Shown here: positions 1-64,000 of the stretch, piece after piece
Layout of the letters: every line of letters begins with the position of its first letter
Numbering within the stretch: the stretch's first letter is position 1
Assembly: GCA_944384195.1 (NCBI GenBank)
Contig: CALWSK010000001.1
Span: 1-64,000 of the forward strand
DNA length: 64,000 nt
Direction: 5' to 3'
Origin: an uncultured Clostridia bacterium
Lineage (GTDB): Bacteria > Bacillota > Clostridia > Lachnospirales > CAG-274
The notes under the pieces: model-generated
Databases searched by the model: none
What the model was told of the DNA's origin: nothing
The model's input: only the letters and a program-made list of their open reading frames with translations
Program-made: the position numbers and the translations under genes

Positions 1-113
1 AATATACTAAGTAACTTGTCTATCTTTACCTTTCCCTCTACTACACATTGTGGAAATATACTTTTTAGTTTTTCTATATCCTCTTTTACTATATCTTTTG
101 AATATCCGTCCAT
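1..113 (-). CDS. DNA methyltransferase, N-terminal fragment (cut by window edge)
   Basis: Only the first 37 codons are inside the window; the gene runs off the left edge. The start ATG is at 113-111, one base after the stop of the upstream membrane-protein gene, so the two are translationally coupled. The visible residues (an acidic helix, then FPQCVVEGKVD) match the usual beginning of Type III restriction-modification Mod-type adenine methyltransferases, where a LK-x-x-FP-x(4)-EGK-x-D pattern precedes the catalytic domain. No catalytic motif (DPPY, FxGxG) is visible, so this rests on the N-terminal pattern and on the neighbouring SNF2 helicase. Could be another protein sharing that leader. 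Confidence 0.45.
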   Translation of the reverse strand, partial: MDGYSKDIVKEDIEKLKSIFPQCVVEGKVKIDKLLSI

Positions 114-114
114 A

Positions 115-945
115 TTATTTATCCTCCATATTTTCTTTTTCTTGTTTTTCTAAAAGATTTATAGTTTTTATTAATAATTCTTCTAAATCTCTTTTTTTAT
201 CATTTTCTATAATTTTTAAATTTTTGTCAATTTTATTAATTTCATCTTTTTTTATGCTTATTAAAATACAATCATCAGAGCTATTATTTATTAATTCATT
301 TTCAGTAGTTATTTTCATATTTAATTGTTCAAAAATAAAATTTTCGCATAATAAATCATTTATTATATTTAATTCATAAACATATAGTTTTTGTAAATAA
401 AAATCATATTCAATAAAAATTATGTTCATCACTTTTTCTATAAATTTAATAGCTATTAAATAATATATTATACCCAAAAAAGTTATTATTTTTTGAATTA
501 TAATTAACATATTTAATTTTTTTAAAAGATTTTCTATTTCACATTTCATTTGTTTATCTTCATAATAATCTATAGTATTTATATTAGGATTAATTTTATT
601 AACTTCTTTTACCATTTCATTATAATTTTTCTCTATTTTAGGTAATTCATTTTCTAGATAATCTTTAAACGTATTGCTACAAAATTTTAATATTGTAACT
701 GCTATTACAGTAACAAAAGTAATAATAAATATCTCTTTTATATTAATAGCTTTATTTATTTTTAAATTTACATAATTTAATCTTTTTATTAAACACTTTT
801 TATTTTTAGTTAAAATTTCTTTTTTATCTTCATAAAAATTTTTTATTTCTATTTTAATTTTTATATAATCTTCAAAATTACAATTTTTAAATCTCGGAAT
901 ATATTGTTTTTTTATTTTTTTTATCTCTTTTGAAATATAGTCCAT
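115..945 (-). CDS. Coiled-coil membrane protein, middle gene of the helicase-methyltransferase operon
   Basis: A 276-residue protein I do not recognise. The chosen start is the ATG at 945, preceded by GAGGT about ten bases upstream; a TTG at 972 is in frame but has no ribosome site. It is very rich in Lys, Ile, Asn and Glu. Two hydrophobic stretches are visible: one near residue 80 (IFIITFVTVIAVTIL) and a longer one near residue 145-170 (LIIIQKIITFLGIIYYLIAI). Between and after them lie charged, probably coiled-coil segments. It sits between the SNF2 helicase gene (72 bases upstream) and the methyltransferase start (1 base downstream), so the three are probably one operon. Membrane-anchored partners are common in defence operons; that role is inference. 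Confidence 0.6.
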   Translation of the reverse strand: MDYISKEIKKIKKQYIPRFKNCNFEDYIKIKIEIKNFYEDKKEILTKNKKCLIKRLNYVNLKINKAINIKEIFIITFVTVIAVTILKFCSNTFKDYLENELPKIEKNYNEMVKEVNKINPNINTIDYYEDKQMKCEIENLLKKLNMLIIIQKIITFLGIIYYLIAIKFIEKVMNIIFIEYDFYLQKLYVYELNIINDLLCENFIFEQLNMKITTENELINNSSDDCILISIKKDEINKIDKNLKIIENDKKRDLEELLIKTINLLEKQEKENMEDK

Positions 946-1016
946 ATTATAAAATACCTCTATAAATATCAATTTTCTTCACTTTGCAAATATCTGCTTA
1001 TTACTCTAAATATCCT

Positions 1017-3581
1017 TTAATAAAATTCTAAAATAAACATTCTTTCAAAGCTTATATCAAATTTTTCTTGTTCTTTTACATTTTTAATACTATTAATATA
1101 AGTTTCCTCAAATCTTATTTCATCTAAAAATAAATCTTGTTCTAATTTTTTAAGTTCTTTTTCTAGTAAAATAACCTTTTTACTAATAGTTATCTTTTCT
1201 ATCTTATTTGTAGTATTATTTAATTCTAATTTTAATCTAGATATTTCATTTTTAGTATCATTTATATTAGTTTTTAATTTATATTTTTGTATCTTAAAAT
1301 CTTCTTCTACATCTATGTTATCTCTTTTTTGTTTAATTCTTTTATAAAATATTTTTTCATATTTTTGTTTATCTAAATTTTTTTCTATATTTTCTATATT
1401 AGATATAAAAATATTATCAACTTCTTCAACTTCTAAAATATCAAGCCCCATTAGCTCCCTACAAATATTATCATTTAATATAATGCCATTTTTAGTAATT
1501 CCTATAAACTCACAAAAAACATCTGTTGCAAATGCTAAATGTTTTATCTTAGTCTTATATCCTAAAATAAAACAAGCTTCTATATTACCTAAAACTTTTA
1601 TTTTTGCATATCCTTTAACTAAACTATCCATTTTTAACTTAAATGTAGTAAATAAGTCTTGTGTTATATTGCTTGTAAAAGTTAAATAGTTATGATGACT
1701 TATACCTAAGCTTCTATCAAACATACTATATTTTATTTCTTTTTCAATTTCTTTCTGATAAATACTTTTAGGTATATATCTTTTTAGTACACTTATTGTT
1801 CTTGTTTTTTCATCATATTTAAATCCTTTTTCATCTTTAAGCACTAACTTTGCAAGCTCCCATATAGCATTATTTATAAAATCATTTTTATATTTTAAAT
1901 AAGCCGGATTTATAGTATATTTTTCTTCTATATCTTTATTAAATATATATTTTACGATTGTTTCTGTATCTTCTAATAATTTAATGTTTTCTACCTTGTT
2001 TTCATCTAATATATTATTATATTGCTTATCTATTTCTTCTTTAGTCCTTAATTTTATCCCCATATCTTCGCAAAAATCTATTATATTATCTGTCATACCC
2101 ATTATATCATTAAATTGTTTTATTCTCTTTTTTATAAGCTCTAATAATCTAACATCATAAAAGTTATTTTCATTAAAAAAATTTATAACCAACACATCAA
2201 AAGCTTGTCCTTGTCTATGACATCTGCTTATACGTTGCTCTATTTTTAAAATATTATAAGGTAAATCATAGTTTATTACAAAACAACAAAAATCTAGGTT
2301 AAAACCTTCAGATGCCACATCTGTTGTTATTAATATCTCATATTTTGACTTAAAATTTTCTATTATCTTATATTCTTTACTATTATCTCCATTAAAAATT
2401 AATGTTTTATATTTCTTACTTAATAAATCATATAAATACTTTTGTGTAGCTTTACTTTCAGTAAAAATTATAGCTTTTTTATAAGCCCCAACTGCTTTTA
2501 TTTCTTTAAATCCATTTTTCAAAATTAAATCTAATTGCTTAAACTTATTACTTGTCTTTATAGCTCTAGCAATATTTAGCATATTTTTTAAAATATCTAA
2601 TTCTCTATCAGAGTTTTCTATTCTTTCTGCTCTTTTTATAATATTTTCAAGCATATTGCAAAAGCTAGTTATAGATGATGATAAATTTTTAGTAAACATT
2701 AATGCTAAATCATACTGTTCCATTTTAGGAAATATCTTTTTATTTTCTAGCGATATATAACTCTCTAAAATTTTATATAAATTTTCCTCTTTTTTATTAA
2801 AATTATATTTTATAGTTTTTATTATTCTATTTGGTATTTTAACATAATGCTTCACTTGAGCTTTTAATGTTCTAAAACAGTATTTATTTGTTTCTTCTAT
2901 TAGTTCGTGATAGTTTTCTTCTTTTTTGTAATACCTTTTAAAAAATGTATCTTTATCCATTCCATTAAAGGCATTTTCATCTATAAATTTTATAATACCA
3001 TATAACTTTAATATGTTTATTTCAAATGGTAATGGAGTTAGAAGTAACTTAAAGCTATCTTTTATGCTTTCTCTTAATTTACTAATATATTTATTTTCTT
3101 CATTGTAAAAACTACCTAACCTTTGTGCTTCATCAAATATAACTATATCAAATTTAGCATCTTCTAATAAATCAAATTTGTTGTTTAAATACTCATATGT
3201 AGTTAATATTACTTTTTTATCAAAACATTCTTTTCCACTATTTAATACTTTATAATCTAAAGTAAGATTATATTTAATAAGGTTATCCCATTGACCAACT
3301 AAAGATAAAGGCGTAACTATTAATATCTTTTTATCTTCTATATAGTTTTGTGAGATAAAAATCATAGATGTAAAAGTTTTTCCAAGTCCGGCCTCATTAC
3401 CTAATATTAGTCCTTTTTGTTTACTATCTAGGGCAAATATTGTTTCTGCTATTTGATGAGGATATACTTTCATAACAGATGCTGAAAATATAGGGATTAA
3501 TCTTTCATAATTCTCTTTATATTTTGAATTTATAATATCTAATATTTCATAAAATATATGATATTTGCTTTTCTTTAACAT
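1017..3581 (-). CDS. SNF2-family DEAQ-box helicase/translocase
   Basis: An 854-residue superfamily 2 ATPase. The ATG at 3581 (MLKKSK) is preferred over the ATG at 3614 because AGGAG lies eight bases before it. Visible motifs: Walker A GNEAGLGKT at about residues 61-69, motif Ia region LIVTPLSLVGQW, Walker B DEAQ (IVIFDEAQRL), and in the second RecA lobe VINYDLPYN followed by QRISRCHRQGQ (motif VI). The order and the DEAQ/GQ forms are those of SNF2/RapA-like double-stranded DNA translocases. The last 300 residues are unknown and end in a Lys/Glu-rich coiled coil. Such helicases pair with methyltransferases in phage-defence operons (for example DISARM and Type III-like systems), but the accompanying gene set here fits none that I can name. 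Confidence 0.8.
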   Translation of the reverse strand: MLKKSKYHIFYEILDIINSKYKENYERLIPIFSASVMKVYPHQIAETIFALDSKQKGLILGNEAGLGKTFTSMIFISQNYIEDKKILIVTPLSLVGQWDNLIKYNLTLDYKVLNSGKECFDKKVILTTYEYLNNKFDLLEDAKFDIVIFDEAQRLGSFYNEENKYISKLRESIKDSFKLLLTPLPFEINILKLYGIIKFIDENAFNGMDKDTFFKRYYKKEENYHELIEETNKYCFRTLKAQVKHYVKIPNRIIKTIKYNFNKKEENLYKILESYISLENKKIFPKMEQYDLALMFTKNLSSSITSFCNMLENIIKRAERIENSDRELDILKNMLNIARAIKTSNKFKQLDLILKNGFKEIKAVGAYKKAIIFTESKATQKYLYDLLSKKYKTLIFNGDNSKEYKIIENFKSKYEILITTDVASEGFNLDFCCFVINYDLPYNILKIEQRISRCHRQGQAFDVLVINFFNENNFYDVRLLELIKKRIKQFNDIMGMTDNIIDFCEDMGIKLRTKEEIDKQYNNILDENKVENIKLLEDTETIVKYIFNKDIEEKYTINPAYLKYKNDFINNAIWELAKLVLKDEKGFKYDEKTRTISVLKRYIPKSIYQKEIEKEIKYSMFDRSLGISHHNYLTFTSNITQDLFTTFKLKMDSLVKGYAKIKVLGNIEACFILGYKTKIKHLAFATDVFCEFIGITKNGIILNDNICRELMGLDILEVEEVDNIFISNIENIEKNLDKQKYEKIFYKRIKQKRDNIDVEEDFKIQKYKLKTNINDTKNEISRLKLELNNTTNKIEKITISKKVILLEKELKKLEQDLFLDEIRFEETYINSIKNVKEQEKFDISFERMFILEFY

Positions 3582-4083
3582 ATCAGATTCTCCTAAAATT
3601 CTTTCTATATACAATATTATACAAAATTTATAGATTATTTTCTACATATTTTTAACTAGATATTACTTCTTTTCATTGTTATAAAATAATAATCTTTAAT
3701 ACTTTAGTATAATCTTCTCATAACAAAATTATTTTAAATCTTAATTTTATAAATTAGATATTCTATTATATTTAAAACTAAATTTACTATATATAATATA
3801 AAAACAAAGATAAATAAATTTAAAATTATAAAAAATATTTATCTTTGCTAAAAAATCTATAAAATATAAACTATATTTTTAATACTATATTTTAGTGAAA
3901 ATACAACATCATATTTATATATCCACTAAATATAATACACTTTTAGTATTATCAAGAATATCATAATATGTTATTTATTTTTTATTGCTAAACATATTAT
4001 AATACTTTTACATAATAATTTTTATTACCATAAGCTATGATAATAATTTATAGTGCTGTTTCCTAATAAATTAACGCTTTTAA
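3582..4083. other. Long AT-rich gap between the SNF2 gene and mnmA
   Basis: About 500 bases without a supportable gene. Reading both strands gives only ORFs of a dozen codons. The one clear signal is a second minus-strand terminator (3801-3849), although mnmA already ends in its own terminator at 4084-4122. Something between 3850 and 4080 may therefore be transcribed leftward as a short non-coding RNA, but no convincing promoter is visible. The helicase promoter must lie between the two elements. Confidence 0.4.
3801..3849 (-). terminator. Rho-independent terminator in the intergenic gap
   Basis: Minus-strand reading gives a 12-bp stem (CAAAGATAAATA paired with TATTTATCTTTG) around an AT-rich loop, followed by TTTTTAT. 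It is well formed but has no coding gene directly upstream. Confidence 0.6.
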
Positions 4084-4122
4084 AGAATAAAAAGATTGTA
4101 GGTAATTAAACTCTACAATCTT
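4084..4122 (-). terminator. Terminator of the isc-mnmA operon
   Basis: Just after the mnmA stop, the minus strand reads AAGATTGTAG, a 12-base loop, CTACAATCTT and then TTTATTCTTT: a 10-bp stem with a U-rich tail. Confidence 0.8.
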
Positions 4123-4129
4123 CTTAATA

Positions 4130-5203
4130 CTATTTATATATTATACCGCCGCCTAAAACATAATCTCCAGAATAAAATACAGCAGCTTGTCCAGGTGTGA
4201 CAGCTCTTTGAGCATCTTTAAATATAGCTTCTACCATATCACCTTTTTTTCTTATTATACAAGGAGCTTGCTTTTGACTATATCTTAGCTTACCCATAAC
4301 TTCAACTTCACCTTCTATATCTTCAACACACATAAAATTAAAGTCTTTTATAAGTACACTTTTTTTAAATAAACCTTCATTATCAGTAAGCACAATTTCA
4401 TTCTTATCTGCTCGTATCTCTGATACATACATAGGTTTTCCAAATGATATACCAAGCCCTTTTCTTTGTCCTATAGTATAATTTGTTATGCCCTGATGCT
4501 TTCCTAATATATTACCGTTTATATCTACAAAGTTACCTTTCTTAATCTTTAAATCAGAATTTTCCCTTATAAATTTAGCATAGTCTCCATCTGGAACAAA
4601 ACAAATATCTTGGCTATCTGGTTTATCTGCCACAACAAGCCCTATATCTCTTGCTATTTGCCTTACTTCATCTTTTGTATATTCTCCTATAGGCATAAGA
4701 GTATGCTCTAGTTGGAACTGAGTTAAGTTATATAAAGCGTAAGTTTGGTCTTTAGCTTCTGTATTAGCTGTTTTTATAGTATATCTATTATTTTGGGGAT
4801 TTTTAACTATTCTAGCATAATGTCCCGTAGCTATATAATCTGCATCAAGACAAAAAGCTTTATTTAAAAGACTTTCCCATTTTACATATCTATTACAAGC
4901 TATACAAGGATTAGGAGTTTTTCCTTTTGAATATTCATCTATAAAGTAGTCTATAACATTTTCTTTAAATTCCTTTTTAAAGTTTAATACATAATATGGT
5001 ATACCTATTTTCTCTGCCACCATTCTAGCATCATCAACAGCAGAATATCCGCAGCAACCTCCATTTTCTTCTAAACATTCTCTTTTTTCATCTTGCCATA
5101 TTTGCATAGTAACGCCAATAACATCATAGCCTTGCTCTTTTAAAAGATAAGCAGTAACAGAGCTATCAACGCCTCCGCTCATACCAACTACAACTCTTTT
5201 CAT
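4130..5203 (-). CDS. mnmA: tRNA-specific 2-thiouridylase MnmA
   Basis: 357 residues, the usual length for the family. MnmA activates U34 of Lys/Glu/Gln tRNAs with ATP and replaces O2 with persulfide sulfur. Visible are the N-terminal PP-loop GMSGGVDSSV, the PCIACNRYVKW segment with the first catalytic cysteine, ATGHYAR, and DSQDICF containing the second cysteine, followed by the central and C-terminal beta-barrel. It is the last gene of the iscR-iscS-iscU-mnmA cluster (15 bases after iscU), which fits, since IscS provides the sulfur. AGGAG lies before the ATG. Nothing unusual seen. Confidence 0.97.
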   Translation of the reverse strand: MKRVVVGMSGGVDSSVTAYLLKEQGYDVIGVTMQIWQDEKRECLEENGGCCGYSAVDDARMVAEKIGIPYYVLNFKKEFKENVIDYFIDEYSKGKTPNPCIACNRYVKWESLLNKAFCLDADYIATGHYARIVKNPQNNRYTIKTANTEAKDQTYALYNLTQFQLEHTLMPIGEYTKDEVRQIARDIGLVVADKPDSQDICFVPDGDYAKFIRENSDLKIKKGNFVDINGNILGKHQGITNYTIGQRKGLGISFGKPMYVSEIRADKNEIVLTDNEGLFKKSVLIKDFNFMCVEDIEGEVEVMGKLRYSQKQAPCIIRKKGDMVEAIFKDAQRAVTPGQAAVFYSGDYVLGGGIIYK

Positions 5204-5218
5204 ATCTTGCTCCTATCT

Positions 5219-5653
5219 TTATTCTTCGTGATGGTGATGATGATCTACATCTTCTTTAGGTGGTTTTAAGCCTTCTATAGTTATATTATTTTTTTGAGCA
5301 TAATCCCATAAAGCAGATTGTAAAGCTTGCTCGGCAAGACAAGAACAATGTACTTTAACTGGTGGAAGTCCATCTAAAGCTTCCATAACAGATTTATTTG
5401 TTATTTTAAGAGCTTCTTGTATAGTTTTTCCTATTATAAGCTCTGTAGCCATACTACTAGTTGCAACGGCAGCTCCACAACCAAAAGTTTTAAACTTGGC
5501 ATCTACTACAACATCGCCATCTATTTTTAAATAAATTTTCATAATATCCCCACATTTAGGGTTGCCAACAGTTCCAACACCACTAGCATCTTCAATTTCT
5601 CCAACATTTCTAGGATTCATAAAATGATCCATTACTTTTTCACTATATTGCAT
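5219..5653 (-). CDS. iscU: Fe-S cluster scaffold protein IscU/NifU-N type, with His-rich tail
   Basis: A 144-residue scaffold on which 2Fe-2S and 4Fe-4S clusters are built. The three ligand cysteines are visible in GNPKCGD, KTFGCGAAVA and VHCSCLAEQAL, and the Asp of the NPKCGD motif that makes the cluster labile is present. The protein begins MQYSEKVMDHFMNPRNVG, as is typical of clostridial NifU-like IscU proteins. It ends with an acidic, histidine-rich tail (DVDHHHHHEE), which looks like a metal-binding extension. It lies between iscS (23 bases upstream) and mnmA and follows the iscR promoter. Confidence 0.95.
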   Translation of the reverse strand: MQYSEKVMDHFMNPRNVGEIEDASGVGTVGNPKCGDIMKIYLKIDGDVVVDAKFKTFGCGAAVATSSMATELIIGKTIQEALKITNKSVMEALDGLPPVKVHCSCLAEQALQSALWDYAQKNNITIEGLKPPKEDVDHHHHHEE

Positions 5654-5676
5654 AATTTATCCCTTCTATCTATATC

Positions 5677-6858
5677 TTAATTATTATTTTTTATAAATTC
5701 TTCATATAAAGGCGAGATTTCTCGCATTCTATTAACTATAGGTGGTAATTTTTCAAGTAAATAATCTACATCTTCTTCTGTATTATATAATCCTAAAGAT
5801 AATCTTAAGGATCCATGAGCTTTCTCGTGAGGAAGCCCTATAGCAAGTAATACATGTGATGGATCTAAAGAGCCTGAAGTACAAGCACTACCGCTAGATG
5901 CACATACATCATTCATATCAAGAAGAAGTAATACCGATTCTCCCTCTATAAATTCAAATGATATATTACAGTTGCCCGGTGCTCTATTTTCTCTAGGACC
6001 ATTTAATTTTGAATATGGGATTTTTTCTAAAATTCCATCTATTAGCTTATCACGAAGTTTTGTAAGCCTTTCTATCTCTTCTGGCATCTCCTTTGTAGCA
6101 AGTTCTATAGCAGTCCCCATACCTATAATACTATCTATATTTTCTGTACCGGCTCTTCTATTTCTTTCTTGAGCTCCTCCATGAATTAAAGGAGTTATTT
6201 TTATCCCTTTTCTTATATATAAAGCTCCTATACCTTTAGGTCCATAAAATTTATGAGCAGACATAGAAAGTAAATCTATATTCATATCTTTTACATCAAT
6301 TGGTATATGTCCAACAGCTTGAACTGCATCTGTATGGAATAAAATTCCTCTTTCTCTAGCTATTTTACCTATTTCCTTTATAGGATTTATAGTACCTATT
6401 TCATTATTTACAAACATTACAGATATTAAAATTGTATCTTCTCTTATAGCATTTTTTAAATCTTCAAGACTTATATTTCCTTCTTCATCTACCGGAAGAT
6501 AAGTAACTTCATATCCTATAGTTTCTAAATATTGACAAACATGTAAAATTGCATGATGCTCTATATTAGTTGTTATTATATGTTTTCCTTTGTTGGAATA
6601 GCTTTGTGCAATACCTTTTAAAGCCCAGTTATTAGATTCAGAACCGCCACCTGTAAAATATATTTCATTTTTATCACTATTTATAGCCTTTGCAACTTTT
6701 TCTCTATTTTCTTCTATTAAGGCTTTATTTTCTCTAGCAATTTTATATATGCTAGATGGATTACCATAGGCTTGCTCTAAATGATCTATCATAGCTTTAA
6801 CAACTTCTGGGCGAATTCTAGTTGTTGCGGCATTATCTAAATAAATTTCTTTTTTCAT
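5677..6858 (-). CDS. iscS: Cysteine desulfurase IscS
   Basis: A PLP enzyme that takes sulfur from cysteine as a persulfide for Fe-S clusters and tRNA thiolation. The ATG at 6858 (MKKEIYLDN) is preferred because GAGGAG, part of the end of iscR, lies eight bases before it; an ATG at 6873 inside iscR is in frame but has no ribosome site. About 393 residues. Visible: LDNAATT at the N-terminus, the PLP lysine in SMSAHKFYGPKG, HTDAVQAVG, and the mobile-loop cysteine in CASSGSACTSG followed by DPSHVLLAIG. It follows iscR by four bases and precedes iscU by 23. Confidence 0.96.
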   Translation of the reverse strand: MKKEIYLDNAATTRIRPEVVKAMIDHLEQAYGNPSSIYKIARENKALIEENREKVAKAINSDKNEIYFTGGGSESNNWALKGIAQSYSNKGKHIITTNIEHHAILHVCQYLETIGYEVTYLPVDEEGNISLEDLKNAIREDTILISVMFVNNEIGTINPIKEIGKIARERGILFHTDAVQAVGHIPIDVKDMNIDLLSMSAHKFYGPKGIGALYIRKGIKITPLIHGGAQERNRRAGTENIDSIIGMGTAIELATKEMPEEIERLTKLRDKLIDGILEKIPYSKLNGPRENRAPGNCNISFEFIEGESVLLLLDMNDVCASSGSACTSGSLDPSHVLLAIGLPHEKAHGSLRLSLGLYNTEEDVDYLLEKLPPIVNRMREISPLYEEFIKNNN

Positions 6859-6862
6859 AATA

Positions 6863-7288
6863 CTACTCCTCATTACTAATTAAATCTTGAAGGCTTATAG
6901 AATGTGCTGCTTCTGCTAACTTGTCGCTAATTTTTGCCCAAGCATCTCTTACATTACATTCTGAACAATTTGCTTTACCACATTTCTTTTTAGGCGGTTG
7001 GTTTTCTAAACAATCTACAAGAGTTAGGCTTCCTTCTAAAATTTTTAATAAATCACCTACTGATATCTCCTTAGGATCTTTATTTAAAATATATCCCCCT
7101 TGAGCTCCTCTTACACTTTTAACCATATCAGCCTTTTTTAATACGGCCATAAGCTGTTCAAGATAATTTTCTGGTATCCCTTGTCTATTAGCTATACTCT
7201 TAAGAGACACACATTTTGTTTCATTGCTATTTATAGCTAAATCCACCATAGCTTTTATGCCATATCTACCACGTGTAGAAACTTTCAT
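6863..7288 (-). CDS. iscR: Rrf2-family transcriptional regulator IscR
   Basis: 141 residues. A winged-helix N-terminus (MKVSTRGRYGIKAMVDLA) is followed by the recognition region QGIPENYLEQLM and the wing VRGAQGGYIL. Three cysteines in KKCGKANCSECNVRDAW are placed as the 2Fe-2S ligands of IscR. First gene of the isc operon and probably its autorepressor: the upstream promoter overlaps a sequence resembling half of a type 1 IscR site. A strong AGGAGG precedes the ATG. Confidence 0.93.
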   Translation of the reverse strand: MKVSTRGRYGIKAMVDLAINSNETKCVSLKSIANRQGIPENYLEQLMAVLKKADMVKSVRGAQGGYILNKDPKEISVGDLLKILEGSLTLVDCLENQPPKKKCGKANCSECNVRDAWAKISDKLAEAAHSISLQDLISNEE

Positions 7289-7400
7289 ATTATCCTCCTA
7301 ATATATATAATATATAAAATTTAAAGGAATTTTTTAAGTTTTATATTAAAATAGCTATGCTATATAAATTATTTTTTATGTAGCTCTTTGCTACAATATT

Positions 7401-7429
7401 AAATTACCACTTTATTTGTTTAATGTCAA
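7401..7429 (-). promoter_or_regulatory. SigA promoter of the isc operon with possible IscR half-site
   Basis: On the minus strand TTGACA (7429-7424), a 17-base spacer and TAATTT (7406-7401) stand about 110 bases before iscR. The -35 box lies inside ATACTTGAC, which matches one arm of the enterobacterial type 1 IscR motif. The second arm is poor, so operator function is inference. Confidence 0.6.
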
Positions 7430-7522
7430 GTATTTTAGTAGAATTTATTTTAAATTTATTGTTCTATATATAAATTGTTTTGAATAAACTTATCTAAAAA
7501 GAAGATTAAGGAGTGGTTATAA

Positions 7523-7702
7523 GTGAATAAAAACTTAAAAAATATTCCTAAACAATTTTTAAAAAATACGTCATTTTCAAATAATTATAGCACAAACATA
7601 AGCATTTCTTCAATACAAAATAAGGAAAAAAATTCACAAAATTCTAATTATGATAATATTTGGATAATTTTAATTCTTTTAATTATTTTAGATATTATAT
7701 AA
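7523..7702 (+). CDS. Small protein with C-terminal membrane segment
   Basis: A 59-residue ORF starting at GTG 7523, with AAGGAG 9 bases upstream. The first 45 residues are polar and rich in Asn, Ser, Lys and Ile. The end is a single hydrophobic segment, IWIILILLIILDII, directly at the stop. Small tail-anchored proteins of this shape are common in spore-formers, some of them made during sporulation; I cannot assign this one. It is the only feature in the 530-base gap between iscR and proB besides the isc promoter and the proB terminator. Confidence 0.55.
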   Translation: MNKNLKNIPKQFLKNTSFSNNYSTNISISSIQNKEKNSQNSNYDNIWIILILLIILDII

Positions 7703-7752
7703 TATATAATCTTTTTTATATTTTTATACATATGCTAACATATTTTTAATAC

Positions 7753-7790
7753 AAAAAGCCAACCATATAATATTATAAACTGGTTGGCTT
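7753..7790 (-). terminator. Terminator of mrp-proB
   Basis: Minus strand: AAGCCAACCA, a 15-base AT loop, TGGTTGGCTT and TTTGT. The 10-bp GC-containing stem is nearly symmetrical and could also stop rightward transcription from the small gene at 7523. Confidence 0.8.
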
Positions 7791-7815
7791 AAAGTACTAT
7801 TTATTATTAAAATTC

Positions 7816-8592
7816 CTATTTGATATATTTATTACAAACAAATAATGTCCCTATATCTTTACCTTTTAAAATGTCATATAAAATATTTATATCTTTTCCA
7901 GAAGCTATAACCATATCCGCACTATTCTCACAAACAATTTTAGCAGCAAAAACCTTAGTTTTCATACCACCAGTTCCTAAAGAGCTAATAGTATCTTTAG
8001 CTTTTTTTTCAATATCATTATCTATCTTATATACTGTACTTATAAGCTTAGCCTCTTTATATATATTAGGGTCTTTATCATACATTCCTTCTACATCAGA
8101 TAATATTATCAAAATATCCCCTTCTAAAAGATTACAAACATATGATGCTAATATATCATTATTTTCAAATTTATTTAATATAATATCATTTTCATTTATT
8201 ATAGGCACAACATTATATGCTAACATTTCATTTATAGTGTCTTTTAAATCTGTTTTCAACTCATTTTCTTCTAAAGCATCTTTATTTATCAAAAGTTGTG
8301 CTATAGTTATATTTTCTTTTTCAAAAATCTCAACTATATTTTTTATTAAAATAGCCTGTCCTATAGAAGCTAAAGTTTGTATTTTTGCATTACTTTTAAG
8401 ATTACTTTTACCAAGACCAACTGCTCCAGAAGTTATAACTATAAGTTCTTTTTGTTCATTTTGTAAATTTTTTACTATTTTAGATAAATTTTGTATAACA
8501 TTTTTATTTATACCATCAGCACAAACAAGAGAAGTTGTTCCTATTTTTAAAACTATTCTTTTGTGCTCTTTTATTCTATTTCTAAAATCCAT
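7816..8592 (-). CDS. proB: Glutamate 5-kinase (short form without PUA domain)
   Basis: 258 residues of the amino-acid kinase fold, phosphorylating glutamate as the first step of proline synthesis. Visible: VLKIGTTS near the N-terminus, the glycine-rich ITSGAVGLGKS, VVPIINEND (substrate binding), LSDVEGMYDKDP and SSLGTGGMKTK. The C-terminal PUA domain of the E. coli enzyme is absent, as in many Firmicutes. There is no proA next to it; instead it sits nine bases downstream of mrp. It has its own weak AAGG ribosome site and a terminator after it. The fold also covers acetylglutamate and aspartate kinases, but the motifs favour ProB. Confidence 0.88.
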   Translation of the reverse strand: MDFRNRIKEHKRIVLKIGTTSLVCADGINKNVIQNLSKIVKNLQNEQKELIVITSGAVGLGKSNLKSNAKIQTLASIGQAILIKNIVEIFEKENITIAQLLINKDALEENELKTDLKDTINEMLAYNVVPIINENDIILNKFENNDILASYVCNLLEGDILIILSDVEGMYDKDPNIYKEAKLISTVYKIDNDIEKKAKDTISSLGTGGMKTKVFAAKIVCENSADMVIASGKDINILYDILKGKDIGTLFVCNKYIK

Positions 8593-8600
8593 TTTTTACC

Positions 8601-9425
8601 TTATTTTGTTATTTCATTTATAATATTTTCAAATTGTTTTTTTATTTCTGCTTCACATTGTTCAAGTCCGCCTTTATATATATTAGCAAGACCTTTTGTA
8701 GTAGGAAGTTCTGCAAGCAATTTTAAGTCATTATCTTTTAATAATTTTTCTATTTCATCTCTATCATAAATTTCTATTTTTTCATTACAATGCGGGCATA
8801 AAATATAACTCATATTTTCTACAATACCATATATTTTAACATTCATTTTCTTAGCCATATTTATAGATTTTGTAACTATCATAGAAACCATACTTTGAGG
8901 CACAGATACTATAATAAGCCCAGATAAAGGAATAGTCTGCATTATAGTAAGTGTTACATCTCCAGTTCCTGGAGGCATATCTATTACAAGATAATCAAGC
9001 TCTCCCCAAAGAACATCTTCCCAAAACTGAGAAACACACTTGCTTAATATACTACCTCTCCATATAACGGGTTGATTTTCATCATCTAGCATAAGATTTA
9101 AAGATATAAGCTTAATACCATCTTCTGTTTCCGCTGGTATTATCTTATTATCTGGTGTACCCGCCACACAAACATCTTTTCCAAGCCCTAAAAGCCTTGC
9201 TACGCTAGGTCCTGTTATATCTGCGTCTAATACCCCTACTTTATATCCTTTGCTAGCTAACTCTCTTGCAAGAGTAACAGAAACAGTGCTCTTCCCAACG
9301 CCACCTTTTCCACTCATAACTCCTATAACGTTTTTGATTTTGCTATTAGGATTTATTTTAATTAAACAACTTTGTTTAGATTTATCACAATTATTTTTCA
9401 TACTACAAGAATTACAATCTCCCAT
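8601..9425 (-). CDS. mrp: Mrp/NBP35-family P-loop Fe-S cluster carrier
   Basis: 274 residues. The N-terminus carries a cysteine cluster (CNSCSMKNNC, then KQSC), followed by the deviant Walker A GKGGVGKST, the switch region VLDADITGPS, PPGTGDVTLT, and the CPHC pair near residue 200 that bridges a 4Fe-4S cluster in the dimer. These features are those of ApbC/Mrp carriers, which pass clusters to target enzymes. Context fits, since the isc system is just downstream. Transcribed from the promoter at 9491-9463; the ATG follows AAGGAGATG. Confidence 0.93.
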   Translation of the reverse strand: MGDCNSCSMKNNCDKSKQSCLIKINPNSKIKNVIGVMSGKGGVGKSTVSVTLARELASKGYKVGVLDADITGPSVARLLGLGKDVCVAGTPDNKIIPAETEDGIKLISLNLMLDDENQPVIWRGSILSKCVSQFWEDVLWGELDYLVIDMPPGTGDVTLTIMQTIPLSGLIIVSVPQSMVSMIVTKSINMAKKMNVKIYGIVENMSYILCPHCNEKIEIYDRDEIEKLLKDNDLKLLAELPTTKGLANIYKGGLEQCEAEIKKQFENIINEITK

Positions 9426-9462
9426 TGTATCATCTCCTTATAAGTTTAAATTTTCCATTTAT

Positions 9463-9491
9463 ATAATAGCAAAAAGAAAATATTTTGTCAA
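9463..9491 (-). promoter_or_regulatory. SigA promoter for mrp-proB
   Basis: Minus strand TTGACA (9491-9486), 17-base spacer, TATTAT (9468-9463), about 30 bases before the mrp start site region. Confidence 0.75.
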
Positions 9492-9516
9492 ATAATAGCT
9501 AATCTAAAAACTTGTA

Positions 9517-9545
9517 TTGAAAACTTAATAAAAATATCTTATAAT
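9517..9545 (+). promoter_or_regulatory. SigA promoter for the MBOAT pair
   Basis: TTGAAA (9517-9522), 17-base spacer and perfect TATAAT (9540-9545), with the start codon about 30 bases downstream. Divergent from the mrp promoter. Confidence 0.8.
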
Positions 9546-9573
9546 TATAAAAAATATTACTAAGAGGTGATCT

Positions 9574-11025
9574 ATGCTTTTTAATTCTTTAAATTTTATA
9601 ATTTTTTTATTTATTACTTTAGGACTATACTATTTACTACCTCATAAATTAAGATGGTATCTCTTATTAGTAGCTAGCTTCGTTTTTTATATGGCTTGGA
9701 GAGTAGAATTTATCTTTCTTATTCTGTTTTCTAGCTTTTTTAACTATTTTATAGCCATATTAATAGAAAAATACAATTTATACAAAAAACCTATTTTAAC
9801 CTTAGGAATATTTATAAATTTTTCCTTGCTTTTTATCTTTAAATATAGTATATTTATAAACCATTCTTTTATGGAAATATATAAATTTTTAAATATTCCA
9901 TACCCTATAAAAGACTTTGACATAATATTACCTATGGGAATATCTTTTTATACTTTTCAGGCTACTAGCTATATAATAGACGTATATAGAAGTACATATA
10001 AAGCAGAAAGAAATATATTAAAACTTAGCCTTTATATTATGTTTTTTCCACAACTTGTGGCAGGACCTATAGAGCGAGCAGATAGACTATTAAATCAACT
10101 TTTCCAAAAACATAAGTTTGATATAGATAATATCTGTTTAGGAACTAAAATAATGATTATAGGCTATTTTAAAAAAATTGTTATAGCAGATAGAGTAGCT
10201 ATATTAGTAAACACAGTATATAATAATCCTTTAGAATATAGTGGGCTTTCTTTTATTATTGCCACTTTCTTTTTTGCCATTCAGCTATATTGTGATTTTA
10301 GTGGATATTCTGATATAGCTATTGGTTGCGCTAAACTTTTTGGAATAAATCTTATGCAGAATTTTAAAAGTCCTTATTTTTCTAAATCTGTAAAAGAATT
10401 TTGGACAAGATGGCATATTTCGTTATCTAGTTGGTTTAAAGATTATTTATATATACCTTTAGGAGGAAATAAAAAAGGTACTATAAGAACTTATATAAAT
10501 CTTATGATTACATTTTTAGCAAGCGGTCTTTGGCACGGTGCCAACTGGACTTTTGTTATTTGGGGAGCGCTAAATGGATTTTATCAAATAATAGGATCTG
10601 TAAAAAATAAAACTTTATCTAAATTAAAAATAAATTTAAAATCAAATATAGTAGAGTTTTTTAAAATTTTAATAACTTTTAGTCTTATATGTTTTTCTCT
10701 TATATTCTTTAGAGCTAATACGGTTTCTGATGCATTTTTTATTGTATCAAATCTATTTTCCGATATATCAAATATTTTTAATATTCAATATCTTTATGAT
10801 ATATCAAAAACTTTAGGACTTAATATATTTGAAATTTTAATTATATCTTGTTGTATATTATTATTATTTTTTATAGAACTCTTTGAAAAAAATAATAGAA
10901 TATATATTTCTTTAGATAAAAAACCTTTTATTTTAAGATTTGCTTTTTATTATATATTAGTAATTATAATTATTTCTATGGGGGTGTTTAATAATGCAGG
11001 ACAATTTATCTACTTCCAGTTTTAA
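9574..11025 (+). CDS. MBOAT-family membrane O-acyltransferase
   Basis: A 483-residue polytopic membrane protein of the DltB/AlgI/PatB class, which moves acyl groups (acetate or D-alanine) across the membrane onto cell-envelope polymers. Visible: N-terminal SLNFIIFLF and YYLLPHKLRWYLLL, PMGISFYTFQATSYIIDVYR, FFPQLVAGPIERA, YCDFSGYSDIAIG, FWTRWHISLSSWFKDYLYIPLGG, and the conserved His in SGLWHGANWTFVIWG. About ten membrane segments. The next gene overlaps its end by 32 bases and supplies the extracytoplasmic partner. No acyl-carrier gene is nearby, so an AlgI-like acetyltransferase is more likely than DltB. Confidence 0.9.
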   Translation: MLFNSLNFIIFLFITLGLYYLLPHKLRWYLLLVASFVFYMAWRVEFIFLILFSSFFNYFIAILIEKYNLYKKPILTLGIFINFSLLFIFKYSIFINHSFMEIYKFLNIPYPIKDFDIILPMGISFYTFQATSYIIDVYRSTYKAERNILKLSLYIMFFPQLVAGPIERADRLLNQLFQKHKFDIDNICLGTKIMIIGYFKKIVIADRVAILVNTVYNNPLEYSGLSFIIATFFFAIQLYCDFSGYSDIAIGCAKLFGINLMQNFKSPYFSKSVKEFWTRWHISLSSWFKDYLYIPLGGNKKGTIRTYINLMITFLASGLWHGANWTFVIWGALNGFYQIIGSVKNKTLSKLKINLKSNIVEFFKILITFSLICFSLIFFRANTVSDAFFIVSNLFSDISNIFNIQYLYDISKTLGLNIFEILIISCCILLLFFIELFEKNNRIYISLDKKPFILRFAFYYILVIIIISMGVFNNAGQFIYFQF

Positions 11026-12046
11026 AAAATATTCTCTCTTTCTGCTAAAAGTTTTACTTTTTCTAATTACATTATTTCCTACAATTATATTTATAGGTAA
11101 TACTTATTCTAAAGCTAGCACAGAAAATATAATAAACGGCTTTAATAAACAAAGATTTGAAGATTTTTATAAACTTCCCAAAAATAGTTTAGATATGGTT
11201 TTTTTAGGCTCATCACATTCTTACTGCACATTTAATCCAGAAATATTTGATGAAACATTAAATACTAGTAGCTTTCAAATGGGTATGCCCCTACAACATC
11301 CAGATTCTACTTATTATACTTTAAAAGAAGTTTTAAACTATCAAAAACCAAAAATTGTTGTTATGGAAGTTTATTGGGATTTATTAAAAAATGATTTTGA
11401 ATTTAACCAAGTAAAAACTTTATTTCAAGTTTTAAAAAATCCTAGTTTAAAACAAGAATATATAATAAAAGATTTTCCATTATCAGAAAAACTAAAATAT
11501 AGCATAAATATTCTAAAATATCAAAATGATTACTTTGCATATAAAGGAAATGAAATAAGCCAAAAAATAAAAAATAAATTTAATCTAAAAGATAAAGTAA
11601 TAGAAAAACAAAAAGGAACAGAAAAATACTTATCAAAAGGTTATGTATATTGTGATTATAATATGTTAGATAGTGAATATAACAAAACAAACCAATTTAA
11701 AAATCTAGATGGAAAAAATTTTGTTCTATCTAAAGTACAAAAGGAATTCTTAGAAAAAATTATATCTCTATGTAAAGATAATAATATAAAACTAATTTTT
11801 GTTACAGCACCTATTGCTAATGTATCTATAGACTATATAAAAAACTATGACTTAATTCATAACCAAATACAACAATTTGCTAATCAATATAACATTTCAT
11901 ATATAGATTATAACATTATAAATAAAAATGAAAATCTACTTACAAATCAAAATTTTAGAGATGATGCTCATCTTAATGATAGCGGAGTTAAAATAATATC
12001 TAATCACTTCCTAAATATACTAAAAGAAATGAATATTTTACAATAA
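10994..12046 (+). CDS. DltD/AlgX-like SGNH-type partner of the O-acyltransferase
   Basis: 350 residues. One N-terminal membrane anchor (LFLLKVLLFLITLFPTIIFIG) leads to an extracytoplasmic domain. The nucleophile block is visible as MVFLGSSHSYCTFNPE and the C-terminal catalytic Asp-His pair as FRDDAHLNDSG. These are the SGNH/DUF1574-type elements found in proteins that work with MBOAT acyltransferases, accepting the acyl group outside the membrane. Translation starts inside the MBOAT gene after GGGGGTG, so the two are coupled. No terminator is obvious; the 290 bases up to the cold-shock gene contain only a small AATAACA/TGTTATT hairpin at about 12063. Confidence 0.82.
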   Translation: MQDNLSTSSFKKYSLFLLKVLLFLITLFPTIIFIGNTYSKASTENIINGFNKQRFEDFYKLPKNSLDMVFLGSSHSYCTFNPEIFDETLNTSSFQMGMPLQHPDSTYYTLKEVLNYQKPKIVVMEVYWDLLKNDFEFNQVKTLFQVLKNPSLKQEYIIKDFPLSEKLKYSINILKYQNDYFAYKGNEISQKIKNKFNLKDKVIEKQKGTEKYLSKGYVYCDYNMLDSEYNKTNQFKNLDGKNFVLSKVQKEFLEKIISLCKDNNIKLIFVTAPIANVSIDYIKNYDLIHNQIQQFANQYNISYIDYNIINKNENLLTNQNFRDDAHLNDSGVKIISNHFLNILKEMNILQ

Positions 12047-12338
12047 AAATGGTTGACTTTAAATAACATTCGTGTTATTATTAAGATAAATTTTATAGTT
12101 TTTATTAACTCAAGTTTTATATTTTTTTATTAAATTTTTATTATTACATTTAACTAGGATTTATATTTATTTATCCTTTTAATATATTTTTATATCTACC
12201 TTTAAAAGTATTAAATGTCATATTCAGTTACTATTTGTAACTTAAAATTTATTAATTAATAGTCTTTTAGATTTACAAAACTTGGAAATAATGTTAATAT
12301 TCTCTATATAGTTATTTCTTAATTTTAGGAGGTTCTTT

Positions 12339-12539
12339 ATGAAAAATGGTACTGTAAAATGGTTTAATGCTGAAAAAGGTTTTGGATTTATTAGTGTAGA
12401 AGGTGAAAATGATGTTTTTGTTCATTTTTCTGCTATAAATTCTCAAGGTTACAAAACACTTGAAGAAGGACAAAAAGTTCAGTTTGAAATTGTTGAAGGA
12501 GAAAAAGGTGCTCAAGCATCTAATGTTTCCATTTTATAA
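12339..12539 (+). CDS. Cold-shock protein (CspA family)
   Basis: 66 residues: a single OB-fold RNA chaperone. RNP1 is visible as KGFGFISV and RNP2 as DVFVHFSAI, with [14 protein letters not shown] at the start. The long AT-rich leader between 12047 and 12338 would be the usual cold-shock 5' untranslated region. AGGAGG is eight bases before the ATG, and a strong terminator follows. The name cspA versus cspB cannot be decided from one copy. Confidence 0.96.
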
Positions 12540-12556
12540 ATAAAAAATTATTTTTT

Positions 12557-12582
12557 AAAAAAGCCCTTAAGGGCTTTTTTAT
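12557..12582. terminator. Bidirectional terminator between the cold-shock and EFR1 genes
   Basis: AAAAAAGCCCTT directly followed by AAGGGCTTTTTT: a symmetric stem with U-runs on both strands, placed between two converging genes. Confidence 0.9.
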
Positions 12583-12584
12583 AT

Positions 12585-13313
12585 TTATATATATCTATTA
12601 ATCATATATCTGTTTCTATTTTCCGTAGCTTTTCCATATTGAATAGCTTGTTTAGGGCATTCATTAATACAACGTAAACATTGATAACACAATTTCTTAT
12701 TCCATATAGGTTTTTTATCTATAAGTTGAATAGCAGATATTATACAATTTTTAACACATAAACCACATCCATTACATTTATCAATAACATAAAATTTTCT
12801 AGTAGTTCTTGCAAATTTATTAAATCCAAAATTAAAAATAGTAGATTTTAATTTTGAGAATTTGCCTTCTTCTATATCATAAACTTTATTTTTATTTAAA
12901 ATATCAGTAGAAATTGTTTTAATTTTATTATAGGCATTATTTATCTTGTTATTTATAATTCTATCTTCATCTATATCTGTTCCTATAATATAATTATTTG
13001 GCATAATTAAACTATAACTACTATCTAAATGATAAATCTTAGAAAATCTTTTCATGGCTAGTCCAGCTTCTTCACCACAAGTACATATGCCAAAAGTAAA
13101 TATATTAATATTTTCTAATTTTTTAGCAAAATTTAATACTGGTTCTGGAGCTCCCCAAGCATAAATCGGAAATATAAAACCTATTTGTTTTTCATCTTTA
13201 ATATTAGGGATTTCTTCAAATTCCATAATATTATAAGCTTTATCAAAAGTTAATTCTGCAATCTGTTTTGCAACCCATTTTGAGTTACCTGTTCCTGAAA
13301 AATAAAAAATCAC
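12585..13313 (-). CDS. EFR1-family ferredoxin-flavodoxin protein
   Basis: 242 residues from the GTG at 13313, which has GAGG nine bases upstream; the longer reading to 13361 lacks a ribosome site and would put residues before the flavodoxin strand. The N-terminal flavodoxin fold begins VIFYFSGTGNSKWVAKQI. The C-terminus holds two 4Fe-4S motifs, CNGCGLCVKNC and CYQCLRCINECP. Such EFR1 proteins are typical of anaerobic Firmicutes and are thought to be small redox carriers; the physiological partner is unknown. Single-gene unit converging on the cold-shock gene. Confidence 0.88.
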   Translation of the reverse strand: MIFYFSGTGNSKWVAKQIAELTFDKAYNIMEFEEIPNIKDEKQIGFIFPIYAWGAPEPVLNFAKKLENINIFTFGICTCGEEAGLAMKRFSKIYHLDSSYSLIMPNNYIIGTDIDEDRIINNKINNAYNKIKTISTDILNKNKVYDIEEGKFSKLKSTIFNFGFNKFARTTRKFYVIDKCNGCGLCVKNCIISAIQLIDKKPIWNKKLCYQCLRCINECPKQAIQYGKATENRNRYMINRYI

Positions 13314-13534
13314 TGTATAAAACCTCTTTCTTGCTATAAATCTTAATTTTAAGATTATCATATTAATAAAATATAAAATTTTTAATTCAAATATAAATAA
13401 TACTTACATATATACTTTAAAAAATTTAGTTTTAAAACTCTATTAGACATATATTTATATATACATAAATCTTCTCAATATATTAATAAATTATCTAAAT
13501 AAAAATTTAAATTAGAATATTTAATTTTATAAAA

Positions 13535-13576
13535 AAGTTGTATACTATTTTTTATCAATAATAATAGTATACAACC
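13535..13576 (-). terminator. Terminator of the M60 protease gene
   Basis: Minus strand GTTGTATACTA, AT-rich loop, TAGTATACAAC, then TTTTTT. The same stem sequence recurs at the thioesterase terminator (44856-44915). Confidence 0.8.
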
Positions 13577-13606
13577 TTTTAAATTTAACAATATAGAAAT
13601 TTTTAA

Positions 13607-16600
13607 TTATCTAATGTATAATTCCCCAAGATAATATTCTAACATTGCTTTAGAATTTTTCATTTGCTCATCTGTACTATTTACATTTTTTAAAACATTT
13701 TTAGCATTTTCTAATTCTTTTGTAAAGTTTTCCCATCTTTTTTCTATATGATTTGTTGCTCCAACCATATCTTTAGTTATAGTTTCCGCATACTCTACTA
13801 ATTCTTTAAGTTCTTTTCTCACTTGAGTTTCTGTTACTTCTTCTTTAAGATATAATTCACTAATAACATATTCTAACATTACTTTAGAATTTTTCATTTG
13901 CTCGTCTGTACTATTTACATCTTTTAAAACATTTTTAGCATTTTCTAATTCTTTTGTAAAGTTTTCCCATCTTTTTTCTATATGATTTGTTGCTCCAACC
14001 ATATCTTTAGTTATAGTTTCCGCATACTCTACTAATTCTTTAAGTTCTTTTCTCACTTGAGTTTCTGTTACTTCTTCTTTAAGATATAATTCACTAATAA
14101 CATATTCTAACATTACTTTAGAATTTTTCATTTGCTCGTCTGTACTATTTACATCTTTTAAAACATTTTTAGCATTTTCTAATTCTTTTGTAAAGTTTTC
14201 CCATCTTTTTTCTATATGATTTGTTGCTCCAACCATATCTTTAGTTATAGTTTCCGCATACTCTACTAACTTTTTAAGATCTTTTCTTACTTCAGTTTCT
14301 ACTACTTCTTCTTTAGGATTTACAAAATGTAATTTTGTATCTCCCCAACTTGCATGATCTGAACCATTTCCATTTCCACCATCAGTAACAACAAGTTTTA
14401 ATTCTTTAGCACCATTTATATCTACTTCAACATATTTTTGTTCATCTGTAGAGTTCATTAAACCACTATCAAACTTTTTAACTCCATCTACATAAACTTC
14501 AAAACTTACAGAACCTATACTACCATACATTTGTCTATCCACACCAACATAAGATGTAAAATAAGCAAAATCTTTATCTGTTAAATCATAAGTTATTGTT
14601 GAAGTTGAATGAGCACCTATTCCCTTTTCATAAACAACTCCTTTTCCATCACTACCTGTTAATCTTAAAGGATTATAACTAGTAGCTTTGTCTTTAACAG
14701 GTTCAACATATCCATTTTGAGTTGAAACCCAATCATATTCTGTTAAATATTTATAATCTTTCATGTCAACTACTGCAACATTTCTAGTTTTTATAACTTG
14801 ATTTCCATCATTATCTGTAACTTTATATGTTATATCATATTTACCAACCTTATTAAAGTCTACATCTCCACTAACTTCGACTTTATCAGTAATATCTCCA
14901 TCTTGTGGGTCTATCGCTGTAAAAGCTTGATTTAAATCAATTTTTTCACCAACTTTAGTAGATATTGATCTTGGTATAGTTAAAATTGGATCATCACTAT
15001 TTGTTATAAGCTTAGCTTCTCCCCAGCTACCATGATCTGAAGCATTTCCGTTAGATGCATCATTTATTATTAATTCTAACTTTTTAACACCACTAATAGG
15101 CACTCTAACCTTTTTAGCCTCACTATTATAGTTCATAACTCCACTATTATATATTTCTTTACCATCTGCTAATATTTTGAATATTATACTAGATCTATCT
15201 TGTTCTGATATATTTTTATCTACACCTATATAAGTTTCAAAATATTCATAATTCTGATCTGTTAAATCATAAACTATTTCTGAATTAGCGTGAGTTCCTA
15301 TACCCTTTTTAAATGAAGTGTTTGATCCATTTATAGTTAATTTAATATCTCTATTTGTTGAAGAACTATCTTTATTTACTGTTCCATAATCTGTCCTAGC
15401 ACTTTCCCAAAATAAATCAGTTATATATACATAATCAGTTACAACTTCAACGTTTAATGTTTTTTGTGAAGTAAAATTATCATCTGTAACAGTATATGTT
15501 ACTTGATAATTGCCTTTTTTATTAGTATCTACACTACCATCTATTTTTATAAATTCACTTATATTTTCACCTTTATAATTATAAGCCTCTACAATATCTT
15601 TAGGATCAAAGTTTTGACCTAATTTTAATGTTAAATTATTTTGTGAAAGTCTTAAGGTTGGAGCATATGAACTGAACTCAACAGCTTTACCCTCGTTTAA
15701 TTTTTTATCAAAAGGAACAACTTTATAAGTTACATTTTCATCAAGTGTTGTAGATTTATCTACAAAGCTATTTGTAGAAGTAAAGGCTATAACTTCACCA
15801 TTTTTATAAATCTCATAACCTAAAACATCGCCTTTACAACTATCATCTACATTAAAAGATAATTTAATATTATCACCCTGTTTAGATTTTATAACTTGTA
15901 AATTAGGATCATTTTTAAATCCTTCACCTGTATATTTTATAAATTCATAATTTGAATACCAAATTTTCTTTTCTGGTTTTTGATATTTTTTAGTAAATTC
16001 TTTTGTATTTTCAGATACTGGGAACCCATGTCTTTCAAAAAATTCTGAAAGATCTAATTCTAATGCCATACTAGAATAATAAACCATTTTATCTAATTTA
16101 TCATTTTCATCTTTTACTCTAATATCATTTTCCCTATATATACCATTAAGTTTACCCCAATAACCTGGATATACCATTTCTAATTGCCAAAACGGTGCTA
16201 TTTTTTCAAATAAACCACCATCTGTATATTTATTATTATCTAATTTTATTATATTTTTATATACTTCACTTTCAAAAGGTATTCTTTCGTCTAAAGTGCC
16301 ATATTTATAAGAAACATATTGTGGTAACATATTATTAAGAACTTCACTAATAGTTAATGCGTCTATATCTGTATTATGTCCTATTTCGTGATTAATCCCC
16401 CAGCCATTAACACTAGTTAATAAGCTTGACATAACATCTTTTTGAACTCCTATATGATTACCTGCTGCATACATATATCCATAAGGCTGTGCTAGTCTTA
16501 TATTTTGTCTAGAATATTTAATATCATGTTTTTCACTTCTACCATCTAGTCCTAAATAATCAAATAACATTTTTAAATGATCATTATACATTTTTACTGT

Positions 16601-18145
16601 TTGAGATGGTTTAAATCCTTGATTAATATATGTTTCATAAGCACCACCCGTAGTAACTGTTAATACCATATGATCTGAAACAATTTCAACTACATCAATC
16701 ATTTTTCTATCCATAACATTCGGATTTTTAGCAGCATCTTCATCTACTTTCTTTTTATAATCTTTTAAAAATTGTAAAAAGTCTTCTTCGTTAGTATTTT
16801 TATCATATATAGGAAACTTTTGAACACCTTTTGCAAATCTTAACGTAGGAGCTTTTCCTTGTTGTTCTGGTGTATATGGATTTATTATATAAATAGGTCC
16901 ACCAGGTGTTACACTATGTCCATACCATTTATCTTGTTCTACCTTAGGAACAACTATATCATTTCTCCCTGGTTTTAATTGTACTGTTCTTGCCCAACTA
17001 GACCAACTCCCCTCTTGTTGAGAAAATAATAAAGAAGGAACTGGTTTTCCAGGTTCAACATCTACATATACTGTAATAGTATCTCCAGGTAAAGCTAAAA
17101 TACCAGTTGGTTGATGATTATTACCAAAACGCATTTTTAAATTATTCCAAGAGTGAGCATCTCTATCACCTTGTTGTTCTGCTACAACTGTTTTAATATC
17201 TTTAATTTGATCTAAAATAATGTCTTTAGCATCTTCTATATATGGTACAAATAATTGATATAAAGGATGATTTTTTGTCTCTTTTTCTAATTCCTCTATT
17301 TTATCAAGAGAATTAAACTCTGGATTTAATTCAGTCATAGCATAGCTTGTAAATAACCTCTTAACCTTATCTTTAGTTTTATCTTCCTTGTAAAGCATTA
17401 TTTCAGATGCCGAAGCCCAATCTTGGTCAGCTTTTTTAAATACAAATTTTAATCTTTTAAATTTTGTAGGTTCAAATTTAATTTCTACTAAGTCAGCAAC
17501 AGAACCACTATAATTTCCGCTAGTTACTAGTTCAAAATCATTACCATTATCAGATAAAGAAGAATAAATTTCTAATTCCTTAGCAAATCCCTTACCTCTA
17601 GCACCATCTCTTCTAGCAGCATAAACTATTCTATCAAGCTCTGTTACTTCATCTAAAGTAATAACAACTTCATTTGTAAAACTGTTAGAATTAGGTTTAC
17701 CTGTTTCCCAATGAGTATTTAAATTACCATCTATAGCTTTATTAAGCTGAGAATTAGGATAATGCCCACCATTATTACTAATAGATTTTATTTTAGAATT
17801 TTCTAATTTAAATAACTTATTATATTCATTAATTTTTTCATTATTTTGTAAATCAAATCTAGTTATAACAGCATTTTTAGATTGTTGTATTGATAATAAA
17901 CTAATACCATTATTAATTACTGCAGAATTATCTTCCTTTAACCCCCTTGCATTTTCAACTATTCTGTAATCTCTATGTTTATGTGATTTATCTGTGTTTT
18001 CTGTATTATTATACAAGTAATTATCTGGATTGATTAATACCTCATCTTCACTTGGTTCTTCACCAAAAACACTTACTAAACCTAAAGGACTACTAGCCAA
18101 TATTGTTGCCATAGTCATTATAGCTATTCTCTTTTTATATAACAT
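13607..18145 (-). CDS. Secreted M60-family zinc metalloprotease (mucinase type), multidomain
   Basis: 1512 residues with a signal peptide (KKRIAIMTMATILASSPLG). Domain order: a galactose-binding F5/8C-like domain at about 110-255 (AIDGNLNTHWETG), then the M60/enhancin-like catalytic region at about 330-720 with the zinc motif HEIGH at 586-590 and E following, an Ig-like linker, an NPCBM domain at about 905-1045 (GIGTHANSEI), a second Ig-like linker, a second NPCBM domain at about 1133-1270 (GIGAHSTSTI), and three FIVAR-type helical repeats of 78 residues. Clostridial M60 proteases cut mucin-type O-glycoproteins. There is no LPxTG motif or anchor at the end (stops at GELYIR), so it is probably released or held by its repeats. 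Transcribed alone from a SigA promoter. Confidence 0.9.
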   Translation of the reverse strand: MLYKKRIAIMTMATILASSPLGLVSVFGEEPSEDEVLINPDNYLYNNTENTDKSHKHRDYRIVENARGLKEDNSAVINNGISLLSIQQSKNAVITRFDLQNNEKINEYNKLFKLENSKIKSISNNGGHYPNSQLNKAIDGNLNTHWETGKPNSNSFTNEVVITLDEVTELDRIVYAARRDGARGKGFAKELEIYSSLSDNGNDFELVTSGNYSGSVADLVEIKFEPTKFKRLKFVFKKADQDWASASEIMLYKEDKTKDKVKRLFTSYAMTELNPEFNSLDKIEELEKETKNHPLYQLFVPYIEDAKDIILDQIKDIKTVVAEQQGDRDAHSWNNLKMRFGNNHQPTGILALPGDTITVYVDVEPGKPVPSLLFSQQEGSWSSWARTVQLKPGRNDIVVPKVEQDKWYGHSVTPGGPIYIINPYTPEQQGKAPTLRFAKGVQKFPIYDKNTNEEDFLQFLKDYKKKVDEDAAKNPNVMDRKMIDVVEIVSDHMVLTVTTGGAYETYINQGFKPSQTVKMYNDHLKMLFDYLGLDGRSEKHDIKYSRQNIRLAQPYGYMYAAGNHIGVQKDVMSSLLTSVNGWGINHEIGHNTDIDALTISEVLNNMLPQYVSYKYGTLDERIPFESEVYKNIIKLDNNKYTDGGLFEKIAPFWQLEMVYPGYWGKLNGIYRENDIRVKDENDKLDKMVYYSSMALELDLSEFFERHGFPVSENTKEFTKKYQKPEKKIWYSNYEFIKYTGEGFKNDPNLQVIKSKQGDNIKLSFNVDDSCKGDVLGYEIYKNGEVIAFTSTNSFVDKSTTLDENVTYKVVPFDKKLNEGKAVEFSSYAPTLRLSQNNLTLKLGQNFDPKDIVEAYNYKGENISEFIKIDGSVDTNKKGNYQVTYTVTDDNFTSQKTLNVEVVTDYVYITDLFWESARTDYGTVNKDSSSTNRDIKLTINGSNTSFKKGIGTHANSEIVYDLTDQNYEYFETYIGVDKNISEQDRSSIIFKILADGKEIYNSGVMNYNSEAKKVRVPISGVKKLELIINDASNGNASDHGSWGEAKLITNSDDPILTIPRSISTKVGEKIDLNQAFTAIDPQDGDITDKVEVSGDVDFNKVGKYDITYKVTDNDGNQVIKTRNVAVVDMKDYKYLTEYDWVSTQNGYVEPVKDKATSYNPLRLTGSDGKGVVYEKGIGAHSTSTITYDLTDKDFAYFTSYVGVDRQMYGSIGSVSFEVYVDGVKKFDSGLMNSTDEQKYVEVDINGAKELKLVVTDGGNGNGSDHASWGDTKLHFVNPKEEVVETEVRKDLKKLVEYAETITKDMVGATNHIEKRWENFTKELENAKNVLKDVNSTDEQMKNSKVMLEYVISELYLKEEVTETQVRKELKELVEYAETITKDMVGATNHIEKRWENFTKELENAKNVLKDVNSTDEQMKNSKVMLEYVISELYLKEEVTETQVRKELKELVEYAETITKDMVGATNHIEKRWENFTKELENAKNVLKNVNSTDEQMKNSKAMLEYYLGELYIR
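13610..14311 (-). repeat. Three tandem 234-bp FIVAR repeats in the M60 protease gene
   Basis: The same phase recurs exactly 234 bases apart (for example 13831 and 14065). The units are almost identical at DNA level, encoding VRKELKELVEYAETITKDM and so on; only a handful of codons differ. This implies recent duplication or gene conversion and possible copy-number change. Confidence 0.9.
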
Positions 18146-18180
18146 TTAATATTCCCCCAATCTATTTAATGTATATTAAT

Positions 18181-18210
18181 AGTATAACATAATAAATTAC
18201 ATTAGGTCAA
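18181..18210 (-). promoter_or_regulatory. SigA promoter of the M60 protease
   Basis: Minus strand TTGACC (18210-18205), 18-base spacer, TATACT (18186-18181), and a GGGGGAA ribosome site before the ATG at 18145. The rest of the gap up to 18454 is AT-rich and shows nothing else. Confidence 0.7.
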
Positions 18211-18944
18211 TATATTTACTGTATAAATTTTACCAAAATTATCTATAATTTTAATATTATAAATTAAAATTTAAACAATTTATATAAAAATAAAGTCACT
18301 TTTTTAGTAAAAATACCCAATCGTATATAAATAATTTTAATCCTATATTTATAATATTAAAGTCAAAATAATTATTATGTTTTTATAATTTATTTTAGTA
18401 CTATTTTATTTTTTAATATCATAATAACAATATTTTATTTTCTTGAAAATAACTTTAAGTATTTACTTTTTTATTTTTCATATTATTTAATATTATTAAT
18501 AAATATTTATATATTTCTTCTTTTGTTAATTTTTCTTTATATATATTTTTTATATTTTTAGTATACATATCTTGCTTTGGATCATTTAAAGAAGTTGCAT
18601 TTTTATTTTTCTCATAAAGTTCTTTATTAAGTTCACAATCATTCCCACTAGGGTCAACATAATAAACATGGTTATTAGCACAATAAGCATAAAGATTTAG
18701 CCCATCTCCCCTATATGTATCTTCTTGTGTGAACCTTGCTATAACAGGGTTATAAAACCTTGCCCTTAAGTAGTACTGACTAGTTATTGGGTCTAATTGT
18801 TCTCCATTAAACTTAAACCTATTTTTTACTGTTTCTTTTTGGCTTGTAACATTTCCCCAAGCGTCATACTCATACTCATTTAGTATACTATCATCATCTA
18901 CTATATGGGTTATACTTCCCATTTCGTCATTTGCATAATGATAA

Positions 18945-19012
18945 GGTACCGTAAAGATATACGGACTGCTTTAGCAGGCTTTTTAAAATTTATTTTTAAA
19001 AAGTACTTAACC
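18945..19012. repeat. Cloverleaf-like mini-insert, copy A
   Basis: 68 bases interrupting the Rhs sequence between the codons for AKT and YHYAND, which are adjacent in the copies at 21.8 and 23.6 kb. It shares with copies B and C the hairpins CCGTA-TACGG and CTGC-TTTA-GCAG and an A/T-rich third hairpin, closed by GTAC/GTAC ends. Confidence 0.65.
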
Positions 19013-19108
19013 AAAAGTTTTAGCATAATCACTACTACTTGCTAAAATTTCAGAACCACGTATATATATCGTCCATTCATTTTCTTTTTCTGCTATTACT
19101 TCTTTCTA

Positions 19109-19164
19109 ATTACCGAAAAGATATGCAGACTGCGTTAGCAGGCTTTTTCTTTAGAAAAAGTAAT
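19109..19164. repeat. Cloverleaf-like mini-insert, copy B
   Basis: 56 bases between ATTAC and GTAAT, inserted at the same Rhs position as copy C (before the codons for KEVIAE). The first hairpin is degenerate; the CTGC/GCAG and CTTTTTC/GAAAAAG hairpins are kept. Confidence 0.65.
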
Positions 19165-19822
19165 AACAGGTGTTAAAAATAAATTGAATAAGTTGTCCAT
19201 TTTCTTCCATTTCATAGCGTAAACCTTCTTCATCATAACGATTTATTTGTATATTACCATCAAAAGTTTCTACCTTTGTTGTTTGGTTAAAATTATTGTA
19301 TGTATAATTAGCCTTGTCATCTTGTAAAAGGTTTCCGGCATTATTCCATTTAAAATTAGTAGTTTTTCTATTTTTTGTAAATTTAGTTAATCTGTTTATA
19401 TTGTCATAAGAGTATAGCTCTTCAACTCCATTTATAACTCTTCTTGTCCTATTATTATCCTTATCATAGAATAGCTCTTCTCTGTAAATTTCCCTACTTT
19501 CTAAAAATTCACTTTTAGATTTTATTACTTTAGATAACTGCTTATTTTCATTATAAACGTATCTTGTAAAGTTTCCATTCAGTTCATTTTTAGCTACTCT
19601 ATTGCCATTTCTATCATAAGAATAAGAATTATCTACTATTGTTTTTCTATTATGTTGTATTTTAAGTCCTGTTAAATTTAAGTCTTCATCATAACTATAG
19701 CTTTGCTCTAAACTACCATTTTTATATTTCTATAATATAACACATTTTCTAACAAATCAAGCTTATTGTATTTAAATTTATCTATCTTTTTAATATTAAT
19801 AAACTTAAATTAACTTACACTA

Positions 19823-19862
19823 AAACAAAGAGTCAAGCTAACATCAGCTTAACTCCTTGTTT
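19823..19862 (-). terminator. Terminator after the SUKH immunity gene
   Basis: Minus strand AACAAGGAGTTAAGCT, short loop, AGCTTGACTCTTTGTT and TTAG, a long stem with two mismatches directly after the 19873 stop. Confidence 0.7.
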
Positions 19863-19872
19863 TTTAGAATTT

Positions 19873-20874
19873 TTATTTAATTAAAAGTGCATCTATTTCG
19901 TTATATATTTTTTCTACAAGCTCCTTATTTTCTCCAGTAATAAAGCCACTTAATCCAAAATCAATATTTGCTTGTACAAAAGAATAAAAACATAAACATA
20001 TACTAACTCCATCCCCATATCCATAATAATCTTTTCCATTATTTCTTATTCCATCATCAAACCAAGTCCTTTTTATATTATATTTTTTTAATATATTTTC
20101 TATATTTTCTTTTATATTTTTATCTCTTGTATTATTTTCATTAGCATTATCTATTCTAATATAATTATCAAAACGTTCATATATTACAAATATCGTTTGA
20201 AATAATAAATTCTCTAGATTTTTTGAAATAGGTTCAATTTTTATTTCCATACCTAATGTATTAAATTTTTGTTTAATTAGTTTACTTTTAAATTCTTCAA
20301 ACCATCCTCCTTCTTTTCCATTTTGTACTGATTTTTTCCACCAATTATATTCTTCTAACAAACTTTCATTATTTTTTTCCTTAACAAAATTTTCGAATTT
20401 TTCATCATATCTTTCTTCTATAAAATATTTTGAAATTCCATTTGGTTCATATCCTATATACTCATTTGAATTTATTACAGATATTTGTCCATTTTTAGTT
20501 AAATCTAGTATTAACATTTTTTCTGAAATGTTCCCTTCACTTAAAAGTATACAATTAATTTTTTCAGAATTATTTAAATATAAATTTATTACATAAAACT
20601 CATTATATTCTATCATATAATTAATATCTATACTCTCATACTTTATAAAGACTTCATCTTTTTTGCCCATATTTTTAAGATACATATATAAACTTTCTGG
20701 TATTTTAAAGTCTTTATCTACTATTTTATATATATTTTGAAACTTTTCTATTTCTTCATCTGATGCCCCTTCTATTTTATCTTTCCAATTCTTATCAAAG
20801 TAACTTATATACTCACTAAGTCTTTCAAATAAATCTTTATCTGTTCCTTGTCTTGGAAATACTCTATCTTTCAT
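19873..20874 (-). CDS. SUKH (SMI1/KNR4-like) immunity protein
   Basis: 333 residues, intact. The N-terminal third has the SUKH pattern: an acidic helix (ASDEEIEKFQNIY) followed by IPESLYMYLKNMG, as in proteins that neutralise contact-dependent and Rhs toxins. The remaining 200 residues are unassigned and contain YNWWKKS and YYGYGDG. It begins 15 bases after the end of the broken Rhs-deaminase gene, with AAGGAG before the ATG, and is followed by a terminator; in SUKH systems the immunity gene follows its toxin directly. Retained although its toxin is dead, so it may protect against neighbours that still carry the toxin. Confidence 0.75.
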   Translation of the reverse strand: MKDRVFPRQGTDKDLFERLSEYISYFDKNWKDKIEGASDEEIEKFQNIYKIVDKDFKIPESLYMYLKNMGKKDEVFIKYESIDINYMIEYNEFYVINLYLNNSEKINCILLSEGNISEKMLILDLTKNGQISVINSNEYIGYEPNGISKYFIEERYDEKFENFVKEKNNESLLEEYNWWKKSVQNGKEGGWFEEFKSKLIKQKFNTLGMEIKIEPISKNLENLLFQTIFVIYERFDNYIRIDNANENNTRDKNIKENIENILKKYNIKRTWFDDGIRNNGKDYYGYGDGVSICLCFYSFVQANIDFGLSGFITGENKELVEKIYNEIDALLIK

Positions 20875-20889
20875 ATTTTATTCTCCTTT

Positions 20890-22173
20890 TTATTTATTTA
20901 AATTTGCATTCCTCATATATTCTTTTATATTTCTAGGGTCATTACAAGTAGCACAAGGTTCCATTTCCTCATAATCACCTTCTTTATAAAATTCACTTAA
21001 CTTTTTAACTTTATTGTTATTTGTTCCTTTTCCTCTAAAAACAACATCAAATCCATCTATTTCACTATTACTTAAAGAAGCTGCTCTTGCTGCCTTTGGC
21101 TCTGCACATTGTCCTTCTTCATTTCCTAAAAATTCTCCATTAGGACCTGTAGGCCTTTTAAGTTTTTCTATATCTATTGACTCCCCTGAAACTCTATATC
21201 TATTTTCTACATCTTTATTTAATTCTTGTTCTAAATATTTTGCTACTTAATTATTTTTATCTTTATCATTTGGATTTCCAGATATACCAACTGAAACTGT
21301 GCCATCTTTATGTGTAAAAACAGCAATTGCTTTATTTTGATCTTTTCCTCTATGCTTAAAGAATACTCCTCTTTCTGGTTTTTGACCTATAGAACCAAGC
21401 TTATATAAAACATCATCTAAAGTTTTAGCTACATATTGTGCTTCTATATAAGCTTTTTCAGTACGTGGTGGATATTGTGCATTCTTAATTAATTCTTCTC
21501 CAGTAGGACAGCTATTGTGTCCACTAGGGTCAACATAATAAACAGGGTTATTAGCACAATAACTATAAAGATTAAGTCCATCTCCCCCTATATGTATCTT
21601 CTTGTGTGAACCTTGCTACAACAGGGTTATAAAATCTTGCCCTTAAATAATACTGTTGTGTAATAGTATCTAATTGTTGCCCATTAAATTTAAACCTATT
21701 TTTTATAGTTTCTTTTTGGCTAACAACATTACCCCAAGCGTCATACTCATACTCATTTAGTATTCGCTTGTCATCTACTATATGGGTTATACTTCCCATT
21801 TCATCATTTGCGTAGTGATAGTAAGTCTTAGCATAATCACTACTACTTGCTAAAAGTTCTGAACCTCTTATATATATTGTCCATTTATTTTCATTCTCTG
21901 CTATTACTTCTTTCTAATTACCGCAAAGATATACGGACTGCTTTAGCAGGCTTTTTCTTTAGAAAAAGTAATGACAGATGTTGAAAATAAATTTAATAAG
22001 TTGTCCATTTTCTTCCATTTAATATCGTAAACCTTCTGCATCATAACGGTTTATTTGTATATTTCCGTCAAAAGTTTCTACCTTTGTTGTTTGATTAAAA
22101 TCATTATATGTGTAATTATCTTTATCATCTTGTAAAAGGTTTCAGACATTATCCCATTTAAAGCTTATATATT
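20890..22173 (-). pseudogene. Rhs tip with nucleotide-deaminase toxin domain, inactivated
   Basis: Third Rhs copy. It starts mid-repeat at about 22173, directly beside a terminator. After the DPSG boundary comes a tip with the deaminase signature: GQCAEPKA (zinc ligand and catalytic Glu) and MEPCATC (PCxxC zinc motif), the pattern of YwqJ/BURPS668_1122-type toxin deaminases. Damage: a TGA in the first codons, a 56-base insert (21917-21972), a G4 to G5 frameshift at about 21590 and an in-frame TAA at about 21248 in the middle of the tip. The deaminase motifs themselves are unbroken. SUKH immunity gene follows after 15 bases. Confidence 0.8.
21917..21972. repeat. Cloverleaf-like mini-insert, copy C
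   Basis: 56 bases, ATTAC to GTAAT, absent from the otherwise matching Rhs sequence at about 23717. It folds as three successive hairpins (CCGCAAAGATATACGG, CTGCTTTAGCAG, CTTTTTCTTTAGAAAAAG) inside the closing ATTAC/GTAAT stem. Confidence 0.7.
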
Positions 22174-22212
22174 TAAAGAAAATCAAGCTAATTACTAGCC
22201 TGATTTTCTTTT
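22174..22212 (-). terminator. Terminator after the 22251 immunity gene
   Basis: Minus strand AAAGAAAATCAGGCT, loop, AGCTTGATTTTCTTT; a long stem with one mismatch. On the plus strand it ends in TTTTTT. The truncated Rhs copy begins immediately beyond it, so the terminator marks a cassette boundary. Confidence 0.7.
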
Positions 22213-22250
22213 TTATCTATCTTTTAAATATAAGTCTTAATAATATTTCT

Positions 22251-22775
22251 TTAAAATGTATCTAATATTTTTAATGTTTTATAATATGAAATATCATTCC
22301 ATCTTCTAGCATATGAAAAAGGACATTCTTTTCTACTAATTTCAAATATTTCTCCTTCTTCCAGTATTATAAAGTTTTTTAATTCTTGTATAGTTTTATT
22401 AATATCAACTTTTAAATATAAATCCTTTTCTATAGCCATTTCTATTTGTTTATGTTTAATGTTTATTCCAATATACATATAATAATCAAAAACAGCTTGT
22501 ATAAAATTTTTAGGTAAGGAACAAACTGTCAAAAATTCTATTTCTTCATTATTATTAATTGAATTCAAAATTCTACTTCTATTATTTTTTCTTTTTAATT
22601 GTAAAATTCTTTTGCTTTTTACACTTTCACTTTCAAATTCAATATAATTTGGTTCATAATTATACTCTAAAACTTTATTTTCACAATAATTTAACCAATT
22701 TAGCCAGTTAAAATTATCTTTCATCTTTCCTTTTAAAGTTACTCCAACTACCATTTTATCAAACTCTTCTAACAT
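22251..22775 (-). CDS. Putative immunity protein for the Rhs nuclease toxin
   Basis: 174 residues from the ATG at 22775 (MLEEFDKMV); the ATG at 22784 overlaps the GGAG site and is unlikely. Soluble and acidic-basic mixed, no signal or membrane segment. I do not recognise the family. Its role follows from position: it begins 14 bases after the stop of the Rhs gene whose tip is a PD-(D/E)XK-like nuclease, shares its ribosome site with that stop, and is followed by a terminator. The gene is intact. Confidence 0.6.
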   Translation of the reverse strand: MLEEFDKMVVGVTLKGKMKDNFNWLNWLNYCENKVLEYNYEPNYIEFESESVKSKRILQLKRKNNRSRILNSINNNEEIEFLTVCSLPKNFIQAVFDYYMYIGINIKHKQIEMAIEKDLYLKVDINKTIQELKNFIILEEGEIFEISRKECPFSYARRWNDISYYKTLKILDTF

Positions 22776-22789
22776 AATAAACATCTCCT

Positions 22790-25700
22790 TTATTTTGGAT
22801 ATTTTTTTAAGCTTATATTACCATTATTTACTTTATCAATACATTTAAGGTTTACATTCTCAATTTTCTTTCCACCAGCACGATTACCTAAAAGCTGAAT
22901 ATTAAGGTCTAATCTAGCCTCTAAATCTTCTCTTCTATCAGTTTTACTAGGAACTTCTACTTGGTCTATCAATCCATCTTTTCTTACTCCCATTACATCT
23001 GGTCTATTGTTAGGACTAGGAGTTGGTGATATTTCTTGAGATAATCCTTTATTTATATATATTTTATCATATAAACTACTTTTAACCATTTTATCTGTTT
23101 CAACTAAAATAGTTTCCCAATGTCCATCTGTTCCATTTTTATGAGGCTCACTTGGATATATAATCATAGTATCATTTACAACTTCTATGTTTTCTTTTAA
23201 TATAAACTTTTCATACTGTTTAATTTTTTTACGTTCATCTTTAGTTAAAGTTGGATCATTAGCATCTAATCTTGCTTTTAATTGCTTATACTTACTTGGA
23301 CAAATAATATTTTTCGCTTTAACATTCCCACTAGGGTCAACATAATAAACAGGGTTATTAGCACAATAAGCATAAAGATTTAGCCCATCTCCCCTATATG
23401 TATCTTCTTGTGTGAACCTTGCTACAACAGGGTTATAAAACCTTGCCCTTAAGTAGTACTGACTAGTTATTGGGTCTAATTGTTGTCCATTAAATTTAAA
23501 CCTATTTTTTATAGTTTCCTTTTGGCTTACAACATTTCCCCAAGCATCATACTCATACTCATTTAGTATTTGCTTGTCATCTACTATATGGGTTATACTT
23601 CCCATTTCATCATTTGCGTAGTGATAGTATGTTTTAGCATAATCGCTACTACTTGCTAAAAGTTCTGAACCTCTTATATATATCGTCCAATTATTTTCTT
23701 TCTCTGCTATTACTTCTTTGTTTGTATTGAAAATAAATTGAACAAGTTGTCCATTTTCTTCCATTTCATAACGTAAGCCTTCTGCATCATAACGATTTAT
23801 TTGTATATTTCCGTCAAATATTTCTACCTTTGTTGTTTGGTTAAAATCATTATATGTATAATTAGCTTTATCATCTTGTAAAAGGTTTCCGGCATTATCC
23901 TATTTAAAGTTAGTAGTTTTTCCATTTTTTGTAAATTTAGTTAATCTGTTTCTATTATCATAAGAGTATAGCTCTTCAACTCCATTTACAAGTCTTCTTG
24001 TTCTGTTATTAGTCTTATCATAGAATAGCTCTTCTCTATAGACTTCTTTATTTTCTAAAAACTCTCTTTGAGATTTTATAACTTTAGATAATTGCTTATT
24101 CTCATTATAAACATATCTTGTAAAGTTTCCATTTAGTTCATTTTTATCTACTCTATTGCCATTTCTGTCATAAGAATAATTACTATCAACTATAAGCTCT
24201 CTATTATGAAGTATTTTAAGTCCTGTTAAGTTTAAATCTTCATCATAACTATAGCTTTGCTCTAAACTACCATTTTTTAAATATCTAACTAAGCCATTAT
24301 TATAGTAATCATATTCTGCTATACTATTTCCATTATATAACACATTTTCTAACAAATCAAGCTCATTATATTCGAATTGTGTTATTTTTCCTGTAACATC
24401 TATTTCTTTTATTTTATTTCCATTTTTGTCATATTCATAGGAAATAAGTTTTCTTCCACTAGCACTTTTACTTGCTATTCTACACATTATATCATATGTA
24501 TAATTATACTGCATTCCATTAGCTATAGCACTTTCTAAATATCCATCTTTTGAATATTTATATACTTCTTGTAAGCTATTATCTTTTGTCTTTCTATAGA
24601 GTATATTTTGGTACATATTATAACTATATTGTGTTATAATACCATTTCTATCTACTTTTTCTTTTAGTCTGTTTTCAAGATCATATGAATATTTTTCCCT
24701 TGCTCCGCTAGGGTCTATTATCTCTATTAATTGACTAGAACTATTGTATAAATATTCTGTTATATGATTTTCTCCATCATTAGAACTAGTTATATTTCCG
24801 GCAAAATCGTAAGTATATTTTTCAATACTTCCATCTGCTTTTTGTATACCTGTTATTCTACCCCATTTGTCTAATATGTAATGCGTTTTGTTTTTCTCAC
24901 CGTCCATTATTTCAACAATGTTACCCCTAGCGTCATATACAAAACGTTGTTTTAAATCGCCTTTGCTTCTTATTATTGTACGATTATTCATAAAATCATA
25001 CTCAAAACTTACTTTATTTTGTTCACCGTCTAATTGAGTAAGTAAATTTCCTTGGGCATCATAAGTATTACTTTGTATAACTTTTCCATTTGGTGCTATA
25101 ACAGTTACTAATTGTCCCATTGGATTATAATTATATTGATAACCTAGCCCATTATCTTTTTCAATATCATATTGTTCTAGGCGCATTTCTTTTTCAAGTA
25201 AACCGTTTGGATTATAATACTTTCTTGTTATACTTCCGTCTTTTTCTATTCGGCGTATTTCCCTGTTTAATAAATCATATTCAATAGTTGTTTTTCTACC
25301 TTGATTATCTGTTATTTCAATAAGGTTACTTGCTTTGTCATATGCAAATTTTGTAGTATTATCTATTCCACCTTTTTCAAAATGTCTTTCACTTATTAGC
25401 CTATCTATACTGTCATATTCTCTTATTATTTCATAGCCATTAGGTGTTTTTATTCTTGTTATATTTCCATTTTTGTCATACTCTATTTTTGTTATTGAAT
25501 TTACTTTATTTTCTAATAAACGTATAATTTCTATAAGTCTACCTACTTTATCATAGTTATATATTATTTCTTGCCATAAAGTACGATTTATTCTTCTTCT
25601 TTCTTTAGATACTTTATTAAACACATTATAGCTATACTCTTGTACTGCTCCTGTACAATCACTTACTTTTGTTCTTCTGTTGTCTTTGTCATATTCAAAA

Positions 25701-26740
25701 GTTATTATATGTACTTCGCCAATATAACTATCTTTTGTTTGATGCTCTATATATCTATTTTCTTTAATAACATTGCCCGATAAGTCGTATTCATATGTTG
25801 TAAACCTATATTCATAAGAATTAAATGGTTCTCTTTTTTCAACAAGCCAATTCATATAGTTATACTTATATAATATACCTACTTGCTCGTCATCATCAAT
25901 TCCCTTTTTATAACTATTAGAATTTATTTCCTTTATAACATTTCCTTTTAAATCATAAACATATCTTTTTATTATATTATGTCTAGAGTCTGTTATTTGC
26001 ACTAGCCTATCCATACAATCATATGTATAAATATAACCTGCTCCATCATCTAAATCTTTGTCATATTGTTCCGGTAATATTATTTTGATAATATTTCCAT
26101 TAGCATCATATTTAATACGCTCTATACTTCCGTCTGGATATATCGTTTTTATTTTGTTGTCAAAGCCGTCATATTCATAAGATATTCCTTCCCCATCATT
26201 AAGCTTAATATCATAACTATTTGGGTTTATTTCTTTTAATAAGTTACCCTCATAATCTCTTGGTGTTGCATATATATTACCTTCGGCATCTTCTGTTTTT
26301 AATAGTTTATGAAATGGTGTATACTCATAACTTGTCCCTATTTCTTTTTCTATGTTTTTTGGCAATATAACTTTTTTAAGATTAAACATTTGGTCATATT
26401 TATAAAGAGTTGTATTTCCTAACTGGTCTATTTCTTTTGTCATTATGTCCATTTGGTCATATTCAAAAGCTCTAGTTCCATAACCATTTTCTACACTTGT
26501 ACATCTTCCAGCCTTGTCATAAGTATATGAATATTTATTCTCTTCATTTGTTATATATTTTGTAGGTTTGTTAAACTCTCCATCTTGGAAGTTATATTCA
26601 AAGGTTTTTTCCCTACCTTCAGGGTCTATTTCTTTTATGATTCTTCCATATTTGTCGTATTCATATAATACTACAAGTTCTCTTTCATCATCTACTTTTC
26701 CTACACTTTTTATAACATTTCCTTTGTTGTCATATTCATA
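22790..26740 (-). pseudogene. Rhs-repeat protein with PD-(D/E)XK-like nuclease tip, 5'-truncated and with one internal stop
   Basis: About 1,300 codons of YD repeats (GxxxxYxYDxxGN units, over forty) lead to the Rhs core end RARFYNPVVARFTQEDTYRG and DPSGN. The tip of about 185 residues contains NNRPDVMGVRKDGLIDQVEV, matching the D-x(n)-E-x-x strand pair of restriction-endonuclease-fold Rhs toxins. One codon breaks the frame: TAG at about 23898-23900 where the sister copy at 19.35 kb has TGG. Upstream, an in-frame TGA at 26741-26743 and the absence of a start or secretion signal show the 5' half is gone. Intact immunity gene follows. Readthrough seems unlikely. Confidence 0.85.
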
Positions 26741-26790
26741 TCACATATATTTATCTTTTTTAGTATTTTGAATATAAATATTAGATATTT

Positions 26791-27132
26791 TTAGTTATAC
26801 CATTCTTCTGAACTGAATTGATATGAGTTTTCTAATGGTTTTATATCAAAATATAGAATAAATCTTTTTATTTCTTGTACTAACATTTTTAGATTTATTT
26901 CACTTACTTTAAACCCTTTATGATTATTCCAACTTGTATCTACTTCTATATTAATACCTATTTCATTATAAAACCAGTTAATAAAATCATTCATTAACAT
27001 AATAAATCCAATATTCTTATTCTTAATTGTAACCCAAAATAAGTTTTGATTTTCACTTATCACTTCAATCCTAATCTTTAAATCGATATCTTTAAACCAA
27101 ACTTTATTATTTATAATTTTTTCTTCTTGCAT
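26791..27132 (-). CDS. Putative immunity protein for the upstream PAAR-like toxin
   Basis: 113 residues, intact, ATG preceded by AGGAG nine bases away. Small, soluble, Trp- and Ile-rich (VWFKDIDLKIRIEV near the start, SSEEWYN at the end). No family recognised. It begins 15 bases after the end of the broken PAAR-like toxin gene and is followed by the truncated Rhs gene, so it is best read as that toxin's immunity protein. Confidence 0.55.
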   Translation of the reverse strand: MQEEKIINNKVWFKDIDLKIRIEVISENQNLFWVTIKNKNIGFIMLMNDFINWFYNEIGINIEVDTSWNNHKGFKVSEINLKMLVQEIKRFILYFDIKPLENSYQFSSEEWYN

Positions 27133-27147
27133 AACTTTTTACTCCTT

Positions 27148-28374
27148 TTAATTAATTTTATTATATAATCCTGTTAAAATATCCATAGCTACACTTGTCT
27201 TAGTACTACTATATATAACTTCTTCCCAAGAACCATACTTTTCAAATAATTGATCTGATTTTGGTCCCTCCTCTCTACAATATTGTAATAAGTTTCTTTC
27301 TTTCATACTTTTTAGCCCTTCTAAATTATTAGAATCTATATATGATTTTATTCTATCATTATTTCTAGTTTCTACTATTATGCTAGCTATATCTTTATCA
27401 GAAAGTCCTTGTTCTTTAAAACACTTAACTTTATTTTCAATTTCTAACCTTTTTATTTTTAATTTTTCATGATATTTTATTCTCTCCTTTCTAGCGTATT
27501 CTACTTCTTCTGAGTTTGTCCAATCTATACCAAATTTTTAAAGAGAACCTCCTTTTCTAGCCGAATAACCATATATAGCTTTACTATTTTCTTCTATTTG
27601 TTTAGAGATATTTGGATTATTTAATACAATTGATTTTATATCATCTATTTTTTTACCTTTTTTATTATTTTTTCTTTTAGCTTCAATACTATCATTTTTC
27701 TTATATGTTTTATTGGATAATTTTGGTACATCTCTTTTTAACTTAAAATTTTTACTTTTTTTCTACCTTTTTTTCTTGAAAAAGCACTTATACCATTTTC
27801 AACAAACACTCCTCCAACCATTTCAGTAACAAATGGTATTGCATTTTCAAGTACACTATCATTTTCAGTTTCTTCTATTTCAGTATTTTCTTGATTATTT
27901 TCTTTATCTTCAATCATTACTTGTCCTGAATCTAATGGTTCTATTATTCCTCCATGTCTACATATTAAAAATGATTTTGTTGTTACTGCTCTATATCCTT
28001 TGTTTTCATCTTCAGCATTTCTAAACTTATCAAACCCATCTTTATCTCCATTATCTACTATTCTTACATCTTCTTTTGTATCTCTCCAATTTCCTATTAT
28101 ATTGGGTATACATCTTGTTCCTTTTACCACTTGTTCTATTGGATTGCCTTCTTCATGATACACTATTTTTACTAGTTTTACACTTTCGCTTTTTAATACT
28201 GGACTCCCCGAACTACATACTCCAAAATACTTTATGTTTTCTTCTAGCTCTTTATCTAATTCGTGTACCATTGAAAACCTTCTACATATACTACGTGATC
28301 TTTTAGCATATCTAGTTTTCTCTGGTGGCTTCCACAGCTACATTTTAATGTTGCTTATCTTACTACATATTCTT
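27148..28374 (-). pseudogene. PAAR-like (DUF4280-type) toxin gene 1, multiply broken
   Basis: Reading across frames restores one protein. N-terminus: EYVVR-ATLKCSCGS and DHVVYVEG, then FGVCSSGSP and CRHGGIIEPLDSGQ; this is the cysteine-patterned PAAR-like domain of DUF4280 proteins that cap contractile injection systems. After a low-complexity linker comes a tip with YGYSARKGGSL, FGIDWTNSEEVEYAR and, at the end, LFEKYGSWEEVI, a tail I have seen on polymorphic toxins but cannot name. Damage: TAA at 28355-28357, a one-base loss at about 28277, a lost A in an A7 run at about 27757, and TAA at 27538-27540. Immunity gene intact 15 bases downstream. Confidence 0.7.
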
Positions 28375-28393
28375 GTAATATAAAATTATATTA

Positions 28394-29010
28394 TTATCCT
28401 ACATTATTTGTTAAATCTCTACAATATTCTAAAAATTTAATTATAACATATAAAAATTTCTCAATTTCTACAAAGTGAACTCCTTCTAAATAAACGAATT
28501 CTACCTCTTCTAATTCAAATAACTCATAATTATTCCAAGATATTTCTATTTTGTTTTTTATTCGTCTAAAAAAACATCTGCTAATATTGAACCTCTCCTA
28601 CTTGTAAACCAAGAGTGTTTAAATCTCCAACCTTGATATATATCAAATAAATTCTCATAATTTTCTATTTCTCTATCTGTCTCTATATTATCCTTTAAAA
28701 ATTCATTAGATTGTAAAAAATTAAAACATTTTTCTGCTGCACTATTTCCTTCTATTTCAAAAGGAAATTTATCTTCTTGAACAATATATTCCAAGTTTTG
28801 TATAAACCATTCTAATATTCCTTCAAATGTATACCATAGATATGTCATAGTTTTATTATATCTTTTATATTTTAAAATATTTTTACCATCTACATACATT
28901 TTTAACGTATTATATACCTCTTTCTCATTTTCTTCATCTATCCATATACCGACTTCTATTGAAAAATCTTCTTTATTTCCAAATGATTTTATATTTTTTA
29001 TATTTTCCAT
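28394..29010 (-). pseudogene. Immunity protein gene for PAAR-like toxin 2, frameshifted near its end
   Basis: The open frame ends at 28558 after 150 residues, but adding one T to the T7 run at about 28567 continues it as FFRRIKNKIEISWNN and on to a TAA at 28394-28396, giving about 205 residues. The joined sequence (GWRFKHSWFTSRRGSILADV followed by FFRR and EISW) resembles the DUF5984 family as I remember it; low certainty. It follows the toxin 2 gene by 12 bases. Whether the shortened protein still protects is unknown. Confidence 0.6.
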
Positions 29011-29021
29011 ATTTCAATCTC

Positions 29022-29692
29022 CTATCTTCTTTTTCTTTTTTTATTAGAACTTTTATTATTAATCATTTTTTTATACTCTGAATTTGTAATAATCCCCTTA
29101 TCTTTTAACGCTTTCGCTATTTCTTTAGGACATTCATCTGCAGTATTTTGTATAGCATATCCATGCCAATTCCCATTACCACTAGGTTGAAATTCTATTA
29201 TATCCCCTTCATAATAACTATATAACTGTTTTTTATCTTCAACAGACATTGCTTCATCAAGAACTTTTGTCCAATTTGATCATCAGGAATAGGGTTGAAA
29301 CTCCCCCACCCCCATTTACTATGTTTATGAGTTGATTCATATACTCTTCTTTCATTGTTATTGCTAATAACTCCATTAGATAAATTAAAATTCATGTTTA
29401 AAAATGATTTTAATGAATTTATAGAATTATATATCACACTTATATTTTGTAAAAAAGTTTCTATATTTGCAGTTTCTTCTATTTCACTTTTCTCTTGATT
29501 ATTTTCTTCTCCTTCAAGCATTACTTGTCCTGAATCTAAAGGCTCTATTATTTCTCCATGTCTACATATTAAAAATGATTTTGTTGTTACTGCCCTATAT
29601 CCTTTATTTTCATCTTCAGCATTTCTAAACTTATAAAACCCATCTTTATCTCCATTATCTACTATTAAACATATATATTTTTTTATAACCAT
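29022..29692 (-). pseudogene. PAAR-like toxin gene 2, N-terminally truncated and frameshifted
   Basis: The second half of the same PAAR-like domain as toxin 1 (VDNGDKDGF, KSFLICRHGEIIEPLDSGQ) is nearly identical, but the first half is replaced by unrelated sequence at about 29670. The tip differs: HKHSKWGWGSFNPIPDDQIG, then, after a missing G at about 29256 (TTGATG where TTGGATG restores frame), MSVEDKKQLYSYYEGDIIEF and PSGNGNWHGYAI, ending in a Lys/Arg-rich tail. The tip family is unknown to me. It shows how one PAAR-like head is combined with different tips. Confidence 0.65.
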
Positions 29693-29931
29693 ATATTTCC
29701 TAAAATTTCTAAATTTTGAAACATTTTATAAATATAGGTATCATATTTATTTCATAATAATTTTTATTTATTTTTTATAATCTATACATATTTAAATTTT
29801 TATTCTAAAATATATAACTTTATTAATTAATGTAGCTTTTTTAATACTATATAATAACATAATTTTAATTTATAATAATATAATTATATATTTTATGTTA
29901 TTTTGTCAATCCTTATGTAAATTTTTTTAGA

Positions 29932-30137
29932 TTTTATCTTAATATATTAGGTGCATATGTGTTATAATATATTGGTCTTCTTATAGCAAAAATATCATTT
30001 AAAAGCAAACTTTCTACAGTAGCTCTTAATAGCCCCCATCTATCCCACTCTCTAAAATAGTTAGAAGTTCTTTCATTTCCTACTTCTCCTACTTGGTCTA
30101 AACTCTCACTTGCAAGATCTATAACTCTATCTATCAT
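29932..30137 (-). repeat. 206-bp direct repeat, left copy
   Basis: Matches 40946-41151 at all but 8 of 206 positions, no gaps, same orientation. It carries the last 66 codons of the 183-residue protein encoded at 40948-41499, here cut off from its 5' part and fused to the end of the C39 peptidase gene. The 70-codon ORF it forms (29934-30146) is probably not a real gene. Confidence 0.9.
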
Positions 30138-30934
30138 ATGTTCCAAAAAGCTCCACCTACTCCTGCACCTTTTCTAGCCTCGTTCATTATTAAATCTATA
30201 TCAAACTGTTGTTTACTTCTTTTATAACTAGCAGGGTCTGCTACAAGTATTTTTCCATCACTTGTTATTCCTCTTAACACTATAAAGTGTCCACTATTTG
30301 TAAATATTTCTTTACTCATAAGTGCTACTACTAACTTACCATTATTAAGTGCGTCTCCTACTTTTGCCTTATCATTTCCTACTCCCTCTGCATTAAGTCC
30401 AAAAGCCTTTGCACAATTTGGTATTAAACTGTGATATGAACCACTCCCTTTAGCATAATATCCATTCTCAACACTACAGTTGCACATATAAATCGAGTCG
30501 TATATTTGCCCTGTTAAACTAGATACTACAATAGCCATTGAAGTCGGGACACATCCGTGTGTCCCGACTTTATCTGTACCATATAATTGATTTTTATATT
30601 TTTCATCTAATTGATTAAAATATACAACACTTATTTCACTATCTATAAAAGCTATATCTCCATATTCTTGCCCACTTCCTTCAATATAATCTTTATCATA
30701 AATACCTATACTTTGGTTATATCCATAATCTTTTTGAAATTGCTCTATTGCTAATATTTCATCTCCAAAAATAAATTGTTTAAACATATCTAATGGATTT
30801 GTTATTAAGTATAAAAAAGGCTATTAACATTAATAGCACAACAGTAGTACCAACAATTATATTAAATACTATTTTTCTTTTTTCTTCATCTAATGTTATT
30901 TGTAACAATATTCTTATTAAAACTTATTTCATAA
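30134..30934 (-). pseudogene. CwlT-like C39 papain-fold peptidase of a conjugative element, broken at the 5' end
   Basis: The open part (30134-30787, 217 residues) carries the papain-like core: HGCVPTSMAIVVSSL with the catalytic Cys, SGHFIVLRG with the catalytic His and VADPAS. Upstream, a membrane segment (KIVFNIIVGTTVVLLML) lies in another frame; removing one T from the T6 run at about 30820 joins them through LITNPLDMFKQF. A TAA also replaces an early codon near 30928. Such membrane-anchored peptidases open the cell wall for conjugation in Tn916/CTn-type elements. The 3' end stops exactly at the 206-bp repeat junction (GGAFWNI, stop), so its last residues may have been lost. Confidence 0.7.
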
Positions 30935-30956
30935 CATTTTCACTTCCTTTCAAAAA

Positions 30957-31490
30957 TTATTTAAAATAAAAATGTTTATATATTTCTAAATCATTTGTGT
31001 TTAGTATAATAATTTCTTTATTTATATTTTTGGCATAGTTTAGAGTGTTTTTAGTACCACTTTTATTGCAATTTATATCATAAACTCCAAAAATAATATT
31101 AGCCTTATCTACTAAATATTTATTTCTCTTAAAAAAACAATCATCAGTATAATTTTCTTGTAATAAGATTATTTTAGTACAATTATTTAATATAATTTTT
31201 AGCCTATCTTTGTATGATTTGCTCCAATTTTGTTCAATACTATTACAAGGTAGTATACAGTAAAGTTTTATATCATTATATTTTTTCATTAATTGCAATA
31301 CTATTTCACCACACCATATATCAACACCCATTGCACAACCTGTTAAAAATATTTTAACACCGCCTAGGTACATTTTTTCTATCTGTTCAATTATTTTAGC
31401 CTTTAATTTTATACACTCTATATCTTCTTCATTATATTTAAAACTAAATTTACTTGGTCTATGTCCAGTAAATGAACAAATTTTATTCAT
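30957..31490 (-). CDS. SLOG-family (DUF1273/YpsA-like) nucleotide-binding protein
   Basis: 177 residues, intact. It starts MNKICSFTGHRPSKF, the signature of the YpsA/YoqJ-type SLOG family, and continues with the Rossmann-like glycine segment FLTGCAMGVDIWCGEIVL. SLOG proteins bind nucleotides or nucleotide-derived ligands; several take part in phage-defence signalling and others are phage or ICE passengers. No TIR or effector domain is fused. Divergent from the XRE regulator at 31625. Function in this element unknown. Confidence 0.8.
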   Translation of the reverse strand: MNKICSFTGHRPSKFSFKYNEEDIECIKLKAKIIEQIEKMYLGGVKIFLTGCAMGVDIWCGEIVLQLMKKYNDIKLYCILPCNSIEQNWSKSYKDRLKIILNNCTKIILLQENYTDDCFFKRNKYLVDKANIIFGVYDINCNKSGTKNTLNYAKNINKEIIILNTNDLEIYKHFYFK

Positions 31491-31624
31491 AAAATCTCTC
31501 CTAACAATTAACTAGTTTATACAAAATTATATTGTAATAAATGATATTATACAATTTTAAGTTGTTAATTTCAATACTCATTTAATTTGTATGTTAGATT
31601 ATTTTACAAATAGGAGTGATTAAT

Positions 31625-31975
31625 ATGAACATAAGTGAAATTTTAAGAAATCTAAGAGAAGATAAAGATTTAAAACAAATTGATATAGCTAAAATTCTTT
31701 GTATAACACAACAAACTTATTCTAATTATGAAAATGCTAAATCGGAAATTCCTTTAAATCATTTAATAAAATTAGCAGAATTTTACAATGTATCTACAGA
31801 CTATCTTTTGGGTAGAGTTACCTATAAATATAATTTAACATCATTAAACGAAAAAATATCAAGTACGATAACTTTTGGCGAGTTATTAAATAAAATTTCA
31901 AAATTAAAAAAATCTAATCTGAATTCATTATTAGACTTTTTAGATTATCTTGTAAATAAAAAAGATAATAACTAA
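31625..31975 (+). CDS. XRE-family HTH transcriptional regulator
   Basis: 116 residues from the ATG at 31625, which has AGGAG eight bases upstream; the GTG at 31616 overlaps that site. A Cro/CI-type helix-turn-helix occupies the first 65 residues (LRNLREDKDLKQIDIAKILC, QQTYSNYENAKSEIP, YNVSTDYLLGR). The C-terminal half is a short helical dimerisation region. Probably controls element genes or itself. It ends just before the promoter of the antisense RNA of the toxin-antitoxin locus. Confidence 0.9.
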   Translation: MNISEILRNLREDKDLKQIDIAKILCITQQTYSNYENAKSEIPLNHLIKLAEFYNVSTDYLLGRVTYKYNLTSLNEKISSTITFGELLNKISKLKKSNLNSLLDFLDYLVNKKDNN

Positions 31976-31998
31976 TATAATTATTATCTATTTAAGTA

Positions 31999-32027
31999 TT
32001 TACAAATATTTTTATATGTTGTATAAT
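31999..32027 (+). promoter_or_regulatory. SigA promoter of the candidate antitoxin RNA
   Basis: TTTACA (31999-32004), exactly 17 bases, perfect TATAAT (32022-32027), pointing right into the 3' end of the type I toxin gene. No ORF follows on this strand before the terminator. Confidence 0.75.
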
Positions 32028-32032
32028 AAATA

Positions 32033-32130
32033 TAACAAAAGGCAATCGTGCCAACAATGTTTTATACTTTATTTACTGTGGAAGTAATAGCACAAAACTT
32101 TGCTAGGGTCAGGTGCTATTACTTTTTTGT
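32033..32130 (+). ncRNA. Candidate antisense antitoxin RNA of a type I toxin-antitoxin pair
   Basis: From the promoter at 31999-32027 a transcript of about 95-100 bases would end at a strong terminator: AAGTAATAGCAC (32074-32085), loop, GTGCTATTACTT, then TTTTT (to about 32127). It is complementary to the 3' end of the toxin mRNA, including its last codons. This convergent, 3'-overlapping layout is that of RatA/TxpA and SR4/BsrG in Bacillus subtilis. Its first 29 bases also repeat the sequence of the toxin mRNA's own 5' end. Confidence 0.65.
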
Positions 32131-32220
32131 GCTTTTTATCAGTACAATCATCAAACCTATGAAATTAATCATATTATTTGACAATGTAAGTAATATCATA
32201 ATTACTTCGTATGTACTCAT
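32119..32220 (-). CDS. BsrG/TxpA-like type I toxin peptide
   Basis: 33 residues, one membrane segment: MSTYEVIMILL... ending VLIKSTKK. The start MSTYE-x-x-M and the Lys-rich end match TxpA and BsrG of Bacillus subtilis and the many 'putative holin-like toxins' of Firmicutes. GGAGGTG stands six bases before the ATG. A SigA promoter (32378-32350) gives a leader of about 120 bases. The mRNA ends are inverted repeats: GGCAATCG and GCCAAC-ATGTTTTATACT occur at both 32041-32069 and, inverted, at 32292-32342, so 5' and 3' ends could pair and hide the ribosome site, as in other type I toxin mRNAs. Peptide is too short for routine gene callers. Confidence 0.75.
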   Translation of the reverse strand: MSTYEVIMILLTLSNNMINFIGLMIVLIKSTKK

Positions 32221-32349
32221 TTGCACCACCTCCAATCTATTTTAGATTGAAAGTACACCTCCTTTGTTTTATATTTATATTAAACAGTATAAGTATAAAA
32301 CATCGTTGGCTTGTAAGTAACAACACTTACTATCGATTGCCCTGTATAT

Positions 32350-32378
32350 ATTTTAAATCATTTTTTTACATTTTGCAA
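32350..32378 (-). promoter_or_regulatory. SigA promoter of the type I toxin
   Basis: Minus strand TTGCAA (32378-32373), 17-base spacer, TAAAAT (32355-32350). The predicted start is at about 32343, exactly where the 5' arm of the inverted repeat begins. Confidence 0.7.
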
Positions 32379-32391
32379 CATTTTTATAATT

Positions 32392-34212
32392 TTATCTTCC
32401 CCCACTTTTGCCCATATATTCAAGTTTATACTCAGGTACAGTAAAGTTTATATGCAACCTTTTAGCTCCAGCCATAAATAAGGCGTGTCCTCGTTTTTTA
32501 GCTAGTAATAAGTCTTGTTCTGCTTCTGTTAAATCATACAATTTAGTTGTTTCTTTTAAATTTTGTCCATCTGTTCCCATAAGTATTTTATAGGTTGGTA
32601 TATCCAAAAGTGCTTGTCCATATTGTTTTATGTTATCACTTAAAAAATCTACTACACTATGGGATATTACTGCAAGACTACCCTCATACTTTCTAACTCT
32701 TTTCATCATATTTCTTAAATACACAAGTGATTGAGGCACTTTTTCATCTATCATTAAATAACTTTCATCACATATTAACATTATTTTTTCATTTCTATTT
32801 TTACATATCTTTTCCCAACAATAAGTAAGTATATTGAAATATTGCGTCCTTTTTACACTATCAGAAGTACCTTGTAAACCGTTGGTATCAAAGCATATAA
32901 AATTACTATTATCTTCAACTGTTGTGTATCCATTCCATATAAAACTATCACTTCCTGTTGCTATATCCAACAATAGTATTGATATTTGCAATAGTACTTC
33001 ATTTTGACTTTCTTTAAATTCTTCTAAAATTAAGTTATATAAATCTTTAAATGTTGGAAAATCTTCTGCTTTCAATTTATATATATCTGTATTCCAATCT
33101 ATACCAAAATTTTTATAAAGTTTAACTAACATATTTTTTAAAATAGCCATTTGCATATCTGTTAAAGAGCTATTATATAGGCTAAAAAATATCTCTAAAT
33201 TTTTTATATGTAAAGCTAAATCGTTAATTCCGTCATCTTCATTAAATAACTTATCTGTTTCATTTTCATCATCTTTAGGTAAAGGTCTTATTTATAGTGG
33301 ATTTATTTTTCCTTTCGTTCCACCAACTGCATTTATAAGATTACCACCTAAATTTTTACATAGCTCTTTATATTCACTTTCTGGGTCTATTAAAATAATT
33401 TTTGTACCATTCATATACTCGCTTATAATTATATGTTTTATAACAGTAGATTTACCAACACCACTATTTCCCATTATTACAATATTTGAATTAGTCCTAT
33501 CGCTTGCTCTTTTCCATATATCTGTTATAACAAGCCCACCATTACTATCTGTAGCTAAATAGTATCCTGCTCCGTCATTAAATCCACTTCTAGCAAAAGG
33601 AAAGCCACCTACAAATGTTGATATAGGTACAATTTTTTGTAGTATATTTTCTATCTTTTCACGATTAGTAAAAGTAGGATATATATGCTTAAATAATTCT
33701 TTTTGTAAATTAGGTATGGCTCTCATCTTGCATTTTAATACACTTATCATACTTTCCGAACGCCTACAAACTCTCTTAAAATCTTGTTCATCTCTAGACA
33801 TTGTAGCAACACAAACTGTCATAAGTGCTACTGTTTCATTTTCTCTGTCTATTTGAGCAATTATTTTCTCTACATCTTCTGCCGATTTTTCTGCTCGTTG
33901 TCTAGTTAAAGGGTCTTTTGAAGATTCTGCTAAACTTCTATCATAAGTAATATTTCGGGATATAGATGCTATTAAATTTGTATTATCAACAGGTTTTATG
34001 CCTATTGTTACAACTGTATTAGGAATATTTGTTATTTTAGATAACCATTCACTTTCTACTTTATTAGGATACTTTATAATGCCATAAATTTTGGTAAAAC
34101 TTTCACCTATATGTAAAGTATTTTTGTTAAATCTCAAGCCTATTGGAGTTAATATATCAAGCATTGGATTAGTTTGCTTTTTCTTATTTTTAATATTTAT
34201 CTTCTTAGCCAT
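32392..34212 (-). pseudogene. VirB4/TraE-type conjugation ATPase with one in-frame stop
   Basis: About 605 codons of the ICE-type VirB4 ATPase. Walker A is visible as MGNSGVGKST, preceded by the N-terminal barrel-like region (GGFPFARSGFNDGAGYYLAT). After KINPL comes a TAA at 33292-33294 where the family has a Gln codon (INPLQIRPLP); the frame then continues through MLICDESYLM (Walker B), MKRVRKYEGSLAVISHS and LAKKRGHALFMAG to the normal end. A single substitution would restore it, so the decay is recent. It powers the type IV secretion channel of conjugative elements. Confidence 0.85.
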
Positions 34213-34223
34213 TTTATTCTCCT

Positions 34224-34556
34224 TTAATTATTTATTATTGGTATATTTCTTGAAAATTCAGTATCTTCTAAATGTGCATAATAAGGATTATTTATTAAGT
34301 TAATAAAACTCATTATTTCTCTTTGATTTAATATTTCACAACCTATATTATTTATAGTAAATTTTTCTGCAAGTAACATAGCTTTTCTGTTTATTTCCTT
34401 TTCAATACCTTCTTGATATTTATCCCATATAACTAGGTAAAATTGTCGTTCTGCTATATCTCCACTTAATGCAATTATGTATAGTATTAAAATTGTGCCA
34501 TCTATTACTACACTTGTTAATATTGTTATTGATACTATTAGTGTTCTAATTTTTCC
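34224..34556 (-). pseudogene. Small membrane conjugation protein upstream of VirB4, start lost
   Basis: An open frame of about 110 codons runs into the virB4 ribosome site. It has one membrane segment (VSITILTSVVIDGTILILYI), a charged helix (VIWDKYQEGIEKEINRKA) and an acidic end (YAHLEDTEFSRNIP). AAGGAGG stands at its beginning, but the expected ATG reads ATT and no alternative start is well placed. Position before virB4 is that of PrgI-like or similar transfer proteins; the sequence itself I do not recognise. Confidence 0.45.
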
Positions 34557-34564
34557 TCCTTAAA

Positions 34565-34604
34565 AAATAAAAAAAGAAGAATATAATAAAATTATCCTTC
34601 TTTA
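34565..34604 (-). terminator. Terminator of the WYL-nuclease-macrodomain operon
   Basis: Minus strand AAAGAAG, AT-rich loop, CTTCTTT and TTTTATTTTTT. It separates the three-gene operon from the conjugation genes. Confidence 0.65.
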
Positions 34605-34656
34605 TTATTTTGTTATTTCAAATCATTACATTAAAATCTATTTGAATTTGTATTAT

Positions 34657-35202
34657 TTAGTTACCTATATCTTTGATTATTTCATTATACATATCAAATT
34701 GCTCTTTATTAGAACAAACAAAAAATATTTTTTGTAAATTTATTAAACTACTATAATTTTCTTTCAAATAGTTTAATACATTTTTTACAGCAATATTACT
34801 ACCGATTTCTAAAGGACATTTATAAATACCCATACCAATACAAGGTATAGCAAGTGTACAAAACTTATTTTCTTCAGTAATTTTCATAATATTAAAATAA
34901 CAATTTGATAATTTTTCTTCTCTATCATCTTCTTCTAAAAACCACTTTGGAGCAACTGTATGTATAATTTTTTTACAATGTAAATTATAACCACTTGTTA
35001 AAATAGCTTTACCTATTTCTAATGGTGCATATTTTAAACACTCTTGTTCTAGATTTATAATACCTGCTTTTTTATATATAGCTCCACATAAACCAGAACC
35101 TTTTAAAAGAGAAGTATTGGCAGAGTTTACTATTGCATCTACTTTCATTGTTGTAATATTTTCTATAACAACATAAATTCTTATATTTTTAAAATAATAC
35201 AT
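34657..35202 (-). CDS. Macrodomain protein (ADP-ribose binding or hydrolysing)
   Basis: 181 residues, a single macrodomain. Visible: VDAIVNSANTSLLKGSGLCG (the NxAN-x(n)-G ADP-ribose loop), AILTSGYNL, IIHTVAPKW and AIPCIGMGIYKCP (second phosphate loop). The loop reads LLKGSGLCGAIYKKAG, as in O-acetyl-ADP-ribose deacetylases and DNA ADP-ribosyl hydrolases of the DarG group. It is the last gene of the WYL-nuclease-macrodomain operon, 11 bases after the nuclease gene, and is intact. Macrodomains remove ADP-ribose marks or sense NAD-derived signals; here it could be an antidote or a sensor. Which of these applies cannot be read from sequence. Confidence 0.88.
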   Translation of the reverse strand: MYYFKNIRIYVVIENITTMKVDAIVNSANTSLLKGSGLCGAIYKKAGIINLEQECLKYAPLEIGKAILTSGYNLHCKKIIHTVAPKWFLEEDDREEKLSNCYFNIMKITEENKFCTLAIPCIGMGIYKCPLEIGSNIAVKNVLNYLKENYSSLINLQKIFFVCSNKEQFDMYNEIIKDIGN

Positions 35203-35213
35203 TTCTTACACCT

Positions 35214-36293
35214 TTAATTTATAAAATTTTTAATATAATCATCTAATATATTTTGTAATATATCTATCTTATCTAAAATATCTTTTTTATTATACTCTAT
35301 TGAAAATAAAGTCATACTATTACCTAATCTAAATTTTGATTTTTTAAAATCTTCTATTTTTACATTTTTTTGAAACATTTCATTTTCTTTAAAATATGTT
35401 ATCACTTTTTCATTTAATTGTCTTATTTGCTCTTTATAATTTTCTATACTAATATTTTCATTAGTTTCTATTCCTACCTTTAAAGCTATTGCAAAAGTTT
35501 TATTTATTAAATCATTTTCTATTTGAAAATATAGAGTATATTTTTTTAAATTTTCAACTTCTAAATCGTATCCACCATACCAAAGTCCTTCAAAACCACC
35601 TTTAGCATTAGATATAGAACCATACCCCCAAAAGTTTTTAACTTTATTTTTTAAATATTCAAAAAATCCTAAATTGTTAAAATAATCATATTTATCTAAA
35701 GGTATATCATAAATTTTACAACATATTCTATAATCAATAAACTGTAAATAACTTACATAGTCGTTAAAAATAGTGTTCTTCACATTTGCGTGTAAAAATA
35801 ACTCTAACAATTTTTTTCTATCAAATTCAAAATCTACATTTCCTTCTCTAAATGGTTGTTCTATTATTTTATAATATACACAAATAATATTTTCTAATGG
35901 TATTTTGTCATCTTCTACTAATTTTTCAGTATATCTATTTATTTGGTTATTATGTGTACTAGTAAATGTTTTATCTTCAATAATTATATATACATCATCA
36001 ATCCTAACTAAAATATCTATATTTTTATATTGTTGTCTTATTTCTGATACATAGCTATCTTTTTCAAAAACCTTTTTACCATTTTTTATAGCACCTTCTC
36101 TTATTTTATTTAAAAACTTAAAGGCTACTTTTGTTAGTTGATTATTTATGTTGTTATTTTCTTCTAAAGCAAACGAAAGTAGATAACATATAAAAGCATC
36201 TTGTGATAATTCACTTGTTGCATATTTAAAGATATTATTAGAATCTAATTTTTCAAAAAGTTTCATTTTTTTAGAAATTTTATTTTTATTCAT
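35214..36293 (-). CDS. PD-(D/E)XK nuclease-superfamily protein
   Basis: 359 residues from the ATG at 36293, which lies eight bases after AGGAG; the ATG at 36299 is too close. The N-terminal region has SQDAFICYLLSFALE, typical of PDDEXK_4-type proteins, followed by the catalytic set: D93 in NIDILVRI, and E106-x-K108 in YIIIEDKTF, on adjacent strands, plus a Gln two turns later (THNNQINRY). The C-terminal half contains FWGYGSI and is unassigned. Intact while most neighbours are broken. It lies 15 bases after the WYL regulator and 11 before the macrodomain gene. A nuclease next to a WYL repressor suggests an antiphage effector; substrate unknown. Confidence 0.85.
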   Translation of the reverse strand: MNKNKISKKMKLFEKLDSNNIFKYATSELSQDAFICYLLSFALEENNNINNQLTKVAFKFLNKIREGAIKNGKKVFEKDSYVSEIRQQYKNIDILVRIDDVYIIIEDKTFTSTHNNQINRYTEKLVEDDKIPLENIICVYYKIIEQPFREGNVDFEFDRKKLLELFLHANVKNTIFNDYVSYLQFIDYRICCKIYDIPLDKYDYFNNLGFFEYLKNKVKNFWGYGSISNAKGGFEGLWYGGYDLEVENLKKYTLYFQIENDLINKTFAIALKVGIETNENISIENYKEQIRQLNEKVITYFKENEMFQKNVKIEDFKKSKFRLGNSMTLFSIEYNKKDILDKIDILQNILDDYIKNFIN

Positions 36294-36308
36294 AAACATT
36301 CTCTCCTT

Positions 36309-37256
36309 TTAATCATTATAAAGTTTACTTATATTTCTAATTTCTTCTTTCATTTTTTCTACTAATTCTTTAGGTTCTAAAATTTTAACTAATGCCCCTT
36401 GAGATAATAAAAAACTTATTATACCCTTATCATAAAATGTTGTTTCAAATATAAACTTATCATCTATTTTTTTCATAGTTGCATTAGGCAATTTATCTAA
36501 TATAGCTTGTGGACTTACACCTGTATATTCAAATTTTACCATTTTTAAATCACCATAATTCATAAGGTTTAATTTATTTTTAAGCTCCCCTTCATCTAAA
36601 ATTTGATTTTTATTTAATTCAAATTTTGTTTTATGGTAATATACTTCTGTTATTCTATCTACTCTATAATACAATAATTTAGAGTTTTCATCATCAAATC
36701 TATATGCTAATAAATAAAAATAATATTCACTAAATACTATTCCAACAGGATTTAACTTTCTTTTAACTTTCTCATCATTAACTTTATAATAAGTTATTGT
36801 TATTTGTCTTTTATCATCTATACATTTAGCTATGTTCCAAAGTTCATTTATTAAATCTAAGTTTTTCTTTTTTATATCTTTATAGCTAAATAATTCATTT
36901 TGTATAAGCTTATTTATTAAAAGTTTATCTTTTTCACAAAGTATATTTTGTAATTTGATTATAATATTAGTAATATCCTTTTTATCAATAGCACGAGTAC
37001 ATATTAATATTTTTATTATAGCAAAAACTTCTTCTGGTGAAAGCAAATTAACATTTGTTAATGTATATGTTTTAGTAGTATTGTTAAAATATAGCTTTAT
37101 GTTAAAATTATTATTTTGTGATAAAAACTTTTTAATCTCTGCTATATCTCTACTTATTGTTTTTGTAGATAAACTATACTCTTTTGATAATTTTTTTATA
37201 GAAATTTCTTCACCTATAATAAACCTAAAAAATATATCTAATAACCTTGATTTCAA
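36309..37256 (-). CDS. HTH-WYL-WCX transcriptional regulator
   Basis: 315 residues from a TTG at 37256 that has AAGGAGG six bases upstream; the longer reading to 37301 starts inside the operator and lacks a site. N-terminal DeoR-like helix-turn-helix (ISIKKLSKEYSLSTKTISRD), central WYL domain (RQITITYYKVN, YYFYLLAYRFDDENSKLLYY, RVDRITEVYY) and C-terminal WCX domain (LLSQGALVKILEPKELVEKM). WYL regulators such as CapW and BrxR repress defence operons and respond to ligands during infection. First gene of the three-gene operon; a promoter and palindrome lie directly upstream, so autoregulation is likely. Confidence 0.9.
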   Translation of the reverse strand: MKSRLLDIFFRFIIGEEISIKKLSKEYSLSTKTISRDIAEIKKFLSQNNNFNIKLYFNNTTKTYTLTNVNLLSPEEVFAIIKILICTRAIDKKDITNIIIKLQNILCEKDKLLINKLIQNELFSYKDIKKKNLDLINELWNIAKCIDDKRQITITYYKVNDEKVKRKLNPVGIVFSEYYFYLLAYRFDDENSKLLYYRVDRITEVYYHKTKFELNKNQILDEGELKNKLNLMNYGDLKMVKFEYTGVSPQAILDKLPNATMKKIDDKFIFETTFYDKGIISFLLSQGALVKILEPKELVEKMKEEIRNISKLYND

Positions 37257-37296
37257 ATTCTTCCTCCTTCTAATATAATTATATAATATATATGTA

Positions 37297-37378
37297 GACA
37301 TACTTATGTCCTTATTGTACCATAATTTTATATATTGTAAAGGACACCCTATAATTTTAATATTATAAGTTGTCCTTT
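37297..37378 (-). promoter_or_regulatory. Promoter and candidate operator of the WYL operon
   Basis: Minus strand TTTACA (37341-37336), 16 bases, TACAAT (37319-37314). At the expected transcription start lies a perfect 14-bp palindrome GACATA-AG-TATGTC (37310-37297). Two more GGACA arms form an inverted repeat AAAGGACA/TGTCCTTT at 37378-37371 and 37346-37339, overlapping the -35 box. This looks like a multi-site repressor operator; the distal hairpin might also serve as terminator for the SpaA gene but lacks a U-run. Confidence 0.65.
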
Positions 37379-37394
37379 ATTGAAATATAATTTT

Positions 37395-39985
37395 CTAATA
37401 CCCTATTTTAGGTAACTTACCATTAAATGTTGGCGTTGTGCTTATTACTGTTGTTGTAAATTTATCTTCGTGTTTTACTGTTTGCATATCGTATCTACCA
37501 CCAATAGTAAGTATATTAGTAAATTGTTCATTTTTCTTAACATTACTATTTACTTTTGCATAAAGAAATGGCTTTTCTACTTCTCTAAAACCAACACCAA
37601 CTATTTCAAACTCATATTTTAAGTCGGTAATATATTCGCCTTGTTGTAAGCCTTTAGTTAAGTCTATTTCATAAACTCTATCAGTAAATAGATTATCTTT
37701 AAGTACTTTAAATTCCTTGTTTTTATTAGTTTTATATACAATTCTATACTTCATATTTTGGTTAAAAGTACCTGTAAATAACCTTTGTACTCTTATAGCA
37801 TTTGGTAAACTATCGTGTATATAAAAGTCTTCTAAAGCAACAGTAGATAAGTTTTGTAAATTATTAAAGTCATATCTTATTGTATCTCCTGCTTTAGTTT
37901 CTTTAACAGTAGATTTTTCGCCACCAGTTTTTAGCTCAACAGATTTATTTTCTACTTCAACTTTTACAATCTCGCCATTTTCTTTAATGCTTACTTCAAA
38001 TTCATTTTCATTTAAAACATAATAACTTGGAGCTTTAGTTTCTTTAATGATATATTCTCCATAAGGTAACTCGCCTGTTCTAGCTATACCGTTGTAGTTT
38101 GTAACAACTATTGTTACTTCTTTACCTGTTGCTTTTTCATATATTGCAAATTCTGCACCTTTTAAATTATCTCCGTCAAGTTGCCCTGTGATTTGATTAT
38201 TTTTGTTTCCTATTTTATGAATTTCTATTTGGCCAAAAATAGGAGTATTAACAAATTCAACTTTTGTTGTTTTACCCCATTTAAGCTCAATCATTTTTTC
38301 TCCATCATTTTTAATGTATCCGTCTTTAGCTTTAGTTTCTTTAATATAGTAAGTTCCTTGTGCAAGTTTACTTTCAAGATAAATTCTTCCGTCTTTATCT
38401 GTTGTAAATTTACCCATACTTTGCTTTTTACTATTTAAAAGCTCAAATTCAACACCAGATATAGGCTTTTTAGTGCGTTCATCTATTTTTAATAAATCAA
38501 GTGTTGCAAGAGGGTAGTTTTCCCATTCAACCATTGTTTCAGTACCTATATCAATTTTAACTTTTCTAACACCTTTATCAAGTGCATAACCTTGTGGTAC
38601 TGCCATTTCTTCAATCAAATATGTAGCAGATTCAAGTTTATTTATAAGATTAATTTCTCCCCATTTATCTGTTACAAATTCGCCTATATTTTCGCCATTT
38701 TCTTTAGTTATTTTAAACTTAACATTAGGTATAGGTTTTCTTGTAACATAGTCTATTTTTTTAAGTCTTATACTACCTAGTTTATCATTTTCAAATATAA
38801 CATTAGTATAATTATTTGTTTTAACTTCTACATTTTGAACATTATTGTTTAAAGCATATCCATTAGGAGCTTGTATTTCTTTAACAGTATACTAACCTTG
38901 CTCAAGTCCATTAATACTAATTATACTATTGTTATCTGTAATATAGTTAGCTCCAATTAGCTCTCCATTTACTTTTCTAACTTCAAATTTAGCACCTTGA
39001 AGTGGTTTAGAAGTTTTACTATCTCTTTTTAATATTTGTATACCTGCCTTTTTAGAGTTAAATATTTCGACTTTTTGAGGTTCTCCCTGTTTCAAATGCA
39101 CAAGTTTTACGGTATTATCAAGAGCATAACCACTACGAGCTTGTATTTCTTGTACTTTATAAGTACCTGTTTTTAAATTAGGTATATGGATAAAACCTTT
39201 TTCATCTGTTCTAAATAGTCCGTTTCTTGTTCCTACAACTTGCCCTTTACTATCTGTTACTTTAAATATTGCATCTGATAAAGGATCTTTTGTAATACTA
39301 TCCATTTTTTTAATACGAAGCCCTGCATTTTTTCTGTTTTCAAAAGTTACTGTAACAGAAGAAGTTTTATCTTTATTAAGCCATATTGTTTGAGCTTTTT
39401 CAGTCATAACATATCCTGTTGGAGCTTTTGTTTCTTCTATGATATAGCCACCTGCTTTAAGCCCTGTTATAACTGCAACTCCGTTATGATTAGTTATTAC
39501 ATTAGCAATAGTAGTTCCGTGTGTACCACTAGAATTACCATCAGATATAATGCTTATACTAAAATGAGCCCCTGCAAGTGCTTCTCCTGTGTCTGCATCA
39601 ACTTTCTTTATAACTATTGCATTTTTAGGAGTATTTTCAACTGTTATTTCTTTGCTTTCTCCTGCTTTAAGATAAAATTCATAAGTACCTGTTCCTTGAA
39701 TTTCATATCCTTGTGGAGCTTCTATTTCTTGAATCTTATACCAACCTTCTTTTAGTGTACCTGCTTCAATTTCAATCTTTCCATTTTCATCAGTTACATA
39801 ATCATTAACTTTTTCTACTGCTCCATTTTGTGTAGTGGCATAAAATAAGCTAAACTTAGCTCCTTGTAAAAGTTCTTTTCCTATCCTTCCTATTTTATTA
39901 ATACTTAAATTAGGTTTTTTAAGATTTTCAAAAATTATTTGTACTTGATTATCTCCTGTTTGATTTGGTTCAAGGAAAACAAACT
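37395..39985 (-). pseudogene. SpaA-like surface protein with Cna-B repeats, 5'-truncated and with one stop
   Basis: A string of about eight Cna-B/SpaA domains, each with the pattern LQGAKF-x(n)-G-x-Y-x-(I/V)-xE-x-x-APxGY. These form isopeptide-bonded rods on conjugative-element surface proteins. A TAG at 38892-38894 (after INGLEQG) interrupts one domain; the frame continues through YTVKEIQAPNGYAL to an end reading FNGKLPKIGY. That end resembles an LPxTG sorting motif with Thr changed to Ile and no membrane tail. The 5' end is fused to the ParA remnant at about 39980, so signal peptide and first domains are lost. Confidence 0.85.
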
Positions 39986-40770
39986 TTATTTGTAGGTAAA
40001 TATTCACATATAATTTGTTTATAAACATTAGCCTCGGCTACTTTAATGCTATTAGGTATAATATAATTAAAAATATTAATATTTTCTCCAAAACTACTAT
40101 TTAAAAGTTTTTTAACTTCTTTAGATGTCTTTATATTTTTACTATCTATTGTTATAAGTATTTCATATATTTTTAGATTTTGATTTACTTTCTTTATCAT
40201 CAAATAGTATCTTATTAATTCGATTAAACCTTTTACCAATAATATTTCAGATTGTGTAAGTATAATAAGACTATCTATAATGACCATTACATTTATCATA
40301 GGTGTTCCAATCTGTAGCATACAATCTATTATTATATAATCATAATCTGATTTAACTTCATCAATAAATTTTTTTAATATATATTATCGTAGATAGTTTA
40401 CTTTCTAAAGAAAATAAATTTTCATTATATTGTACTAAATCTATACCTTTTGTTTTTATTATGTAATCATAATAAAGAAATACATAGTCACTATTAATTA
40501 TAGCATTTAAAATAGTTGATATAGTTATACCTATGTTGTTAGGATTTTCTTGTCCCATTAGCATAGTAGTATTAGCTTGTTCATCTTTTATCTCAAAGAT
40601 ATGAGGACAAAATATTTAGATTTTGGCTTTTGATTTCAAAAGTAATGAAAAATCTATTAGCAATACTTTTTTATTTTACTTACCTAGTAAGCATACTAAA
40701 TTTATTGAAGTAATCGTTTTGAAACCTCCCCTTTCTAAGTAAATATCACTATAACTTTGTTCATAAAAAT
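39970..40770 (-). pseudogene. ParA-family partition ATPase remnant
   Basis: Reading across frames gives a degenerate Walker A (GGFKTITSINLVCLL), VLLIDF, QANTTMLMGQENPNN, IDLVQYNENLFSLESKLS, DYIIIDCMLQIGTP, and near the end IPNSIKVAEANVYKQII: the pattern of ICE ParA proteins. Damage includes a TAA after the P-loop helix, a frameshift in the A7 run at about 40378, loss of the D-x-Q block and truncation by fusion with the SpaA gene at about 39980. The two ORFs at 39970-40320 and 40361-40564 are parts of it. Confidence 0.75.
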
Positions 40771-40910
40771 CTACTCCTTTATAATAATTTTAAAAATAAA
40801 ACTTATTTAAACCCCTTTATAATTCAAGGTTTATTAAATTAAATCTTATTATATAAAGTTTATCCATATAATAATATATGTTTACCCTTATTTCAATCTT
40901 ATATAAATAT

Positions 40911-40942
40911 AAAAGGCATAGAATAAATAATTCTACGCCTTA
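40911..40942 (-). terminator. Terminator of the 40948 gene
   Basis: Minus strand AAGGCGTAGAAT, short loop, ATTCTATGCCTT and TTATATTT: a 12-bp stem directly after the stop. The left 206-bp repeat begins just inside it, so the terminator was not duplicated. Confidence 0.75.
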
Positions 40943-40945
40943 AAC

Positions 40946-41151
40946 TTTTATCTTAACACATTAGGAGCATAAGTATTATAATATATTGGTCTTCTTATAG
41001 CAAAAATATCATTTAAAAGCAAACTTTCTACAGTAGCTCTTAATAGCCCCCATCTATCCCACTCTCTAAGATAATTAGAAGTTCTTTCATTTCCTACTTC
41101 TCCTACTTGGTCTAAACTTTCACTTGCAAGATCTATAACTCTATCTATCAT
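40946..41151 (-). repeat. 206-bp direct repeat, right copy
   Basis: The 3' end of the intact 183-residue gene; see the left copy at 29932-30137, 11,014 bases away, with 8 mismatches. Confidence 0.9.
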
Positions 41152-41499
41152 TTGAGATATAGTTTCTCTATCTATCCCACTTATACTATACACAGGGCTT
41201 CCTATAAAGTCAAACTCATCTAACACTTCTACAACAAAAGGATATAAAAATCTATTTATATCAGAATATAACTGACGCATAAGCTCTGCTTCTCTTTCTC
41301 TTATATAGCCTACTTCAGATTTATCTTGATTATTTATATTTAAATCTTTTATATCTATTATTTCTTTTTCTTCTATTTTTTCAATATTATTAATAGATTT
41401 TATATCTTCTTGATCTGTATTATCTTTAATATCTATTTTTTTATCTATTTTCTCTCCAGATTTCTTAATAATATAAAAGTCTTTCAAACTATACTGCAT
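40948..41499 (-). CDS. Conserved-looking protein of unknown function at the element boundary
   Basis: 183 residues, intact; AAGGAG precedes the ATG. Unrecognised. The first 60 residues are a charged, Asp/Lys/Ile-rich linker (IDIKDNTDQEDIKSINNIEK). The rest is a compact helical domain starting VGYIREREAELMRQLYSDIN, with SDINRFLYPFVVEVLDEFDF and ending IRRPIYYNTYAPNVLR. The C-terminal 66 residues are the part duplicated at 29.9-30.1 kb. No signal or membrane segment. It could be an element gene or the chromosomal gene into which the element recombined. Confidence 0.7.
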   Translation of the reverse strand: MQYSLKDFYIIKKSGEKIDKKIDIKDNTDQEDIKSINNIEKIEEKEIIDIKDLNINNQDKSEVGYIREREAELMRQLYSDINRFLYPFVVEVLDEFDFIGSPVYSISGIDRETISQMIDRVIDLASESLDQVGEVGNERTSNYLREWDRWGLLRATVESLLLNDIFAIRRPIYYNTYAPNVLR

Positions 41500-41659
41500 A
41501 GTCTATCTCCTTAAAAAAATATATATTAAATTATATGTATAATTTATATTTTTAGTTCAATATATTTTTATTAATAATTTTCAAATTTATAATTGATATT
41601 ATTATAAATTAATGGTATTATATAATATATTGTTAAATTTTATAAGAAGGTGTTTTTTT

Positions 41660-41794
41660 ATGATAAATTTTCAAGAAGAACTTTCTAAATTTAATCCAAT
41701 TTTAGAAATAGAAAATATAGAAGATAATATATTAAATGATGAAATTATTGATATTATAGATATTATACAAGAAATATTAGAAAATAGAGGTTAG
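41660..41794 (+). CDS. Small acidic protein upstream of the TPR protein
   Basis: 44 residues from the ATG at 41660, which has AAGGTG seven bases before it; the longer ORF to 41612 is unlikely. The sequence is acidic and Ile-rich (ENIEDNILNDEIIDIIDIIQ) and probably forms one amphipathic helix. It ends four bases before the start of the zinc-ribbon/TPR gene and its last codons contain that gene's GAGG site. Perhaps a partner or translational leader; function unknown. Confidence 0.55.
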   Translation: MINFQEELSKFNPILEIENIEDNILNDEIIDIIDIIQEILENRG

Positions 41795-41798
41795 AACA

Positions 41799-42878
41799 AT
41801 GAAATGTCCTATATGTTCAAGCTCTGTTATAGATGGACATATCTGTCCTAAATGTAATACTAATGCTTATGTTTTTAATAAAATTTTTAACATATCTGTA
41901 AAGCTATACAACAAAGCTTTGGAAAAGTCTAAAGCTAATGATTTTAACTCAGCTATAATTTTGTTAAAAAAAAGTCTATATTTTAACAAAAATAATACCC
42001 AAACTCTAAACCTATTAGGACTTTTATATTTTGAAACTGGTAGGCTCGGAGAAGCTGTGAAACAATGGATACTTAGTACTAATATAAATAGTCATAGCTC
42101 TAATCTTGCCTTTAAATATCTTGATATATTTAAACAAAATATAAGAAATTTCGAAAAATTAGATTCTGCAGTTATCCTCTATAACGAAGCAATACAATAC
42201 TTACATAATAAAAATGATGACTTAGCTATAATAAGGCTTAAAAAAGCTATAGATATAAATCCTAAGTTTATTGATGCTTTAAATCTTCTTGCTCTATCTT
42301 ATATAATGCAAGGAAAAAATAAAAAAGCAATTAAAATATTAAATAAAGTTTTATTACTAGATATAAATAATCAAATAGCAAAGTCTTATCTTAAAAAGCT
42401 AAATGCTCCAAAATCTAATAAAAAAATTGAAAATAATTTAGATATAGAAAATGATGAAAATGATAAACCTAAAAACTTAAATCCTTTAAAATTTATTATT
42501 ACATTTATATTTGGACTTTGCTTATCAGCTTTTACTATGTATTTTCTATTCATTCCAGATGCGATAAATAAAAAACAAACTCAAATAGATAATCTAAATA
42601 TTAAAATAGAACAAACTACTAAAAATATTATAGAAAAAGAAAAAGTTATCCAAGATTTACAAAAAGAAAATCAAAATATTCTTAAAGAACTAGAAAAATA
42701 TACTTCCAAAGAAACTATAACTAATAATTTTAATAAAATTAATATAGCTCTTGATTTTTATAAAAATGGTAATGAAGAAAAGGCAAAAGAAGTTATTAAT
42801 TCTATAGATACAAAAGGATTTTCTAATGAACAACTATCTGAATATAATAAATTAAAAAATAAAATACAAGCAGATTAA
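41799..42878 (+). CDS. Zinc-ribbon, TPR and coiled-coil membrane protein
   Basis: 359 residues, intact. The N-terminus is a CxxC...CxxC zinc ribbon (CPICSSSVIDGHICPKC). Several tetratricopeptide repeats follow (TLNLLGLLYFETGRLGEAVK, ALNLLALSYIMQGKNKKAIK), then one membrane segment at about 230-250 (FIITFIFGLCLSAFTMYFLF), an extracytoplasmic coiled coil (QIDNLNIKIEQTTKN...) and a last TPR-like hairpin. The order is that of clostridial single-pass TPR proteins of unknown role, perhaps in assembly of envelope or spore complexes. Confidence 0.8.
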   Translation: MKCPICSSSVIDGHICPKCNTNAYVFNKIFNISVKLYNKALEKSKANDFNSAIILLKKSLYFNKNNTQTLNLLGLLYFETGRLGEAVKQWILSTNINSHSSNLAFKYLDIFKQNIRNFEKLDSAVILYNEAIQYLHNKNDDLAIIRLKKAIDINPKFIDALNLLALSYIMQGKNKKAIKILNKVLLLDINNQIAKSYLKKLNAPKSNKKIENNLDIENDENDKPKNLNPLKFIITFIFGLCLSAFTMYFLFIPDAINKKQTQIDNLNIKIEQTTKNIIEKEKVIQDLQKENQNILKELEKYTSKETITNNFNKINIALDFYKNGNEEKAKEVINSIDTKGFSNEQLSEYNKLKNKIQAD

Positions 42879-42899
42879 TTAATCTACTTGTATTTTTAA
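42866..42899. terminator. Bidirectional terminator between the TPR and CAP genes
   Basis: AATACAAGCAGATTAA followed by TTAATCTACTTGTATT and TTTAA; a long stem with one mismatch between two converging genes. Confidence 0.75.
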
Positions 42900-42909
42900 C
42901 AATTTATAA

Positions 42910-43833
42910 TTATCCTACAAAGATTTGAGTCCATTTAGTCCCACGTACAGCAACGCCTATATACTTAAAATTTGGGTCCAATATATTTTCTCTATGTGAT
43001 GGAGAAGCTAACCAACCATTAGTAACTTCTTCAGGATTCATTCCATATCTTGCAATATTTTCACCAGTATAAGTATATCCTAAATTATCTGGAATATATT
43101 TAAATATCTTACCATATTTTGGACTTATATGTGAAAAATACTCATTTTCATACATATCTGTAGATTTAAATTCTGCTAATTCCATCAAATCTTGATCAAT
43201 CTCTAAAGGTTTTAATCCATATTTAATTCTAGCATCATTAACAAGTCTTATAACTTCTTCTTGTGCATATATTATCTCATCTATGCTACAATCTTCATAA
43301 GCCTTATTACTAAGAATTTTATTTTGCTCAGCATTTGTTAAATCATTTATTTTGTTAGATAAAATAGTAGTCTTAGTCTTAGGTTCCCATTTTATTTCAA
43401 AACCAAAAAGCTCTGCTAAATTTCTTACTGACATAAATATTGCACCATCTTTAATTTCTGCTACTGGTCCTAAATTTTTAGCTAATTGTTTTTCTATTCC
43501 ATTAAAAATAATATTATTTGTATTACAAATAAAAGTAGCTATATCATCTTTATATTTTATGGTTACTTTTTTTCTTATATCATCATAACTAATATTTTCT
43601 TTAGCTATTCCAAAAGATATAGGAACAAATTTTAATGGAATCATTACAGAATTAGTTTGTTTTTGTATGTAAGGTGCATTATTAGTTTTAGCATATATAT
43701 CATTAATAATAGCTTTTTCTTGTCCTACTGAAATTTTAATAATTCTTTCTTGTGCATCTGCCGTTATAGATAAATTTAATATTGTAGCTCCTAACATTAA
43801 AGTTCCTAAAAAATATTTTATATTTTTTTTCAT
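42910..43833 (-). CDS. Secreted CAP/SCP-domain protein with copper-amine-oxidase-N-like domain
   Basis: 307 residues with a signal peptide (FLGTLMLGATILNLSITADA). The first domain (about 30-165) has the CuAO_N1 fold pattern seen in many clostridial secreted proteins (VMIPLKFVPISFG, IFMSVRNLAELFGFEIKWE). The second (about 185-307) is a CAP/SCP domain like YkwD: IRLVNDARIKYGLKPL, YFSHISPKYG, GENIARYG and WLASPSHRENILD with the conserved His and Glu. Bacterial CAP proteins are extracellular and some are found in spore coats. AAGGAGG stands before the ATG. Confidence 0.9.
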   Translation of the reverse strand: MKKNIKYFLGTLMLGATILNLSITADAQERIIKISVGQEKAIINDIYAKTNNAPYIQKQTNSVMIPLKFVPISFGIAKENISYDDIRKKVTIKYKDDIATFICNTNNIIFNGIEKQLAKNLGPVAEIKDGAIFMSVRNLAELFGFEIKWEPKTKTTILSNKINDLTNAEQNKILSNKAYEDCSIDEIIYAQEEVIRLVNDARIKYGLKPLEIDQDLMELAEFKSTDMYENEYFSHISPKYGKIFKYIPDNLGYTYTGENIARYGMNPEEVTNGWLASPSHRENILDPNFKYIGVAVRGTKWTQIFVG

Positions 43834-44091
43834 AAAAGTCCTCCTTAAATTATCACAAGCTAATACTTTTAATTGTATTCTTTAAAATATTTTTATAATT
43901 TACCACCTTATTTTTTATTTATATATTATAATTTATCTTATTGCTTTTTTCAATATTAATTATACATAACATTTTATATATTTTAGCTTATTTTCACTTT
44001 TATTTCAATTAAATAAACTAATATTTCTAATATAAAAATTAAGAAAATTTCCTACTTTTTTATTTATAATTATAGAATTAGTTTTAAAATA

Positions 44092-44732
44092 TTATTTAAT
44101 TTTATTAAAATTATTATTTAATAAATCTTGTAATTCATTTGCAAAGCGACATATATGAAAACCATCACACACAGCATTATGTACTTGTATAGATAAAGGT
44201 AATAAATATTTATCTTGTTCTTTAAAATATTTACCCATCGTAAATATTAACAACAAATAATCATATCCATGTTTAAAATTTAAATTAAACCCTTCAAAAG
44301 TTGTCCAAGGTATCATATAAATAGAAAATGTATTTATAAGAGTATTTTTTTCAGTTCTAATTCTTGTTTATTTTTAAACATATCTATATCTAGTTTGTAA
44401 TTATTAAAAAAGATTTGGTAATATTCATCATAATTTGTCCATAAATTAGAAAAAGTTTCTGTTTCCTTATTAAACACAGTATAACATAGTATCATTTTAT
44501 TAAAAATTATTAAATTTCCATTAGCATCTTTTCAAGTTTTAAATTAATCATATTTATTAACAATATTTGTAATTGAATATATCATTACCGGATAAAGTTT
44601 TAAATTATATTCTTTTATTTTACTTATATCTAATTTAATAGTCATACTATATATGCATGGTATATTTTTATAATAATATTCAAAATAATCTTTTCTAATC
44701 AAATTATCAAAATCAATATATCTATAACTCAT
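44092..44732 (-). pseudogene. Chloramphenicol acetyltransferase remnant
   Basis: Both ends of a type A chloramphenicol acetyltransferase are visible: YRYIDFDNLIRKDYFEYY at the start, ETETFSNLWTNYDEYY in the middle (another frame), TFEGFNLNF, and SIQVHNAVCDGFHICRF near the end. At least two frameshifts (about 44545 and 44345) break it. The catalytic His of the HHAVCDG motif reads Asn. Both the frame and the active site are lost, so the strain is not predicted to be resistant through this gene. Confidence 0.85.
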
Positions 44733-44855
44733 AAAATATCATCCTTTAAAAATATAAAATAAAGCAATAAAAATTAATATTAAAATATTTATATTTTATA
44801 TAATAATAACTAAATTATAAATCTATATTCTCATTTTAATATTTTAAAATATTAA

Positions 44856-44915
44856 ATAAAAAAGTTGTATACTTTTTATAACAATATTTCTTATATTGCC
44901 AGTATAGTATACAAC
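44856..44915 (-). terminator. Terminator of the folT-thioesterase operon
   Basis: Minus strand GTTGTATACT, about 30 bases, AGTATACAAC, then TTTTTT. The stem resembles the M60 gene terminator. Confidence 0.7.
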
Positions 44916-44925
44916 ATTTCAAAAT

Positions 44926-45339
44926 TTAATTTTTATAGTTAGAGTTTATCAAGTTATATAATTCTAAATCAAATTTCTTTAAATTTATTAGTTTAAAATT
45001 TTTATCTACAAAAGGGTGAACTGTATGTCCTATATTTATTAAATTTTTTTCTTTATAAACCTTATATTCAAATTCTATTTTTACATTTGTCATATTTTTT
45101 ATATATGTTTCTACAGTTAAGATATCTTCATATAAAGCTGGGCGTATGTACTTAGAGCTAAGCTCACTAAGAGGTAACATTATACCTCTATCTTCTATAT
45201 CACTATAAGATATTTTAAAAACTTGTTTTATAAAATTTGTCCTAGCTTCTTCATACCAAATAGGATATACAGAATGATGAACAACTCCCATTTTATCTGT
45301 TTCTTGATAACGTACTTTAATATTTGTTTTAAAACACAT
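44926..45339 (-). CDS. Acyl-CoA thioesterase, 4HBT/YbgC family
   Basis: 137 residues of the hot-dog fold. The active-site region reads VRYQETDKMGVVHHSVYPIW-YEEAR, with the Asp-x-x-Gly-x-(I/V)-x-(H/N) pattern of YbgC/FadM thioesterases. AAGGGTG lies before the ATG. It is the second gene behind the tetrahydrofolate riboswitch, 28 bases after folT, and is followed by a terminator. The physiological acyl group is not evident; a link to folate metabolism is suggested only by co-transcription. Confidence 0.85.
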   Translation of the reverse strand: MCFKTNIKVRYQETDKMGVVHHSVYPIWYEEARTNFIKQVFKISYSDIEDRGIMLPLSELSSKYIRPALYEDILTVETYIKNMTNVKIEFEYKVYKEKNLINIGHTVHPFVDKNFKLINLKKFDLELYNLINSNYKN

Positions 45340-45367
45340 AATTTCACCCTTTTCAATATAAAAGATA

Positions 45368-45931
45368 TTATTCTTGTTTATTATTCAAATTTAATTGATA
45401 ATATATTTTATTTACAGCTTTTAATATTATATACATAATAAGACAATGTATAGGAATAGTAACAGATTCTTTAAATGCTCTTGCTGGTAATAAAACTAAA
45501 AATCCTTTTCCTGTAAACATAGTTACCCAAATAGTACCAAAAGTAAGATTAACTATTAAAGAAATTAATATTTTTGCTAATATTATTCTTAACAAAAGCT
45601 TTTTTGTTCCATACTTTGATCTATATAAAAAAAAGCCATAAATTAGTCCTCCTAATATAGCATTAAATGTAAATCCAAAAAAATATGATCCCTTAGGATT
45701 CATAAAATGAGTAATTACATCTATAGTGCCTCCTAATATCCCAGAGACCACTGGACCAAATAAAAATCCAGCCACACTATTAGCTATAAAAGAAAATCCA
45801 ATAACTATAATATTGCCTATGTGGATAGATTGAGTGCTCAGTATAAGCGAAAGAGCAAGTAAAAATCCACAAATAACAATAGTTCTAGGTTTTTTTAGCT
45901 CTAAAAAAGAGCTTTTCATTAATTCTAACAT
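45368..45931 (-). CDS. folT: Folate ECF transporter substrate-binding subunit FolT
   Basis: 187 residues with about six membrane segments. The S-component features are visible: LALSLILSTQSIHIGNIIVI (AxxxA-like interface helix region), FSFIANSVAGFLFGPVVSGI, and PKGSYFFGFTFNAILGGLIYG, as in clostridial folate-family S components. It uses the shared EcfAA'T module, not in this window. The tetrahydrofolate riboswitch directly upstream identifies the substrate well. AGGAGG precedes the ATG. Confidence 0.9.
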   Translation of the reverse strand: MLELMKSSFLELKKPRTIVICGFLLALSLILSTQSIHIGNIIVIGFSFIANSVAGFLFGPVVSGILGGTIDVITHFMNPKGSYFFGFTFNAILGGLIYGFFLYRSKYGTKKLLLRIILAKILISLIVNLTFGTIWVTMFTGKGFLVLLPARAFKESVTIPIHCLIMYIILKAVNKIYYQLNLNNKQE

Positions 45932-45952
45932 ATTATACCTCCTAAAGTAAAA

Positions 45953-46075
45953 TATGCTACAAACATAGAAGGACTATGTTAGCAGCGGGATGCGGAAAAT
46001 ATATCGCAAGAACTCTTTTCGTATAATAAGCAACTCCCCGTCTTATTATCACTTAACGCATATTTTCCTACTCTG
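45953..46075 (-). promoter_or_regulatory. Tetrahydrofolate riboswitch with expression-platform hairpin
   Basis: On the minus strand the aptamer runs from 46075 to 45983: AGAGTAG, the conserved GCGTTAAGTG, a GGGGAGTTG loop, ACGAAAAG, CTTGCG and finally CGCATCCCGCT, matching the conserved blocks of the THF-I riboswitch. Downstream (45984-45953) a hairpin TGCTAACATAG/CTATGTTTGTAGCA, then TATTTTACTTTAGGAGG. The hairpin has only a weak U-run, so control may act on transcription or on access to the AGGAGG site. Confidence 0.88.
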
Positions 46076-46144
46076 CATAAAAATTAAATTTTCTACATTA
46101 TACCATATTTTTTATATTTAGTAAAGTAATAATAAAAATATCTA

Positions 46145-46310
46145 AAAAAGAACCATAGCTCCTATAATTGTATTCTTAGAAGTATCTTCTGATAAATATA
46201 TATCAACATTATATTTTAGATTTCTTAAAAAATTATCTTTAAATAAACAATAACTTTTTGATATTTATCCTCCTAAAATTATTGATTTATAATCAAAATC
46301 TGCTAGTACT
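46145..46310 (-). pseudogene. ROK-family sugar kinase C-terminal remnant
   Basis: About 55 codons on the minus strand read SIILGG, stop, ISKSYCLF and end NTIIGAMVLF, the pattern of the last segment of ROK glucokinases/fructokinases (IVLGGGIS ... ILGAA). A TAA replaces the third glycine, and everything upstream is gone. It lies head to head with the phosphomannose-isomerase remnant. Confidence 0.5.
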
Positions 46311-46339
46311 AAATTAAAAAAATTGGTATAATGAATACT

Positions 46340-47440
46340 AAGAAGACTTTTTTATAAAAGAAAACATGGAAAAAGCAAAAAAACAAATTAAAGGTAAAAC
46401 TCTAATTTGCGGAGTTGGTGCTAGTCTTATAACAAAAGGAGACTTATATATATATGCCGATATATCAAGATAGGAAATCCAACTTAGATATAGACAAGGT
46501 ATGACAAACTGAAATGTAGAAAATAAAGATGCTCCAATATTAAAAAAATATAAAAGAGGATATTTTTTAGAATGGGGAATGGCTGATAGACATAAAATAG
46601 AAAACTATAAATATTTTGATTTTATATTAGATACAAATCAAAAAAATAATCCTAAAATGATTACTAGCAAAGCTTTTTTTGAAAGACTTTTACAAGCTAG
46701 TAAAAATGGTTAAAAAATATTTGTGGACTCGATAAAAATCGTAAAAGTTTCGCTTGGGGTTTTGATGGAATAACAGAAGAAAATAGTATAGTTCTTAGCT
46801 ATAATAATATTGATTTTGAAACGCCAGATATAAATCTTGTCTTTTGTGAACCCATAAATTTACTAGGTGAAAAATTATATGCTAAATTTGGTAAAGAATT
46901 CCCTATAAGATTTAATTTTTTAGATACTATGGAATTTGTAATTTATCACTTCAAGTTCATCCAGTAACAGAATATATACAAAATAAATTTGCTATGAACT
47001 ATACTCAAGATGAAAGCTTCTATATCATAGATGCAAAGGAAGATAGCTATGTGTATTTAGGGGTTAAAGAAAATATAAATAAAAATGATATGATAAAAAA
47101 TTTAAAAGATGCTCAAAATAAAAATATAAATTTTGAAGTAAAAAAATATATAAACAAAATTCCAGCTAAAAAACATGACCATTTTTTAATATCTGTTGGT
47201 ACTGTTCATTGTTCTGGTAAAAATACTGTTGTATTATAAATAAGCTCAATACCTTATATCTTTACTTTTAAATTATTGGATTGGGGAAGATTAGGCTCTG
47301 ATGGATTACCTCGCCCTATCCATATAGAACACGGAGAAAAAGTAATATACTCTAAATCTAGAAGAAAATAACAAAAATATATATGATATATTTAAAAATA
47401 TGCAAAATGATTATAAAAGAATAATTACTTTTATGATATA
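46340..47440 (+). pseudogene. Phosphomannose isomerase-type protein remnant
   Basis: Reading through several stops and frameshifts: KTLICGVGASLITKGDLYIY, KKYKRGYFLEWGMADRHKIE, NLLGEKLYAKFGKEFPIRF, QVHP, YTQDESFYIIDAKEDSYVYL, KKHDHFLISVGTVHCSGKN and [19 protein letters not shown]. These are the blocks of the large class I mannose-6-phosphate isomerase proteins of Clostridia, including the metal-binding QVHP and the HDH-x(7)-GTVH cupin residues. The 81-codon ORF at 46994-47239 is a surviving piece, and the 3' end is missing. With the ROK remnant it marks a lost sugar-utilisation locus. Confidence 0.65.
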
Positions 47441-47518
47441 AAAGTTTAAAATATAAAATATATATTCTTTAAATTTTAATTTATAATAATAGTTTATATT
47501 ATATTTTTACTATAATAA

Positions 47519-47674
47519 TTAATTATAAAAATTTAATAATTTAAATATATTTGCAATTATAGTACCTAGCTTATAACTAAATATTATAGAAATACATATA
47601 ATATTAATATAAATAGCCCACTTTATTAAACTAATTTTATAAATTTTTAAAAAGCAATTATAAATATAATCCAT
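47519..47674 (-). CDS. Small hydrophobic peptide 1 of the bacteriocin-immunity-like locus
   Basis: 51 residues starting MDYIYNCFLKIYKISL, with AGGAG seven bases before the ATG. One membrane segment (IYINIICISIIFSYKLGTII) and a short basic end. It resembles the peptide at 48131-48244 in its MDY start and in the G-x-I-I/G-x-x-I-G-x-x-I end. Lies 63 bases downstream of the immunity-like gene. Could be a leaderless bacteriocin, an accessory immunity peptide or a toxin; unassigned. Confidence 0.5.
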   Translation of the reverse strand: MDYIYNCFLKIYKISLIKWAIYINIICISIIFSYKLGTIIANIFKLLNFYN

Positions 47675-47737
47675 AAAATCAACTCCTATATTTTTAAAAA
47701 TATCTCTTATATCTTTTTAAAACAAAATAAATAATTT

Positions 47738-48061
47738 TTACTTTCCTAAAAAACTTATACCAACAATTCCTATTCCTAAATTTTTTTTAAAAAGATTATT
47801 TGATGAAATTTTTATATAAAATTTTCCAACGTCATCACTAAAAGTTTGATTAACACTTAATTTTTTTAATGACAATATTCTTAACTGTTCTGCTAAGATT
47901 GTTAATTCTCTTTCAAATTCTTTACCTTTTTCAATAGAATTCTTAAAATTTATAAACTCAATTCTTTCATCTTCAAAAATTTCTTTATTTAATATTAAAT
48001 CATAAACTTGTAATAATAATTCTTCTTTAATCAACTTCTTATTTTTTTTATTTTTTAACAA
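47738..48061 (-). CDS. Bacteriocin immunity protein (EntA_Immun-like)
   Basis: 107 residues from a TTG with AAGGGG eight bases before it. The helical pattern QVYDLILNKEIFEDERIEF, KNSIEKGKEFERELTILAEQ, LRILSLK and VGKFYIKISS fits the four-helix immunity proteins of class IIa/Blp bacteriocins (EntA_Immun family), which sit in the cytoplasm and protect the mannose-PTS receptor. The C-terminal hydrophobic tail LGIGIVGISFLG is unusual. Flanked by two short membrane peptides. No recognised double-glycine bacteriocin or transporter is in the window. Confidence 0.65.
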   Translation of the reverse strand: MLKNKKNKKLIKEELLLQVYDLILNKEIFEDERIEFINFKNSIEKGKEFERELTILAEQLRILSLKKLSVNQTFSDDVGKFYIKISSNNLFKKNLGIGIVGISFLGK

Positions 48062-48130
48062 AATATTAACCCCTTTAATAAACTAAATAAAAAATAAATT
48101 ATTTATATGTATTATATAAAAATATAACTA

Positions 48131-48244
48131 TTAAATTAAATAACCAATAAATTTTCCTATTCCATTTCCTATTATGTAAGAACAAATTAAAATAATTATT
48201 GTTAAAAAGTATTTATTATTAAATATATTATTAAAATAATCCAT
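48131..48244 (-). CDS. Small hydrophobic peptide 2 of the bacteriocin-immunity-like locus
   Basis: 37 residues, start MDYFNNIFNNKYFLTI, preceded by GAGGTG six bases upstream. A single membrane segment (FLTIIILICSYIIGNGIGKF) with three small-residue turns (GNGIGKFIGYLI) at the end. Related in plan to the peptide at 47519-47674. It is 70 bases upstream of the immunity-like gene. Candidate bacteriocin or accessory peptide; no leader sequence seen. Confidence 0.5.
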   Translation of the reverse strand: MDYFNNIFNNKYFLTIIILICSYIIGNGIGKFIGYLI

Positions 48245-48410
48245 ATAATCACCTCATATTATAAAATATTATCATTAATTTTAATACTAATTATATTTTT
48301 ATTATATAACAATATTTAAAAACATTCAATATACATAGTTAATAAAATTTAATACTATTATTTATACATATTTCTATTTAATTTTAATTATATATAAACT
48401 TTAGATATAT

Positions 48411-48445
48411 AAAAAACTCTTTACTAAATATTTATTTTTATATTC
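48411..48445 (-). terminator. Terminator of the tsaE-to-VOC operon
   Basis: Minus strand AGCTCTTTACTGAATAT, loop, ATATTTAGTAAAGAGTT and TTTTAT; stem of about nine pairs (CTCTTTACT/AGTAAAGAG). Confidence 0.75.
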
Positions 48446-48462
48446 AGTAAAGAGCTAATTTA

Positions 48463-48831
48463 TTATCTAATAGGTATTATTTCTGTCCAATAACCATCAG
48501 GATCATTTATAAAATAAATCCCCATTTCTTTATTTTCAAAACAAACACATCCCATTTCTTTATGCATTTTTAAAGCATTTTCATAATCATCTGTTCTCAT
48601 AGCTAAATGTATTTCATTATCCCCAAGATTATAAGGTTCTTTTTTATCTCTTAACCAAGTTAGCTCTAAAAGATGATTACCTTTTTCATCTCCTAAAAAT
48701 ACTATCTTATAGCTCCCATCAGACGCTTCTTTTCTTTTTACTTCTTTAAGATTTAAGGCTTTTTGATAAAAATCTAAACTTTTTTCTAAGTCAAAAACAT
48801 TTATATTATTATGACAAAAATTAAATTTCAT
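48463..48831 (-). CDS. VOC-family protein (glyoxalase I-like)
   Basis: 122 residues with two beta-alpha-beta-beta-beta units. Visible metal-ligand blocks: FCHNNINVFDLEKSLDFYQ, HLLELTWLRD, EIHLAMRTDDYENAL and NDPDGYWTEIIPI. The arrangement H...E...H...E matches lactoylglutathione lyase-type VOC proteins. In a Gram-positive without evident glutathione synthesis the substrate may be another thiol adduct. Last gene of the operon, 20 bases after the MATE gene. Confidence 0.85.
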   Translation of the reverse strand: MKFNFCHNNINVFDLEKSLDFYQKALNLKEVKRKEASDGSYKIVFLGDEKGNHLLELTWLRDKKEPYNLGDNEIHLAMRTDDYENALKMHKEMGCVCFENKEMGIYFINDPDGYWTEIIPIR

Positions 48832-48851
48832 ATAATAACCTCCTCTAAAAT

Positions 48852-50309
48852 CTAAGCATTATTTTGTGATTTTCCTTTAATACGATTTTTAACTTTTCTT
48901 ATTGTTATAGTAAATAAAATCACAGTAGTTACTGCTGAAATAAAATCTGATATAGGTTCTGCTAAAAATACTGCAAAAGATTTACTTTCTATTGTAGTAT
49001 TAAATATAGCTTGCTGTATATTTATAATTATATCATCTGGTAATATATTAGGCAAGATATATATAAGCGGAATAAGCAAAATAATTTTCCTAAGAAGTGC
49101 TATAAATAAAGAAACTTTAGCCTCTCCAAGAGCAACAAAAGTTTGTTGGCATATAAATTGAGCACCCATTATAAATACAGAAAAAATATAAATTCTAAGA
49201 CTTATTTTAGAATATATCATAAGAAGATCTGTAGGCTCTGTAAATATACCTATAAATGTTTCTGGAGATATAAGTATAAAAAGCCACATACTTGTTGTAA
49301 AAATAAGAGTAACTATAAGAGATATAATAAAAGTTTTATTAACTCTATCCATCTTCCCAGCCCCAAAATTAAAACTTATTATAGGTTGAGCACCTTGTCC
49401 TATACCAGTACAAATCATAGATATACATTGCATAATCGTAGATAAAATAGTCATAGAACCAACTGCTATATCACCTCCATAAGCTTTTAAAGATGAATTA
49501 AAGGCTATATTTAATAAACTCTCTGTACTTTGCATAATAAATGGAGATATTCCAAGCATAAGAACTGGTAACATAATAGATTTTTTTATTTTAAAATATT
49601 TAGAATTTATCCTAATTTTACTTTTTTTAGACTTTATTAAGAATAATAATACCCAAATGGCAGAAGCCGATTGTGATATAACAGTAGCTAAAGATGCACC
49701 CATAACTCCCATATTAAATATCTTTATAAATATAAAATCTAATATTATATTAAGTCCAGCTCCTATTAATACTGTTTTCATACTAATGTTCGCAAATCCT
49801 TGACTGTTTATAAAAGGATTAAGCCCAAGAGCCATAAGTACAAATACAGTTCCTAGTATATATATATTTATATATTGTTTAGCAAAAGGTAAAGTCTGAT
49901 CACTAGCACCAAACATAATAAGAAGCTTTTCGCTAAATATAAGGAAAAAACTAGTAAGTAAAACAGCTAAAAAAATAAGACTTATAAAACAATTACTAAG
50001 TATCTCTTCCGCTTCATCATATTTATTCTCTCCCATTTTAATGGCCGCTCTTGGTGCTCCTCCCATACCTATAAGACAAGCAAAAGCGGATATTATCATA
50101 AGGATAGGGAAAGTAACACCAACACCAGTAAGCGCTAATGTTCCTATATTAGGAATAGATGAAATAAACATTCTATCTACAATATTATACAATAAATTTA
50201 CTATCTGAGCTATAACTGCTGGTATAGCAAGCTTTAGAAGTAATTTTCCTATATTTTCTGTACCTAAATCACTATTTTTAGATTTTTTTATTTCTTCTGA
50301 TGATTGCAT
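48852..50309 (-). CDS. MATE-family multidrug/sodium antiporter
   Basis: 485 residues, twelve membrane segments in two halves. Starts NIGKLLLKLAIPAVIAQIVN and contains LYNIVDRMFIS and, in the second half, GQGAQPIISFNFGAG, characteristic of clostridial MATE exporters (NorM/MepA/DinF group). The ATG at 50309 follows GGAGG, and its A is shared with the stop of the HAD gene (TGATG), so they are translationally coupled. Likely substrate: cationic drugs or small metabolites, exchanged for sodium or protons. Confidence 0.92.
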   Translation of the reverse strand: MQSSEEIKKSKNSDLGTENIGKLLLKLAIPAVIAQIVNLLYNIVDRMFISSIPNIGTLALTGVGVTFPILMIISAFACLIGMGGAPRAAIKMGENKYDEAEEILSNCFISLIFLAVLLTSFFLIFSEKLLIMFGASDQTLPFAKQYINIYILGTVFVLMALGLNPFINSQGFANISMKTVLIGAGLNIILDFIFIKIFNMGVMGASLATVISQSASAIWVLLFLIKSKKSKIRINSKYFKIKKSIMLPVLMLGISPFIMQSTESLLNIAFNSSLKAYGGDIAVGSMTILSTIMQCISMICTGIGQGAQPIISFNFGAGKMDRVNKTFIISLIVTLIFTTSMWLFILISPETFIGIFTEPTDLLMIYSKISLRIYIFSVFIMGAQFICQQTFVALGEAKVSLFIALLRKIILLIPLIYILPNILPDDIIINIQQAIFNTTIESKSFAVFLAEPISDFISAVTTVILFTITIRKVKNRIKGKSQNNA

Positions 50310-50971
50310 CAATTAGTCCTCCCTATTTTGTCGAAATATTCTATAGCTTCATCATAATTATAAATCTTAAATATAATTTTATCTTCTATATCTTGATAGC
50401 TCTCGTCTATATCTACTACCATTATAACATCACAACCTGCACTATAGCCGGCTAGTATACCATTTCTAGAATCTTCAAAAACAACTGCATCTTCTGGCTT
50501 TAAATTTAATTTTTCTAATGCTTTTAAATAAATATCTGGCTCTGGTTTACTCTTTTCTATCATATCGCCACAAATAATAACATCAAAATAATCTATAAAC
50601 CCGACCATTTCAAGATATTTTTTTGCTATATCTTCGCTAGAAGAAGTTGCAATAGCTGTTTTTATGCCTTTTTGCTTTAAATACTTTAAAAATTCTTCAA
50701 TAGTATTTTTCACCGGAATTTTATTCTCTTCTATATACTTATCTTTTAGCTCTTCTCTTAGCTTTCTTATTTCAAAAAAATTATAATCATTTCCAAACAT
50801 TTCTCTGAAAATTTTTTCTCCAACATTAGCAGTAGTCCCTCTAAATTTAGAAAGATGCTCATTAGAAATATCAAGTCCAAATTTTTTACCAGCTTCTATC
50901 CAACATTTCATAAGAATTCTTTCTGTATCAAAAATAACTCCATCCATATCAAACAAAACTGCCTTATACAT
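50309..50971 (-). CDS. HAD-superfamily phosphatase, beta-phosphoglucomutase-like
   Basis: 220 residues. Motif I FDMDGVIFDTE (Asp nucleophile and acid/base), motif II IATSSSED, motif III Lys in KSKPEPDIYL and motif IV VFEDSRNGI. The cap domain between residues 15 and 85 is the helical C1 type of beta-phosphoglucomutase and YniC/GS1-like phosphatases. The substrate cannot be read from sequence. 10 bases downstream of the Lon-like gene. Confidence 0.9.
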   Translation of the reverse strand: MYKAVLFDMDGVIFDTERILMKCWIEAGKKFGLDISNEHLSKFRGTTANVGEKIFREMFGNDYNFFEIRKLREELKDKYIEENKIPVKNTIEEFLKYLKQKGIKTAIATSSSEDIAKKYLEMVGFIDYFDVIICGDMIEKSKPEPDIYLKALEKLNLKPEDAVVFEDSRNGILAGYSAGCDVIMVVDIDESYQDIEDKIIFKIYNYDEAIEYFDKIGRTN

Positions 50972-50981
50972 AATTATCCCC

Positions 50982-53342
50982 CTATTTCATCTTTTGATAA
51001 AAATACTTCAATTTTTGCATAACCTTATAATGTATAGTATCTTTTTTGTAAAGTCTATTTATGTCTTTTTTACCTGCTTCTTTTTCCATAATAATAAAAA
51101 TAGCTTCATCTATATTAGATACCGGATATATACTAAAAATATCTTTTTTGACACTTTCTATAACTTCTTCTTTTAAACATAAATCAGATACATTCTGCAA
51201 AGGTATTATAACCCCCTGCCCTTTTTTTAATCCTCTTTTTTTACAAATATCAAAAAATCCTTCTATTTTTTCATTAACACCACCTATAGGCTGGATATCT
51301 CCAAATTGATTAACACTTCCGGTTATAGCCATATCTTGTCTTATAGGTGTATCGCTAAGGCTAGATATAACTGCTAAAAGTTCTGCTAAAGAAGCGCTAT
51401 CTCCATCTATACCACTATAGTTTTGTTCAAAGCAAAGTCTACAAGATAAACTAAGCGGAAATATATCTCCATACATATGACCTATATAACCAGATATAAC
51501 TTCAACACCCTTATCATATATAGCTCCGCTCATCTTTACTTCTTTTTCCACATTTATAATACCGGCTTTTCCCATATATGTTGTAGCAGTTATCTTTATT
51601 GGTTTACCAAAACATATATCTCCATAATCAAGTACAGATAATCCATTTATAGAACCTATTTTTTTGCCATAAGTATCTATAAGTATCTCATTTTTTAAAA
51701 TCATTTCTTCATATTTCTTTTCATATATATTTAAAAATTGTTTCTTCTTATCTATAGCTTTTTGTATGTAATCTTTTGATATATATTCTCTATTATCCAT
51801 TTTTGCCCAAATATTAGCTTCAAATAATATATTTTCTATCTTATTAAACTTAGTACTTAGTTTATCTTGACTATTTGCTATCCTAGAACTATATTCCAAA
51901 ATTCTTTTTATAGCAGATATATCAAATTTTAAACTACTATTTTTTTGTTCAAAATTTTTTATAAATCCTATAACAGATTTTATGTTTTCTTCTGTGTTTT
52001 CCATTTCATAATCAAATATAGAATGTATCTTAAAATATTTATTAAAATCTTCTTCATATTCAGATAAAAATTCATAGTAATAGCTAGAACCTATTAAAAT
52101 AAGCTTAAAATCTATATCTATTACTTGTGGTTTTATAGTAGTAAGAGGGACTTGATAATCTTTTAAAGGTTCTATTTTTAATTTTTTAGTCTTTAAAACT
52201 TTTAAAAGAGTTTCAAAACAAAAGTGATTTTTTAAAATATCTTCTATATTTAGTATTAAAAATCCGCCATTTGCTTTATGTAAAAGGCCTCCTTTAATCT
52301 TCATATAGTCTGAACTAAAATTTCCTAGCTCATTTTCAAACTCTATCTCACCTACAAGATTAGCATAACTTGGGTTATAATCTATAATAACAGGAGCTCC
52401 TTTATTTCCTGAGTTATCCACTATAACATTTACACAATATTTATCAAAAGCATCTTCATCATTTTTCTTATTACAACTATTAAATATATTATTTTGTTCT
52501 TCTTCAGAATTGGTCATAGCTAAAATATTATCTATCAAATCTTCTTTTAAATCCAAAAGATAAGAAGTTATAAAACTATTATCTATATACTTATTTTGTA
52601 TAGAAGATAAATGTCTTCCTATATACAAAAGTATATAATTAAAATAAAGATTTTCTAGCTCTTTTTTAACTTTTTCATCAATATTTTTTATCCCTTTTAC
52701 TATAGGAGAAACCTCTTCTTGCAATTTATCAATTTCATCAGTTATAGTATCTTTTTCACTTTCTTGCAAAGCTTCAAATTCTTCATCCGTCATAAGCACA
52801 TCTTCATTTATAGGCATAAAATATATGCTTCCACTGGCATTTTTAAGTCCAAACCCTTTAGCAAGCGCCTTTTCTTTTACTTTATTTAGAATTAAATCTT
52901 TTTGCTTATTATATTTTTTAAAAATCTCTTCTTTTTCTATTTCAAATTCTTTAGAAAAAAATAATTTAGGAAAATTAGTTTTTATCAAATAAATAAATTC
53001 TTCTAAATCTTCCTTAAATTCCTTGCCAAGTCCGGCCCTTAAAAATATAGCCTTAGGCTCTTTTTCATTTTTAAAATTATACACATATACTAAGTCTTTT
53101 GCTACATCTCTAGTACTAGCTATATCTTCTACATACTTTTTAACACAAGTATGTTTACCAACTCCAGAAACACCGCTTACATATATGTTATATTCATCAT
53201 TTTTTATATTAAGCCCAAAACAAAGAGCCTCTATAGCATTTTCCTGTCCTATTATATCCATTTTAGCATCTAAGTTAATATATTTTTCTATAATAGCTTT
53301 ATCATATGCAGGAGTAAGTTTTGTATAATTAAGTTTTTTCAT
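50982..53342 (-). CDS. Lon-family ATP-dependent protease, AAA_32 (LonB/LonC-like) type
   Basis: 786 residues from the ATG at 53342 (MKKLNYTKL), which has GGAGGTG five bases before it; the longer reading to 53390 overlaps rimI. The ATPase part has a Walker A of GVSGVGKHT, split by a long coiled-coil insert, and the AAA_32-type Walker B near GGFLILNIEDIL. The C-terminal S16 domain has the catalytic dyad Ser649 in DGDSASLAELLAVIS and Lys692 in GGVNEKIEGF, 43 residues apart as in Lon. No N-terminal Lon substrate domain. Such proteins are common in Clostridia and distinct from the main Lon. Confidence 0.88.
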   Translation of the reverse strand: MKKLNYTKLTPAYDKAIIEKYINLDAKMDIIGQENAIEALCFGLNIKNDEYNIYVSGVSGVGKHTCVKKYVEDIASTRDVAKDLVYVYNFKNEKEPKAIFLRAGLGKEFKEDLEEFIYLIKTNFPKLFFSKEFEIEKEEIFKKYNKQKDLILNKVKEKALAKGFGLKNASGSIYFMPINEDVLMTDEEFEALQESEKDTITDEIDKLQEEVSPIVKGIKNIDEKVKKELENLYFNYILLYIGRHLSSIQNKYIDNSFITSYLLDLKEDLIDNILAMTNSEEEQNNIFNSCNKKNDEDAFDKYCVNVIVDNSGNKGAPVIIDYNPSYANLVGEIEFENELGNFSSDYMKIKGGLLHKANGGFLILNIEDILKNHFCFETLLKVLKTKKLKIEPLKDYQVPLTTIKPQVIDIDFKLILIGSSYYYEFLSEYEEDFNKYFKIHSIFDYEMENTEENIKSVIGFIKNFEQKNSSLKFDISAIKRILEYSSRIANSQDKLSTKFNKIENILFEANIWAKMDNREYISKDYIQKAIDKKKQFLNIYEKKYEEMILKNEILIDTYGKKIGSINGLSVLDYGDICFGKPIKITATTYMGKAGIINVEKEVKMSGAIYDKGVEVISGYIGHMYGDIFPLSLSCRLCFEQNYSGIDGDSASLAELLAVISSLSDTPIRQDMAITGSVNQFGDIQPIGGVNEKIEGFFDICKKRGLKKGQGVIIPLQNVSDLCLKEEVIESVKKDIFSIYPVSNIDEAIFIIMEKEAGKKDINRLYKKDTIHYKVMQKLKYFYQKMK

Positions 53343-53374
53343 AATATCACCTCCAATATAAATAAAGTTTATGC

Positions 53375-53815
53375 TTATAAATGTTTCCACATTACTATAG
53401 CATCTTCCTTATTGTCATCATAATACTCTTTTCTTATACCTTCCATAACAAATCCATTTTTCTTGTATATATCTATAGCTATTTTGTTACTAACTCTCAC
53501 TTCCAGCGTAATTCCTATCATTTCTTTTTCTTTAGCTATATCTATAAGAGAAGATACAATCTTAGTAGCTATACCTCTCTTTCTTTCTTCTTTTTTTACT
53601 GCTATATTTGTTATGTGTCCTTCATTTATAACGTGCCACATACCTCCATATCCTAAAACTTTATCATCTTCTATAGCAACTATATATATAGCCATCTTAT
53701 TATTTTTAATTTCATCTCTAAAAGATGCCTTGCTCCAAGGAATAGCAAAACAATCTTCTTCAATAGCAAATACTTGCTCTATATGTTCTAATGTCATATT
53801 TTCTATATGTATCAT
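53375..53815 (-). CDS. rimI: Ribosomal protein S18 alanine N-acetyltransferase RimI
   Basis: 146-residue GNAT domain. Acetyl-CoA loop visible as VKKEERKRGIATKIV, with GHITNIAV before it and EVRVSNKIAIDIYKKNGF after it, both characteristic of RimI. It overlaps tsaB by four bases, the common clostridial tsaE-tsaB-rimI arrangement. Modifies the N-terminus of S18 or other proteins; not essential. Confidence 0.93.
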   Translation of the reverse strand: MIHIENMTLEHIEQVFAIEEDCFAIPWSKASFRDEIKNNKMAIYIVAIEDDKVLGYGGMWHVINEGHITNIAVKKEERKRGIATKIVSSLIDIAKEKEMIGITLEVRVSNKIAIDIYKKNGFVMEGIRKEYYDDNKEDAIVMWKHL

Positions 53816-54516
53816 TTTTTATTTAACCTTTCTTCAAGTTCTCTTTGTGCTTGAGGTTTTCTAAGATATTCTATTTCTAATTCTCTATAAGAAATAACTT
53901 TTCCAGCTTTAAAATAATCTATAGCAAGACTAGCTAAAGAGCTAGCTTTTTGTATGTTTAAATTTGAAGGAGCAAAGCATTCCCTAGAAAATTTACTAGA
54001 TAATAAATCTTTATATACAGTCGCTCCATCTCCTAAAAATATAGGGTTTATATCATTACTTTCTATATATTCTATAAGTTCTAATATAGTAAGTGGACTA
54101 TCTTCTAATACAACTTCTAACTTATCTTCTTCAAATTTATATATACCAGAAAAAATCCTTTCAGACTTAGCATCTATAATAGGTACTATATACCTACTCG
54201 TATCAAAAATATTATATGCCATAGCTTGTAAGGTAGATATAGCTACTATGGGGTTATTACTAGCTTGAGCCATAGCTTTTATAGTAGCTACCCCTATTCT
54301 AAGCCCTGTAAATGAACCAGGGCCTTTAGCTACTGCAAAACAATCTATATCTTGTATATCTAAATCTAATTTAGCTAAAAGCTCATCTATTAAAGGCATA
54401 ATGATAGTAGAGTGATTTTGTTTATAATTTATATTTATTTCACCTAAAATCTTTTCATCTTCTATTATGCAAACACTAGCTACAACAGTACTAGTATCTA
54501 TAGCTAAAATTTTCAT
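53812..54516 (-). CDS. tsaB: tRNA t6A synthesis protein TsaB
   Basis: 234 residues of the ASKHA (Hsp70/actin-like) fold without catalytic residues. Starts MKILAIDTSTVVASVCI; the diagnostic AKGPGSFTGLRIG motif is present. TsaB pairs with TsaD and TsaE to make N6-threonylcarbamoyladenosine at position 37 of ANN-decoding tRNAs; TsaD is elsewhere. Starts four bases inside tsaE's end. Confidence 0.95.
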   Translation of the reverse strand: MKILAIDTSTVVASVCIIEDEKILGEININYKQNHSTIIMPLIDELLAKLDLDIQDIDCFAVAKGPGSFTGLRIGVATIKAMAQASNNPIVAISTLQAMAYNIFDTSRYIVPIIDAKSERIFSGIYKFEEDKLEVVLEDSPLTILELIEYIESNDINPIFLGDGATVYKDLLSSKFSRECFAPSNLNIQKASSLASLAIDYFKAGKVISYRELEIEYLRKPQAQRELEERLNKK

Positions 54517-54932
54517 TTTATCACCTCTATCACTCTATAATTATCTTCTTTTTCAAAATCTTTCTCTATTTTTATCCAAATAGCTTCTTTTGGAATAATA
54601 TCTTTTATAAGCTCTGCCCATTCTATAAGACAAACTCCATCAGAAAAAAAATATTCTTCATATCCTATATCATACATTTGCTCTATATCATTTATCCTAT
54701 ATACATCAAAATGATAAAAAGGTAAGTTACCATTATATTCATTTACTATACTAAATGTAGGGCTTGTTATTTCTTCTTCTATACCAAGCCCAAGAGCAAA
54801 ACCCTTACTAAAGTGAGTTTTACCTGCTCCTAAATCTCCACAAATACAATATATTTCACCTTTTTTAGCATTTTTAGCCATATTAAAGGCAAACTCTTTT
54901 GTTTCTTGTTCAGAAAAAACTTCTAATTTCAT
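54513..54932 (-). CDS. tsaE: tRNA t6A synthesis ATPase TsaE
   Basis: 139 residues. P-loop CGDLGAGKTHFSKGFA, EEITSPTFSIVNEY, and FYHFDVYRI followed by IEWAE are the signatures of the YjeE/TsaE P-loop family, which drives the TsaB-TsaD cycle. First gene of a likely seven-gene operon running to the VOC gene. A weak AAGG ribosome site precedes the ATG. Confidence 0.95.
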   Translation of the reverse strand: MKLEVFSEQETKEFAFNMAKNAKKGEIYCICGDLGAGKTHFSKGFALGLGIEEEITSPTFSIVNEYNGNLPFYHFDVYRINDIEQMYDIGYEEYFFSDGVCLIEWAELIKDIIPKEAIWIKIEKDFEKEDNYRVIEVIK

Positions 54933-54996
54933 ATTATCAACCTTCTTATTAAATTTTTAAAAAGTTTACCTTATATTTTAACATATTTTTATATTT

Positions 54997-55953
54997 TTAA
55001 CAATATTTATTTAAAAATAAACTTATTCTATTCCAATATCTTTTTCTTTCTATTATTTCAGAAACTAAATGTCCAGCATTATTTACTATCATAAGCTCTT
55101 TTTCACATCTAGCATTTTTATATAAATCAAAAACCATTGTTGTAGGTACAAAATTATCAACTGCTCCATGTATAAAAAGTATAGGTAATTTATTATTTTT
55201 TAATTGTTTTATGCTGGAAGCATTTTTTAATGAGTAGCCATTTTTAAATATACAAACTAAGTTTAAAAACTTTAATAATACAATAGGAGTTTTTTTTGTT
55301 TTTCCAAATTGATATTTAAATACATCATAAGCACAAGTATAAGCACAGTCAGATATTATACATTTTACATTTTTATCCATTTTATCTCCAGATGCCATAA
55401 GTATAGTACTAGCCCCCATAGATACTCCATATAAAACAATTTTACAGTTTTTATCTATTTTCTTTATATGTTTTATCCAAAGAGCTAAATCTTTTCTATC
55501 GTGCCATCCCATACCTATATAATCTCCTCCACTTATTCCGTGTCCTCTAAGGTCTGGTATAAGCACATTATATCCCTTTTTATAAAATTTTTTACCTACT
55601 TCATACATAAATCTTCCATTAGCTCCATAACCATGTAAAACTATTACCCATCTATTACTATTATTCTTAAACCACTCTGCAAATAATGGTGTATTTTTAT
55701 ATCCTTTAATTTTTATTCCTTCTACCAAGGTATTATCAAGCCAAGTTTTTATTTTTATCTTTTCTTCTTCAAAGTCTTCAAGAACTATTCTTGCTTCATC
55801 ATTTACATCTAAAAGCTTCATCATAGCACTTTTATTATTTCTCTTTAAAGTTATATTATATAGATATACTATAGCAAAATACATTTCTCTTAAGATAAAT
55901 CCAAATCCTAAAACAATAAAACCATAAATAAATTTTTTATTTTTTATTTTCAT
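54997..55953 (-). CDS. Membrane-anchored alpha/beta hydrolase (serine aminopeptidase S33-like)
   Basis: 318 residues from the ATG at 55953 (MKIKNKKF), which follows AGGAGAGGTG; the reading to 56013 starts in a non-coding stretch. One N-terminal membrane helix (FIYGFIVLGFGFILREMYFA), then an alpha/beta hydrolase core: oxyanion strand IVLHGYGANGRF, PDLRGHGISGGDYIG, nucleophile elbow YGVSMGAST, acid FIHGAVDNFVP, and His in NNAGHLVS. This is the BAAT/YqkD-like group of clostridial hydrolases; the substrate is unknown. Confidence 0.9.
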   Translation of the reverse strand: MKIKNKKFIYGFIVLGFGFILREMYFAIVYLYNITLKRNNKSAMMKLLDVNDEARIVLEDFEEEKIKIKTWLDNTLVEGIKIKGYKNTPLFAEWFKNNSNRWVIVLHGYGANGRFMYEVGKKFYKKGYNVLIPDLRGHGISGGDYIGMGWHDRKDLALWIKHIKKIDKNCKIVLYGVSMGASTILMASGDKMDKNVKCIISDCAYTCAYDVFKYQFGKTKKTPIVLLKFLNLVCIFKNGYSLKNASSIKQLKNNKLPILFIHGAVDNFVPTTMVFDLYKNARCEKELMIVNNAGHLVSEIIERKRYWNRISLFLNKYC

Positions 55954-56021
55954 AAATTCACCTCTCCTTAAAAGTATACCCCTTAAAAAATTTTTTATCA
56001 TTAATTTTACCATTTAATTTT

Positions 56022-56051
56022 TGTATAAGACTTTTTTAAGTGGGAATTCTA
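56022..56051 (+). promoter_or_regulatory. Candidate SigG/SigF-type promoter for spoIVB
   Basis: TGTATA (56022-56027), 17 bases, AATTCTA (56045-56051) resembles the SigG consensus TGHATA-N17/18-CATACTA at most positions. Forespore expression is expected for spoIVB. Match is partial. Confidence 0.4.
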
Positions 56052-56091
56052 TATTTAAGGAAAAAATCTATCTTAGCAAAGGGTGGTTATT

Positions 56092-57351
56092 ATGAAAATA
56101 TTTAAAAATAAATTTTTTTATATAATTTTTGGTTTTATAGTCACAAGTTTTTTCTTTATGTTTTATATAAATATGTTATCTCTTCCTCAAGAAATAAATA
56201 TACTATCTGGAAGCACACATAAACTAAATTTTAACGTACCAGTTGTAGCTACTATATCTACAGAAAATGACTTAAATATAAATGTAAATAATGAACCTAT
56301 AGAAGATAAGAAAAATATAAATCTAAATAAAGATATATACTTAAACTCATCAACCGAGGGTAAACATAATTTAAAACTATCTGTTATGGGTATACCTGTA
56401 AAAAATATAGCTCTTTCAGTATTGCCAGAAACTAAGCTTATCCCCTCTGGAAATTCTGTAGGAGTTAGAATAAATACAGACGGAGTAATGGTACTTGGAA
56501 TTGGATATGTAGTAGATAAAGATGGTAAAGAAGTAGAACCTGCCAAAAATATTTTAAAGCCTGGTGATATGATATTAAAAGTAAATAATGAGCCTATAGA
56601 TAGTAAAGAAACTCTAATATCTTGTATAGAAAAAAATGATATATTAAATATGGAAATTAGACGAGAAGATAATTTACAAAATGTAACTATAAATTGTGTA
56701 AAAGATGAAGAAAATAAAAATAAAATAGGTGTTTGGGTAAGAGATAGTACTCAAGGTATAGGTACTTTAACATATATAAATCCTGAAGATAAAAGCTTTG
56801 GTTCTTTAGGACACGGAATAACAGATGTTGATACAAGAGAAATAATGAAAGTTAAAGATGGTAAACTTATGCAATCAGATATTATAGATATAAAAAAAGG
56901 AGAAAAAGGTTCTCCAGGTGAACTTATAGGAAATATAAAAAATAAAGATAAAATAGGAAATATAGAAGAAAACACAAATGTAGGAATATATGGAAAAATA
57001 ACAAATGATGAATTAATAGATAAATCTAAAGCTATTGATATAGGTCTAAAAGATAGTGTAGAAATTGGTAAAGCTACTATACTTTGTAATATTGATGGAA
57101 GTGTAAAACCATACGAGATAGAAATAGAAAGTATAAATAAATATAATATAGATAATTCAAAATCTATGGTTATAAAAATAACTGATGAAAACTTGCTTAA
57201 TAAAACGAATGGAATAATACAAGGTATGAGCGGAAGTCCTATAATACAAAATGGAAAACTAATAGGCGCAGTAACACACGTTTTTGTAAATGACCCAACT
57301 AAAGGTTATGGAATATATATAGAAAATATGTTAAATAGAAATGCTAGCTAA
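56092..57351 (+). CDS. spoIVB: SpoIVB sporulation signalling protease (PDZ, S55)
   Basis: 419 residues from the ATG at 56092 with GGGTGG eight bases upstream. One N-terminal membrane segment (FFYIIFGFIVTSFFFMFYIN), a PDZ domain at about 130-200 (GVMVLGIGYVVDKDGK, LKPGDMILKVNNEPI), and the S55 protease domain with His241 in SFGSLGHGITD and Ser382 in QGMSGSPIIQNGKLIGAV. SpoIVB is secreted by the forespore and triggers SpoIVFB cleavage of pro-SigK in Bacillus; in Clostridia it may have other roles. The gene is intact, which indicates sporulation ability. Confidence 0.95.
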   Translation: MKIFKNKFFYIIFGFIVTSFFFMFYINMLSLPQEINILSGSTHKLNFNVPVVATISTENDLNINVNNEPIEDKKNINLNKDIYLNSSTEGKHNLKLSVMGIPVKNIALSVLPETKLIPSGNSVGVRINTDGVMVLGIGYVVDKDGKEVEPAKNILKPGDMILKVNNEPIDSKETLISCIEKNDILNMEIRREDNLQNVTINCVKDEENKNKIGVWVRDSTQGIGTLTYINPEDKSFGSLGHGITDVDTREIMKVKDGKLMQSDIIDIKKGEKGSPGELIGNIKNKDKIGNIEENTNVGIYGKITNDELIDKSKAIDIGLKDSVEIGKATILCNIDGSVKPYEIEIESINKYNIDNSKSMVIKITDENLLNKTNGIIQGMSGSPIIQNGKLIGAVTHVFVNDPTKGYGIYIENMLNRNAS

Positions 57352-57383
57352 AAAAGGGATACTAAATATCCCTTTTTTAATAT
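57350..57383. terminator. Bidirectional terminator between spoIVB and radC
   Basis: AAAAAAGGGATACT, short loop, ATATCCCTTTTTTAA: GGGAT/ATCCC stem with A and T runs on either side, between converging genes. Confidence 0.85.
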
Positions 57384-57396
57384 ATAAACTAAATTT

Positions 57397-58092
57397 TTAA
57401 TATTTTAAATTACATAAATTTTTCTTAGCAAAACTAAAATTTGTTTCTCCACATATTATAATATGATCTAAAACTTTTATATTAACATAAAGCAAGGCAT
57501 TTACTATCTGTCTAGTAACTTCTAAATCTGCATTAGAAGGATTTTGATTTCCACTTGGATGATTATGCCCTATAATAACAAATGAAGATTTATATAAAAT
57601 AGCATCTCCAACTACTTTTTCCATATATATAGGAGAACTATTGGAATTTCCATCACTTATTTTAACTACTTTTTTAAGTCTTTTATTCATATCAAGACAC
57701 ATCATATAAAAACTTTCAAAGGGTTTTCCTGCTAATAGTGCTTCCAAATAATTTTTGGCAATAGAAAAACTATTTATAACTATATTTTCACTATTTATTT
57801 TACTAAGTAAAAATTTTCTACATATATGAGGTATCATAGTTATTAAAACTGATGTTTGCTCTGAAACTTTACATCTTTTTTCTATTTCATCTGGATTAGC
57901 ATTCATAAGATTATATAAACTTCCAAATTCATTTATCATCTTATGAGCAAGTTCATTTGTATCCCTTCTTGGAATAGCATAAAAAAGTAAAAGCTCTAAA
58001 ACTTGATGCTCTTCAAAACTATCTAAATCATTATCTTTTTTAAATCTTTCTCTAACTCTTTTTCTATGATTTTTATGTAAATCGTTAGACAT
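57397..58092 (-). CDS. radC: RadC-family JAB-domain protein
   Basis: 231 residues. N-terminal helix-hairpin-helix region (ELLLFYAIPRRDTNELAHKM) and a JAB/MPN+ metal site (IGHNHPSGNQNPSNADLEVT) with Glu in the LDMNKRL strand. Role in the cell is unsettled despite the name; MPN+ residues suggest a metallo-peptidase or nuclease-like function. 12 bases downstream of codY and last in the block, ending at the shared terminator. Confidence 0.93.
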   Translation of the reverse strand: MSNDLHKNHRKRVRERFKKDNDLDSFEEHQVLELLLFYAIPRRDTNELAHKMINEFGSLYNLMNANPDEIEKRCKVSEQTSVLITMIPHICRKFLLSKINSENIVINSFSIAKNYLEALLAGKPFESFYMMCLDMNKRLKKVVKISDGNSNSSPIYMEKVVGDAILYKSSFVIIGHNHPSGNQNPSNADLEVTRQIVNALLYVNIKVLDHIIICGETNFSFAKKNLCNLKY

Positions 58093-58104
58093 TATTTACC
58101 TCAA

Positions 58105-58881
58105 CTAGTGCTTAAATTTTTCAATTTCTGGTAACAAATATTCATTTAATACTTTAATATGTGTTCCTTTCATACCTAAAGAACGTGTCTCTATAACTCC
58201 AGCACTTTCAAATTTTCTAAGTGCATTTACTATTACAGACCTTGTTATACCCGCTTTATCTGCTATTTTACTAGCTACCAAAAATCCTTCACCTTCTTTA
58301 AGCTCTTCAAACACATTAAGAATAGCTTCTAATTCAGAATAAGATAAAGTGGATATACAAGCTTTTACATTTTGTTTTTTTCGTTCTTTTTCTGAATTTT
58401 TAAGACTTGTTTTATCCCATATTAATATAGAAAAAATAGATAAAATATATTCTGCAAAGATATCTATATTTTCTTCAAATGCTTTATCTTTTCTATATAT
58501 AATTATCATACCTATTCTTTCTTTGTAAATATACATAGGTAAAAATAAGCCATAAACTTCTCTTAACATTTCCTTGTCTATATTACTAAAATATAAATTA
58601 TCAAGACTTATATTAAGCTTATTTTCAATAACTGTTTCTAATTGATTTATAACTTGTATTTCAAATTTTCTTTCTCCTGTAAGTTCATTTTCATTAATAA
58701 GACTAGTCATCTTATTATTTATTTCATATAAAATAGCCCCATTATTATCTATTACAATTAACTCTGCTTCTAATAATTGAGCTATTTTTAATAATAGTTT
58801 TTCACATATATCATCATTTATAGAAGCTTCTTTTAAAGTAAGTGTTAAGCTACTAATATAATTTTTTAAATCTAGTACCAT
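58105..58881 (-). CDS. codY: GTP- and branched-chain amino acid-sensing repressor CodY
   Basis: 258 residues. N-terminal GAF domain senses isoleucine/valine; the C-terminal winged helix contains the diagnostic KIADKAGITRSVIVNALRKF (recognition helix) and ESAGVIETRSLGMKGTHIKV. A global nutrient regulator of low-GC Firmicutes. AAGGGGGT precedes the ATG. In many Clostridia topA and codY are neighbours, as here (16 bases). Confidence 0.97.
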   Translation of the reverse strand: MVLDLKNYISSLTLTLKEASINDDICEKLLLKIAQLLEAELIVIDNNGAILYEINNKMTSLINENELTGERKFEIQVINQLETVIENKLNISLDNLYFSNIDKEMLREVYGLFLPMYIYKERIGMIIIYRKDKAFEENIDIFAEYILSIFSILIWDKTSLKNSEKERKKQNVKACISTLSYSELEAILNVFEELKEGEGFLVASKIADKAGITRSVIVNALRKFESAGVIETRSLGMKGTHIKVLNEYLLPEIEKFKH

Positions 58882-58896
58882 ATATTTATACCCCCT

Positions 58897-60993
58897 TTAT
58901 TTATTTTGTTCTGATATATAATAACCACATTCATTATTACTACAACATATAATCTTATTTTTTGTTCCTTTTTCTATTAAAAATTCTCCACATTTAGGGC
59001 ATATATTTCCAGTTGGCTTATTCCAAGACATAAAATCACATTCTGGATTATTTTCACAACCATAAAATTTTCTTCCATTTTTAGTTTTCTTTATAAACAC
59101 TTTTGCTTTACATTTAGGACAAGCTACATTTGCATCTTCAAAAAATGGTTTTGTATTACTACAACTTGGAAAGGATGGACAAGCCAAAAATTTACCATAT
59201 TTGCCATATTTTACAACCATATTTTGTCCACATTTTTCACATATAATATCTGTCTTTTCATCTTCAATTTCTATATGTTCTATCTTTTCATAAGCTTGTT
59301 TTATCATTTCTTCAAAGTCTGGATAGAATTCTCTTAATATATTTTTCCATTCTATCTTTCCTTCTTCTATTTCATCTAGCTTATTTTCCATATTAGCAGT
59401 AAAATCTACATTTATAATTTTACCAAAATTATTTTTTATGATATCATTTACAACTTCTCCAAGCTCTGTGGTGTAAAAAACTTTTTGTTCTTTTGTTACA
59501 TAATTTCTAGCAGTTATAGTAGAAATAGTAGGAGCATAAGTACTAGGGCGTCCAACTCCTATCTCTTCTAAGGTTTTTATAAGAGTAGCTTCTGTATATC
59601 TAGCTGGGGGTTGTGTAAAATGTTGTTGCTCATTTATTTGCTTACATTCAAACTCTTGATTTATTTCAAGATTTGGAAGTAATATATCTTTTTCATTTTC
59701 TTTTTTCTTTTCTTCATTCTTTTTATAAACCTTAAGATATCCTTCAAATTCTAATACAAACCCAGAAGTCCTAAAATCATACCCATTATTCTTAATTTTT
59801 ATAGTTTTTGTTGTATAGATAGCACTTGACATTTGACTTGCCAAAAATCTCTCCCATATAAGCTTATAAATCTTATATTGCTCTGTTGTTAAAGAATCTT
59901 TTATACTATCTGGAGTTCTAAATGTATTAGTAGGTCTTATAGCTTCATGGGCATCTTGACTTCTTCCTTTAGATTTATATTCTTTTTTCTCATTTGTAAA
60001 ATATTCTTCTCCATAATTTTCAGTAACAAAAGCTTTAGCCTCTAAAAATGCTTCATCAGATATCCTCACAGAATCTGTACGAATATAAGAAACAAGACCT
60101 ACTGTCCCTTCTTTTTTAATACTCACACCTTCATAAAGTTGTTGTGCTATTAACATAGTTTTAGAAGAAGCGTAACCAAATAATTTAGAAGCTTCTTGTT
60201 GTAATGTACTAGTAGTAAAAGGTGGCAAAGGATTTTTAATTCTAGTACCCTCTTTAATACTTACTATTTCAAACTTATTATTTTTTATAGCATTTAATAC
60301 AACATCTGTTTCTTCTCTAGACTTAAGCTCTATTTTTTTATCATCTTTTCCATAAAATTTAGTTTTTAAAACTTTATTTTTTTCAAGTTTTAAATCAATA
60401 TCTATAGTCCAATATTCTTCTGGAATGAAATTTTCTATTTCTTCATCTCTATCACAAATAAGCCTAAGAGCTACTGACTGAACCCTACCAGCACTTAAGC
60501 CCTTTTTCACTTTTTTCCAAAGTAATGGACTCATTTCATATCCCACTATTCTATCAAGCGCTCTTCTTGCTTGTTGTGCATCTACAAGATTCATATCTAT
60601 TTCTCTAGCCTCTTTTATAGACTTTTGTACCGCCGCTTTAGTTATTTCATTAAAAGTTATTCTATATACATTATCTTTCTTATCTTCTAGTCTTAATGCA
60701 TATAAAAGATGCCAGCTTATAGCTTCTCCCTCTCTATCAGGGTCAGTAGCAAGATATATCTTATTAGCTGTTTTAACTTCTTTTCTAAGCTTTGCAAGAA
60801 GCTCTCCTTTACCTCTTATTGTTATATACTTAGGCTCAAAATCTTGTTCTATATTTATACCCATTTCACTTTTTGGCAAATCTCTAACATGTCCCATAGA
60901 CGCCTCTATCTTATAATTAGAACCTAAGAATTTTTTTAAAGTTTTTGCTTTTGCTGGCGATTCTACAATAACTAAATTTTTTTTAACTGCCAT
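58897..60993 (-). CDS. topA: DNA topoisomerase I
   Basis: 698 residues, type IA. Visible: the Toprim start KNLVIVESPAKAKTLKKFLG, ATDPDREGEAISWHL, the catalytic Tyr in GLVSYIRTDSVRI, and EEIGVGRPSTYAPTI. The C-terminus has three Cys4 zinc ribbons (CEKCGQNM ... CPSFPSC; CPKCKAK ... CENNPEC; CPKCGEF ... CSNNEC). Relaxes negative supercoils. GAGGAGGAG lies upstream of the ATG. Confidence 0.98.
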   Translation of the reverse strand: MAVKKNLVIVESPAKAKTLKKFLGSNYKIEASMGHVRDLPKSEMGINIEQDFEPKYITIRGKGELLAKLRKEVKTANKIYLATDPDREGEAISWHLLYALRLEDKKDNVYRITFNEITKAAVQKSIKEAREIDMNLVDAQQARRALDRIVGYEMSPLLWKKVKKGLSAGRVQSVALRLICDRDEEIENFIPEEYWTIDIDLKLEKNKVLKTKFYGKDDKKIELKSREETDVVLNAIKNNKFEIVSIKEGTRIKNPLPPFTTSTLQQEASKLFGYASSKTMLIAQQLYEGVSIKKEGTVGLVSYIRTDSVRISDEAFLEAKAFVTENYGEEYFTNEKKEYKSKGRSQDAHEAIRPTNTFRTPDSIKDSLTTEQYKIYKLIWERFLASQMSSAIYTTKTIKIKNNGYDFRTSGFVLEFEGYLKVYKKNEEKKKENEKDILLPNLEINQEFECKQINEQQHFTQPPARYTEATLIKTLEEIGVGRPSTYAPTISTITARNYVTKEQKVFYTTELGEVVNDIIKNNFGKIINVDFTANMENKLDEIEEGKIEWKNILREFYPDFEEMIKQAYEKIEHIEIEDEKTDIICEKCGQNMVVKYGKYGKFLACPSFPSCSNTKPFFEDANVACPKCKAKVFIKKTKNGRKFYGCENNPECDFMSWNKPTGNICPKCGEFLIEKGTKNKIICCSNNECGYYISEQNK

Positions 60994-61011
60994 AAGCTAA
61001 CTCCTCCTCTA

Positions 61012-62109
61012 TTATAAAGCCCTTATATATTTTTGTCCTGCCATCTTTTGGATAACACCTTTAAGCTCTAACATAGTAAGAGCATATTGGACTTTTTGTG
61101 TTGTTAAATTTGCCTTTAGTATTATCTCATCTATAGTTATAGGCTCTGTTTTTACATAATCATATACTATTTTTTCATCTGGTTCAAGTATATTTTCTAT
61201 ATCTTTATTTTGTTTATTTTTTTCAAAATTATAATTATTATAATTTTTTAAATTTAAAAGTATATCTTCTATATTAGTAAGAGGATATGCACATTCTTTT
61301 AAAAGATTATTTGTCCCCTCACTCATTGGATTATTTATATTTCCTGGTATAGCAAATACATCTTTTCCTTGCTCTAAAGCTTGAGCTACTGTTATAAGAG
61401 TTCCACTTTTTTTAGCAGATTCTACAACAACTATAGCATCACTTATACCGCTTATTATTCTATTTCTCATAGGAAAATTAGCTGGATAGGGAGAAGTTCC
61501 TATAGAAAACTCACTAATAATACAACCATTTTCAATTATTTCATCTCTTAAATTCTTATTATTAGGTGGATATATAATATCTACACCGCATCCAAGTACA
61601 GCTATAGTCTTTCCTCTACCATCTATAGCTCCTTTATGTGCCATAGAATCTATCCCAATAGCCATACCACTAACAACTGTTATATTATTTTCTGCAAGCT
61701 CTTTACCAAATTTATAAGAATTCATAGCTCCATATTGAGTACATTTTCTAGCTCCAATAACTCCAACTTTATGTATATTATCAGGCATATTACCTAACAT
61801 ATAAAATCCAATTGGAGCATCTGCTATATTTTTTAAATTTTCTGGATAGTCCTTATTGTCTTTAGATATAAACTTTATCTTATATTTTAAAAGTTCTTCC
61901 CTATTTGTTTCTAAATAATTATAACTTTTAAAATCTAAGATATTTTTTATATTTATTTTATTTTTATTACAAAAATAGGATAATTCTGAGCTATCTAAAT
62001 CAAAAAAATTTTTAGCACTTTTATATTGTTCTAAAATATCTTGTTTTTTTCTAATACTAAGCCCCTCTAGCTTACTTAACCACATTAAATAATCATCTTC
62101 TAAAAACAT
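61012..62109 (-). CDS. dprA: DNA processing protein DprA
   Basis: 365 residues. An N-terminal helical (SAM-like) region is followed by the Rossmann fold with VGVIGARKCTQYG, VVSGMAIGIDSMAHKGAI, VLGCGVDIIYPPNN and FAIPGNINNPMSEGTNNLL, and a C-terminal winged helix (PITIDEIILKANL). DprA loads RecA on incoming single-stranded DNA during transformation. It is intact and lies between comM and topA, nine bases after comM. Confidence 0.96.
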   Translation of the reverse strand: MFLEDDYLMWLSKLEGLSIRKKQDILEQYKSAKNFFDLDSSELSYFCNKNKINIKNILDFKSYNYLETNREELLKYKIKFISKDNKDYPENLKNIADAPIGFYMLGNMPDNIHKVGVIGARKCTQYGAMNSYKFGKELAENNITVVSGMAIGIDSMAHKGAIDGRGKTIAVLGCGVDIIYPPNNKNLRDEIIENGCIISEFSIGTSPYPANFPMRNRIISGISDAIVVVESAKKSGTLITVAQALEQGKDVFAIPGNINNPMSEGTNNLLKECAYPLTNIEDILLNLKNYNNYNFEKNKQNKDIENILEPDEKIVYDYVKTEPITIDEIILKANLTTQKVQYALTMLELKGVIQKMAGQKYIRAL

Positions 62110-62118
62110 AAAAACCTC

Positions 62119-63678
62119 TTAAAATATAAACTTTCTATCCAAATTCCTAAGCTGTACCGCTTCTGCTATATGAGCAACTTCAATATTATCCTTTTCATCT
62201 AAATCGGCTATAGTTCTTGAAATCTTTAGTATTTTATGATAAGCTCTTGCACTAAGATTTAATTTTTCAAAAACATTGTTTAATATATTTTTTTCTGCTT
62301 CTCCAAGCTTACAATATTTTTCTATAAGACTAGCGCTAAGTTGGGCATTAAAATAAATTCCCTCATTTTTATATCTTTGTATTTGTATTTTTTGTGCCTT
62401 AAGAACTCTTTTTTTAATATCCTCTGAACTTTCATTAGGTCTATTACTGCTAAGATCATTATAGTCTACTGCCGATGCTTCTACTTGTAAATCTATCCTA
62501 TCAAGCAAAGGTCCACTTATCTTTGATATATATTTAGAGATTTGGTTTTGAGTACAAGTACATCTATCAGAATATCCATAAAAACCACAAGGACAAGGAT
62601 TCATAGCTGCCACCATCATAAGATTTGCTGGAAATGTCATACTTCCATTTACTCTAGATATAGTAACTTCTCTATCTTCTAATGGTTGTCTAAGTTCTTC
62701 TAACACATTTCTATGAAATTCTGGTAACTCATCTAAAAATAAAACTCCATTATGGGCTAAACTCACCTCACCAGGCTTAGGAACTCTACCTCCACCTACC
62801 ATAGCAGAATTTGATATAGTGTGATGAGGTGCTCTAAAAGGTCTTTTATTTATTAGATAATTCTTATTTTGTAATATACCAGATACACTATATATCTTTG
62901 TTATTTCTAAGCTTTCTTCAAAAGACATATCTGGTAATATACTAGGTAATCTTTTAGCCATCATGGTTTTACCAGAACCTGGAGGACCAACCATAATTAT
63001 ATTATGCATACCCGCCGCGGCAATTTCTAAAGCTCTTTTAACATTATCTTGCCCTTTAACATCTGCATAGTCTAAATTATTATTAAGTGTATCACTTTTG
63101 AACAATTTGTCAATATCTAAATTTAACTTTTGTATTATTTTATCACCATTTAAATGAGCTATAAGCTGATTTAGATTTTTAGCACCTATAATTTCTGTCC
63201 CAGATACTAAAGAACCTTCTTCTATATTTTCAAAAGGTATTATAAATTTAGTTATACCACTAGACTTAGCAGTATGTATCATAGGTAATATACCATTTAC
63301 AGACTTTATAGAACCATCTAAAGATAATTCGCCTATTATCATAGTATCTTTAAAACTTTCTTCCCTAACTATCCCTATACAAGATAATATACCTATAGCT
63401 ATAGGTAAATCAAAAGAAGGTCCTTCCTTTCTTATATTTGCTGGTGCTAAGTTTATTGTTATCTTTTTTACTGGCATATTTATTCCAGAATTTTTAATTG
63501 CTGTTTTAACTCTATCTTTAGCTTCTCTTACAGCAGAATCTGGCAAGCCCACTATATCAAAAGAAGGTAAACCTTGACTAATATCTACTTCAACTATTAT
63601 TTTAAACCCATCTATTCCTATCAAAGCAGATGATATAACTTTTGCTAACATAAAGTCTTTGTCAAATATATTTGACAT
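62119..63678 (-). CDS. comM: ComM/YifB-family Mg-chelatase-like AAA ATPase
   Basis: 519 residues. N-terminal S16-like domain (DIVGLPDSAVREAKDRV), Walker A MVGPPGSGKTMMAKRLPSIL, Walker B VLFLDELPEF, and a CPCGFYG-x(5)-CTCT zinc-binding block. ComM is a branch-migration helicase in natural transformation. The first ATG (63678) is only one base after GGAG; the ATG nine codons later (MLAKVISSALIGIDG) matches the usual family start, so the true start is uncertain. Confidence 0.95.
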   Translation of the reverse strand: MSNIFDKDFMLAKVISSALIGIDGFKIIVEVDISQGLPSFDIVGLPDSAVREAKDRVKTAIKNSGINMPVKKITINLAPANIRKEGPSFDLPIAIGILSCIGIVREESFKDTMIIGELSLDGSIKSVNGILPMIHTAKSSGITKFIIPFENIEEGSLVSGTEIIGAKNLNQLIAHLNGDKIIQKLNLDIDKLFKSDTLNNNLDYADVKGQDNVKRALEIAAAGMHNIIMVGPPGSGKTMMAKRLPSILPDMSFEESLEITKIYSVSGILQNKNYLINKRPFRAPHHTISNSAMVGGGRVPKPGEVSLAHNGVLFLDELPEFHRNVLEELRQPLEDREVTISRVNGSMTFPANLMMVAAMNPCPCGFYGYSDRCTCTQNQISKYISKISGPLLDRIDLQVEASAVDYNDLSSNRPNESSEDIKKRVLKAQKIQIQRYKNEGIYFNAQLSASLIEKYCKLGEAEKNILNNVFEKLNLSARAYHKILKISRTIADLDEKDNIEVAHIAEAVQLRNLDRKFIF

Positions 63679-63705
63679 ACTCCTTTCTAATAATATTTAA
63701 CATTT

Positions 63706-63751
63706 AAAAAATGTAGAAATGTTAGTTAAATCCCATTCTACATTTTTTTTA
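63706..63751. terminator. Terminator between the cyclophilin and comM genes
   Basis: AAAAAATGTAGAA, 17-base loop, TTCTACATTTTTTTT: a nearly symmetrical stem of about twelve pairs that can act on both strands. Confidence 0.8.
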
Positions 63752-63754
63752 ATT

Positions 63755-64000
63755 TTATCTATTATTATTTTTTATAGGCTCATCATAAGTTTCTCCAAAA
63801 GTTTCAACTGTTATTTTTTTAATTTTTTGTTCTTGTTTTGGCCTATCAGAAAAGTCTGTTTTAACCTCCGCTATTTTATCAACGTTTTCTATACCTTCTA
63901 TAACCTTACCAAAGCTAGCATAAGAACCATCTAAATGAGGAGCATCTTTATGCATTATAAAAAATTGAGAACCAGCACTATTAGGATTTTGTGCTCTAGC
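63755..64000 (-). CDS. Cyclophilin-type peptidyl-prolyl isomerase, C-terminal part
   Basis: The gene enters from beyond the right edge; 81 codons are visible, read without interruption from 64000. [29 protein letters not shown] and the following hydrophobic strand are the cyclophilin core (the FFI motif and the SFGKV loop). The tail is Lys/Glu-rich and ends EPIKNNNR. Signal peptide or cytoplasmic location cannot be judged. Confidence 0.93.

Follow-up and report, generated by a model that had tools for sequence, protein, structure and literature searches.

A putative orphan immunity cassette comprising an LciA-like protein and two short membrane peptides in an uncultured Clostridia bacterium

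The window, i.e. the whole analysed stretch of 64,000 nucleotides from an uncultured Clostridia bacterium, carries three minus-strand open reading frames between positions 48244 and 47519, which encode, in this order, a 37-aa peptide (p37), a 107-aa immunity protein and a 51-aa peptide (p51). We consider it probable that this trio is an orphan immunity cassette. This reading is supported by the family and the predicted fold of the 107-aa protein, by paralogues of all three genes in a bacteriocin cluster elsewhere in the genome (contig C13), by a man-PTS operon and by the lack of a local leader peptide. From here we infer the expression of the cassette, the protection it confers, the targets it recognizes and any part that p37 and p51 play in immunity. 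The features of the locus are as follows:

48131 to 48244, minus strand: p37 membrane peptide, first gene of the trio, ATG start, AGGTGA-type ribosome site, C-terminal GNGIGKFIG
47738 to 48061, minus strand: LciA-like immunity protein of 107 aa (EntA_Immun, PF08951), TTG start
47519 to 47674, minus strand: p51 membrane peptide, ATG start, AGGAGT-type ribosome site, predicted helix 2-50
48301 to 48329, minus strand: candidate promoter, best site 5' of the trio, TTGAAT-17-TATAAT, 10/12
48271 to 48387, minus strand: region 5' of the trio resembling the DNA upstream of two C13 bacteriocin precursors

The coordinates, ORF lengths, MDY starts and ribosome sites reported for the locus in a first-pass annotation were confirmed. 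The glycine-spaced hydrophobic segments it described for both peptides are present in p37 (GNGIGKFIG), but p51 contains a single glycine. The genes are separated by 69 nt (p37/immunity gene) and 63 nt (immunity gene/p51), and Shine-Dalgarno-like motifs precede all three starts compared to 148 of 4770 (3.1%) ATG/GTG/TTG triplets in the window. Since contig C13 contains a homologue of every one of the three ORFs, the trio can be taken to exceed chance. The similarity of the 5' region to the C13 precursor upstream DNA amounts to 71-74% over 97-123 columns and is AT-rich and weak, the promoter scan carries no statistical weight (13 sites found versus 17.0 in shuffles), and no terminator was found for the trio. 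A bacteriocin leader was likewise not found near the trio; the sole leader-pattern match in the 64 kb (38205-38237) lies within a long SpaA-domain protein. Thus the earlier observation that neither leader nor transporter is evident holds locally for the leader, while a transporter does occur in the sister cluster on C13.

The genome (1.66 Mb, 13 contigs) contains four EntA_Immun genes, one in the window, two on C13 and one on contig C6. The region C13:37000-50000 (locus L008) harbors a multi-peptide class II bacteriocin cluster (L008:1950-9350) with the following constituents:

Exporter: C39 peptidase/ABC protein, followed by an HlyD-type accessory protein
Class IIa precursor: PF01721, 56.9 bits, core YPNGVYC, with its own EntA_Immun gene
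Lactococcin-A-like peptide: 8hfs_A at E 1.4e-4; Pfam Lactococcin 21.2 bits versus a cut-off of 23.1
L008:6685-7005: LciA-like sister of the 107-aa gene, overlapping the end of the lactococcin-A-like precursor
L008:7325-7465: p51 homologue, 46-aa ORF, starting 11 nt past the stop of a double-glycine precursor
L008:7657-7791: p37 homologue, 44-aa ORF, 191 nt beyond the p51 homologue
Remainder: further double-glycine peptides, then an Rce1-like protease

The lactococcin-A-like peptide also matches GarQ_core (E 4.6e-6), below the cut-off of that model, and a relaxase downstream of the cluster scores 147.5 bits, just under the MobP3 cut-off of 150. The lactococcin-like ORF has no ATG, GTG or TTG start and the exporter is frameshifted within its C39 domain, so that the C13 cluster may be incapable of export unless these defects are assembly errors. 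At L008:8012-8104 the C-terminus of HlyD occurs a second time as a remnant. Upstream of two of the bacteriocin precursors the perfect 16-bp palindrome TTAATTAGCTAATTAA occurs at L008:5852-5867 and 8184-8199 (2 matches versus 0.20 expected from shuffles); it is a possible regulator site and is absent at the trio. Plasmid relatives of the class IIa precursor were found in 113 records, nearly all from Enterococcus, where such precursors are common. The EntA_Immun gene on C6 (L009:5807-6109), for which no leader-type peptide was found in the 12-kb stretch read, is possibly a further orphan immunity gene.

Comparison of the window trio with its C13 counterparts yielded protein identities of 75-76% for the immunity protein, 70% for p37 and 63% for p51, and at the DNA level gene-by-gene blocks of 84.5% over 317 bp, 81% over 186 columns and 72% over 262 columns. 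As the gene order differs (p37, immunity gene, p51 in the window versus immunity gene, precursor, p51, p37 on C13) and the blocks match gene by gene, the arrangement looks like separate immunity units that were shuffled rather than copied as a single block. Purifying selection acts on the immunity gene (dN 0.13, dS 0.51, dN/dS about 0.26, Fisher p 4e-5 for window versus C13). For the small ORFs the ratios are 0.74 (p51) and 0.62 (p37), and when pooled they cannot be told apart from neutrality (p 0.31); dN/dS does not prove their coding status, and p37 and p51 could therefore be decaying. Modest support for coding comes from a neutral simulation, in which the chance of the small ORFs remaining stop-free was 0.10-0.11 and 0.18-0.21.

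The setting of the trio bears on the same question. In seven of seven same-genus genomes a MATE-type transporter gene and a TPR-protein gene are direct neighbors with the same orientation (the TPR match is fragmented in one of them, G043); in the window the TPR gene lies on the opposite strand from the MATE-type gene, with 42910-48831 in between. This insert comprises, besides the trio and two broken genes, a thioesterase gene, a glyoxalase-like gene and a folate-type ECF gene preceded by a THF riboswitch. Its landmarks, together with one element outside of it, are:

45981-46077, minus strand: THF riboswitch, ahead of the folate-type ECF transporter gene
44092-44732, minus strand: fragmented chloramphenicol acetyltransferase gene, with PF00302 matches in both terminal fragments
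46366-47380, plus strand: gene interrupted by several stops, located on the strand opposite to the trio and just downstream of it
32392-34212: split TraG/VirB4-like pieces

For the interrupted gene at 46366-47380 a mannose-6-phosphate-isomerase-like protein was considered early on, an idea that was dropped as no match to such a family was obtained. About 8 kb further on, SpaA-type pilin genes (37383-39987) are 96-99% identical to C13:21583-24735. With respect to this identity and the split TraG pieces, a decayed conjugative element related to the one on C13 has probably passed through the window, and it may have brought in the trio. Elsewhere in the window an RHS-repeat protein (PF05593, 23900-26452) and three 177-aa ORFs (22251-22784, 27738-28271 and 30957-31490) were noted; as the second shares only 24% and the third only 28% identity with the first, they perhaps do not form one family.

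In this setting the trio might be debris of a lost bacteriocin island, in which the 107-aa gene may still work and the small ORFs drift without activity. The neutral-like dN/dS of the small peptides, the broken chloramphenicol acetyltransferase and the second interrupted gene in the surrounding insert, the split TraG/VirB4-like pieces and C13-like pilin genes of the window, and the GC content of the trio (15% versus 25% for the window) are consistent with such decay. However, all three ORFs are intact and have ribosome sites, the insertions of 9 and 12 nt by which the C13 homologue differs from p37 keep the reading frame, and both the stop-free simulation and the purifying selection on the immunity gene point in the other direction. 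We therefore regard a decaying remnant as unlikely, though it deserves to be taken seriously, and favor the orphan immunity cassette.

The assignment of the 107-aa protein as an EntA-type immunity protein proved right and can be sharpened to LciA-like. The protein scores 32.1 bits against EntA_Immun (PF08951), whose gathering cut-off is 22.1, and the match spans profile positions 1-73 of 73. A sequence search of the PDB at E <= 10 gave four matches, the best two of which are LciA, each with E 0.0022, a weak similarity. The AlphaFold model, which was built from 7 sequences, is an antiparallel four-helix bundle (pLDDT 80.8, last 17 residues below 50). While Foldseek returned no match for it at E <= 0.001, structural re-alignment to 214 chains placed LciA on top (Z 9.4), together with PisI (9.0), PedB (8.2) and the mundticin immunity protein (7.6). 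Bacteriocin-type immunity proteins account for five of the seven top structural rows, a count that includes 2fu2 at rank 4, which we take to be the pyogenecin immunity protein as the alignment names its locus only. Since helical bundles reach middling Z scores by default, it is the sequence family that carries the argument. Judged by this profile match, the protein is a true member of EntA_Immun, sharing with PedB, PisI and mundticin immunity the family score and the predicted four-helix fold, and differing in its occurrence in Clostridia, where the family is rare.

Lactococcin A immunity protein LciA from Lactococcus lactis (PDB 5LFI, 8HFS) is the closest known relative in that it is the best PDB match by both sequence and structure, although the identity in the structural alignment is only 16%. 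Furthermore, the sister gene on C13 overlaps with the gene of a lactococcin-A-like precursor, whereas the window copy has no adjoining bacteriocin. In PMC10783117 the man-PTS is described as the target that lactococcin A and class IIa peptides open, with immunity proteins observed inserted into the pore from its cytosolic side; an LciA model is described in PMC8538875. Genes for man-PTS IIAB, IIC and IID stand in a row on contig C2 (single IID match, E 4.2e-110), and an LciA-like plug therefore has something to act on. The 107-aa protein would work like LciA, but we do not file it as a lactococcin A system because no leader-bearing precursor lies near the trio; only the C13 sister has one. In the proposed mechanism the trio would be made up of three genes for self-protection against class II bacteriocins that have become separated from the bacteriocin genes to which they originally belonged. 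From the cytosol, the four-helix LciA-like protein would insert into the complex of man-PTS and bacteriocin and seal the leak that a lactococcin-A-like (class IId) peptide causes. The single-helix membrane peptides p37 and p51 would probably each act against a different double-glycine-leader bacteriocin. Carried together, the three genes would render the cell resistant while it produces nothing itself.

For p37 and p51 no match above cut-off was obtained in Pfam or NCBIfam; DUF1322, a candidate for p37, stayed below its cut-off and was dismissed. The 19-residue hydropathy maxima are 2.12 (p51) and 1.87 (p37), and p51, the one of the two peptides that was modelled, is predicted from a two-sequence alignment as one continuous helix (residues 2-50, pLDDT 84.0). 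As reported in PMC6957408, CbnZ is a 42-aa protein with one transmembrane domain encoded immediately downstream of its bacteriocin genes, whose expression increases resistance 250-fold, and other immunity proteins of two-peptide bacteriocins are similarly short (BrcI 53 aa, EnkIaz 52 aa, AbpIM 55 aa). In size and in having one hydrophobic helix p37 and p51 resemble such peptides (about 40-55 aa, one TM helix), p37 being slightly shorter than CbnZ. The place directly downstream of a bacteriocin gene is shared by the p51 homologue on C13 only, and neither p37 nor p51 adjoins a bacteriocin gene in the window. No alignment was obtained for either peptide with a 55-aa pMP118 ORF that we took as AbpIM from its length and place, the one member of this group included in the comparison. 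By analogy, p37 and p51 are probably single-helix immunity peptides like CbnZ, a function that we infer from gene position.

Two guesses had been offered in the first-pass annotation, leaderless bacteriocins and helper immunity peptides. The latter is the better one, given the p51 homologue directly behind a double-glycine precursor and the existence of short single-TMD immunity peptides such as CbnZ. In the former case p37 and p51 would be secreted without a leader and kill relatives, with the 107-aa protein protecting the maker, in keeping with their small size, their hydrophobicity, their net charges of +1 and +4, the missing leader and the adjoining immunity gene. The known leaderless bacteriocins, however, fold as compact multi-helix peptides and p51 is predicted as one long helix, the sister copies sit among double-glycine precursors, EntA_Immun proteins serve leadered class IIa and IId peptides, and the trio has no dedicated exporter. 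Taken together, we hold the leaderless guess to be improbable. Even less probable, in our estimate, are type I toxin-like membrane peptides that flank the immunity gene by accident. Type I toxins are short and possess a single hydrophobic helix, and p37 and p51 fit in length and helix (the latter predicted for p51); yet Rfam finds only the THF riboswitch in the window, and homologues accompany the same immunity gene at a second, rearranged locus on C13.

In the 48 family genomes searched, the own one among them, neither the 107-aa gene nor p37 or p51 had an accepted relative beyond the genome itself. The match to the 107-aa protein in G024 was weak (E 9.3e-4), interrupted by four internal stops and hence discarded. 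In a collection of genome contigs none of 286 pattern matches to the 107-aa protein was confirmed, and viral contigs gave none. Plasmid relatives were found in 11 Lactococcus records (30-35% identity). EntA_Immun scored above cut-off in three of 391 genomes of the class, own included. One of the other two (G216), the only one among 71 genomes of its family with such a gene, carries an LciA-like gene that is 46% identical, on a 6.5-kb contig whose ORFs, inspected by eye, include no evident bacteriocin; in the other (G215) one of the immunity genes lies beside a class IIa precursor whose core is related. For p37 the matches at E <= 0.001 in G055 and G384 lie within open frames of 789 and 805 aa and the one in G435 lies opposite a 422-aa restriction-specificity-like gene (named by eye), and all were rejected. 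Further searches outside the genome returned nothing for p51 and nothing besides these three matches for p37. Weak matches of the small peptides (E <= 0.1) in 12 and 10 other family genomes (best 0.0026 and 0.011) were treated as noise. Lack of conservation of the peptide ORFs had been named in the first-pass annotation as a refuting outcome; the answer is mixed, since they are conserved as paralogues inside the genome but were not found in the 47 other family genomes.

In PMC12947273, class II clusters, class IIa included, are reported for the Clostridium estertheticum complex, and PMC4860687 describes pneumococcal blp loci with surplus immunity genes, short membrane proteins and CAAX proteases; for this reason neither class IIa in Clostridia nor surplus immunity is new. 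The blp loci share with the present genome a surplus of immunity genes over what the bacteriocins need and short membrane proteins, and the C13 cluster likewise contains an Rce1-like protease, whereas the window trio lies outside any bacteriocin operon. Topic searches of the literature, none by organism, found nothing describing such a trio. The immunity protein belongs to a known kind, and the unassigned peptides p37 and p51 are candidates for new immunity peptides. A bolder proposal is that p37 and p51 are the first members of two single-helix immunity peptide families not described before and that the trio is a multi-bacteriocin resistance cassette assembled gene by gene in Clostridia, in which two membrane peptides accompany a man-PTS plug in the cytosol; we put this forward tentatively and with some doubt.

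If our reading is true, a very-low-GC Clostridia species would possess bacteriocin machinery of the lactic-acid-bacteria type and keep spare immunity genes apart from it. The trio would then be a case in which bacteriocin resistance can spread or persist separately from production, and the paired loci would provide an internal control for testing the role of the two short membrane peptides.
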